Positions 1 through 34,331 are shown, counted from the first letter of the stretch. The stretch is DNA of 34,331 bases from a virus (IMGVR_UViG_3300022752_004974:1-34331); one strand, 5' to 3'. Numbers and translations: made by a program. Notes: a model not told the origin generated them from the sequence alone.

Positions 1-23
1 GTCGCCAAGGCCCCCTAACCTCG

Positions 24-48
24 CGGGGCTGGATCAACTCCAGCCCCG
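24..48 (+). terminator. Strong GC hairpin, probable terminator of an upstream gene
   Basis: Nine perfect base pairs (24-32 with 40-48) close a 7-base loop, and a T-rich stretch (ACTTTCTT) follows. The hairpin lies just before the SD site of the first gene, so it most likely ends a transcript entering from the left. The U-tract is weak, so attenuation or RNA stabilisation are alternatives. Confidence 0.6.
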
Positions 49-69
49 ACTTTCTTCAAGGAGCTAGTT

Positions 70-318
70 ATGCTTTTAATCAAGAAAGCTCATCGCGGTT
101 TTAGAACGGTCTACGAGCGCCGCTACTGTCTCAACCAAGATAAGCCTAGCTGGGGATGGTATGGGTTCGAGTGCGATCAGCAAGGAAACGTGTTCACCGA
201 AAGACTAGAAGATTCAGCGCTCAATAGCTACATTCAAGCCTCAACCAAGTTCATGGTCAACGGTCAGCCAGTATACGGCGGTCACGTTCACTCGTACGAG
301 GTATGGGAATCTAACTGA
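70..318 (+). CDS. Hypothetical 82-aa phage protein
   Basis: ATG start with AAGGAG six to seven bases upstream, directly after the hairpin at 24-48. The product is rich in Tyr, Trp and Gly and has no signal peptide or membrane segment. It reads like a small soluble beta-rich domain (WGWYGFECDQQGNVFTE in the middle). I do not recognise the family. A zinc-ribbon microprotein gene follows ten bases later on the same strand, so the two are probably co-transcribed. Confidence 0.75.
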   Translation: MLLIKKAHRGFRTVYERRYCLNQDKPSWGWYGFECDQQGNVFTERLEDSALNSYIQASTKFMVNGQPVYGGHVHSYEVWESN

Positions 319-327
319 GCAGTTGGC

Positions 328-504
328 ATGTGCAACCACTGCGACCGCAATGTGCTGCTCAACCAGTACTCCAGCCAATGCGAATGCGGGACTGAGTACG
401 ACATCGTAGGCAATGAACTGATTCCTCACCGGTGGAAAGACGCTTCGGAATCGGTGGATAGCAAAACCGACTATCCTATCTACTCACCCGAAGAGCTCAA
501 CTAA
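328..504 (+). CDS. Zinc-ribbon-like microprotein, 58 aa
   Basis: An open frame of 59 codons starts at ATG 328. The N-terminus has Cys2-x2-Cys5 and, after 12 residues, Cys18-x-Cys20-Gly, which together look like a small treble-clef or zinc-ribbon site. The C-terminal half is acidic and ends in a PEELN tail. The SD is weak and the gene sits ten bases behind its neighbour, so translational coupling is likely. Function is unknown. Binding of nucleic acid or a host protein is a guess based on the metal site. Confidence 0.6.
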   Translation: MCNHCDRNVLLNQYSSQCECGTEYDIVGNELIPHRWKDASESVDSKTDYPIYSPEELN

Positions 505-515
505 TACTTCGGTGC

Positions 516-535
516 TCAGCCGCGGAATCGGCTGA
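516..535 (+). terminator. Short GC hairpin after the zinc-ribbon gene
   Basis: TCAGCCG (516-522) pairs with CGGCTGA (529-535) around a 6-base loop. It sits right after the stop at 504 and overlaps the -35 of the promoter at 532. It could be a terminator without a U-tract or an operator-like element; the sequence does not decide. Confidence 0.35.
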
Positions 536-560
536 CACTGCTACGCTGGACGCCGATACT
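532..560 (+). promoter_or_regulatory. Sigma70-like promoter driving the microprotein array
   Basis: CTGACA (532-537, 5 of 6 to TTGACA) and GATACT (555-560, 4 of 6 to TATAAT) are separated by 17 bases. The first gene of the array starts 23 bases downstream behind GGGAGG. The -35 and first spacer bases (TGACACTGCTACG) recur exactly at 34262 in front of another -10-like box. This makes chance less likely and points to a host-RNA-polymerase (early) promoter class. Confidence 0.55.
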
Positions 561-582
561 ATATAGACCTGGGAGGATAGGT

Positions 583-672
583 ATGATCGTAATTAGATCA
601 GCAAAAACTTGGAGCATCATAGCTGCCTTTCGAGACACACTCAGGCAGATGCGGATAGGGTGTGACACATGA
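583..672 (+). CDS. Array microprotein 1 (29 aa)
   Basis: GGGAGG lies 6-7 bases before ATG 583. The 29-residue product carries the array core as IIAAFRDTLRQMRIG: a hydrophobic helix, then a basic residue, Ile and a small residue. It is a shortened member that ends just after the core. It overlaps the next gene by ATGA. It is the first gene after the promoter at 532. Function unknown; the core and overlap support it as a real gene. Confidence 0.55.
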   Translation: MIVIRSAKTWSIIAAFRDTLRQMRIGCDT

Positions 673-773
673 AGTCAACTGATCGAAGACTGCCACCGCC
701 ACTTAACGCTAGAGCCTGGAGCATGGGACTGTTCGCAGTCACCCTCTCTAAGCTAGAGATAGTGCCATGGTGA
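669..773 (+). CDS. Array microprotein 2 (34 aa)
   Basis: Starts within the stop of the preceding gene (ATGA). The core GLFAVTLSKLEIVPW occupies the C-terminus, and a Pro/Arg-rich stretch precedes it. No clear SD is visible, so translation is probably coupled to the upstream gene. The stop overlaps the next start region by seven bases. Function unknown. Confidence 0.5.
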   Translation: MKSTDRRLPPPLNARAWSMGLFAVTLSKLEIVPW

Positions 774-895
774 GACAAGAAGAATTTCACTATAGAGGGA
801 GAAGGATAAGGTTTGAGACCTTGATCTACTTCTCCCGCACACTTCATGCTTTAAAGGTAACACCCTACAGACTGATGGGAGGAAACTATGGTTGA
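767..895 (+). CDS. Array microprotein 3 (42 aa)
   Basis: ATG 767 lies inside the end of the previous frame. A basic N-terminus is followed by the array core as TLIYFSRTLHALKVTPY and a short Gly-rich tail. Its last codons contain the SD (GGAGG) of the next small gene. Function unknown. Confidence 0.5.
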   Translation: MVRQEEFHYRGRRIRFETLIYFSRTLHALKVTPYRLMGGNYG

Positions 896-959
896 TATAC
901 TTGTCGTGTTTGCTGTGCTGTTCATAGCGGTAGCACTGAAAGAGATGGTTAGGGAGTAG
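888..959 (+). CDS. Tiny single-pass membrane protein (23 aa)
   Basis: ATG 888 has GGAGG seven bases upstream and overlaps the previous gene by eight bases. The product is one hydrophobic stretch, ILVVFAVLFIAVAL, followed by a charged tail, so it should lie in the inner membrane. It lacks the array core. At this length it could be chance, but the SD and the perfect hydrophobic segment support translation. Confidence 0.45.
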   Translation: MVDILVVFAVLFIAVALKEMVRE

Positions 960-1328
960 CTTTGTATTGAAAGTTAAGTGGAAACTGTTGGTCGGAGTGC
1001 GCTGCCCCCACCCCACCTCCGGAACCTGCCGGAACCGCACTTTGCCCCACTTCTTCTCCTTACTCTATCCCTATCCCTACTGTCTCTTCTCCCTCTATCC
1101 CTAGCTTAGCTCCATGCGTTTAGTCCTTCTCTTATATATCTCTTAGGACTAGTAGGAGAATTGGTTAGATTAGGGGTTTAGAGTTTAGATTTAGAGTTTT
1201 TATTAGTGGTAGGTATTTTAGGTATTGAGAGTATATTTAGGTTTTTGGTAGGTGGTAGAGATATTTTTAGGTCGGGGAGATGGTTGATATTGATGGATTT
1301 TTTGGTGGGGAGGGAGCGGAGATTTAAC
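960..1328. other. Non-coding gap with abrupt strand-composition switch; origin or promoter candidate
   Basis: I see no gene here. About 1005-1140 is strongly pyrimidine-rich on the + strand (repeats such as TATCCC TATCCC). From 1150 to 1272 there is not a single C in 123 bases, and only one more C up to 1316. The right half repeats TTTAG, TAGG and GGT-type words. Read outward from about 1145, both arms therefore present purine-rich, TAGGG-like strands. Such skew inversions mark replication origins, R-loop regions or divergent transcription starts. No function can be assigned from sequence alone. Confidence 0.5.
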
Positions 1329-1508
1329 ATGAGTGAATTTAAGCACTTATTAGGTGGGGAGAGTAGGGTCATAATCGGTGACTCGGAAACCGTCTTTCTT
1401 GGGTTCATGGTTAGACTCTATAAGCTCGGAGTGATTGAATGGGTGGATATAGAAGTTGCCGCCGATAGATTTGACGAAGTGAAAGCAAGACTAGTGTCGA
1501 GGATCTGA
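1329..1508 (+). CDS. Array microprotein 4 (59 aa)
   Basis: I chose ATG 1329, with CGGAG seven bases upstream. The frame stays open upstream to 1206, but that part is the C-free low-complexity tract and is unlikely to be coding. The core appears as VFLGFMVRLYKLGVIEW, followed by an acidic/basic C-terminal helix. It ends three bases before the next member. Function unknown. Confidence 0.65.
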   Translation: MSEFKHLLGGESRVIIGDSETVFLGFMVRLYKLGVIEWVDIEVAADRFDEVKARLVSRI

Positions 1509-1511
1509 GAG

Positions 1512-1643
1512 ATGGACGCATGGGGAAGCAAGCACGGATCGTACCCAGAGTACAAGGAGAAGAGAGCGACCTTGTTTCGGTTCTTCAACTCTGTCCTAAA
1601 GCTTAAGATCGTAGGTCCGAGATGGGTAGTTTTAGGGGATTGA
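1512..1643 (+). CDS. Array microprotein 5 (43 aa)
   Basis: Starts three bases after the preceding stop. The sequence has a polar Tyr/Lys N-terminus, then the canonical core LFRFFNSVLKLKIVGPRW and a very short tail. With the next gene it is among the clearest pairs of paralogues in the array (LFRFFNSVLKLKIVG against LFRFIDTIYHLRIVG). Function unknown. Confidence 0.65.
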   Translation: MDAWGSKHGSYPEYKEKRATLFRFFNSVLKLKIVGPRWVVLGD

Positions 1644-1647
1644 ACCT

Positions 1648-1779
1648 ATGCACAAGCAGAAGATGACCGACTTGTTTCGCTTCATTGACACCATCTACCA
1701 TCTGAGGATCGTAGGTGTGCAAGAGTATTTCGCAGGAGGTTTTCGAGTAAGCGGAGTACCGAGATGGAGGACATGGTGA
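1648..1779 (+). CDS. Array microprotein 6 (43 aa)
   Basis: ATG 1648 has AGGGG about nine bases upstream. A Lys-rich start is followed by the core LFRFIDTIYHLRIVGVQEY and a Gly/Arg/Trp tail. It has the same length as the preceding paralogue. The next gene begins 16 bases before its stop. Function unknown. Confidence 0.65.
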   Translation: MHKQKMTDLFRFIDTIYHLRIVGVQEYFAGGFRVSGVPRWRTW

Positions 1780-1940
1780 TATTCAAGAACAACAAGTTCG
1801 ATAGAAGCTACAGCACGAGGATTCTGCTGAGGTTCATGCTCACCGCTCGTAAGATGAGGATCCACGAGTGGGAGCTGCTAGAGCATCAGATCGAGTGGAA
1901 CGTTAGGCCGATGGAGTGGTATGACACTCGACGTATATAA
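1764..1940 (+). CDS. Array microprotein 7 (58 aa)
   Basis: I chose ATG 1764 (CGGAG seven bases upstream) over ATG 1773, whose SD would be too close. The core is ILLRFMLTARKMRIHEWEL, followed by a Trp- and Arg-rich tail. It overlaps its neighbours by 16 and 20 bases, too much for simple stop/start coupling. It is a real duplicated cassette by core match; function unknown. Confidence 0.65.
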   Translation: MEDMVIFKNNKFDRSYSTRILLRFMLTARKMRIHEWELLEHQIEWNVRPMEWYDTRRI

Positions 1941-2088
1941 GCGACAAAGACCCGACGTAGACAAGAGAAACACCTCCTTCAAGTTCTTCGACATCGTCTA
2001 CAAGATGGCGATAGTAGGAAGACTTGAGCTAACGATCGGCGTATGGAAGATAGCATACAACTGGAGGATGCACGACTATGATACGTGA
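1921..2088 (+). CDS. Array microprotein 8 (55 aa)
   Basis: ATG 1921 with GGAG four bases upstream, inside the end of the previous gene. A basic N-terminus is followed by the core SFKFFDIVYKMAIVGRLEL and a Trp-containing tail. The last 11 bases overlap the next gene. Function unknown. Confidence 0.65.
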   Translation: MTLDVYKRQRPDVDKRNTSFKFFDIVYKMAIVGRLELTIGVWKIAYNWRMHDYDT

Positions 2089-2242
2089 GAGGATTAGGGC
2101 AACCAAGGCCAAGCGCAAAAGGGACTTGCTCTTCAATCTTCTGTATGTCTTCTACAGAACTAGAATAGTAAGCGGCAGCGCGTACATATCCGGCTTACCG
2201 GTCATAAGACATCGCATGGCTTCAGGTAAATTGAGGTATTGA
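2078..2242 (+). CDS. Array microprotein 9 (54 aa)
   Basis: ATG 2078 with GGAGG ten bases upstream. The N-terminal 16 residues are strongly basic, then the core LLFNLLYVFYRTRIVSGSAY and a basic C-terminus. The high positive charge would suit RNA, DNA or membrane contact, but nothing in the sequence decides. Function unknown. Confidence 0.65.
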   Translation: MIRERIRATKAKRKRDLLFNLLYVFYRTRIVSGSAYISGLPVIRHRMASGKLRY

Positions 2243-2245
2243 GGT

Positions 2246-2392
2246 GTGGTTACGGATCTATATTCAGACAATCACAAAATGATGGTTCTATACGGTCTTC
2301 TTGGGCTTATGTACAAGATCGATGTCGTAAGCGAAGAAGATTTTGTCAACAGCTATTCTATCTTGGTAAGAGGGCGACGTGGATCTAAATAA
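2246..2392 (+). CDS. Array microprotein 10 (48 aa, GTG start)
   Basis: GTG 2246 has GAGG nine bases upstream; the later ATG codons at 2279 lack an SD. The core is VLYGLLGLMYKIDVVSEEDF and the tail is basic (RGRRGSK). The stop overlaps the next GTG start by 14 bases. Function unknown. Confidence 0.6.
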   Translation: MVTDLYSDNHKMMVLYGLLGLMYKIDVVSEEDFVNSYSILVRGRRGSK

Positions 2393-2609
2393 GATGCGGT
2401 CAATAAAGACCAGATTGGAAGAAGAGCAGTATACACAAAAAGTAGTCCACGAAGCCTACGCCCTGATAGATAAGAAAAGCAAACTACTGTTGATGATCCG
2501 TACCGTGGAGGAGATGAGAATCATCAGTGAGATCAGTTCAGAGGCTTTTTATCGTTACAGTAAAAAGATCGACGAACACACGCGTTTGATTCTTGAGGCT
2601 CTGAAATGA
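2379..2609 (+). CDS. Array microprotein 11 (76 aa, GTG start)
   Basis: GTG 2379 follows GAGGG; ATG 2394 is an alternative without a good SD. This longer member has an N-terminal charged helix before the core LLLMIRTVEEMRIISEISSE, then another charged helix, so it is probably all-alpha. ATGA overlap with the next gene. Function unknown. Confidence 0.7.
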   Translation: MDLNKMRSIKTRLEEEQYTQKVVHEAYALIDKKSKLLLMIRTVEEMRIISEISSEAFYRYSKKIDEHTRLILEALK

Positions 2610-2803
2610 TAGTACATAAGCTAAAGAAATCCCCGTCCGGAGGTGAGATCTTTGAACTCTGGAGAATGTTTCGACTCATGCACAAGGCTCGTGTAATAAG
2701 TTCCGTGGATTTTGTTTCCATGTCTACAGAGATGACGACAACGTGGCAAGCAGATAGAGCGCACGAAGAAGAACCTCAGCACGAGCAAAATAACAAGCAG
2801 TAA
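2606..2803 (+). CDS. Array microprotein 12 (65 aa)
   Basis: The start is inside the previous stop (ATGA) with GAGG upstream. The core is FELWRMFRLMHKARVISSVDF, preceded by a Lys/Ser/Gly stretch. The last 20 residues are a polar Glu/Gln/Asn tail of low complexity. Function unknown. Confidence 0.7.
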   Translation: MIVHKLKKSPSGGEIFELWRMFRLMHKARVISSVDFVSMSTEMTTTWQADRAHEEEPQHEQNNKQ

Positions 2804-2820
2804 GTATTGGAGAGATTTAC

Positions 2821-3186
2821 ATGCAGCGAGAGAAGATCGACTACATACTGGATACTTACCGAGCTTTCTGCTACTTCTATCCCGAAGACGTAGTAAAGGG
2901 CGTAGTGAACGGAGCGGGTCCGTCCGGTTATGGAAACTGGGTTCGCGATACGCTGTTCTACAAGTACTGTGTGACCGAGCCCGCAAACGTCCACGACTTC
3001 CTGTACTCCAAGTACGGTCCAAAAGACGTGTCTAGAAAAGATGCAGACGACTTCTTCTTGCTATACATGCTTATCAAGTTAGAGCAGCAAACTGAGATAT
3101 CGAAAGCTCTCAACCTGCCGTTGGTATATTCCTATTACTGGTCCGTAAGGGCTTTTGGTTGGTCTTTCTGGACGAAGAAGGGTTGA
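2821..3186 (+). CDS. Hypothetical 121-aa protein within the array
   Basis: GGAGAG stands upstream of ATG 2821. The protein is aromatic-rich and probably soluble. Near residues 76-92 the segment FFLLYMLIKLEQQTEIS resembles the array core but is followed by a longer C-terminus. It may be an enlarged member or an unrelated gene inserted in the array. A gene of ordinary length here argues that the surrounding tiny genes belong to a genuinely translated operon. Confidence 0.75.
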   Translation: MQREKIDYILDTYRAFCYFYPEDVVKGVVNGAGPSGYGNWVRDTLFYKYCVTEPANVHDFLYSKYGPKDVSRKDADDFFLLYMLIKLEQQTEISKALNLPLVYSYYWSVRAFGWSFWTKKG

Positions 3187-3348
3187 ATGCCGATGAGATC
3201 AGACAACAGAATACCGATGTCGGACCTTCATATTGGCAAGGTCATCTCGAGCGAGTGGATTAACGTGACAAGAGAAGCTCACGTGGAACTGATCAAGCAG
3301 AGATTCGTGATGTCTATGCGTAAGCTTAGGGTTGCTAACTTGCGATGA
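3187..3348 (+). CDS. Array microprotein 13 (53 aa)
   Basis: ATG 3187 follows directly on the stop of the 121-aa gene, with GAAGGG upstream. The core LIKQRFVMSMRKLRVANLR is at the very C-terminus. The N-terminal 30 residues are polar. Function unknown. Confidence 0.55.
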   Translation: MPMRSDNRIPMSDLHIGKVISSEWINVTREAHVELIKQRFVMSMRKLRVANLR

Positions 3349-3357
3349 TCTATCAAG

Positions 3358-3504
3358 ATGAGAGATGAAATGTGTAACGCCATAAGCAAGAAAAAGATCG
3401 AAGCGCTATCCGAGCTCATATTGTTGATATACTGGCTGCGCATATCCGAGAACAGACAATATTACACTAGCGCCCTTTGGCTCAAATCGTACATAGATTT
3501 TTAA
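3358..3504 (+). CDS. Array microprotein 14 (48 aa), last of the array
   Basis: ATG 3358, with only a weak SD. The core LSELILLIYWLRISENRQYY is well conserved and is followed by an aromatic tail. Base composition turns AT-rich directly after this gene, so it marks the right edge of the array. Function unknown. Confidence 0.55.
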   Translation: MRDEMCNAISKKKIEALSELILLIYWLRISENRQYYTSALWLKSYIDF

Positions 3505-3518
3505 TTGTAGGATGAAAC

Positions 3519-3812
3519 GTGACTAGATTTGCTATAATTATCGCTTCGATCTTCACAATGGCTTGTTCTCCTATGTTGCCTTCGTGGGTTCCGCTAGTTC
3601 AAGCAACCCTTCTTCAAAGAAGATACTTAAAAGACTTCTTGCGCAACAGGCCCGGAGTCAAGATAACAATTATCCCTTCGAAATTAGACCTAAAAACTAC
3701 TTGCTTTATTTCTGAGAAAGATGGAAGTCGAGAGTTAGCTTTGTCTCCATATATGACCAAGAGACAAGATGTGTATAAAGAAATCAAGATGTGCTTGAAC
3801 AAGAATTTTTGA
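3519..3812 (+). CDS. Putative lipoprotein, 97 aa (GTG start)
   Basis: GTG 3519 with AGGATG upstream. Residues 1-16 form a signal sequence ending in TMAC, a weak but plausible lipobox. The mature part is basic and ends in a short Cys-containing helix. It would be exported and possibly lipid-anchored in the host envelope. No family recognised. It is the first of about seven putative lipoprotein genes in the window. Confidence 0.65.
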   Translation: MTRFAIIIASIFTMACSPMLPSWVPLVQATLLQRRYLKDFLRNRPGVKITIIPSKLDLKTTCFISEKDGSRELALSPYMTKRQDVYKEIKMCLNKNF

Positions 3813-3877
3813 TGATCAAATCCAGATAAAATACTCCGATGCTTTAGATTAAATAGTAATGCTAAAAGGAAGTTAAC

Positions 3878-4006
3878 ATGGAAATATATGGATGGGTTTG
3901 TACCGCTACTCTTCCCTATCTTGCACTTGCGCTAAGTCTATGTTCCCTAGTTGAACCGATTTATTTCATAGTTTCAATTATCCGCGAAAGGAGACGCCGC
4001 CGATGA
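3878..4006 (+). CDS. Small membrane protein with poly-Arg tail (42 aa)
   Basis: AAGGAAG stands six to seven bases before ATG 3878. One long hydrophobic stretch (about residues 6-35) is followed by a cytoplasmic tail of six Arg broken only by Glu. The positive-inside rule puts the C-terminus in the cytoplasm. The gene overlaps the next membrane gene by ATGA, and the two look like a pair. Function unknown. Confidence 0.65.
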   Translation: MEIYGWVCTATLPYLALALSLCSLVEPIYFIVSIIRERRRRR

Positions 4007-4128
4007 AAATTATGGCTCCTTGCTTGTGCTGCGAACATATCTTTTACATTAGCTTTGCGATACTTGGATTGTCTGCTGTACTTTATGCAGTTGCAGGTTT
4101 ACTTTGTTATTTCTATAGGCGTAGATAG
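4003..4128 (+). CDS. Small membrane protein with CLCC motif (41 aa)
   Basis: ATGA overlap with the preceding gene, AAGGAG upstream. A Cys-rich N-terminus (CLCCEH) precedes one membrane helix and a YRRR end. It ends ten bases before the exported ClpP-like gene. Function unknown. The Cys cluster could bind a metal, which is inference. Confidence 0.65.
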   Translation: MKIMAPCLCCEHIFYISFAILGLSAVLYAVAGLLCYFYRRR

Positions 4129-4138
4129 GAAGACGAAG

Positions 4139-4768
4139 ATGAAGCGCAGTGATATATTTGTAGCGCTACTAGCTGCACTGATTAGTTGCAGTCCGATGAG
4201 ATCGCCTCCAGAGATACCGCATGAGATTCTGATTGAATTGCAGACAGACAAACAGACAATGTTCAATATGAATTCTCAAATTAACTGGAGTCTGGATGAC
4301 GATCTTAAAAGCCACACGAAGAACATGAAACCCGGAGAAACTTTACTGATCTACATCAAAAGCAACGGTGGCGGAGTTGATGCTGCAGAGAGCATCATAA
4401 ACACCATGAGCAGATTTAAGACTATCTGTGTCGCTGATACAGCTATGAGTGCCGCGTTTGAGATCTATCAATCTTGCACAGTGAGAGTTTATCTCGATAA
4501 AACTATACTTATGACACATCACCACTCAATATCATTCGGCAATGGAAGTATCTCCGTGGCCGAAGCTTTTATATCAAGCTTAGATGGTCTTATTCAAGAA
4601 ATCTATCTATTGAAGAGATCAGCAAACAGAATGGACATGACCTACGACGAATTGCTTAAAAAAATAGAAAAGAGCAAGGGAGAGTGGTATATCTATGGAA
4701 GGGATATTGTCGAATATCATGCTTCGGATTATCATATTAAAGATAGTCAGTTAAAGAAATTAAAGTAA
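4139..4768 (+). CDS. ClpP/SppA-fold serine protease-like lipoprotein (209 aa)
   Basis: I chose ATG 4139, after AGGAAG; an upstream TTG frame to 4055 overlaps another gene and has no SD. Residues 1-17 are a lipoprotein signal (LISC, Cys17). The ClpP/crotonase-fold signatures follow: SNGGG near 75-79 (oxyanion glycine strand), nucleophile candidate Ser104 in AMSAAF, and His127-129 in the MTHHH stretch. The third catalytic residue is not obvious. Known ClpP is cytoplasmic, so the export signal suggests an SppA-like or envelope role. The two other ClpP-fold genes in the window lie at 23314 and 24663. Confidence 0.8.
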   Translation: MKRSDIFVALLAALISCSPMRSPPEIPHEILIELQTDKQTMFNMNSQINWSLDDDLKSHTKNMKPGETLLIYIKSNGGGVDAAESIINTMSRFKTICVADTAMSAAFEIYQSCTVRVYLDKTILMTHHHSISFGNGSISVAEAFISSLDGLIQEIYLLKRSANRMDMTYDELLKKIEKSKGEWYIYGRDIVEYHASDYHIKDSQLKKLK

Positions 4769-4821
4769 AATAAATACTCATAGTAAGGCAAGTGACTGTC
4801 TACTTTTTTAAGGAGAATATC

Positions 4822-5004
4822 GTGAAAACTACATTCGTTACTATTCAAGAAGTTATTAATGGGGCAAACTGTCCACTACCTTTGGAGACAATTCCTAATC
4901 AAATGGGGATAAACTTGTGCGCCGTTGATGGAATTACTTTCACAGAACAGGAAGATAAGCAGCTTGTCAGCATGACTATTCATTTTGTACCAGAGGAAAA
5001 ATAA
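4822..5004 (+). CDS. Hypothetical 60-aa protein (GTG start)
   Basis: AAGGAG lies six bases before GTG 4822, so this start is preferred to GTG 4792, which has none. The product is acidic and soluble with no recognised motif. A GC hairpin ends the unit 24 bases downstream. Confidence 0.65.
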   Translation: MKTTFVTIQEVINGANCPLPLETIPNQMGINLCAVDGITFTEQEDKQLVSMTIHFVPEEK

Positions 5005-5027
5005 TCGAGATATAGATTTGAAGAACA

Positions 5028-5047
5028 GGGGTCGCCATAGCGACCCC
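5028..5047 (+). terminator. Hairpin terminator candidate
   Basis: GGGGTCGC and GCGACCCC pair perfectly over eight bases around a CATA loop, 24 bases after a stop codon. No T-run follows, so it may be a Rho-assisted or pausing site. The next 200 bases hold no gene I can support: only AT-rich sequence, a GGAGG with no start codon behind it (about 5116), and the motif at 5204. Confidence 0.55.
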
Positions 5048-5203
5048 GAAACGACTTCTACACTATGATGAGCGAGCTATTGTATTAATGCGCTATTAAA
5101 CTTATTTTTCTATAGGAGGTTGCACTATCCGTATCTATTTTTAGTTAGCTTTTTCATACAACCTACAAGTTGGATTATTAAATTATACATTATATTGAGT
5201 TAA

Positions 5204-5213
5204 TTCCGATTCT
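5204..5213 (+). promoter_or_regulatory. Recurrent TTCCGATTCT motif
   Basis: Copy of the window-wide WTCCGATTCT motif in an AT-rich leader, 42 bases before the GTG at 5256. Its position after a hairpin terminator and before a new gene fits a promoter element or a transcript start. Confidence 0.55.
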
Positions 5214-5255
5214 TAAATAATCAGATTTGGCATGTTTTATTTAGCGAGGTGTTCA

Positions 5256-5708
5256 GTGACAAATACTGCATATAGTTTGCGAGTAGAATCAGCGCTAGAT
5301 CCGAGTTACACGCAATCTAATCCTCTGAACAATTACAGAAGATCCTCTAATGCAAATTCTAATGGTACATATCTAGTCGGCTGGATCAAGGCGACGTATA
5401 TCGAGCTTGCTGAATTGTTTGGAGAGGCCGAAGAAGCCGATGAGAATAAAATCTCAGGTCATTGGCGTTTTGTAGATGAAGATGGAAACGTGTTCACTCT
5501 ATATGATTGGAAGAAAACAAATCTATATGACTTTTCAAGTCCTTCCGTAGAAGAGTTTAGAAAATGCAACCTACCATCTACGTTTAACATTGGCGGTAAA
5601 GATAAAACTGAGTCGAACTGCAACTTCATGAGATGGTTGGAGACAAAACTGTATTGGCATAGAACAAACAAACTGACCAAGATGATACTTGGAGACAAGC
5701 ATGATTAG
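5256..5708 (+). CDS. Hypothetical protein, paralogue of the next gene (150 aa)
   Basis: I chose GTG 5256 (GAGG six bases upstream) over ATG 5232, which lacks an SD. The central part, GWIKATYIELAELFGEAEEA then WRFVDEDGNVFTLYDWK, resembles a domain seen in many phage hypothetical proteins. The C-terminus has NCNFMRWLETKLYW. The next gene shares GWVQA..TLVQVLG and CDFMRWLEEQLNW, so the two are tandem paralogues. No catalytic motif is visible. Function unknown. Confidence 0.8.
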   Translation: MTNTAYSLRVESALDPSYTQSNPLNNYRRSSNANSNGTYLVGWIKATYIELAELFGEAEEADENKISGHWRFVDEDGNVFTLYDWKKTNLYDFSSPSVEEFRKCNLPSTFNIGGKDKTESNCNFMRWLETKLYWHRTNKLTKMILGDKHD

Positions 5709-6231
5709 ATCATCTCTTTCAAAGAACTATCAAGTTAAATTTTTAGACACAGAATATTTCGTATTGCAGATGGAAGATTACAAGACCAAAATTTGGCATT
5801 TTTATCCAGACACAGGCAAACCTCACACAATGCTTGAAAGCATCACTGTTCTCGGCAGTGCGATAGACGCTAACAAGATTAGAATAAAGAGAGGTTGGGT
5901 TCAGGCTGATGAATCCACGCTGGTGCAAGTATTGGGACCTTGTGCAGTTACTCCAGCTTTCCATCCTTATTGTACGAATGCTAAAATCTGGCTGGTCCGT
6001 AGTAGCAAAGGTTATATATATAGCGTATTCAATGACGATGCTGTTAATGTTAATTCTACTCATGTTGATGATACTTTCGGCATAAGCTCTCTTAACTGGA
6101 AAGCAACACCGGACGGCAAATATGAAGACTATGAAAGCGCTAGCGACTATTGCGACTTCATGAGATGGCTGGAAGAGCAATTGAATTGGGCTAAAAGTAC
6201 AGAGCAGATAAAAATACTTTTAAACGCTTAA
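5701..6231 (+). CDS. Hypothetical protein, paralogue of the preceding gene (176 aa)
   Basis: ATG 5701 overlaps the previous stop and has GGAG six bases upstream; an upstream TTG at 5689 is not needed. It carries an extra N-terminal region of about 55 residues and then the same two blocks as its neighbour, ending CDFMRWLEEQLNWAKS. The middle has more divergence and extra Cys residues. Function unknown. Confidence 0.8.
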   Translation: MIRSSLSKNYQVKFLDTEYFVLQMEDYKTKIWHFYPDTGKPHTMLESITVLGSAIDANKIRIKRGWVQADESTLVQVLGPCAVTPAFHPYCTNAKIWLVRSSKGYIYSVFNDDAVNVNSTHVDDTFGISSLNWKATPDGKYEDYESASDYCDFMRWLEEQLNWAKSTEQIKILLNA

Positions 6232-6243
6232 ACAAGTAGAGAT

Positions 6244-6396
6244 ATGGATTTTACAGAAAAAACTACCTATCACTTGTATATCAGAGCAAAAATGTATATA
6301 ATGCTGCATCAGCTGAGAATATCATCTGACGGCAAATTTATGGGTTTTGCAAAAATGTCAAAGATAGTCTACGAATCATCTCTTTGCGGGTGTTGA
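6244..6396 (+). CDS. Outlying member of the array microprotein family (50 aa)
   Basis: ATG 6244 just after the paralogous pair; the SD is weak. The core YIRAKMYIMLHQLRISSDGKF matches the 583-3504 array (hydrophobic helix, Leu-Arg-Ile-Ser-Ser, aromatic). It lies in AT-rich DNA, which shows the family is dispersed and has taken on local composition. Function unknown. Confidence 0.6.
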   Translation: MDFTEKTTYHLYIRAKMYIMLHQLRISSDGKFMGFAKMSKIVYESSLCGC

Positions 6397-6534
6397 ATGA
6401 TTGATATTTTTTTACATCTTAATATAGCGATAACAATAATAGGTCTCGCTACTTTGACGGTTGAGTTCTTAGTAAAAAGAAAGAAAAGAAAAAATAAAGA
6501 ATACCTCGATAGTAAGTTTAAGGAGATTAAATGA
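6397..6534 (+). CDS. Small membrane protein with Lys/Arg-rich tail (45 aa)
   Basis: ATG directly follows the previous stop. One membrane helix (about residues 3-25) is followed by a basic tail (KRKKRKNK) and a short helix. It ends by ATGA overlap with a lipoprotein gene; its last codons hold the AAGGAG of that gene. Function unknown. Confidence 0.65.
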   Translation: MIDIFLHLNIAITIIGLATLTVEFLVKRKKRKNKEYLDSKFKEIK

Positions 6535-6791
6535 AAGTTGTTTTGTTTACCTTGCTGCTTATCAGTACTTCTTGCGCAACATCTGGATCCAAAAAACCAA
6601 CAGAAACATTAGATGCTTGTCCCATGAACTACGATCCACATCTTTGCCATCTGATAATAGATGAAGAAATGTTTACTGCATACGGCGAAAACAAATGCGT
6701 TGCTCTTAAAAATCTCAGAGAACTATTAGTTTCCAAGAACCACAACCCTGAATTGCTAAAAATTGTTAAATGCGGACCTGTGTATCAGTGA
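6531..6791 (+). CDS. Putative lipoprotein (86 aa)
   Basis: ATG 6531 with AAGGAG upstream. Signal peptide MKVVLFTLLLISTSC with Cys15 as the lipidation site. The mature part contains four more Cys, possibly two disulfides, which is consistent with life outside the cytoplasm. No family recognised. Confidence 0.75.
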   Translation: MKVVLFTLLLISTSCATSGSKKPTETLDACPMNYDPHLCHLIIDEEMFTAYGENKCVALKNLRELLVSKNHNPELLKIVKCGPVYQ

Positions 6792-6828
6792 TTTCGATTC
6801 TATATCATCTATATCTCCTACGTGGGAG
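6792..6828 (+). promoter_or_regulatory. TTTCGATTCT motif plus SD hairpin
   Basis: The motif variant TTTCGATTCT (6792-6801) begins one base after a stop codon. CTCCT (6815-6819) then pairs with GGGAG (6824-6828) around ACGT, burying the SD of the gene at 6837. This fits a new transcript start followed by a regulated ribosome site. Confidence 0.5.
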
Positions 6829-6836
6829 GCTTGGTG

Positions 6837-7235
6837 ATGAATCAAAACATACTTGAAATATGTTGGATAGTTAATAAGAGAAACAAATGGGCAAAAGAAA
6901 GAAAGAAATTAAGAAACAAACACTATCGCTGCAAGATTAACAAAAAATCAACAGAAGAAACCAAAAATATTAAGTTAGAATTCAACAGGCACAATTATCT
7001 TAGAATTGTATTGAATCAGTATACTCGTAAATTAAAGCATCTCTTGAAACAAGAGAATCTTAAACTAATCAGCGATAAGAACGCCGGTTATTGCGCAATA
7101 GTTCCATCTGATGTGAATGTTCCTAACTTTCTCATAAAGCAAACACCGTGGGGGAAGTTTGACAAGGAACAAATAGCAAGTTTTGCAGTATCGTTTGAAG
7201 CTATGCTCGCGCTTGAAAAAATTGTAGGAGAGTAG
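6837..7235 (+). CDS. Hypothetical basic protein (132 aa)
   Basis: ATG 6837 is preferred (GGGAGG seven bases upstream) over the in-frame GTG 6822. The first 75 residues are a long, very basic helical region. The C-terminal half has a VPSDVNVPNFLIKQTPWGKF segment. Probably a nucleic-acid- or scaffold-binding protein by charge alone. Family not recognised. Confidence 0.75.
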   Translation: MNQNILEICWIVNKRNKWAKERKKLRNKHYRCKINKKSTEETKNIKLEFNRHNYLRIVLNQYTRKLKHLLKQENLKLISDKNAGYCAIVPSDVNVPNFLIKQTPWGKFDKEQIASFAVSFEAMLALEKIVGE

Positions 7236-7237
7236 TT

Positions 7238-7468
7238 ATGTCTTTTTGGTTGAATTTTGGATTCGATATATCAAAATACAGTATCGAATTAAATATGTTT
7301 ATTCCAAGTTTTGACTTTGTCTTAAAAAGAAATTTTGACAAAGGTATGTTTTGGTTTCAACTAGGTCCTTTTACTTTATGTGTAACCGATAATAAAAAGA
7401 TAAATGATTGGTTCGAGGCGAATTATCCGGTTAGGCATCAAAAAAGAAAAGAAGAGGGACAACAATGA
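7238..7468 (+). CDS. Hypothetical 76-aa protein
   Basis: AGGAG before ATG 7238; two bases after the previous gene. Aromatic-rich (WLNFGFD, FWFQLG) with alternating hydrophobics that suggest beta strands, and a basic C-terminus. The stop overlaps the next start. Function unknown. Confidence 0.75.
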   Translation: MSFWLNFGFDISKYSIELNMFIPSFDFVLKRNFDKGMFWFQLGPFTLCVTDNKKINDWFEANYPVRHQKRKEEGQQ

Positions 7469-7638
7469 TGGATAAGTATGTTTTGTTCAATTTACTTCTA
7501 CTAGTAATTAGCGGAGTTTCTTTTTTATCGGTACTAGACATTGTTTTTGATTTGTTCAAAAAACCTCAAAAAACCTTGAGAGAACTCACAATAGAGGCAG
7601 AGGAAGATGAGCGAAGAAGTGACTCTAGAAGAACTTGA
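7465..7638 (+). CDS. Small single-pass membrane protein (57 aa)
   Basis: ATGATG at 7465/7468; either codon gives the same frame. A membrane helix (about residues 6-30) is followed by a charged cytoplasmic tail. It overlaps the next gene by 32 bases. Function unknown. Confidence 0.55.
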   Translation: MMDKYVLFNLLLLVISGVSFLSVLDIVFDLFKKPQKTLRELTIEAEEDERRSDSRRT

Positions 7639-7891
7639 AAATGACTATGATTGTATGTTGCACATGGAAAGGGGATTTGTAGAGATCGGAGCGTACAAAT
7701 TCAAAGCATCAGATGTTTTAAAGAAATGCAATCCAGTAGCATATCGTCAAGAGATAAATGATTTCATTAATAATCTATTAGAAGACGAAGATTTATTTGA
7801 GTTTAACAATAGATATTTTATAGAACCGATAATGTTTTTTGATGTGTTGAAAAAACTTAACATACATGATATTGGTGCCGAGGTTGTATGA
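7607..7891 (+). CDS. Hypothetical acidic protein (94 aa)
   Basis: ATG 7607 with AGAGGAAG just upstream, inside the end of the preceding frame. Acidic, probably alpha-helical, soluble. Stop overlaps the next lipoprotein start by ATGA. No family recognised. Confidence 0.7.
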   Translation: MSEEVTLEELENDYDCMLHMERGFVEIGAYKFKASDVLKKCNPVAYRQEINDFINNLLEDEDLFEFNNRYFIEPIMFFDVLKKLNIHDIGAEVV

Positions 7892-8286
7892 GAAAGATAT
7901 TAAACTTAACTTTCATAGGTCTCATTACTGCTTGTGGGATGGAGACTGAAGAAGATCGGATTTTAGCTGAAATCAAATCATATTCTAACGATCTGATAGA
8001 TAGTTGTCTAAACACTGAGCATAAAGAATTGTGCTCAAGTAAGACTATTACAGCAAAAATATTAGACAAACAAGAGGAGAAAAGTTGGAATAGTATTTGT
8101 TGGACCGAAGTCGATTTGACTTCCAGCGAAAAAGAGCAGAAATTCTATGTTGCAATTAGTGCAGCATATTTAAACATGGGAAATCGTAAATTATTAGTTC
8201 AAACAAAGATATACGAATGTTTAGTTTGGTTTCAAAATGTCCCTAATCTTTCTTTTTCCGAATTTGCTTCAGATTTAAAATTATAA
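7888..8286 (+). CDS. Putative lipoprotein (132 aa)
   Basis: ATGA overlap. Signal peptide with a good lipobox ITAC (Cys16), then a mature domain with several Cys and an aromatic core. It would sit in the host envelope. A motif-bearing leader follows, so this is the last gene of its unit. Function unknown. Confidence 0.75.
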   Translation: MRKILNLTFIGLITACGMETEEDRILAEIKSYSNDLIDSCLNTEHKELCSSKTITAKILDKQEEKSWNSICWTEVDLTSSEKEQKFYVAISAAYLNMGNRKLLVQTKIYECLVWFQNVPNLSFSEFASDLKL

Positions 8287-8302
8287 AAATAGATCTGGCA
8301 AA

Positions 8303-8347
8303 ATCCGATTCTATATTTGAATGTGAAGAAGAATGGTTCTTTTTCAC
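8303..8347 (+). promoter_or_regulatory. ATCCGATTCT motif followed by an 11-bp hairpin
   Basis: The motif occupies 8303-8312. GTGAAGAAGAA (8323-8333) then pairs with TTCTTTTTCAC (8337-8347) around TGG, with one G-U pair. The SD of the gene at 8370 lies outside the hairpin, so here the structure may stabilise the 5' end rather than block translation. Confidence 0.5.
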
Positions 8348-8369
8348 TAGTTTGTTGTAAGGAGTTTGT

Positions 8370-8888
8370 ATGTCATTTTCACAGCGAGAAGCAGTTTTTA
8401 ACGCAACCATGGAAGTTCTACAGAAAGCGGGAATTGAGTTTGTTCCAGGCAAAACTGTGATCCATGATGTTGTAACAAAAGAACATCGTGCTCAAATTCT
8501 AGAAATTGTAACTAATATGTTCTCAGCTGGTCAGGTTTCTTTTTCAGACAGCGCTGCAAATCAGAAAAAGTTGTCAGATAGGTCTGAGTTGCGAAAATAT
8601 GTGTCTGGTCTTGTTTCCAACTGGCATAACAAAGACAAGTCTCTTAATGCTGGCCAAACTTATCAAGCAAAAACCCCAGGATCTCGGCAAGGATCTGGAG
8701 ATCCAGAGTTGAAGGAGTTGCGCCTACTTCGTAAAGCCTTGCTCGAACGAGGTGCCGACACAAAATCAATCTCGTCAGTAGACGAAGCGATCGAGGCTCG
8801 TCAGCAGCAACTTGGTCAGACAAAGAAAGTTAAAACGAATGTAAATACAGAGCTTCTACCAGAAGAGCTTCGTGCGTTGCTTGGGTAA
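8370..8888 (+). CDS. Conserved large-phage hypothetical protein (172 aa)
   Basis: AAGGAG before ATG 8370. The block LRKYVSGLVSNWHNKDKSLN, followed by a QAKTPGSRQGSGD linker and ELKELRLLRKALLE, matches my memory of a family found in large phages (no named function). The N-terminus is helical; the C-terminus has a coiled-coil-like region and ends LLPEELRALLG. Likely soluble and expressed in quantity given its SD. Confidence 0.8.
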   Translation: MSFSQREAVFNATMEVLQKAGIEFVPGKTVIHDVVTKEHRAQILEIVTNMFSAGQVSFSDSAANQKKLSDRSELRKYVSGLVSNWHNKDKSLNAGQTYQAKTPGSRQGSGDPELKELRLLRKALLERGADTKSISSVDEAIEARQQQLGQTKKVKTNVNTELLPEELRALLG

Positions 8889-8930
8889 AGTATAAAGACT
8901 CATGGACGAGTCCTCTATTTGGGAATAGAT

Positions 8931-9407
8931 ATGGCAATGAAAGTAGATTTAAATCATGAAGTCCCATATTTAGGCGGAGTATCTAAAGATGGGCAAACAG
9001 TTTATTTAGATAAAAGATTTCCAAACACTTATCGTCAAAAAGATGGAAAAGTAGTTGAATCGCATAAATATCTCATATTTCATGAGATAGCAGAGTTTTT
9101 ATTGCTTTCTCAGGGTGAGAGTTATAATAAAGCCCATAGAAGAGCTGCTCAATTAGAGAAAGAGTTCTTAATCAAGGGTGGTATAAACGTGAGAGAGTAT
9201 TATCAGAACATATACGATCATGTTAAAACTTCTATGAAGAACATAGATGCTGACGATATTCCCAAAGATCTAGACTTAAGACCATACATAGAAGACGGAC
9301 TGTCTCCAACATTGACCGCAATGGGATATCCTCATAAAGTAAAACATCCGCATTCTGCAACTGATCATTTCTTAAATGAAGAGATGAAGAAAGATATAGA
9401 ACTTTAG
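8931..9407 (+). CDS. Putative metallopeptidase-like phage protein with HEIAE motif (158 aa)
   Basis: I chose ATG 8931; the frame extends to a TTG at 8919 that has no SD. The N-terminus (HEVPYLGGVSKDGQTVYLDK) and His51-Glu52-x2-Glu55 with His69 resemble a phage family with zinc-peptidase-like helices. The second motif His is replaced by Glu, so activity is uncertain. The stop directly abuts the stop of the fibre gene on the other strand. Confidence 0.75.
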   Translation: MAMKVDLNHEVPYLGGVSKDGQTVYLDKRFPNTYRQKDGKVVESHKYLIFHEIAEFLLLSQGESYNKAHRRAAQLEKEFLIKGGINVREYYQNIYDHVKTSMKNIDADDIPKDLDLRPYIEDGLSPTLTAMGYPHKVKHPHSATDHFLNEEMKKDIEL

Positions 9408-11186
<1,779 letters not shown>

Positions 11187-11243
11187 AACTCCCTCATTGC
11201 ATGTATAATTATTAAATATATCACATTTTTAGTCTAAAAATAA

Positions 11244-11253
11244 TTCCGATTCT
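11244..11253 (+). promoter_or_regulatory. TTCCGATTCT motif
   Basis: Lies 16 bases before the GTG at 11270, after the upstream end of the oppositely oriented fibre gene. A weak hairpin (TCTC 11251-11254 with GAGG 11259-11262) covers part of the SD. Confidence 0.5.
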
Positions 11254-11269
11254 CTTGAGAGGGTAGTAA

Positions 11270-11335
11270 GTGGATGATTTAATACTAACATTATTAATAT
11301 TGTTTTTTCTATATTTTGCGATAATGGGGTTTTAA
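11270..11335 (+). CDS. Tiny membrane peptide (21 aa, GTG start)
   Basis: GAGAGGG six bases before GTG 11270. The product is almost entirely one membrane helix (LILTLLILFFLYFAIMGF). TAATG overlap with the next membrane gene. Short enough to be chance, but the motif, SD and overlap support it. Confidence 0.4.
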   Translation: MDDLILTLLILFFLYFAIMGF

Positions 11336-11493
11336 TGGAATATTTTTCGTATACTTTAAATATTATCGCTATAGTGTTTCTACTACATAAGATATGCGTA
11401 TGTATGCTGTTTACGTGTACTTTTTCTTTTATAGCATCTAAAATGCTTAAAGCAATTAAACATAAAATAAAAAGATATCCACTTAAAAGTTAA
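11335..11493 (+). CDS. Small membrane protein (52 aa)
   Basis: ATG 11335 within TAATG. A hydrophobic Cys-rich region (about residues 7-38) is followed by a basic tail. With its neighbours it forms a run of three membrane peptides next to the fibre gene. A holin or antiholin role is possible but unsupported by motif. Confidence 0.5.
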   Translation: MEYFSYTLNIIAIVFLLHKICVCMLFTCTFSFIASKMLKAIKHKIKRYPLKS

Positions 11494-11517
11494 TATCGTA
11501 GTAATAAAAATAAAAGT

Positions 11518-11543
11518 ATAACCTCTTTATAAGAGGAGGTTAT
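11518..11543 (+). promoter_or_regulatory. Hairpin burying the SD of the gene at 11546
   Basis: ATAACCTC (11518-11525) pairs with GAGGTTAT (11536-11543) and covers the GAGGAGG SD. An alternative stem CCTCT/AGAGG (11522-11526 with 11532-11536) exposes part of it. Two competing folds over an SD suggest translational control. Confidence 0.5.
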
Positions 11544-11545
11544 GA

Positions 11546-11800
11546 ATGAGTTTGAAAGACAAATTAAATCTGGCGTTGAAACTTTTATCAAACCAAAAAG
11601 TAAAATACTTGTTGGTTTTTTTAGTGGGATTGTTGTCGAGTAAATTGCTTGCCTATTTAGGCTATCAAGTATTAATGCATGCCGCAAAGCAGTGTCTGGA
11701 AACATACCCTCAACTTCCTGGTTTCTTCATTCCTATCTGTATGCAATCAGAACATCCTGTTCTTGTTTTAATTGGTAAGTTGCTTAATTTAACATTTTAA
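11546..11800 (+). CDS. Small membrane protein, holin-like (84 aa)
   Basis: ATG 11546 lies six bases after GAGGAGG; ATG 11542 in another frame is too close to it. An amphipathic N-terminus precedes a membrane helix (YLLVFLVGLLSSKLLAYLGY), and a second hydrophobic stretch lies at the C-terminus. Topology would suit a holin, but so would many phage membrane proteins. Confidence 0.65.
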   Translation: MSLKDKLNLALKLLSNQKVKYLLVFLVGLLSSKLLAYLGYQVLMHAAKQCLETYPQLPGFFIPICMQSEHPVLVLIGKLLNLTF

Positions 11801-11812
11801 CATGGAGAAAAA

Positions 11813-11935
11813 ATGGCTCGCCAACAATTCCGCAAAGGTATAGTTCAAGACTGTAAAAAAGAAGGCAAAGTAAATGTAACCGTTGTAAAAATCGGTGGCA
11901 AAAAAATAGCAATAAAAATACCAGTTACAAAATAA
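11813..11935 (+). CDS. Small basic protein (40 aa)
   Basis: GGAG five bases before ATG 11813. Strongly basic, with alternating hydrophobics (VNVTVVKIGGKKIAIKIPV) that suggest a beta hairpin, so nucleic-acid contact is plausible. Function unknown. Confidence 0.55.
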   Translation: MARQQFRKGIVQDCKKEGKVNVTVVKIGGKKIAIKIPVTK

Positions 11936-11940
11936 CTGCA

Positions 11941-12018
11941 ATACTCACCTTTCAATTAATCAAGAATAAAATCAGTAAAATCCGATTCTTTAATTGATTG
12001 TAAATGGGAGGTGAGTAT
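11941..12018 (+). repeat. Inverted repeat of 10 bp flanking a motif copy and covering an SD
   Basis: ATACTCACCT (11941-11950) is the exact complement of AGGTGAGTAT (12009-12018), which contains the SD and the first bases of the gene at 12017. The motif ATCCGATTCT (11980-11989) lies in the loop. A read-through RNA could fold and hide the SD; an RNA starting at or after the motif could not. Confidence 0.55.
11980..11989 (+). promoter_or_regulatory. ATCCGATTCT motif
   Basis: Lies 27 bases before ATG 12017, inside the loop of the inverted repeat 11941-12018. Confidence 0.55.
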
Positions 12019-12319
12019 GAAAAGTACAGCATATGAACTCATGAGTTACGCAGTAAGAACTCTCTGTGTTCCTTACAATCCCGAAGATAAATTTGAGAGC
12101 TACGTAAGCAAAGGCTACCTTGATCAAGGATCTGCTAGGTTTCTAGATCAGGTTCGCGAAGAGATCATTAGATCAGAAGGTCTTGGTGAACTTTACAATG
12201 CTGGAAATCTGATTTATGCAGAAGATCACGATTGTCTTGCAGATGTTTACAATGAGTATTACTATAGAGCAGTTGAGGAAGATCATTGGTTCCAAGAACC
12301 AGAAGATACTTTTGGATAA
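12017..12319 (+). CDS. Hypothetical acidic protein (100 aa)
   Basis: ATG 12017 (GGGAGG five bases upstream) is preferred to GTG 12011. Acidic and aromatic (YNEYYYRAVEEDHWFQ), probably helical, no membrane segment. No family recognised. Expression is probably controlled by the motif and inverted repeat upstream. Confidence 0.75.
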   Translation: MKSTAYELMSYAVRTLCVPYNPEDKFESYVSKGYLDQGSARFLDQVREEIIRSEGLGELYNAGNLIYAEDHDCLADVYNEYYYRAVEEDHWFQEPEDTFG

Positions 12320-12331
12320 TAGGAGAGTGTT

Positions 12332-12556
12332 GTGAATAATGAGCTTAAAGCTAAATTCGCAGAAGCAATCTCTGTTATGTCTTACTACAATGCGGCAGAG
12401 TACCCAATGTGGGGAGTTGAGACTAAAAAAAGAGAAGCTGCTCAAATAAAACTTCGTAGTCTATATCAGCAAATGATTAAAGAGTTTGGTCATAAAGAAA
12501 CAAATGAATATCTTTCATCGTTGCCCCGACTTATTGGAAGCGAGGATCTCGAATGA
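12332..12556 (+). CDS. Hypothetical 74-aa protein (GTG start)
   Basis: AGGAG about seven bases before GTG 12332. Predicted helical and soluble, with a PMWGVETKKREAAQIKL middle. ATGA overlap with the following gene. Function unknown. Confidence 0.75.
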   Translation: MNNELKAKFAEAISVMSYYNAAEYPMWGVETKKREAAQIKLRSLYQQMIKEFGHKETNEYLSSLPRLIGSEDLE

Positions 12557-12762
12557 GTTCGCCCAATGAATTTTTTCTTGGTAGACTTTCAAAAACATAT
12601 GCGGCTACTTATTCTTGTAAATTAATTTTTTCATTGATTGATATGAAGATACTTTCTAAACAAGATATGTGGCTGTTGGATGATTTTAAACATAAAATAT
12701 ATAGCTCGAAAATAAGTCGGACTTTGCGAGACGAGAATGCAAAAAAGATACATGAGCATTGA
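12553..12762 (+). CDS. Outlying member of the array microprotein family (69 aa)
   Basis: ATGA overlap with the preceding gene. The core TYSCKLIFSLIDMKILSKQDMW matches the array pattern (hydrophobic helix, Lys-Ile-Leu-Ser, aromatic), with a basic C-terminal extension. The gene overlaps the next, shorter relative by 11 bases. Function unknown. Confidence 0.65.
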   Translation: MSSPNEFFLGRLSKTYAATYSCKLIFSLIDMKILSKQDMWLLDDFKHKIYSSKISRTLRDENAKKIHEH

Positions 12763-12859
12763 TGTTTATAATCCATACTTTAAAAATACAAGCTTGAAAC
12801 CTTGGGTTTGGTTGCGTTTTTTAAAGAGCCTTGAATCACTAGAGATAATGAAACTATGA
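12752..12859 (+). CDS. Short relative of the array microproteins (35 aa)
   Basis: ATG 12752 inside the end of the previous gene. The C-terminus WVWLRFLKSLESLEIMKL matches the core and then stops, like array member 1. ATGA overlap with the downstream lipoprotein gene. Function unknown. Confidence 0.5.
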   Translation: MSIDVYNPYFKNTSLKPWVWLRFLKSLESLEIMKL

Positions 12860-13164
12860 AAAAAATTATGCAGATTTTATACATACTAACCACGGGCTGT
12901 GCGACAGTAAAAATTCCAATCGATGAAAAGTCCAAGCTTGCTAGATACAAAAATGGAGACTGCTTGATGCTGATCGATCCAACCCATGGAGTTGCTAGTT
13001 CTAGACATAGAGTAAGAATAGAAAAGGTAGAACAAGAATTGAGAAAATATTCTTACAGATGGCTGTTGGATACTGGAAAATGGGATTCTGAATTGTCGCA
13101 GGGAGTTGGTCGATTTGATCTCTTAGAAAAGATAACGGTTAAGGTTTATGATTGTCCAAAGTAG
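12856..13164 (+). CDS. Putative lipoprotein (102 aa)
   Basis: ATGA overlap. Signal peptide ending TTGC (Cys15). The mature domain is charged, contains a GDCLMLIDPTHG segment and probably a beta-sandwich-like pattern. Family not recognised. It is the last protein gene before the tRNA. Confidence 0.75.
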   Translation: MKKIMQILYILTTGCATVKIPIDEKSKLARYKNGDCLMLIDPTHGVASSRHRVRIEKVEQELRKYSYRWLLDTGKWDSELSQGVGRFDLLEKITVKVYDCPK

Positions 13165-13183
13165 TTAAGAATGTTTTCCGAAT

Positions 13184-13259
13184 AGGCCCGTAGCTCACCG
13201 GTCAGAGCAGCTGCCTTATAAGCAGTTGGTAGGTGGTTCAATTCCACCCGGGCCTACCA
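13184..13259 (+). tRNA. tRNA-Ile, anticodon UAU
   Basis: A full cloverleaf can be drawn: acceptor AGGCCCG/CGGGCCT (13184-13190 with 13249-13255), D stem GCTC/GAGC, anticodon stem GCTGC/GCAGT with loop CTTATAA, T stem GGTGG/CCACC with loop TTCAATT. Discriminator A, then CCA is encoded. Anticodon TAT (13217-13219) reads AUA, a codon used often in the AT-rich genes around it. Most bacteria read AUA with a lysidine-modified CAU tRNA, so this UAU tRNA would supplement the host. Confidence 0.95.
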
Positions 13260-13275
13260 CCTTCTTGGTGGTAGG
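13253..13275 (+). other. Hairpin that captures the tRNA 3' end
   Basis: CCTACCACC (13253-13261), which includes the tRNA's last acceptor bases and CCA, is repeated in inverse as GGTGGTAGG (13267-13275) around TTCTT. In the precursor it competes with the acceptor stem. It may guide 3' processing or act as a terminator. Confidence 0.5.
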
Positions 13276-13333
13276 TTTGCCAACGAATCAGGCACTAAGT
13301 GAATGCTCTTACGTGAGCCGATAGGAGATGGTA

Positions 13334-13744
13334 ATGTGTGAGAATCTTCCACGTATGTTTAAGCCCGCAATCGACGCGAGCGAAAGAGCAGAGCATGATC
13401 AGTATAAGATCGGTGCTGTTTTGTACTTTAAAGGAAGACCTGTGTCGACTGGATGCAACAACATATCTAAAACACATCCGTTGTGCAATTTTGAAACATA
13501 TGGAAGACCTGTTACAACACACGCGGAAGCGAATGCAATCGCAAAAGCAAGAAACTTTTTGTTAGAGCTATCTGATTCGGATAAAAGAAAACTTATTCTT
13601 GTTACTTACAGAAAATCAAAAGACGGACGTCCAGCATTGGCGTTGCCATGCAGTGGTTGTCAGAATCTAGCTATGAAGTTTGGAATCATTAAATTTGCAT
13701 ACACAACTGAAAATGGTTATGCTTTGGAGCTCAAGTGCGAGTAA
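13334..13744 (+). CDS. dCMP/cytidine deaminase-family enzyme (136 aa)
   Basis: The zinc-dependent deaminase signature is complete: His63-Ala-Glu65 (THAEANAI) and Cys106-x2-Cys109 (PCSGC). In phages this family usually converts dCMP to dUMP for dTMP synthesis, which fits ThyX and ribonucleotide reductase in the same window. The substrate cannot be fixed from sequence, and nucleoside or tRNA deamination are alternatives. ATG 13334 is six bases after GGAG; ATG 13328 overlaps the SD. It directly follows the tRNA. Confidence 0.85.
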   Translation: MCENLPRMFKPAIDASERAEHDQYKIGAVLYFKGRPVSTGCNNISKTHPLCNFETYGRPVTTHAEANAIAKARNFLLELSDSDKRKLILVTYRKSKDGRPALALPCSGCQNLAMKFGIIKFAYTTENGYALELKCE

Positions 13745-13932
13745 GAAAAGAAGATCTGTGCATCAGCATTCACTTTGATGAAGAAGAAAACAAATGGATC
13801 GGATCTGCAACATCCAGCGCCAATTACACTCCATTTTATAAACAAATGACAACATTTGAAATATCTGCAGAATCTAAAATATCTGTGCTAGATTGCTTGA
13901 TCAATCTTCTAAAACAAATAGACATAGAGTGA
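13735..13932 (+). CDS. Hypothetical 65-aa protein (GTG start)
   Basis: GTG 13735 with GGAG five bases upstream, overlapping the deaminase end. An N-terminal beta-hairpin-like part (ISIHFDEEENKWIGSA) and a C-terminal helix give a shape reminiscent of HicB-type domains, but I see no partner toxin and do not assign it. Function unknown. Confidence 0.65.
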   Translation: MRVRKEDLCISIHFDEEENKWIGSATSSANYTPFYKQMTTFEISAESKISVLDCLINLLKQIDIE

Positions 13933-13933
13933 A

Positions 13934-13962
13934 TTTCGATTCTGTCGAATCCCAAGGGGGTT
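13934..13962 (+). promoter_or_regulatory. TTTCGATTCT motif with SD hairpin
   Basis: The motif (13934-13943) starts one base after a stop codon. AATCCC (13948-13953) pairs with GGGGTT (13957-13962), covering the SD of the gene at 13965. The motif's own GATTC can instead pair with GAATC (13047 bases into the line: 13947-13951), giving two exclusive folds. Confidence 0.5.
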
Positions 13963-13964
13963 TT

Positions 13965-14360
13965 ATGGAGCTAGCAAAAGACTGCCAAATATCAATTGCT
14001 AAAGTTGAGGTTGAAAATATCTCATTAATCCTTGGCATCGCCGATAAAGAAGTTATTGAATCAATGCTTATTCAAATCGGATCTATGGTGAAAAACTTAA
14101 AACCCAAGTTTGAAAATCAAAAATCATTTCATAAAACTTTTTACATTTCTAATCAAAATAAAAATATTCACTTCAAACTAAAAGCAGTATTCCACATCAG
14201 ATGGTGGAGAAATATAGATAAAGAAAAAATACAGTTAGTACTTGTCTCCTCGCCTCAAGGTGTTACTAAAAAATATGTATTCAATTGTAAAGACATACAG
14301 AGCAGTATTGATACTTACTTAGAAAAAAGTATATTTGGAGAATCAAATGTTAAAGAATAA
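13965..14360 (+). CDS. Hypothetical 131-aa protein
   Basis: ATG 13965 with a GGGGG SD; the upstream TTG at 13893 would run through the preceding gene and the motif. Mixed alpha/beta, with a basic middle (HIRWWRNIDKEKIQ). Not recognised. It overlaps the metalloprotease gene by 14 bases. Confidence 0.75.
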   Translation: MELAKDCQISIAKVEVENISLILGIADKEVIESMLIQIGSMVKNLKPKFENQKSFHKTFYISNQNKNIHFKLKAVFHIRWWRNIDKEKIQLVLVSSPQGVTKKYVFNCKDIQSSIDTYLEKSIFGESNVKE

Positions 14361-14964
14361 AATTATTTCTGTAATCTTTTTCTTGAATGGATGCGGATCA
14401 ACTGATCAAGATGTGGCATCCAAACAGCCCGATTCTCCAACCATAGCTGCAACTCCAGTAAATGAAAAAGTAAAACAAAGAATGATGAACTGGTTGTTAA
14501 AAAACGTTTCAATCGATAATGAACTATATCCACATGTTGCGGAATTCGTAGCGTATTGCTCTTCTGTCGGGGGAGAATTTACAACACAGTGTGAAAAAAG
14601 ATTAGCAGCGCTCGACAAAGTAGAAACTGTTGATGCATTTGAAGACAGTCCTCGAATTGTAGGAAGATGTTATTACGGAGAGTCTTTATCGGCACCTAGG
14701 ACTGTTCAAGTGTTAAAAGGTTTTGTTAATTCTAATTCGCTTTCAATGAAAGGCTTGGTTTTTCATGAACTGGGACATTGTCTTCTTGGCCAAGACCATG
14801 TAGATCAAAATAAAATAGACATAATGACTCCGTACATCATGCGAGAAAGCGAGTACGGCGCATATTGGAAGATTTTAGTTGAAGGTCTTTTTGATTCTAA
14901 AAGACTTCCCAATGAAAAAACTAATTCTAATTTAACTTATCTTCATGAAGATACGGTAGAATAA
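14347..14964 (+). CDS. Metzincin-like zinc metalloprotease lipoprotein (205 aa)
   Basis: Signal peptide with lipobox LNGC (Cys16). Zinc site HELGH (His140, Glu141, His144) with a third ligand candidate His151 seven residues on, and a Met-turn-like IMTPY (Met160). This is metzincin-like, with one more residue between the HExxH and the third His than the classical motif. The mature part has several Cys. It would act in the host periplasm or outer envelope. Family members are common in predatory bacteria such as Bdellovibrio, from memory. ATG 14347 has GGAG six bases upstream. Confidence 0.85.
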   Translation: MLKNKIISVIFFLNGCGSTDQDVASKQPDSPTIAATPVNEKVKQRMMNWLLKNVSIDNELYPHVAEFVAYCSSVGGEFTTQCEKRLAALDKVETVDAFEDSPRIVGRCYYGESLSAPRTVQVLKGFVNSNSLSMKGLVFHELGHCLLGQDHVDQNKIDIMTPYIMRESEYGAYWKILVEGLFDSKRLPNEKTNSNLTYLHEDTVE

Positions 14965-14976
14965 TTTGGAGGATTT

Positions 14977-15201
14977 ATGAAATATTTAACTTTGTTAGCC
15001 ACTTGTGTGTTTTTAAAACAAACATGTGGTAATTTTCTTGTTATTATCAACAGTAATACAGAATCCATTTACATATGTAATACGGTTACTTTGGAGTGCG
15101 ATTTTTCAAATGTTGCTAATTTGATTCTTTTGAGGGAAACAAACTCATGTTCGAAGATGGTGCAGACAGATCTGATATTCAACAAGAGCTGCGGACGTTA
15201 A
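14977..15201 (+). CDS. Putative exported protein (74 aa)
   Basis: GGAGG before ATG 14977. A hydrophobic N-terminus (KYLTLLATCVFL) could be a signal peptide; LATC is a poor lipobox. Six or more Cys suggest an oxidising environment. The last 55 bases overlap the next gene in another frame. Function unknown. Confidence 0.6.
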   Translation: MKYLTLLATCVFLKQTCGNFLVIINSNTESIYICNTVTLECDFSNVANLILLRETNSCSKMVQTDLIFNKSCGR

Positions 15202-15650
15202 TATCCTTAGGGGATACATTAACGTACGGAGAGCTTAAGGATTTAGTTTCAGATACTTCAAAAATAAGCAGGCTAGAAGTAGAGATGCTGTACATGGAAT
15301 CCATGGAGTGCGTCTTAGAATTTGTAACAATTTGTCATGATTTATCAAGTGGCAAAATATATCTAATGTGCAAATCATGTGCAATAATGCATCATTCATT
15401 GGTTTCTAATATTTTAGATCTAAAATCATTAGATGGAAACTGTGTCTTTCTTGATCCCAAAGATATAATTAATTTTTTAAATATATCAGCGGACCCTCAA
15501 ACCGAGATACTTATAGCCGTGCATTCGCATACAAACGATATGTTGTTTATGCTAGCGCCAGTGACAATAGTAGGACCTGGAGTCGTTAGATTAAAAAATG
15601 GACAATGTTCATCTAGGCACGATGTTGTTTCTTTCTGGGGAGAGATGTGA
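15147..15650 (+). CDS. Hypothetical 167-aa protein
   Basis: ATG 15147 starts inside the preceding gene. Soluble alpha/beta sequence with many Cys (MCKSCAIMHH) and a C-terminal strand-rich part (ILIAVHSHTNDMLFMLAPV). HSH could bind metal, but no known motif is complete. Function unknown. Confidence 0.75.
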   Translation: MFEDGADRSDIQQELRTLISLGDTLTYGELKDLVSDTSKISRLEVEMLYMESMECVLEFVTICHDLSSGKIYLMCKSCAIMHHSLVSNILDLKSLDGNCVFLDPKDIINFLNISADPQTEILIAVHSHTNDMLFMLAPVTIVGPGVVRLKNGQCSSRHDVVSFWGEM

Positions 15651-15961
15651 TGTCTAAGATTAAAAATTCTAATTTCGTAAATATTCAAGTAAAGACAAAA
15701 GATTTTTTTGAGCTTACGCGATCCAATATTCACGACATGGGTGAAGAAAAAACAATTGTAAGACTGGTTGACGGAGATAGGATTTTAAGAACATTCAAAG
15801 GTATAGAGGCAAAAAGTGCAATAGTATCTTTAGCTTTAGATTCAAATGGTCGGGTTTTTCTAAGAAACATAGATGATTTACTTAGAACAGTAAAGGATAT
15901 TAGATTTTGGAATAATAAAAAAATGTTTTCTGATAAAAAGAGAGGTTTTGTAAATGGATAA
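15650..15961 (+). CDS. Hypothetical 103-aa protein
   Basis: ATG 15650 (GGGGAG seven bases upstream) is preferred to GTG 15647. It overlaps the previous stop. Basic, probably beta-rich (KTIVRLVDGDRILRTFKGI). The stop overlaps the next gene by eight bases. Function unknown. Confidence 0.75.
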   Translation: MSKIKNSNFVNIQVKTKDFFELTRSNIHDMGEEKTIVRLVDGDRILRTFKGIEAKSAIVSLALDSNGRVFLRNIDDLLRTVKDIRFWNNKKMFSDKKRGFVNG

Positions 15962-16193
15962 AGAAAAATTAACTAATATAGTAATCAACTTTTGGAAAAA
16001 GCTGATACTAGAAAAAATGGGAATGTTTTTATTAATAGATGGAATGACATCTCTCTTTTTCTTTATTTTTTTTAACGCAAATGTTTCTGTATTGTTAATA
16101 GTCTTTTTAAGTGGAATACCCAAATATATAGCTGGAGCGTTGGCTGGAGCTAAGTGTTTGTATTCATCAATCGATGAGGCATTTAAACAATGA
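15954..16193 (+). CDS. Two-helix membrane protein, holin candidate (79 aa)
   Basis: ATG 15954. Two hydrophobic segments (about residues 23-44 and 45-68) are separated by only a couple of polar residues, and the ends are charged. Size and topology match class II holins, and a lytic transglycosylase is encoded at 27140. No sequence signature proves it. Overlaps the next gene by ATGA. Confidence 0.65.
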   Translation: MDKEKLTNIVINFWKKLILEKMGMFLLIDGMTSLFFFIFFNANVSVLLIVFLSGIPKYIAGALAGAKCLYSSIDEAFKQ

Positions 16194-16438
16194 TAACAAC
16201 TCTAATACATACTTTTACTATAGCAATGAGTAGCCCATATTCTGCTGATGTTTCTCTTCATTTAGAGAGGTGTACAAATCCAACTATAAACATTCAACCA
16301 ATTAAACCGATCATATCTTTAAAATGCGACAATTATCAACTTACTGTCAACTGTGCTGATAAGCAAAAAACAATAAAATCTCTAATAAATAAAGAAAATA
16401 TTTATCTGGGACATATTGAGTGTAGAAAGGCAAGGTGA
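16190..16438 (+). CDS. Putative exported protein (82 aa)
   Basis: ATGA overlap. The N-terminus (MITTLIHTFTIAMSSPYSA) resembles a short signal peptide. The mature part has five Cys and small beta-like segments. It sits between two membrane proteins, so an envelope role (for example spanin or holin regulation) is imaginable but not shown. Confidence 0.6.
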   Translation: MITTLIHTFTIAMSSPYSADVSLHLERCTNPTINIQPIKPIISLKCDNYQLTVNCADKQKTIKSLINKENIYLGHIECRKAR

Positions 16439-16659
16439 TGAGTATCCTTATTCTTATTGCTCTTGTTTCTGTTATATTTTGGATAGTGATTAAATTTGTT
16501 CCCAATAATTCTCAAAAATCGACACATAATGATTCTTTTTATTCGTTTAATAAAACCGAAACAGATAAACATATAGAAAGAATATCTTATCAAACCAACG
16601 CAAACTACATGAACAACTTGATTCAACAAATAAAAGGAGGCAAATATGGAAATCAATAA
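16438..16659 (+). CDS. Membrane-anchored protein (73 aa)
   Basis: ATG 16438 just after the previous stop; GTG 16435 is an alternative. One N-terminal membrane helix (SILILIALVSVIFWIVIKF) then a polar, Asn-rich domain facing the other side. This is the layout of an i-spanin, but the coiled coil is short. Overlaps the next gene by 14 bases. Confidence 0.65.
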   Translation: MSILILIALVSVIFWIVIKFVPNNSQKSTHNDSFYSFNKTETDKHIERISYQTNANYMNNLIQQIKGGKYGNQ

Positions 16660-16927
16660 CGACATTTCACTTCAATCTGAACTAAATCGGTCTATCGAGG
16701 TTTCTAAATCAAACCTTCACAACTCTCTAGAAAGACTAAAGTTTTTAGTATCTAACTTCAATGGTTCAGAAGAACATCTAAGGGCTTTAGAATTTGTAGA
16801 ATCATGCGCGTCGATTGAATTTGCAAATTTAAAGCATTTGAATAAAATGCATAACAAAGAAGTCTCGTCCCCATCCTTCTTAAAAAGATTTTTTACATAT
16901 CTTGGATTCAGGGCGAATGCTCTTTAA
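16646..16927 (+). CDS. Hypothetical helical protein (93 aa)
   Basis: AAGGAGG before ATG 16646. Mostly charged helix (heptad-like Leu pattern), ending in an aromatic, basic FLKRFFTYLGFRANAL segment that could touch membrane. Function unknown. Confidence 0.75.
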   Translation: MEINNDISLQSELNRSIEVSKSNLHNSLERLKFLVSNFNGSEEHLRALEFVESCASIEFANLKHLNKMHNKEVSSPSFLKRFFTYLGFRANAL

Positions 16928-16934
16928 TAGTTGA

Positions 16935-16965
16935 AATCGATTCTATTTCCTCATAGGAGGAAATA
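16935..16965 (+). promoter_or_regulatory. AATCGATTCT motif abutting a 9-bp SD hairpin
   Basis: The motif is 16935-16944. TATTTCCTC (16944-16952) pairs perfectly with GAGGAAATA (16957-16965) around ATAG, so the AGGAGG SD of the gene at 16968 is buried. This is the cleanest motif-plus-hairpin leader in the window. Confidence 0.6.
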
Positions 16966-16967
16966 CT

Positions 16968-17318
16968 ATGCAGTTTATCGATATCGTATGCATAGCCGAC
17001 GATGAACATTCTGTTGAAGTGATTTCTTCGTCGGCTATTAAATATAGTGTTACTAATAAAATAAATCGCAAAACAGCTGTTGTGTTAGCAAAAAAAATAG
17101 ATACTTATTGGTTCATCATTCATGGGCAATATCTAACAACCGAGACTCTTCCATTGGAATTTGCAATGGTGGCTGACTACTGTGTTAAAAGATACATCGA
17201 AACAAATGGCGAAGAAAACGATAAGCTTTCAAGAGAAATTAAAAAGATAACCAGTCAAGAATTAGAATTAGACAAACAGCGTCAAACAAATTCTTTTGCG
17301 GGAAGAGCGTGGAAATAA
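16968..17318 (+). CDS. Hypothetical 116-aa protein
   Basis: ATG 16968, SD inside the hairpin described upstream. The first 75 residues look like an alpha/beta domain (FIDIVCIADDEHSVEVISSS). The last 35 are a charged helix ending in a SFAGRAWK tail. Function unknown. Confidence 0.75.
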   Translation: MQFIDIVCIADDEHSVEVISSSAIKYSVTNKINRKTAVVLAKKIDTYWFIIHGQYLTTETLPLEFAMVADYCVKRYIETNGEENDKLSREIKKITSQELELDKQRQTNSFAGRAWK

Positions 17319-17334
17319 TAATCGAGGCGACACA

Positions 17335-17547
17335 ATGACTGCAAAGATACTGCAATTTAAGAGAAAAGAATTAAAAACAAATGATACTCAATTAGATCCA
17401 TTAGCTGAAATACTTGAATTAATTGAAAAAGATTCTTCAAACGAAGAAAAAAACAATTCTATTTCTTTTGAAGAAAGAAAGTTTATGGAAATAGAACAAC
17501 GTAAAAAAAAGAATGAATCTGTATTAAAATCTTATGGAATCAAATGA
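17335..17547 (+). CDS. Hypothetical charged protein (70 aa)
   Basis: ATG 17335 (GAGG seven bases upstream), not the TTG at 17296. Highly charged, probably largely disordered or helical (EERKFMEIEQRKKKN). It converges on the minus-strand gene with an 8-base overlap. Function unknown. Confidence 0.7.
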   Translation: MTAKILQFKRKELKTNDTQLDPLAEILELIEKDSSNEEKNNSISFEERKFMEIEQRKKKNESVLKSYGIK

Positions 17548-17833
17548 TCTTGCCCGGAGAAGAAGTCATGCCTGCTCCAGGTGTTACTGTAGCCCCTCCG
17601 CTTGCTGTCCCTATGCCTGGATTTACTATTATAGGTATTCCCGCAGAAACCTGTGCATCCTGTTGTAATGTGTTTACGATGTCTTCTGCTATTTCAGAGA
17701 TTGCAGAAGCCATTTTTTGCCAATGTTCTTTTGCCTTGGGGTTGTCCTTAGAGTCTTTTGAAAATTCTTTTTCTAAAGCATTATATATTCTTGTTTTTAA
17801 TGCTGACTTTAATTTTTCTGCTACTAATGGCAT
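17540..17833 (-). CDS. Putative virion-associated protein, 97 aa
   Basis: The start is the ATG at 17833-17831 with GGAG six bases upstream; the longer frame to 17926 has no SD. The N-terminal two thirds are helical (EKLKSALKTRIYNALEKEFS; KMASAISEIAEDIVNTL). The C-terminal third is Gly/Pro/Thr-rich (GTASGGATVTPG) and ends SPGKII. This layout resembles small structural proteins of tailed phages, from memory. A lone minus-strand gene in a plus-strand block may be transcribed late with the fibre gene. Confidence 0.7.
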   Translation of the reverse strand: MPLVAEKLKSALKTRIYNALEKEFSKDSKDNPKAKEHWQKMASAISEIAEDIVNTLQQDAQVSAGIPIIVNPGIGTASGGATVTPGAGMTSSPGKII

Positions 17834-17880
17834 TTTAATCTCCAAATTTAGTTCACACTTCTTATACCTCATTGAGTCTA

Positions 17881-17910
17881 GTCTAACCCAAAAAAAGGGT
17901 ACAATTAGAC
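17881..17910 (+). promoter_or_regulatory. Two-tier hairpin upstream of the nrd leader
   Basis: GTCTAA pairs with TTAGAC at the ends, and inside it CCC pairs with GGG around seven A. It stands before a tiny gene with a perfect SD and the nrdB-nrdA genes. It could be a terminator for the upstream unit on either strand or a regulatory leader. Confidence 0.4.
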
Positions 17911-17938
17911 CTACCAGCAGCAGCAAGGAGGAAATTAA

Positions 17939-18007
17939 ATGTTTACACTATCTACTCCCACAAAAAATGCTGCGCTCGATAATTACTCCAATAAAATTAT
18001 AGATTAA
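17939..18007 (+). CDS. Tiny ORF ahead of nrdB (22 aa)
   Basis: AAGGAGG six bases before ATG 17939 is one of the best SD sites in the window. The product (MFTLSTPTKNAALDNYSNKI plus two residues) matches no family I know. It could be a leader peptide controlling nrdB or a small protein in its own right. Confidence 0.45.
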   Translation: MFTLSTPTKNAALDNYSNKIID

Positions 18008-18021
18008 GAAAAGAGGACTAA

Positions 18022-18078
18022 ATGAAAATCGCTAGTCGAGTAGTCTCATTTTCTTTAAAGAGGGCCAAAGAATGCTGA
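18022..18078 (+). CDS. Tiny ORF overlapping the nrdB start (18 aa)
   Basis: ATG 18022 with AGAGGA upstream. Basic, amphipathic product ending KRAKEC. Its stop lies seven bases inside nrdB, so translation of nrdB may be coupled to it. It may be chance at this length. Confidence 0.35.
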   Translation: MKIASRVVSFSLKRAKEC

Positions 18079-19061
18079 CAACGGCGCGCGCAGCGTATCG
18101 TCCATTTAAATACCCTGAAGCTTTTGAATACTTTACAAAACAAGCAATGGCACATTGGATTCCTACTGAAGTATCAATGGCTGCAGACATAAGAGATTAT
18201 AATCAAAATCTTTCTGCAACAGAAAAAGAAGTTGTAATAAAGATTTTGCGTCTGTTCACAACGATAGAAATCGACGCAGAAGAGTATTGGTCCAACCATG
18301 TTTCCAAGTGGTTTCCTCATCCTGAGATTCAACAGATGGCTTCTCAGAACGGCGGCATGGAAGCAATACATATCTGGGGCTACGATTACCTATCTCAGAG
18401 TCTGGGTCTTCCTCTTAGCGAATATGAAGAATTTTTAAACGACCCAGCCATGAGATCTAAGAAAAACAGATTAGCAGGGCTTCTGACATCTGTAGAAACT
18501 CTTCAGGACAAAGCAGTAAGTCTAGCTGTGTTCTCTGCTTTTACGGAAGGTGTTTCTTTGTTCTCATCGTTTGCAGTTCTTATGTCTTTTTCTAGGTTTG
18601 GTAAATTAAAAGGTGTTGCAAACATAGTAGCGTGGTCTGTGAGGGACGAGTCTCTTCATTCAGAAGCTGGGTGTTGGCTGTTCAGAAAATTAATGGAAGA
18701 GAATCCAGAACTCATGACTGATGATCTTCGACAGAGAATAATAAATGCAGCTCGAGAAACCGTAGATCTAGAAGATGATTATATAGATTCTGTATTCTCC
18801 AGTGGAGACATAGAGGGCCTATCTTCAAAAGATTTAAAATCATATATTCGTTTCAGAGCAAATACAAAGCTAGAAGACCTTGGACTTAAAAGAAACTGGA
18901 AGAACATAGACATGCAATCTGTTAAGCGCATAACAGACTGGTTCGATATCATGGTGAGTGGCGGAGAGCATGCTGATTTTTTTGCTGTCAAACCAACAGC
19001 ATATTCTAAGGGGCATGTCTCATGGGATACTGTAAACTTTGATAGTAGGAAATATTTGTGA
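18072..19061 (+). CDS. nrdB: Ribonucleoside-diphosphate reductase class I small subunit, NrdB (329 aa)
   Basis: Supplies the di-iron/tyrosyl radical to NrdA to make dNDPs. Visible metal-site residues are Glu97 and His100 (EAIH), the Glu of FTEGVSLF and the RDESLH pair; the first carboxylate is Glu66 or Asp68. The radical Tyr is present as Tyr104, four residues after His100 as in E. coli Tyr122. Length is close to the usual 320-375. AGAGGG precedes ATG 18072. It overlaps nrdA by GTGA-type coupling. Confidence 0.97.
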   Translation: MLTTARAAYRPFKYPEAFEYFTKQAMAHWIPTEVSMAADIRDYNQNLSATEKEVVIKILRLFTTIEIDAEEYWSNHVSKWFPHPEIQQMASQNGGMEAIHIWGYDYLSQSLGLPLSEYEEFLNDPAMRSKKNRLAGLLTSVETLQDKAVSLAVFSAFTEGVSLFSSFAVLMSFSRFGKLKGVANIVAWSVRDESLHSEAGCWLFRKLMEENPELMTDDLRQRIINAARETVDLEDDYIDSVFSSGDIEGLSSKDLKSYIRFRANTKLEDLGLKRNWKNIDMQSVKRITDWFDIMVSGGEHADFFAVKPTAYSKGHVSWDTVNFDSRKYL

Positions 19062-20749
19062 ATCTAGAAGAACTAAAGAAAAACAAAGAAGCTCCGGAAT
19101 GGTTGACGGAACCAGGTCTTCAGACACTGAAGGGTGGTTATCTTCTTCAAGATGAGACTCCAAAATCAGCGTGGCGCCGTGTAGCAGTGTCAGCGGCTAC
19201 ACGTCTTGGCAGACCTGAACTTGAGAACGACTTCTTTGACATCATGTGGAAAGGGTGGTTGTGTCTGTCTACTCCATGTTTTTCTAACATGGGAACAGAA
19301 AGAGGTCTTCCGATAAGCTGCTACTCTATTCATGTGGGAGACTCGACAGACAACATCTTCACCAAGAACCACGAGCTTGCTATGCTGTCCAAATATGGCG
19401 GAGGCGTCGGAGTGTACATGGGCGATATTCGACCAGCAGGTGCTAAGATATCGTCAGGCGGAACAACGGAAGGGTTGATTCCTTTTGCCAAGGTCTACGA
19501 CTCAACGATAATCGGAGTGTCGCAAGGCAACATGCGCAGAGGTGCGGCTGCTGTTTACATCCCATGGAGCCACGGCGATATCAGCTCCTTCATGCGAATG
19601 AGAAGACCTGAAGGAGATGTCAATCGTCAATGTTTGAACCTTCATCACGGCGTGTGTTTAGATGATTCGTTCTTTCAGAAACTGAAAGACGGAGATGAGA
19701 AGACTCGCGAGTTCTGTCTTGAGATGTACAAGACAAGATTAGAAACCGGCGAGCCATATTGGTTCATGACAGATAATGTAAGAAGAAACAGACCAGAGGC
19801 CTATGTCAAGAAAAACCTCGAAGTTTACACATCAAACATCTGTAACGAGATATATCTACACACAGATCCAGATCACACGTTTGTGTGTTGCCTAAGCTCT
19901 ATGAACCTTGCAAGGTGGGAAGAGTGGAAAGATACGAACGCTGTTTATCTTGCGACTTGGCTACTCGAAGGTGTAATGAATGAGTTCATAGAGAAAGCAA
20001 AAAGTCGACCAGGCTTCGAGGCATCTGTTAGACATGCAGAGAAAGGCAGAGCATTGGGTCTTGGTGTTCTAGGTTGGCACACTCTTCTTCAATCAGAGAT
20101 GACGTCTATGGACGATTTTAGAGCGTCTTTGCTTAACAGAGCTATCTTCAAAAAAATAAAAGAAGAAGCAACTAGAGCAAGCAGGGATATGGCACAAGAG
20201 TATGGCGAACCTGAGTGGTGTAAGGGAACTGGACTTAGGAACACCCATCTTCTAGCTGTTGCTCCAACTGCATCAAACTCGATAATCTCAGGAAACGTGT
20301 CTGCTGGTATAGAACCGATCAACGCAAACGCATACGTCAAGAAGACATCTAAAGGCACTTTCATCGAGTTTAATCCGCAACTCAAGATGCTACTAGCTTC
20401 TAAAAATCAGGACAACGATCAGACGTGGAAAATCATAATTGAAGATGGTGGTTCTGTGAGAAATCTTGCATGTTTAACCGACAAAGAGAAATCCGTGTTC
20501 AAGACGGCTTTTGAGATAGATCAAAGAGTGTTGGTAGATCTTGCTGGAGATAGACAGAAGTATATCTGTCAAGGACAGAGCTTAAATCTGTTTTTCTCTG
20601 CAGACGTTGATCCACAGTATTTTCACGATGTACATATGAAAGCTTATGAAAAAGGTTTGAATGGACTGTATTATGTTCGCTCGAGCTCTGTGTTACGAGC
20701 GGACATATCGTCTCGCGGAAACGAAGAATGCTCCGCCTGCCACTCGTAG
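19058..20749 (+). CDS. nrdA: Ribonucleoside-diphosphate reductase class I large subunit, NrdA (563 aa)
   Basis: Catalytic subunit. Active-site residues are all visible: Cys88 (PISCYS), Asn260-x-Cys262-x-Glu264 (SNICNEI), Cys277 of VCCLSS, the Tyr-Tyr pair (GLYYVRS) and a C-terminal Cys-x2-Cys (EECSACHS) for thiol exchange. It is about 200 residues shorter than E. coli NrdA and lacks the N-terminal ATP-cone, so dATP inhibition is probably absent, as in many phages. GTG start overlapping the nrdB stop. Confidence 0.97.
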   Translation: MNLEELKKNKEAPEWLTEPGLQTLKGGYLLQDETPKSAWRRVAVSAATRLGRPELENDFFDIMWKGWLCLSTPCFSNMGTERGLPISCYSIHVGDSTDNIFTKNHELAMLSKYGGGVGVYMGDIRPAGAKISSGGTTEGLIPFAKVYDSTIIGVSQGNMRRGAAAVYIPWSHGDISSFMRMRRPEGDVNRQCLNLHHGVCLDDSFFQKLKDGDEKTREFCLEMYKTRLETGEPYWFMTDNVRRNRPEAYVKKNLEVYTSNICNEIYLHTDPDHTFVCCLSSMNLARWEEWKDTNAVYLATWLLEGVMNEFIEKAKSRPGFEASVRHAEKGRALGLGVLGWHTLLQSEMTSMDDFRASLLNRAIFKKIKEEATRASRDMAQEYGEPEWCKGTGLRNTHLLAVAPTASNSIISGNVSAGIEPINANAYVKKTSKGTFIEFNPQLKMLLASKNQDNDQTWKIIIEDGGSVRNLACLTDKEKSVFKTAFEIDQRVLVDLAGDRQKYICQGQSLNLFFSADVDPQYFHDVHMKAYEKGLNGLYYVRSSSVLRADISSRGNEECSACHS

Positions 20750-20754
20750 GTGTG

Positions 20755-20785
20755 ATCCGAATCTTTAATATCAAAAATGTGATAT
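20755..20785 (+). promoter_or_regulatory. Motif variant ATCCGAATCT plus hairpin
   Basis: A one-base-off copy of the recurrent motif (20755-20764) is followed by ATATCA/TGATAT (20768-20773 with 20780-20785). It lies 55 bases before the next start, the same layout as the clear copies. Confidence 0.4.
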
Positions 20786-20819
20786 GTGATCTTGCTACTC
20801 AAAAGCAATTGGAGGTTTT

Positions 20820-21188
20820 ATGTCTGAAAAAAGCAACGATACAAAGTTTCAAAGAGAGCCCTTGAAGGAAGTTCTTACCGATAAAGATGACGTGTTTGTT
20901 GTTTTTGACTTTTTCAAAACCTGGGATATCGAGATTCCGGATTATCTTAAAAAAGCATGCAACGAATATAGCTCCCTCCTGGAACAAGCAGAGTCTAATA
21001 AAGTTGAAGAAGAGCAGATCGTAACAGCTCAAAATATCTTTCGCGTAGCTTTGTGTCGAGCTATCTATGATGTAAAAGACGAACCTGTCTTTCAAGAAGA
21101 ACTTTTGCACAACGCCGTAGAGAACTCCAGACAGATAGTTTTGTTCGATGATTTTAACAACTCTATCGAGAAGGATCTGACTGAATGA
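20820..21188 (+). CDS. Hypothetical acidic protein (122 aa)
   Basis: GGAGG before ATG 20820. Acidic, helical, soluble; contains VFVVFDFFKTWDIEIP and a Cys-x3-Tyr region but no recognised motif. ATGA overlap with the next gene. Function unknown; position after nrdA suggests a metabolic or replication-linked unit. Confidence 0.8.
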   Translation: MSEKSNDTKFQREPLKEVLTDKDDVFVVFDFFKTWDIEIPDYLKKACNEYSSLLEQAESNKVEEEQIVTAQNIFRVALCRAIYDVKDEPVFQEELLHNAVENSRQIVLFDDFNNSIEKDLTE

Positions 21189-21484
21189 GTACAGATCAAG
21201 AACTTATCGACGATGTGTTAGATAATTTTAACTTCGAAAACGTACATGTGGCAATGACCGTGCTCAAGTGGACATGGAGTCTTGAAAATGGACTTGAGGT
21301 TCCATCAAAAGCACAGCTAAGAAGAATGGCTAGATCTCTATTGAAAGATGTTATCACTAAGTCATACGAGAAAGTTGGATCTGGCGGTTTTGAAGCCAGT
21401 TTTGACAAAGAATCTAGGCATCTTGCGCTGTCATTTGTACTTGAACAATACACAACAGAAGTATCGGACACCTTACACGTATAA
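21185..21484 (+). CDS. Conserved phage hypothetical protein (99 aa)
   Basis: ATGA overlap. FNFENVHVAMTVLKWTWS near the N-terminus and GSGGFEASFD near residue 65 match a small family I recall from many phages, with no known function. Mostly helical with a short strand region. Directly precedes the ligase. Confidence 0.8.
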   Translation: MSTDQELIDDVLDNFNFENVHVAMTVLKWTWSLENGLEVPSKAQLRRMARSLLKDVITKSYEKVGSGGFEASFDKESRHLALSFVLEQYTTEVSDTLHV

Positions 21485-21497
21485 GTAAGAGGCTGAC

Positions 21498-22370
21498 ATG
21501 ATCATACAAAGACCAATGCTTGCCTCAGCTGTTGAAGATACTAATAAACTTAAATATCCTTTGATAGCAAGCCCTAAACTAGACGGAATAAGAGCAATAC
21601 TTCAAAACAACCTTCTTGTGTCAAGAACTTTCAAACCTATCCCAAATCGCCATATAAGAAACACACTAGAATCGCTTGATCTAGATTGCGCTTTGGATGG
21701 AGAACTAGTATCTGGTGATTCATTCAACGAATCGTCATCTGCGATTATGAGCAGAGATGGTCGACCTGATTTTTCTTACTTTGTTTTTGACTCAGTCATC
21801 GATCCAAGTGAAGCATTCTCAAGCAGAATAAAGAGACTAGAAGAAATAACTAAAAAGCATCCAAGCATTAAGTTGGTTGAGCAAGAGATAATTGCGTCTT
21901 CCAAAGATTTACTAGAATATGAGAAGAAATGTCTTGATAGAAACTTTGAGGGAGTGATGATCAGAGATTCAAATGGATCTTATAAGTTCGGAAGATCATC
22001 GCTGCGCGAAGGCTTGCTTCTCAAACTTAAGAGATTCGAAGATTCAGAAGCTATAGTGCTTGGCTATGAAGAGATGATGCACAATACAAATCCAGAAGAG
22101 CTGGATGCGTTCGGCAACGTCAAAAGATCAACAGCCATTAGCGGCATGGTTGGATCTAATATGCTTGGTGCTTTTTTAGTTAGAGATATTACATCTAACG
22201 TTGATTTTGCAATATCAACCGGGTTGACAGAAAAGCAGCGCATAGATTTGTGGAGTGTCAAAGACAGCTTAGTTGGTAAGATTATAAAGTACAGACATCA
22301 GCCAAGCGGGGCTCTTGAAAAACCTCGTTTTCCAATATTTGAAGGATTTCGTCACAAAGACGATCTATAA
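21498..22370 (+). CDS. ATP-dependent DNA ligase (290 aa)
   Basis: Seals nicks during phage DNA replication. Nucleotidyltransferase motifs: Lys27 in SPKLDGIR (adenylation site), DGEL with Glu69, FVFDS, EGVMIRD with Glu151, and LLKLKRF. A C-terminal OB-fold follows. No extra DNA-binding domain, so this is a minimal ligase of phage/ChlV type. GAGG precedes ATG 21498. NAD-dependent ligase is excluded by length and motifs. Confidence 0.95.
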   Translation: MIIQRPMLASAVEDTNKLKYPLIASPKLDGIRAILQNNLLVSRTFKPIPNRHIRNTLESLDLDCALDGELVSGDSFNESSSAIMSRDGRPDFSYFVFDSVIDPSEAFSSRIKRLEEITKKHPSIKLVEQEIIASSKDLLEYEKKCLDRNFEGVMIRDSNGSYKFGRSSLREGLLLKLKRFEDSEAIVLGYEEMMHNTNPEELDAFGNVKRSTAISGMVGSNMLGAFLVRDITSNVDFAISTGLTEKQRIDLWSVKDSLVGKIIKYRHQPSGALEKPRFPIFEGFRHKDDL

Positions 22371-22378
22371 GGAACAAC

Positions 22379-22609
22379 ATGAGACGAGTAACCCTGATGC
22401 GAACAAGGGACCTGAACACATGGGTAATCGTCTCAGAAAAAGGCGTGAAACTCGTTGAAAAGAGAATAGAAGAAGAGCAAGAAGCAATCGATTGGGCTAA
22501 AAATTATATGTCTTCTTTTTCTGGTATAAATTGTTATTTGGAGATTGATTATGGAAGCTATGGAAAACGTACCTACGAAGAAGAGTCTAAAGAAACTCCA
22601 AGTAATTAA
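22379..22609 (+). CDS. Hypothetical 76-aa protein
   Basis: AAGGA before ATG 22379. Small alpha/beta layout (TWVIVSEKGVKLVEKRIEEE) recalling short one-helix two-strand domains. The last 59 bases overlap the next gene. Function unknown. Confidence 0.7.
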   Translation: MRRVTLMRTRDLNTWVIVSEKGVKLVEKRIEEEQEAIDWAKNYMSSFSGINCYLEIDYGSYGKRTYEEESKETPSN

Positions 22610-22868
22610 AAATATCACATCTTTTTCAATGTCAGCTGTCGACATAGCTCTAGATCTGAAGTCCGCGGGAGTTTTTTCCGATTCTATCTTCAATGAAATA
22701 AGAACATCCAGAGACAAAGAAGAATCGCTACTTGTTGCTTTAGAAAAAGCATCAAAAGATGGAAAAATTGAACTACTAGACTACGAATGGACTATCCTGC
22801 CGATAGAGAGAAGCAAGTTAACTGTCTTAACGTCCTATGGAATAAAAGAATATGAATCAAAAGAGTGA
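22551..22868 (+). CDS. Hypothetical helical protein (105 aa)
   Basis: ATG 22551 (GGAG seven bases upstream) instead of the TTG at 22545. Lys-rich start, then a helical body with short hydrophobic segments; SGKIELLDYEW-like residues late in the chain faintly resemble the array core but not enough to assign. A motif copy TTCCGATTCT lies inside at 22676. Function unknown. Confidence 0.7.
   Translation: MEAMENVPTKKSLKKLQVIKNITSFSMSAVDIALDLKSAGVFSDSIFNEIRTSRDKEESLLVALEKASKDGKIELLDYEWTILPIERSKLTVLTSYGIKEYESKE
22676..22685 (+). promoter_or_regulatory. Motif copy inside a gene
   Basis: Exact TTCCGATTCT within the coding region of the 105-aa protein. It may be an internal promoter for the genes at 22852 and 23067 or a chance match in AT-rich DNA. 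Confidence 0.3.
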
Positions 22869-23070
22869 CAATAAAAGCTTAGGCGAGTATATTCTGATAG
22901 ACAGATCTGACGTTCCATCTGTAGAAGATTTAACTGCAACAGTTGAAAGATTAGAAAAAGACATAGCAACCCTATCAAGTATGGGCGCTTCTAAATACAA
23001 AGATCAAGCAAAATCATTGATTCCAGTTTTAAGTTATTTAAAACTTCTATTGACGCGGAGTAAAAAATGA
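22852..23070 (+). CDS. Hypothetical coiled-coil protein (72 aa)
   Basis: ATG 22852 within the end of the previous gene. Residues 23-50 form a heptad-rich helix (LTATVERLEKDIATLSSMG). No membrane segment. ATGA overlap with the next gene. Function unknown. Confidence 0.7.
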   Translation: MNQKSDNKSLGEYILIDRSDVPSVEDLTATVERLEKDIATLSSMGASKYKDQAKSLIPVLSYLKLLLTRSKK

Positions 23071-23348
23071 GTTTTGGAAAACTTTATAAATATAAAATTA
23101 CAGATCTAACAATTAACTATTATAGTCAAAGTGGAAGTATGGGAGAGTGCTATTTATCAATAGCACCCTCTCGAGAGCAGATAATCTCAGAATACTATAA
23201 AAAGTGTTCTCAGAAAGATAAAGACACAGTAGATAATAACTATGATCTTTTTAAGACTCAAATAACATGCGGAAAACTTCCAAACACAATTTTTATATTA
23301 TTTAAAGATATGGCTATTGCTTCGTTTGAACCTCAGCGGGATCAGTGA
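23067..23348 (+). CDS. Hypothetical 93-aa protein
   Basis: ATGA overlap. Mixed alpha/beta, with two Cys and many Tyr and Lys. Its 3' end overlaps the converging ClpP-like gene by 35 bases, so the two transcripts are antisense there. Function unknown. Confidence 0.75.
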   Translation: MSFGKLYKYKITDLTINYYSQSGSMGECYLSIAPSREQIISEYYKKCSQKDKDTVDNNYDLFKTQITCGKLPNTIFILFKDMAIASFEPQRDQ

Positions 23349-24078
23349 GAGAGTCATCAAATTCTTCTTTACTTTCATTCATTGTTAGTTTTGGAACTCT
23401 GGCTCGCTCTATTCTCTTGTAAAGATCTTTTATAAGATCTTGCATATCTTTAGGATTAGGAGTTTCATTCAACCTCTTTGTTCTAGATTTTCTTACGTTT
23501 CCACGTTTGCGTGAATCGATGATTTCGTCAGCCAAACCCAAAAGAACTGCCTCGTCTGCAGTTAAATATAGATCTCGCTGACATACATCTTGCCAAAAGG
23601 ATTTTGGCATCCTTGAATTTGATTCGTATATCTCATAGAGTCTTTCTTGCATCTTTTTTAGATGCTGAGCTTGAATCTGACCATCTGTATGGGTGCCAGA
23701 TATGCCATCTTGTCCGTCGTGAACAAGTACAGTTGTATTTTTGTGGAGAGATCTATGATCGCAAACAGCCATCACCCAAGTAGCGCAACTGGCTATCATT
23801 CCGCCGCCGATGAATTTGACCTGAACTGGTGCTGCCTCTATCTCATCTACGAGTCTAAGCATGTCATAAGGATTTCCACCTACGGAATTCATATGTATTT
23901 CTATGGGATTGATGTTGGTTTCTCCCATCTTGTGAATAGCTCTAACAGCTCTTTCCACTGTGTGCCAAGAGAATTCGCTGCCATCTTCGCCACTGTCTAT
24001 GCTTCCGAAATAGATTCTACGCTTGTCCCAGTCTATTCCAGTAGTTATCAGTTCGTCAAGTTTATTTTTATCAGACAT
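23314..24078 (-). CDS. ClpP-fold serine protease, cytoplasmic (254 aa)
   Basis: Full ClpP triad: Ser97 (MIASCATW), His120 (VLVHDG) and Asp169 (QRDLYLTADEA), with the usual GLADEII strand after it. Residues 190-254 form an extra charged tail not present in bacterial ClpP. No signal peptide. In phages such proteins act as prohead proteases or hijack the host Clp machinery; the sequence does not separate these. It diverges from the + gene at 24129 over a 50-base gap. Confidence 0.92.
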   Translation of the reverse strand: MSDKNKLDELITTGIDWDKRRIYFGSIDSGEDGSEFSWHTVERAVRAIHKMGETNINPIEIHMNSVGGNPYDMLRLVDEIEAAPVQVKFIGGGMIASCATWVMAVCDHRSLHKNTTVLVHDGQDGISGTHTDGQIQAQHLKKMQERLYEIYESNSRMPKSFWQDVCQRDLYLTADEAVLLGLADEIIDSRKRGNVRKSRTKRLNETPNPKDMQDLIKDLYKRIERARVPKLTMNESKEEFDDSLTDPAEVQTKQ

Positions 24079-24128
24079 GACAACCCTCGTAGAGTACTTG
24101 ATCTTCTTATACCAAGAAAGGAGTTAAC

Positions 24129-24395
24129 ATGACAAATATTGTAGAGGAAACCATTGAACAATTTTTGGCCAGAGGTGGAAAAAAAGAAGTTTTACCATAT
24201 ATGTCTCCAGATTCGCATAAAAAACAAGAAATATATTTAAGTGTGGTAAAATCAATATTAGACCTATCGGAAGGTGAGTTGTATTTTTCTTCAGAAAAGA
24301 AGAAAAATAAAAAACCTATTAAGGTTGACAATTCCAAACTCCCTGCAGGTCTGTTGGACAAACTTCGAGAAAGAGGGATAGAAATAGATGGATGA
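24129..24395 (+). CDS. Hypothetical 88-aa protein
   Basis: AAAGGAG before ATG 24129. Charged, soluble, with a Lys-rich middle (SSEKKKNKKPIK) and a C-terminal helix resembling a short helix-turn-helix-like tail (KLPAGLLDKLRERGIEIDG). Function unknown. Overlaps the next gene by eight bases. Confidence 0.75.
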   Translation: MTNIVEETIEQFLARGGKKEVLPYMSPDSHKKQEIYLSVVKSILDLSEGELYFSSEKKKNKKPIKVDNSKLPAGLLDKLRERGIEIDG

Positions 24396-24666
24396 ATTAT
24401 TGAACAAAGCTAAGCGTCCAACCCTGTTTGCGTCCGAAGAAAATGGATTCGTTGAAGTCTACTTCACGGAAGAAGAACTTGCAGCTTTGATAGAGATAAC
24501 TAATTTTGCTCAAAAAATATATGAATCATTGTCCAACAACAACATTGAAATAAACCCATCTCTTTCTAAAAGATATAAAACAAAATCAGCTACTGCAGCG
24601 CTTTTAGTAGAAAAATTGATGGTCGACGGAGACCCCGATCGACCATCAGATGTAACTATGAATTAA
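24388..24666 (+). CDS. Hypothetical 92-aa protein
   Basis: ATG 24388 with AGAGGGA upstream. A beta strand pair (GFVEVYFTEEELAALIEIT) precedes helices. The tail is polar. The stop overlaps the converging secreted ClpP-like gene by four bases. Function unknown. Confidence 0.75.
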   Translation: MDELLNKAKRPTLFASEENGFVEVYFTEEELAALIEITNFAQKIYESLSNNNIEINPSLSKRYKTKSATAALLVEKLMVDGDPDRPSDVTMN

Positions 24667-25469
24667 GGCAGGGTCGATAAGATTTTCTTACGAGACTCTA
24701 TTGACTCGTAGATTTTCTTGTGTATCTTTGTTTTATCTTCATCCGACACATTCAGACGCTTTATCTTAATGTCTGTAGGATACTCAATTAGTGGACAACC
24801 TGAAAATGTCAACTCAATCTGAAAACCGAATAACGTTGCATTTTGTTTCCTGCTCGACTGAACCAGTTCCGCAGTGCAAGTTACGGGGGCAAGAGAATCT
24901 GCTGCGTTTTGGCTAACGGCTTTTTCTCCAACCAACCACCATTCGTCTTTTGTCAGTTTGTCTAATTTTTCAACTGATACGTTGAGTCTTTTGGCTTCTG
25001 CCTTATTCATTACTTCTATGACATCTTTGATCATTCTATATCGAGCATCGACCTCACCCTCGCGCCCCTGAACGCCAAAAGCAGCTTGATGCTGCATTAG
25101 GAGCGAAGTTTGACCAAGAAGCCTTTGATCACAGATGGTTTGAGTTAGCGTGAATGCCATAGAGGCAGCGAAGTCAACATAGCATTTAGTTTTAAGGTTT
25201 TTGTTGACAGCTTTAAGATCTTTAACTGCTTGATACATCTTCATGCCTGAGGCTATTGATCCACCGGGGGAGTTTATGTAGATAACAACTTCGTCACCCT
25301 TGAACGTGAGCAACTTGGTGATGAAATCACTAGAAGATTCTTCGGTGATTTCTCCACTTATAAGTATAAAGTTATCAGAAGACAAGACAACGGGATTCTC
25401 CTCAGCTTTTGCGCTTCCAGAGAAAACCAACAATAAAACAGTAGCTATAAGACTAAAAAACTTTATCAC
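24663..25469 (-). CDS. Secreted ClpP-fold serine protease-like protein (268 aa)
   Basis: I chose GTG 25469 (GGAG six bases upstream); a TTG twelve bases earlier overlaps that SD. The signal peptide ends near SGSAKA|EE, a signal-peptidase-I type site. The ClpP core follows: NSPGGS, Ser103 (FAASMAF), His127 (LMQHQ), and Asp175 in LTKDEWWL. A C-terminal domain with Cys residues is added. The catalytic triad therefore looks intact but the enzyme is directed outside the cytoplasm, away from any Clp ATPase. An SppA-like signal-peptide peptidase role is an alternative. Confidence 0.85.
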   Translation of the reverse strand: MIKFFSLIATVLLLVFSGSAKAEENPVVLSSDNFILISGEITEESSSDFITKLLTFKGDEVVIYINSPGGSIASGMKMYQAVKDLKAVNKNLKTKCYVDFAASMAFTLTQTICDQRLLGQTSLLMQHQAAFGVQGREGEVDARYRMIKDVIEVMNKAEAKRLNVSVEKLDKLTKDEWWLVGEKAVSQNAADSLAPVTCTAELVQSSRKQNATLFGFQIELTFSGCPLIEYPTDIKIKRLNVSDEDKTKIHKKIYESIESRKKILSTLP

Positions 25470-25529
25470 TGCACGCTCCAATGCTGTTGATTGATATTCA
25501 AAGTTATACTAAGTAGTTTAAAAAGTATT

Positions 25530-25539
25530 TTCCGATTCT
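25530..25539 (+). promoter_or_regulatory. TTCCGATTCT motif, distal copy before moxR
   Basis: First of two copies 90 bases apart in the 186-base gap between divergent genes. A GAGGGG follows at about 25552 without a convincing start codon, so no separate gene is called. Confidence 0.5.
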
Positions 25540-25619
25540 ATTTTTACAACGAGGGGTTATTCTATATCTAGAAAGAGGAACAATTAAGTATTTAATAATA
25601 AATAAAAATTTGCTAACAA

Positions 25620-25629
25620 ATCCGATTCT
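25620..25629 (+). promoter_or_regulatory. ATCCGATTCT motif, proximal copy before moxR
   Basis: Lies 26 bases before ATG 25656, with GAGGGAGG between. Two tandem copies may give stronger or staged expression of the MoxR gene. Confidence 0.55.
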
Positions 25630-25655
25630 ATTTTATAAAAAAGAGGGAGGATAAT

Positions 25656-26771
25656 ATGAAGCCGTCTCGTATTGTTGAAGTTTTGAATCTTACGCATGAA
25701 GCTAGAAAGAAGGGGCAGATTTTTAATCCGTTGTTTGCCGGTGCTGCTGGTATTGGCAAATCTCAGATCTGTCAGCAATGGGTAGATCAGAAACGCAAGT
25801 CGAATCCTAACTTTGGTTTTATCGATCTTCGTCTCGCATACATGGAAGCTCCTGATATCATCGGATTTCCTTCTAGCGAGGTTGATGAAGGCGGAAGACA
25901 GAGAACCGTTCATCATCTGCCTGATTTCTGGCCAACCGAAGGCGAAGGTCTTCTTCTTCTCGAAGAGCCCAACCGTGGCACAACAGCTATCATGAACACA
26001 ATGATGCAACTTCTTACAGATAGAGCGATTCACAACTACCATCTGCCCGAAGGTTGGATCATCGCGGCATGTATCAACCCTGAATCTGCCGAGTATGACG
26101 TCAACTCAATGGATACCGCTCTTAGAAATCGTTTTGTGTCATTTGAAGTTGAGTATGATCACAACACATTCGTTGAATACATGGACAAAAAGAGTTTCTG
26201 CAACACAATTCAAATGTTTGTCAAGTCTGGTGCTTGGACATACAAAGACGCATCGTCTCTTGGCAAAGATGGAAAGTATGTCTCTCCGCGCACATGGTCT
26301 CAATTAAATGCCGCTCACGAAGCCGGATCTCTTGAAGACAAAACCCTTCATAGAACGATTGCGCTATCAATCTTGGGCAAAGATATCGGCGCAGAATTCT
26401 GGAAATTCGTTCACGACGATGCGCCTGTGACTGCTAGCGATCTTCTTGGCGACAAGAAAAAGGCATTGAACAAACTAAAGCAACAATCGCAACCTGATAA
26501 ATATCAAGGCGATATGATCGCTGTCACGGTTGATTCGATCGTGAAGGCATACGGAGGAGTAGAACCTAAAGAAGAACAGGTTGGAGAGGACATAATGGTC
26601 GAGGTCGCAAAGATCATCAACTCCGATCAAGCACTAACTCTAATTAAGGAGTGTATCATCAAGACAGCCAAGTCGAACATCAACGATGCGTTTACAGATT
26701 TTTCTAAAAAGCATCCTGAGCTCGTGAGCATTCTCAAGCAGAACATCAAGCTCAACAACATCAAGAAGTGA
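25656..26771 (+). CDS. MoxR-family AAA+ ATPase (371 aa)
   Basis: Walker A GAAGIGKS (29-36), Walker B-like LLLLEEPNRG (99-108), sensor-1 Asn141 and an arginine finger in LRNRF (156-160). MoxR ATPases work with VWA-domain partners to insert metals or assemble complexes. The DUF2201-like VWA/metallopeptidase at 29558 is the natural partner. The C-terminal 120 residues are helical. The strong SD and two motif copies suggest high expression. Confidence 0.92.
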   Translation: MKPSRIVEVLNLTHEARKKGQIFNPLFAGAAGIGKSQICQQWVDQKRKSNPNFGFIDLRLAYMEAPDIIGFPSSEVDEGGRQRTVHHLPDFWPTEGEGLLLLEEPNRGTTAIMNTMMQLLTDRAIHNYHLPEGWIIAACINPESAEYDVNSMDTALRNRFVSFEVEYDHNTFVEYMDKKSFCNTIQMFVKSGAWTYKDASSLGKDGKYVSPRTWSQLNAAHEAGSLEDKTLHRTIALSILGKDIGAEFWKFVHDDAPVTASDLLGDKKKALNKLKQQSQPDKYQGDMIAVTVDSIVKAYGGVEPKEEQVGEDIMVEVAKIINSDQALTLIKECIIKTAKSNINDAFTDFSKKHPELVSILKQNIKLNNIKK

Positions 26772-26778
26772 GGTCGAT

Positions 26779-27276
26779 ATGGGTCAAGTAGATAATAGTC
26801 TAATTACTATAAGTTTAGATATGCGTCTACTTGATCAATATCGAGTTTCTTACGACAAATATACAAAAGCAGAAGACTTGATTAAGATGATGGTAGACAA
26901 TATAGATGACATTTTGTCTAAGTTCAATGTTAAAAGAAGAAATCAAGTCTTTTATATCAGATTAAAAACAATGAAGATAAGAGCAGTAGCTTATTATCGC
27001 GAAATTGATGATTCTAAGTCTGAGATAGCAATTGCTTTGAATAGCGTAGAAGCTACAAAGAATTTCAGTCTCAACAAGATAAAAAATCAGATATTCGAAG
27101 ATTCATTGTTTAAATCTGACGAAGGGAGAAAGATTAAAAATGATTTCAAAGAAGCAAAAGTTTATACTGCCGCTGCTAGCGATTCTTACAACGTCTTGCG
27201 AAAAACTAGATACAACTGGAAAAGAACAACAAAAAAATCGAGTAGTTCAAGAATTCAAAAAGTTAGAAACCCCTGA
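26779..27276 (+). CDS. Hypothetical 165-aa protein overlapping the transglycosylase gene
   Basis: GAGG seven bases before ATG 26779. Helical and charged; not recognised. The last 137 bases overlap the next gene in another frame. There the product turns Ser/Thr/Lys/Arg-rich (RTTKKSSSSRIQ), as expected if the other frame constrains it. The C-terminus may therefore be a recent extension. Confidence 0.7.
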   Translation: MGQVDNSLITISLDMRLLDQYRVSYDKYTKAEDLIKMMVDNIDDILSKFNVKRRNQVFYIRLKTMKIRAVAYYREIDDSKSEIAIALNSVEATKNFSLNKIKNQIFEDSLFKSDEGRKIKNDFKEAKVYTAAASDSYNVLRKTRYNWKRTTKKSSSSRIQKVRNP

Positions 27277-27796
27277 TGAAGATAGGACTTTGGGAAATTA
27301 CGCTCTTCTGATGATGAACATAGTAAACTTTCAAGGTTCTTTAGCAAGAAAGAATATTCTTGCAAGAAATATTGTAAACGTATCTAACGACATTTTCTCT
27401 TCAATAGAAGAGAAAAAGCAGTTCATAACTATGGTCGCAATTGAATCTAAATTTAATTCCGAAGTTGTCTCAAGCGCCGGCGCAATTGGACTAACCCAAG
27501 TGATTCCAAGGTATGCAAAAGAATTTGCAGAGAAGTGTGGAATGAACGATGTTAGGCAAGAAGATCTGAAAAACCCAGAGATCAATCTTTTAGTTGGAGC
27601 TTGCCGCTTTAAATCTCTGCTCGACACGTTTAACGGAAACACAGCAGCAGCGCTGGTTGCATATAATGCAGGTACTGGTTCTGATCAGCTGAAGCAACTA
27701 AAATCACTTAGAAACATAACTAACGTAGAAAGCTCTTCGTATGTTGCAAAATGGCTTTATCTAAAAAACAAAGCCGACTCAGAATCTAAAGAATAA
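27140..27796 (+). CDS. Lytic transglycosylase lipoprotein, SLT domain (218 aa)
   Basis: Cleaves peptidoglycan. Lipobox TTSC (Cys20) directs it to the envelope. The SLT domain has catalytic Glu102 (VAIESKF), SSAGAIGLTQVIP and AYNAG, the three classical blocks. GGAG precedes ATG 27140, so the start inside the previous gene is well supported. A membrane-anchored muralytic enzyme could act at lysis, at DNA entry or in envelope remodelling. Confidence 0.93.
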   Translation: MISKKQKFILPLLAILTTSCEKLDTTGKEQQKNRVVQEFKKLETPDEDRTLGNYALLMMNIVNFQGSLARKNILARNIVNVSNDIFSSIEEKKQFITMVAIESKFNSEVVSSAGAIGLTQVIPRYAKEFAEKCGMNDVRQEDLKNPEINLLVGACRFKSLLDTFNGNTAAALVAYNAGTGSDQLKQLKSLRNITNVESSSYVAKWLYLKNKADSESKE

Positions 27797-27816
27797 ACTG
27801 CAATAGAGGTGATCAG

Positions 27817-28695
27817 ATGACTATCAAAGCCGAAATAGTTGCAGATTCAGTCAACGATCTGGGAGACAGAATTACAACATTTGTGCTTGTTTATCCTAGA
27901 TTTATACATTCTGAGATAATGACTCACAGATCTTTTTCAAGAAATGCAGCGTCTTCCAGAGCTATTCCATTAAAGACTTTTGTAGATCGAATTTTAGAAG
28001 ACACAGCATCTCCAATTAGATTTTCAAAGAATAAGAAAGGGATGCAAGCAAACGAATATCTAACGCCTGAAGGAGAGGCACGATCTAAGATTATCTGGAA
28101 AAATGCTAGAGACCACATGATAGAGTGCGCAAGACAACTTGCAGATATCGGTGTTCACAAGCAGCACTGCAACAGGTTGTTGGAGCCTTTTATTCATATG
28201 AAAATGATAGTCACAGCGACTGATTTTGATAATTTCTTTGCGCTGAGAGACCATCCAGATGCTCAGCCAGAGTTAGCAGAATTGGCTAGATGCATGAAGA
28301 AGAAACTAGACGCAAGTGGCCCAGTTCTAAGAACAGAATACAACGACATGCATCTTCCCTTCATTTCAGAAGAAGAGAGAGAGTCTGGTGACATGGGTGA
28401 TAATAAATTCTTATCATCCATGATCGTCAAATCTGTCGCAAGATGTGCAAGAGTTTCGTACGACAAGGTAGAAGGCGGAGAGTCTGATATTCAGAACGAT
28501 CTCAGAATCTTTCTTCAATTAGGTCAATCAAAACCTATTCATGCTTCTCCATTTGAGCACGTTGCAATACCAGAGAGTCAGCCCGGATTTAAGTCTAGAA
28601 ACTTTAAAGGTTGGACTCAGTTTCGTCAAGTGGTAGAAGAAGCTTCAGACGCAATTGATCTTATTAAAGCTAATTTGATGGAGAGCCCATCATGA
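27817..28695 (+). CDS. thyX: Flavin-dependent thymidylate synthase ThyX (292 aa)
   Basis: Makes dTMP from dUMP using methylene-tetrahydrofolate, NADPH and FAD. The ThyX signature appears in its phage form as His37-Arg38-x2-Ser41-x-Asn43 then SSRAIP, and a C-terminal HASPFEH block follows. The first Arg of RHR is Thr, as in other phage-type members I recall. With the deaminase and ribonucleotide reductase it completes a dNTP supply route. GAGGTGA lies upstream of the start. Confidence 0.95.
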   Translation: MTIKAEIVADSVNDLGDRITTFVLVYPRFIHSEIMTHRSFSRNAASSRAIPLKTFVDRILEDTASPIRFSKNKKGMQANEYLTPEGEARSKIIWKNARDHMIECARQLADIGVHKQHCNRLLEPFIHMKMIVTATDFDNFFALRDHPDAQPELAELARCMKKKLDASGPVLRTEYNDMHLPFISEEERESGDMGDNKFLSSMIVKSVARCARVSYDKVEGGESDIQNDLRIFLQLGQSKPIHASPFEHVAIPESQPGFKSRNFKGWTQFRQVVEEASDAIDLIKANLMESPS

Positions 28696-28922
28696 AAACA
28701 AACGTAGAAGATGAGTTCGAAGATGAAGAAGAATCGTTAAAAATAAATATCGCATATCGATGGAACAGTAGTGAATTCAAAGCAGTAGATAGACTGTCTA
28801 TGCGATTTGCCAAGACAAGATTAAAAACTATTGTAATACAAAGACGTAATATGATTAAGAAAAATAGAACAGATTCTTTCATAAGAGGTGTTTATTCATC
28901 GCAGATTATCATAGAATCCTAA
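28692..28922 (+). CDS. Hypothetical 76-aa protein
   Basis: ATGA overlap with thyX. An acidic N-terminus (EDEFEDEEES) is followed by a basic body (RFAKTRLKTIVIQRRN). Function unknown. The stop lies at the left arm of the hairpin before the next gene. Confidence 0.75.
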   Translation: MKTNVEDEFEDEEESLKINIAYRWNSSEFKAVDRLSMRFAKTRLKTIVIQRRNMIKKNRTDSFIRGVYSSQIIIES

Positions 28923-28960
28923 GTTATGTGTGATACAATATAGCTACCACATGACTTAGG
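28918..28960 (+). promoter_or_regulatory. 13-bp inverted repeat before the gene at 28968
   Basis: 28918-28930 pairs with 28948-28960 over 13 positions with one G-U pair, around a 17-base loop containing TACAAT. The right arm runs into the AGGAGG SD. It may be a terminator for the thyX unit, an operator or a translational switch. Confidence 0.55.
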
Positions 28961-28967
28961 AGGTTGT

Positions 28968-29246
28968 ATGGGCTCTAAAAACAAGTCCAAGAAACAATCC
29001 AAGATGGAGCGCTTAGAACAAGAGGATTATGATGCCTTTTTAGAATCTTCAATAAAGCAAAAGCAAGATATTGAAGATTTTGATGATTGGACTAAGTTAA
29101 GAGACAATGTTGTCGAACAGGAAATTAAGAAACAAAAAGAAGATGATCCAAAGTATGCTATCTTTAAAAAACCAAAAGAACCTCTACTGCCGAGCAGAAG
29201 TTATATAAGAAAAAATGATAAAAAAGAAACAACTACAAAGGCTTAA
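28968..29246 (+). CDS. Hypothetical highly charged protein (92 aa)
   Basis: AGGAGG before ATG 28968. Lys/Glu/Asp-rich throughout, probably helical or disordered; no hydrophobic core visible. Such proteins often act as scaffolds or binders, but nothing identifies this one. The next gene follows without a gap. Confidence 0.75.
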   Translation: MGSKNKSKKQSKMERLEQEDYDAFLESSIKQKQDIEDFDDWTKLRDNVVEQEIKKQKEDDPKYAIFKKPKEPLLPSRSYIRKNDKKETTTKA

Positions 29247-29516
29247 ATGGACAAGAAACAAGGTGGAAAAGTAATACCTTTAAGAAAACCAGACGGGTCT
29301 GTCGACAGGAAAACTCTTGTGATGTGGCGCTTTGCTTCTAATATAGATGATTCTATAAAGAGCGCCATATCAAATGGACTTCATCCCAAAGAGGTGGTTG
29401 GAGTACTCGCTGATAGACTTGCTGAAACAATATCTGCCTCAAAAAACACCGTAACATCATCTAAAATGATAGACGCTGTACTGGAAATACTGACCAGAAG
29501 ACTTCCAGAAGAATAG
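29247..29516 (+). CDS. Hypothetical 89-aa protein
   Basis: ATG follows the previous TAA directly; AAAGG upstream. Basic N-terminus, then a helical body (GLHPKEVVGVLADRLAETIS) and an LTRRLPEE end. Function unknown. Confidence 0.75.
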   Translation: MDKKQGGKVIPLRKPDGSVDRKTLVMWRFASNIDDSIKSAISNGLHPKEVVGVLADRLAETISASKNTVTSSKMIDAVLEILTRRLPEE

Positions 29517-29520
29517 TAAA

Positions 29521-29530
29521 TTCCGATTCT
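29521..29530 (+). promoter_or_regulatory. TTCCGATTCT motif before the VWA gene
   Basis: Lies 27 bases before ATG 29558, the same spacing as before moxR (26). This supports joint regulation of the two. Confidence 0.55.
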
Positions 29531-29557
29531 AAAATATTATAAAATATGGAGGTTCGC

Positions 29558-30964
29558 ATGTCGAGTCAAACAGCGACAACGTCAGATAATTCCTTGGCAA
29601 AGAAAAAAGCCCTTGTAATGGTTGTCCAAGATGACACAAGCGAAGATCTCAAGAAACAATGTCTCGCAACGGCGTTGTACGAGGTGAATAAATACCACAC
29701 CTTCTACGGCGCAATTCTATCTCTGATGAACATTCAATACTCGTACATGGTTCCAACGGCCGGCGTAACATTCAGCGCAGACAATGCTCGATACGAGATG
29801 TACATCAATCCAAGATTCTTCTGCAAAGCTCTTACTTCAGAGCAGAGAGTTGCCGTTCTAATTCATGAGATTTGTCACATCACGCACAAGCATCTAATCC
29901 GCGTCCCATTCATGAAAGTGAGCGATCATAAGCGTCGTCTTCTTAATATCGCAGGCGATATGTCCATCAACACTCTGATCAAGAATCTTCCGCAAGGTTG
30001 CAAGCAATGTCCTCCTCTTGAGGATATGAAGAACGGGGCGCAATGCTCAAACGAGCTATGTTGCGGTCATGCGATGTATCCCGCAAACTTCAGCGATCAA
30101 GACGAAAAAACAGGCAAAAAGACTCCGTGGCAGAATGGAAAAACTATGGAGTATTATTTTGAGAAACTAATGGAATTGTATGAAGAGCCGGAAGAAAATG
30201 AAAACGGCGAAGGAGATGGAGAAGGCGGACCAGGAAGCGGATGTCCTCGTCAGTTTGATTCTCACGAGTGGCATGGCAATGCTGAAGAATCTGACGTTCT
30301 AAATGCAACAGAAGATCTTGTAAGGCGTGCAATGGTTAAGCAATCTCTAAGCTACGATGATCTTCCGGCAAACATCAAAGATCTTCTTGATGATATCAAA
30401 ACAAGACGAGCAGAGCTGAACTATCGTCAACTTATCTTGGCCGCGATCAAACGATCCGCAACAGGTGTTGATCGCAAATATTCGTGGGCAAGAAAATCTC
30501 GTCGCTTCGGCAACAAGGCTCCAGGTACAAAAGAAGGAGATCTTCCAAAGTTGTCAATGTATATCGACACGTCTGGTTCAATCTCTCAAGAAGAGATGAG
30601 CGAATTTTTAGATACAGTTGATGAATTCTTAAAGATCGGCAATAGAAAATGTTTCGTAAATTTATTTTCAGATGTTAATTATTATTCATCAAAGTATAAA
30701 ATGGGCGAACGATCTCATGTCAAAGAAGCAGTAAAAATGGGAGGAACATGTCTTGAAAGTTCTCTCAAACATATTCTTGACACAAAAAGTGATCTCAACA
30801 TCATCATAACCGATGGTTGCTACGGCGATGTTTCATTTGAAAAATGGTTAAAACCTGGTCAAGGTTTTCCACAAGTATTGTGGATCATCTCTAGAAACGG
30901 CACAGCCAAGCATCCAATAGAACGTCTCGGCGATACAATTCAAATCCCTAAGGGAGCAAAGTGA
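29558..30964 (+). CDS. DUF2201-like metallopeptidase / VWA protein (468 aa)
   Basis: I chose ATG 29558 (GGAGG six bases upstream); ATG 29546 overlaps that SD. N-terminal zinc-peptidase-like site His103-Glu-x2-His107 with His110 and His112. A Cys cluster lies near residues 150-175, then an acidic Gly-rich linker. A C-terminal VWA-like domain has the metal-binding Asp337-x-Ser339-x-Ser341 (DTSGS). This arrangement pairs with MoxR ATPases in bacteria and some phages; the substrate is unknown. The pair is split here by four other genes. Confidence 0.9.
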   Translation: MSSQTATTSDNSLAKKKALVMVVQDDTSEDLKKQCLATALYEVNKYHTFYGAILSLMNIQYSYMVPTAGVTFSADNARYEMYINPRFFCKALTSEQRVAVLIHEICHITHKHLIRVPFMKVSDHKRRLLNIAGDMSINTLIKNLPQGCKQCPPLEDMKNGAQCSNELCCGHAMYPANFSDQDEKTGKKTPWQNGKTMEYYFEKLMELYEEPEENENGEGDGEGGPGSGCPRQFDSHEWHGNAEESDVLNATEDLVRRAMVKQSLSYDDLPANIKDLLDDIKTRRAELNYRQLILAAIKRSATGVDRKYSWARKSRRFGNKAPGTKEGDLPKLSMYIDTSGSISQEEMSEFLDTVDEFLKIGNRKCFVNLFSDVNYYSSKYKMGERSHVKEAVKMGGTCLESSLKHILDTKSDLNIIITDGCYGDVSFEKWLKPGQGFPQVLWIISRNGTAKHPIERLGDTIQIPKGAK

Positions 30965-31953
30965 TGGAAGAAAATTCTTTTGTAGATTTGAGAATTGGAA
31001 ACACGGATCTATTAAAAGAAATGCTGGGCTACTCAATGGCCCAGCTAGATTTTTTTCAAAATGAAATGCTCTCTGGAATGGATTACAACAAAGAAGGCCC
31101 GTTAGAATCAGTTAAAAATGTGATAAAAGATCTGCACGACAAATATCATCCAGGTCTTATGACAGACAAATCTAAGGTCGTGATTGGAAGTGGCGCTAGT
31201 CAATTGATCAGTTGCTTCTTTCATCTCAATCAAAAATCTCATATACAATCTCCGTTCTGGTTCAGAACACCTATCTTAGCTAAACTTCATTCTTCTGAAG
31301 TTGAGTGTAGAGAAGATCTCAAACACATAGAATCTATCAAATTGATAACATATCCAAACAATCCAGATGGCTCTCTTTTTGTTGGAAAAAACAAAAACGA
31401 TTGGTACGACTGCGTATATCTTTGGCCTTGGTATTTTGACAATAGAAATTTGTATGACAACGCAGTATCAAACTTAACAACCGCACCTAGAAAAGCAATA
31501 GTATTTAGTCTATCGAAGATGACCGGTCATTGCGGAACTAGATTTGGCTGGGCAATTGTAGAAGATGAAGACACATACAAAGAGATATGTAACTACATGG
31601 AGTATGAATCCGGCGGTTTGGGTTTTGACACACAGATGAAAGCATCTCAGGTAATTGATCACGTTATCTACGACAACAGCTGGTCTTCTCCATTAGAAGA
31701 AGTAGGCAGAATTCTTATCGATAGAAAAAAACAACTACAAATTATCTGTCAGAGAAAAAACTGGAAATACGATCAAGGTCCCGGTATGTTTGGCTGGATA
31801 ACTTCGAACAGTGAAAACGTGTTTTACGATCTACAAAGCATGGGCATACTAGCAACAACCGGATCCAAGTGCGGTGGATCTAGTTCGCAGATCAGATTAA
31901 ACTTAGCAGTTGATTCAAAAACATGGAATAAATTTTTATCAGCGATAGGTTGA
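30964..31953 (+). CDS. Alliinase/TAA1-type PLP-dependent aminotransferase (329 aa)
   Basis: Fold type I PLP enzyme. GSGASQL (75-81) for phosphate, YPNNPDGS (NPDG 133-136), YLWPWYF, the PLP lysine Lys185 in SLSKMTGH and Arg193 in GTRFGW. The SK.TGH.GTR.GW block is the mark of the alliinase C-terminal family, which includes plant tryptophan aminotransferases. It lacks the EGF-like alliinase domain. AGGGAG precedes ATG 30964, and the gene overlaps the VWA stop by one base. The substrate is unknown; amino-acid salvage or modification of DNA bases are possible. Confidence 0.85.
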   Translation: MEENSFVDLRIGNTDLLKEMLGYSMAQLDFFQNEMLSGMDYNKEGPLESVKNVIKDLHDKYHPGLMTDKSKVVIGSGASQLISCFFHLNQKSHIQSPFWFRTPILAKLHSSEVECREDLKHIESIKLITYPNNPDGSLFVGKNKNDWYDCVYLWPWYFDNRNLYDNAVSNLTTAPRKAIVFSLSKMTGHCGTRFGWAIVEDEDTYKEICNYMEYESGGLGFDTQMKASQVIDHVIYDNSWSSPLEEVGRILIDRKKQLQIICQRKNWKYDQGPGMFGWITSNSENVFYDLQSMGILATTGSKCGGSSSQIRLNLAVDSKTWNKFLSAIG

Positions 31954-31956
31954 ACT

Positions 31957-32343
31957 ATGACGATCAGCAACAACGACATAGACATAATGTCCGCAGATGA
32001 GGCAGCCTGTTTGATTAGGGACTATCTGATCAAATATGGAAGAGTTGATGTCAGGGACGCAAAAGAAAAATTTGGATCAGTTAGAGTTTATTGTAGTTTA
32101 GGTTTTCATAGCGTATATTCAATATTTTATCCTGGGTATTATTACGTGAGATGGCCATCTTGGCTGTACAAGATAGATCTTGCAATAGGGGTAAAATTTG
32201 TTCGTTTATTGAATTTTTTAATAGTTCCATATCATAAATGGTTATATCGCAGGGCCTATGCTAAAGCAATAGAAAAATTTCCATACATAAAACACAATAT
32301 ACTTTACTGTGCTGATTATTCAGAATTGCTAAGGGGATTGTGA
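31957..32343 (+). CDS. Conserved phage hypothetical protein (128 aa)
   Basis: AKEKFGSVRVYCSLG, PGYYYVRWPSWLYKID and RRAYAKAIEKFPYIK then CADYSELL match a family I recall from many phages, function unknown. Tyr/Arg-rich, probably soluble with one hydrophobic segment (VKFVRLLNFLIVPY). It is the last gene of the AT-rich block. Confidence 0.85.
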   Translation: MTISNNDIDIMSADEAACLIRDYLIKYGRVDVRDAKEKFGSVRVYCSLGFHSVYSIFYPGYYYVRWPSWLYKIDLAIGVKFVRLLNFLIVPYHKWLYRRAYAKAIEKFPYIKHNILYCADYSELLRGL

Positions 32344-32420
32344 ACACTGAAGAACGTGTTATTTAAATTGATAGGAGAACTGCAGCTATAACCACAGTGA
32401 GAAGCATGGAGTTAAAAATT

Positions 32421-32684
32421 ATGGTCAGTGATACTTTGATAAGAACACTTTTAATAGTTGTGGAATCTGTATTTGTAATTCTTTTTTGTATTTGGAGTGT
32501 ACTCCATTTAATCAGGATTTTCGGCACTAAAAATAAACGCCAGATTGTACAAATAGCAACATCTCACGAGAATGATTTGGTACTGTGTGATGATAATACT
32601 TTGCGGATGTATAGATACGGAGTCTGGAAACGTGTTCCAGATGTTCCGCAAGATGAGCAGAAAGAGACGGGAAATGAAGCGTAG
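32421..32684 (+). CDS. Membrane-anchored small protein with IPQDE-type domain (87 aa)
   Basis: I chose ATG 32421 (GGAG nine bases upstream); ATG 32406 and GTG 32397 are alternatives. A membrane helix (about residues 7-28) is followed by a domain RQIVQIATS...LVLCDDNTLRMY...VPDVPQDE. That domain recurs without the membrane part at 33756. Function unknown. Confidence 0.65.
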   Translation: MVSDTLIRTLLIVVESVFVILFCIWSVLHLIRIFGTKNKRQIVQIATSHENDLVLCDDNTLRMYRYGVWKRVPDVPQDEQKETGNEA

Positions 32685-32928
32685 TGAAATGATTGAACGC
32701 TTAACATGCTTTCTCAGTGAAGAGCAGGGATATAGAGAAGACAGGTCATACGCAGAAATGATTATTGTCTTCCTCGAAAGCCAAGGAATGCAACCGCCAC
32801 AATATTTTGGGCATAGTAGTTTTCTTCAGTGGGATATAGAAAAGCAAGAGTGCGTCCCTGCACAGCGACGATGTCTTCAAAATGCGTGGGAGCCAGAACA
32901 GGCAGGAGATACAGGAGATGAACAATGA
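32674..32928 (+). CDS. Hypothetical protein with GMQPP and CLQNAWEP modules (84 aa)
   Basis: I chose ATG 32674 inside the previous gene; the longer frame upstream has no SD. It begins MKRS, has LESQGMQPP in the middle and ends CLQNAWEPEQ. The first module recurs at 33313 and the second at 33756, so the region has been shuffled from common parts. Function unknown. Confidence 0.7.
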   Translation: MKRSEMIERLTCFLSEEQGYREDRSYAEMIIVFLESQGMQPPQYFGHSSFLQWDIEKQECVPAQRRCLQNAWEPEQAGDTGDEQ

Positions 32929-33278
32929 ACAACCAACAAGCATTTAATAAGATGGTAAGACACCTGAGAAAACAGAATAAACGTAGTGCCAACAAAGACG
33001 CAGGGATTTGTCGATACCGCACGTATGACGGGCTGAGGTGCGCGGTTGGTGCTCTGATTCCAAATCGCCTTTACGATTCACATATTGAACATCAAACTAT
33101 TGAATATGCAATGAAAACGCATCCCCCCTTGGGTGAATATCTTGCAGGAGTCTCTCTTAACCTAATGAAGCACATGCAAGAAATACATGACGACGAGCCT
33201 GTGGGCAAATGGGAACAGTGCTTTGAGGAGGCTGCAAAAAAGTTCAACCTAACACTTCCGAAGAAAGCACAGAACTAA
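32925..33278 (+). CDS. Conserved phage hypothetical protein (117 aa)
   Basis: GGAG eight bases before ATG 32925. CRYRTYDGLRCAVGALIPNR followed by LYD is the hallmark of a widespread phage family without known function; the two Cys flank a hairpin. Helical remainder. ATGA overlap with the previous gene. Confidence 0.85.
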   Translation: MNNQQAFNKMVRHLRKQNKRSANKDAGICRYRTYDGLRCAVGALIPNRLYDSHIEHQTIEYAMKTHPPLGEYLAGVSLNLMKHMQEIHDDEPVGKWEQCFEEAAKKFNLTLPKKAQN

Positions 33279-33312
33279 CGGAAAGTGACAACAAACGAAC
33301 GGGAGAAAGAAG

Positions 33313-33759
33313 ATGAAACGCAGTGGCCTACAGCAGATACTTAAAGACAGAATCGAAATGCGCATAAGAGAAGGTCATTATACGTCCGACAATACAGACT
33401 ATGAAAGATGGGCGTTTGCACATTTTCTCGCGGATGAGCTAATCTCTTTGATTGAAGAGCAAGGAATGCAACCGCCATGTGCCCCATTCCGGGTACGCAA
33501 TAAACGCTGGAACCCAAAGAAAGAAGAATGGTACGAAATTGAAGAGTGGGCAATGGTAGACCAATGGGAGCCGGAGGGGGAAGCAACGCCGGATGGTTAT
33601 GCTAATACTCTGCCAGATGGAGGTACTGCTGTAGGACAAGGTGAGCCAAGTTTTACTTCTTTTAAAGACCTAACTGAAGAAGAGTGGGCAGTGCTAGACG
33701 AAAGTTTAGAACATGTAGGAATTCGGAAAAATCGAATGACTGAGGAGGATGAAAAGTGA
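33313..33759 (+). CDS. Hypothetical protein with GMQPP module (148 aa)
   Basis: GGGAG before ATG 33313. Starts MKRS like the gene at 32674 and has LIEEQGMQPP, then a Trp-rich part (NKRWNPKKEEWYEIEEW) and VDQWEPEG. An acidic C-terminus follows. A probable paralogue of the 84-aa protein with an added tail. Function unknown. Confidence 0.75.
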   Translation: MKRSGLQQILKDRIEMRIREGHYTSDNTDYERWAFAHFLADELISLIEEQGMQPPCAPFRVRNKRWNPKKEEWYEIEEWAMVDQWEPEGEATPDGYANTLPDGGTAVGQGEPSFTSFKDLTEEEWAVLDESLEHVGIRKNRMTEEDEK

Positions 33760-34004
33760 AACGTAAGATTATTCAAATTGCTCCGCCAAAAGACAGCCCT
33801 GATAGCGCAAACGAATTATTTGCGTTGTGCGATGACGGTACTGTGTGGTTTTTGTTGTACAACGAAAAGTGGGAGCCAAAATGGAAGATGATAGAAGGAA
33901 TTCCACAAGATGAGAATACAGAAGAAGAAATGAATAATAAAGTTTTTAAACAATACGGCTGTCTTCAAAACGCGTGGGAGCCAAAAAAGGAAGAAGAGAA
34001 ATAG
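33756..34004 (+). CDS. Hypothetical protein with IIQIA..LCDDGTVW domain (82 aa, GTG start)
   Basis: GAGGAGG before GTG 33756, overlapping the previous stop. RKIIQIA, LFALCDDGTVW and IEGIPQDE form a small beta domain often seen in phage and plasmid hypotheticals. The C-terminus CLQNAWEPKK matches that of the 84-aa protein. Function unknown. Confidence 0.75.
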   Translation: MKRKIIQIAPPKDSPDSANELFALCDDGTVWFLLYNEKWEPKWKMIEGIPQDENTEEEMNNKVFKQYGCLQNAWEPKKEEEK

Positions 34005-34007
34005 AGC

Positions 34008-34256
34008 ATGAAACATACTTTATCAAAAAGCGAAAAAGAAGAATTAAAAAGAATTTTAGACGAGGAAGAAAGACCTCAAGACAAATCATGGTTGATGGTT
34101 CAAGAATATAAAAAGAAAAAATCTAGATTCAACTGTGCATTGTGCGAAAAAACTCACACAATTAAAAATTGCCCGAATAAGATAGAAGAAAAAGAAGTAG
34201 AAAAAGATGAGTACTTAAAATCTTATGCTTCTCAGTATTCTTACAATGAGCACTAA
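34008..34256 (+). CDS. Zinc-knuckle-like protein (82 aa)
   Basis: ATG 34008 three bases after the previous stop. Charged helices flank CALCEKTHTIKNC, a Cys-x2-Cys-x3-His-x4-Cys site close to the zinc knuckle (CX2CX4HX4C). Nucleic-acid binding is plausible. AT-rich, unlike its neighbours. Function unknown. Confidence 0.7.
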   Translation: MKHTLSKSEKEELKRILDEEERPQDKSWLMVQEYKKKKSRFNCALCEKTHTIKNCPNKIEEKEVEKDEYLKSYASQYSYNEH

Positions 34257-34260
34257 TCAC

Positions 34261-34289
34261 ATGACACTGCTACGGTTGCTGTCTATACC
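34261..34289 (+). promoter_or_regulatory. Second copy of the TGACACTGCTACG promoter
   Basis: ATGACA (34261-34266) and TATACC (34284-34289) are 17 bases apart, as in the promoter at 532. It faces right and would drive genes beyond the window. The last bases to 34331 hold a pyrimidine-rich leader and no gene I can support. Confidence 0.5.
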
Positions 34290-34331
34290 GCCTCTCCCAT
34301 CCATGCATCTCCTCTCATGAGTGGCATATCT

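What the first reader, a model, noticed from the sequence alone, without database searches (positions are those of the whole stretch)
583..3504. Tandem array of about 14 diverged microproteins sharing one short core
Reading every frame shows a run of overlapping genes of 29-76 codons. Nearly all contain the same core: a hydrophobic helix, then a basic or Leu/Met residue, Ile/Val, and a small residue. Examples are LFRFFNSVLKLKIVG, LFRFIDTIYHLRIVG, SFKFFDIVYKMAIVG, LLFNLLYVFYRTRIVS, LLLMIRTVEEMRIIS and LSELILLIYWLRISE. Flanks differ completely. No known family comes to mind. Most members are below usual gene-calling length, so the system would be missed in annotation. A promoter-led cassette of this kind could be a set of host-takeover inhibitors or anti-defence peptides (inference).
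Basis: seen in the sequence. Interest (0 to 1): 0.88.

Follow-up and report, generated by a model that had tools for sequence, protein, structure and literature searches.

The report
Tandem two-helix phage microprotein family
A large, uncultured bacterial virus and many of its relatives carry rows of tiny, very different genes that all encode the same short two-helix core, a protein family found in none of the libraries searched; the rows gain, lose and reshuffle members, as genes used against bacterial hosts often do.

Summary
Twelve + strand ORFs tile 98.5% of window 1329-3504 (0 of 300 shuffles reach this). A profile built only from members in other phages ranks the window's array ORFs 1-6, 9-12, 14, 16 and 19 of 473. 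Constraint is on the protein: codons at conserved positions are nearly random. The 121-aa ORF at 2821-3186 is a DUF1353-like interloper. A further member lies at 6244-6396 and a likely one at 12553-12762.

Through a different, syntenic gene I fetched about 40 relatives. The family recurs there, often in arrays: in new loci 26 of 6177 ORFs pass 12 bits, against 1 of 12330 controls. Consensus: [LF][LIF]x[LTV]L[YHR][KR]L[GKR][VIL][IVL][STD]. AlphaFold2 gives a helix-turn-helix hairpin. Pfam, PHROGs, NCBIfam and PDB hold no significant relative; SHOCT fails. Two phages with 99.3-99.6% identical flanks differ in the array: 55-84% aa identity, dN/dS 0.20-0.39, one member gained or lost, one N-terminus swapped.

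So these look like translated, selected, hypervariable two-helix microproteins. Best guess: small binders, a shared hairpin plus variable arms, used in host takeover or counter-defence. That step is inferred; no target is known.

The parts
583..672 (+). array member 1, 29 aa, core AAFRDTLRQMRIG (short, C-terminal)
   Evidence: rank 16 of 473 with an HMM of other phages' members; weak in leave-one-out
669..773 (+). array member 2, 34 aa, core LFAVTLSKLEIV
   Evidence: rank 9 of 473; weak in leave-one-out
767..895 (+). array member 3, 42 aa, core IYFSRTLHALKVT
   Evidence: rank 5 of 473
888..959 (+). small ORF, 23 aa, doubtful member
   Evidence: rank 19 of 473 at only 3.0 bits
1329..1508 (+). 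array member, 59 aa from the ATG, core LGFMVRLYKLGVIE; AlphaFold2 shows helix-turn-helix hairpin
   Evidence: rank 4; model of 58 residues with pLDDT 93-95 in the core
1512..1643 (+). array member, 43 aa, core FRFFNSVLKLKIVG
   Evidence: rank 11; close paralogue of 1648 and 1921
1648..1779 (+). array member, 43 aa, core FRFIDTIYHLRIVG; AlphaFold2 hairpin
   Evidence: rank 3; model
1764..1940 (+). array member, 58 aa, core LRFMLTARKMRIHE
   Evidence: rank 6
1921..2088 (+). array member, 55 aa, core FKFFDIVYKMAIVG
   Evidence: rank 12
2078..2242 (+). array member, 54 aa, core FNLLYVFYRTRIVS
   Evidence: rank 2
2246..2392 (+). array member, 48 aa, GTG start, core YGLLGLMYKIDVVSEEDF
   Evidence: rank 10
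2379..2609 (+). array member, 76 aa, GTG start, core LLMIRTVEEMRIIS
   Evidence: rank 14
2606..2803 (+). array member, 65 aa, core WRMFRLMHKARVISSVDF
   Evidence: rank 1
2821..3186 (+). NOT a member: 121-aa DUF1353-like gene inside the array
   Evidence: phrog_1158 E 1.7e-6, phrog_6098 E 1.2e-5; PF07087 E 0.0072, below cut-off; 1.1 bits with the family model
3187..3348 (+). array member, 53 aa, core QRFVMSMRKLRVA at the C-terminus
   Evidence: rank 31; weak
3358..3504 (+). array member, 48 aa, core SELILLIYWLRISE
   Evidence: 16.5 bits in the combined model; rank 117 in the cross-phage model
6244..6396 (+). further member outside the array, 50 aa, core KMYIMLHQLRISS
   Evidence: rank 25; 18.2 bits in the combined model
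12553..12762 (+). likely further member, 69 aa, core CKLIFSLIDMKILSKQD
   Evidence: rank 7; 8.4 bits

Best explanation
A previously unnamed phage microprotein family. Each member is a small soluble two-helix hairpin: an amphipathic helix ending in [YHR][KR]L, a tight turn x-[IV]-[IV]-[STDG], then usually a second helix, with variable N- and C-terminal arms. The genes are short, overlapping or abutting, mostly on one strand within an array, and probably translationally coupled. Arrays expand, contract and exchange ends by recombination while the frames stay under purifying selection. Most likely mechanism (inferred): the shared hairpin supplies the fold and docks on one common partner or on other family members, while the arms set what is blocked or redirected, so the array is a kit of small binding inhibitors used in host takeover or counter-defence. 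Shown: family, distribution, predicted hairpin, purifying selection on the orthologues that could be tested, hypervariability. Inferred: translation in infected cells, binding role, counter-defence.
For: Tiling and codon tests; leave-one-out and cross-phage ranking. Recurrence in relatives fetched through another gene: 18/6177 against 3/12330 ORFs (window+G002 model, 10 bits) and 26 against 1 (combined model, 12 bits); about 150 candidate ORFs in 41 loci against 4 control ORFs. Two-helix hairpin in AlphaFold2 for two members. Near-identical phages G047 and G048 differ in the array: dN/dS 0.20-0.39, one member present in only one, last member shares only the C-terminal core. Conserved slots beside endolysin and HNH genes in G002 and G047, with no core ORF at the endolysin slot in G046. 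Not transmembrane: 5% above KD 1.6; helix 1 amphipathic. Precedent: T4 overcomes toxIN by segmental amplification of tifA, a toxin inhibitor, in an anti-toxin-antitoxin island (PMC9391042).
Against: No expression, binding or phenotype data. Host unknown. The diverged block in G047/G048 is about 7 kb and holds other genes too, so hypervariability is not unique to the family. Members were recognised partly by iterative models, and some weak ones may be chance. Family hits are few in the close relatives G001 (57 kb fragment) and G046 (34 kb fragment), so the family is not essential to the clade. The closest cultured phage found, Mx1, has none above threshold.
Confidence: 0.42

Rival explanations
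1. The core is an address tag: members are packaged in the virion and injected, like T4 internal proteins, with the hairpin docking onto the head core or scaffold and the arms as cargo.
For: Shared short core with diverged remainder and array layout resemble T4 internal proteins with capsid targeting sequences (PMC9026906). A ClpP-like / head-maturation-protease-like gene lies in the window.
Against: The T4 targeting sequence is at the N-terminus and cut off; here the core follows about 20 variable residues (median) and is predicted to be folded. In the complete-size relative G054 most members lie on the strand opposite to the structural genes.
Confidence: 0.12
2. Members are small regulators or adaptor subunits of phage or host machinery, for example RNA polymerase or replication proteins, diversified for timing rather than for attack on defences.
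For: Small, mildly basic (median charge +2), soluble hairpins in blocks of small genes; many phage RNA-polymerase binders are small helical proteins (general knowledge).
Against: Rapid gain, loss and end-swapping between near-identical phages is more than expected for core regulators; numbers differ widely between relatives.
Confidence: 0.25
3. Members are membrane-active amphipathic peptides (lysis or superinfection exclusion).
For: Amphipathic helix 1; one conserved slot directly overlaps the endolysin gene start in G002 and G047.
Against: Only 5% pass a transmembrane hydropathy threshold; most members are far from lysis genes; some are acidic.
Confidence: 0.06
4. No family: chance resemblance of hydrophobic ORFs, or a DNA or RNA element that happens to read through.
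For: The motif is short and hydrophobic; control phages yield occasional hits (4 of 12330 ORFs at the family threshold).
Against: Tiling and codon tests, cross-phage ranking, prospective enrichment 12- to 52-fold, dN/dS 0.2-0.4, no long DNA repeats in the array, no Rfam match there.
Confidence: 0.03

Closest known systems
SHOCT short C-terminal domain (Pfam PF09851)
   Same: Short two-helix hairpin with L..L....GvIT..EF-like spacing; several members look alike by eye.
   Different: No SHOCT hit at E 10 or better in any of five phages while 13 of 14 control genomes ring; position before x-[IV] is hydrophobic (Leu 83%), and the core is not confined to the C-terminus.
T4 internal head proteins with capsid targeting sequence (IPI, IPII, IPIII)
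   Same: Small phage proteins that share a short stretch and differ elsewhere, variable between related phages; IPI is a counter-restriction protein (PMC9026906).
   Different: T4's shared stretch is an N-terminal, cleaved 10-residue tag; here it is an internal, predicted folded hairpin.
T4 anti-toxin-antitoxin island (dmd, tifA, adfA)
   Same: Cluster of small phage genes; copy number of tifA rises by recombination under selection (PMC9391042).
   Different: There the neighbouring genes are unrelated and the amplified copies identical; here up to 14 diverged paralogues share one core. No sequence relation seen in PHROGs.
DUF1353 (PF07087)
   Same: One DUF1353-like gene sits inside the array at 2821-3186.
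   Different: It is a neighbour, not a member.

Membership tests
SHOCT (PF09851) | Match to the family profile | tested here: not met
   0 of 5 phages with a match at E 10 or better; controls ring in 13 of 14 genomes
SHOCT (PF09851) | Two-helix hairpin | tested here: met
   AlphaFold2 models; shape alone is not specific
T4-type internal proteins | Shared N-terminal capsid targeting sequence | tested here: not met
   Shared stretch begins after a median of 20 residues and lies internally
T4-type internal proteins | Present in the virion | not testable with these tools
   Needs virion proteomics
Known anti-defence or toxin-inhibitor phage families | Sequence match to a described phage family (PHROGs) | tested here: not met
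   Best is 0.0025 to families of unknown function
Known anti-defence or toxin-inhibitor phage families | Inhibits a defence system | not testable with these tools
   Needs infection assays
Winged-helix / helix-turn-helix DNA-binding domain | Third (recognition) helix after the first two | tested here: not met
   The modelled members have only two long helices; median ORF length is 55 aa. Longer members were not modelled.

The most novel reading that the evidence does not exclude
A dedicated modular binder kit unknown until now: one hairpin core, ten or more paralogues per phage, variable arms that evolve by recombination and each neutralise a different host protein. It would be a viral counterpart of diversified repertoires.
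Probability: 0.25. Interest if true: 0.88.

Novelty: new variant of a known kind. Interest (0 to 1): 0.66.

Why it matters
Gene callers tend to skip genes this short, so a protein family with about 150 candidate copies in some 40 phage loci is absent from Pfam, PHROGs and NCBIfam. If the arrays are counter-defence or takeover kits, they mark, in uncultured phages, where small inhibitors of bacterial functions are kept and how fast they turn over. The conserved core gives a handle (a profile HMM) to find them and a testable question: what does the shared hairpin bind?

Tried and rejected
Single-protein tblastn against 50,697 phage records: nothing significant. Codon-usage score of the array: uninformative, since even the ClpP-like gene scores negative. 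Scans with the 2821, 5689 and 8370 proteins alone found no relatives; the 8370 alignment did. SHOCT tested and rejected. Foldseek against the PDB: no match below E 0.001. Profile against PDB sequences: only E 0.22 to viral FLIP death-effector domains, treated as chance. Promoter scan: not above chance. NrdA-based relatives outside the G001-G003 clade gave no clear members and served as controls. Host naming through bacterial genomes carrying the 8370-type gene: none found. The 160-bp difference between L133 and L135 inside an array leaves a frame-shifted fusion and may be an assembly collapse, so it is not used as evidence. Paper searches for tandem phage microprotein families found nothing on this one; the library lacks most subscription journals.

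Full report
What the window is. The window is a whole 34,331-bp virus record, part of a large tailed phage. It encodes class Ia ribonucleotide reductase, thymidylate synthase, DNA ligase, an ATPase, ClpP-like / head-maturation-protease-like proteins, a collagen-like tail fibre and a tRNA-Ile. Nearest relatives are the uncultured contigs G001 (57 kb), G002 (135 kb) and G003 (69 kb) with 82-89% identical NrdB. The closest cultured phage by NrdB, and by the portal protein of the more distant relative G054, is Myxococcus phage Mx1. The host is unknown. Several predicted lipoproteins in the window point to a Gram-negative host (inference).

The array is real. On the + strand ORFs abut or overlap from 583 to 959 and from 1329 to 3504. 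In 1329-3504 a chain of 12 ORFs of 40 aa or more covers 2143 of 2176 nt; shuffles average 678 and never exceed 1727. All but one carry the core. The exception, 2821-3186, is DUF1353-like. Leave-one-out models recover most members. Conserved positions use varied codons: same-amino-acid pairs share a codon 43% of the time, 37% expected from codon usage. No long DNA repeats are present. The constraint is therefore mainly on protein.

It recurs in relatives. In G002/G003 three small ORFs with the core lie beside homologues of window gene 8370-8888. That gene led to L125-L135. L128/L129 (G047/G048) and L132/L135 (G054) have many members, often in arrays: six in a row at L128 10576-11577, and L132 13812-14347, 15845-16358 and 17127-17840. 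A second scan with the 8370 family brought 47 loci, most of them new. A model built from the window and G002 only hits 18 of 6177 new ORFs at 10 bits or more against 3 of 12330 control ORFs; the combined model hits 26 against 1 at 12 bits or more. A few of these new loci are near-copies of G047/G048 (for example L187), so the counts are not all independent. After iteration about 150 ORFs in 41 loci pass a threshold that lets 4 control ORFs through; this last count is trained on its own hits and is an estimate. Median length is 55 aa. Leu is 83% at the position before x-[VIL], Leu 71% three earlier, Lys/Arg 64% just before, and V/I/L 95% after.

Circularity. The members of other phages were first recognised with window-derived models, so the rank test (P = 3.5e-11) is not fully independent. 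The prospective test is cleaner, because those loci were fetched through an unrelated gene and the controls never entered training. The controls differ in phylogeny and base composition from the test loci, which is a remaining weakness.

Fold. AlphaFold2 with the family alignment gives two helices around a tight turn for two members (mean pLDDT 78.8 and 79.7; core above 90 in the first, 80-91 in the second). No PDB fold matches. Helix 1 is amphipathic and transmembrane segments are rare.

Evolution. G047 and G048 are 99.3-99.6% identical over long stretches, but a block of about 7 kb that holds the array is diverged. Four orthologous members are 55-84% identical with dN/dS 0.39, 0.24, 0.30 and 0.20. 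One member is present only in G047. The last member of each array shares only the C-terminal core (FxTLxRLGLDIVKY) with an unrelated N-terminus. Purifying selection on these frames is evidence for translation. Gain, loss and end-swapping are evidence for fast turnover. Slots are conserved: in G002 and G047 a core ORF sits between an 84-88 aa gene and the endolysin gene, and two more follow the HNH gene; in G046 the 88-aa gene and endolysin run together with no core ORF between. The residents of these slots are often not recognisably the closest pairs, as expected if members are exchanged or very diverged. No relative of the window close enough for dN/dS on the window's own array was found.

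Known families. No significant match in Pfam, PHROGs, NCBIfam or PDB sequences. SHOCT, the nearest look-alike, was tested and fails. T4 internal proteins are similar in pattern only.

Function. Committed view: small binding inhibitors for takeover or counter-defence, with the hairpin as common docking or folding unit. This rests on blocks of small genes, rapid turnover and precedent (tifA amplification in T4, PMC9391042). It is an inference; no target or phenotype is known. Overall confidence 0.42. That a genuine, selected microprotein family exists I hold at about 0.93.

Noticed in passing
window 8370-8888; L132 10001, 11031, 12412; L125 2066, 3315, 10001; L028 6861-7376 and 8413-8907: A second unnamed family (about 165 aa, motif NW-x-[RN]K...NPGSR-x-G) is itself duplicated up to three times per phage in the same region and is found in about 40 viral loci, with no match in PHROGs or Pfam.
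   Followed up: partly
window 5232-5708 and 5689-6231: Neighbouring genes whose C-termini look alike (FMRWLE..L.W......K..L), perhaps another tandem paralogue pair.
   Followed up: no
window 3519-3812, 4139-4768, 6531-6791, 7888-8286, 12856-13164: Several small predicted lipoproteins (short hydrophobic leader then Cys), one of them ClpP-like, encoded by the phage; this suggests a Gram-negative host.
   Followed up: no
window 960-1328: A gap in the array: a C/T-rich stretch with diverged 30-bp repeats (1045-1103) followed by a G/T-rich stretch, possibly regulatory.
   Followed up: no
L133 13839 against L135 13839-13999: A 160-bp deletion between two otherwise 99.9% identical contigs joins two neighbouring array members inside the core, with a frameshift; real event or assembly collapse.
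   Followed up: partly
L196 (IMGVR_UViG_2623620416_000002): Its contig name has a number series unlike the metagenome ones, so it may come from an isolate genome that would name a host; a few weak core hits (6-7 bits) lie in it.
   Followed up: partly
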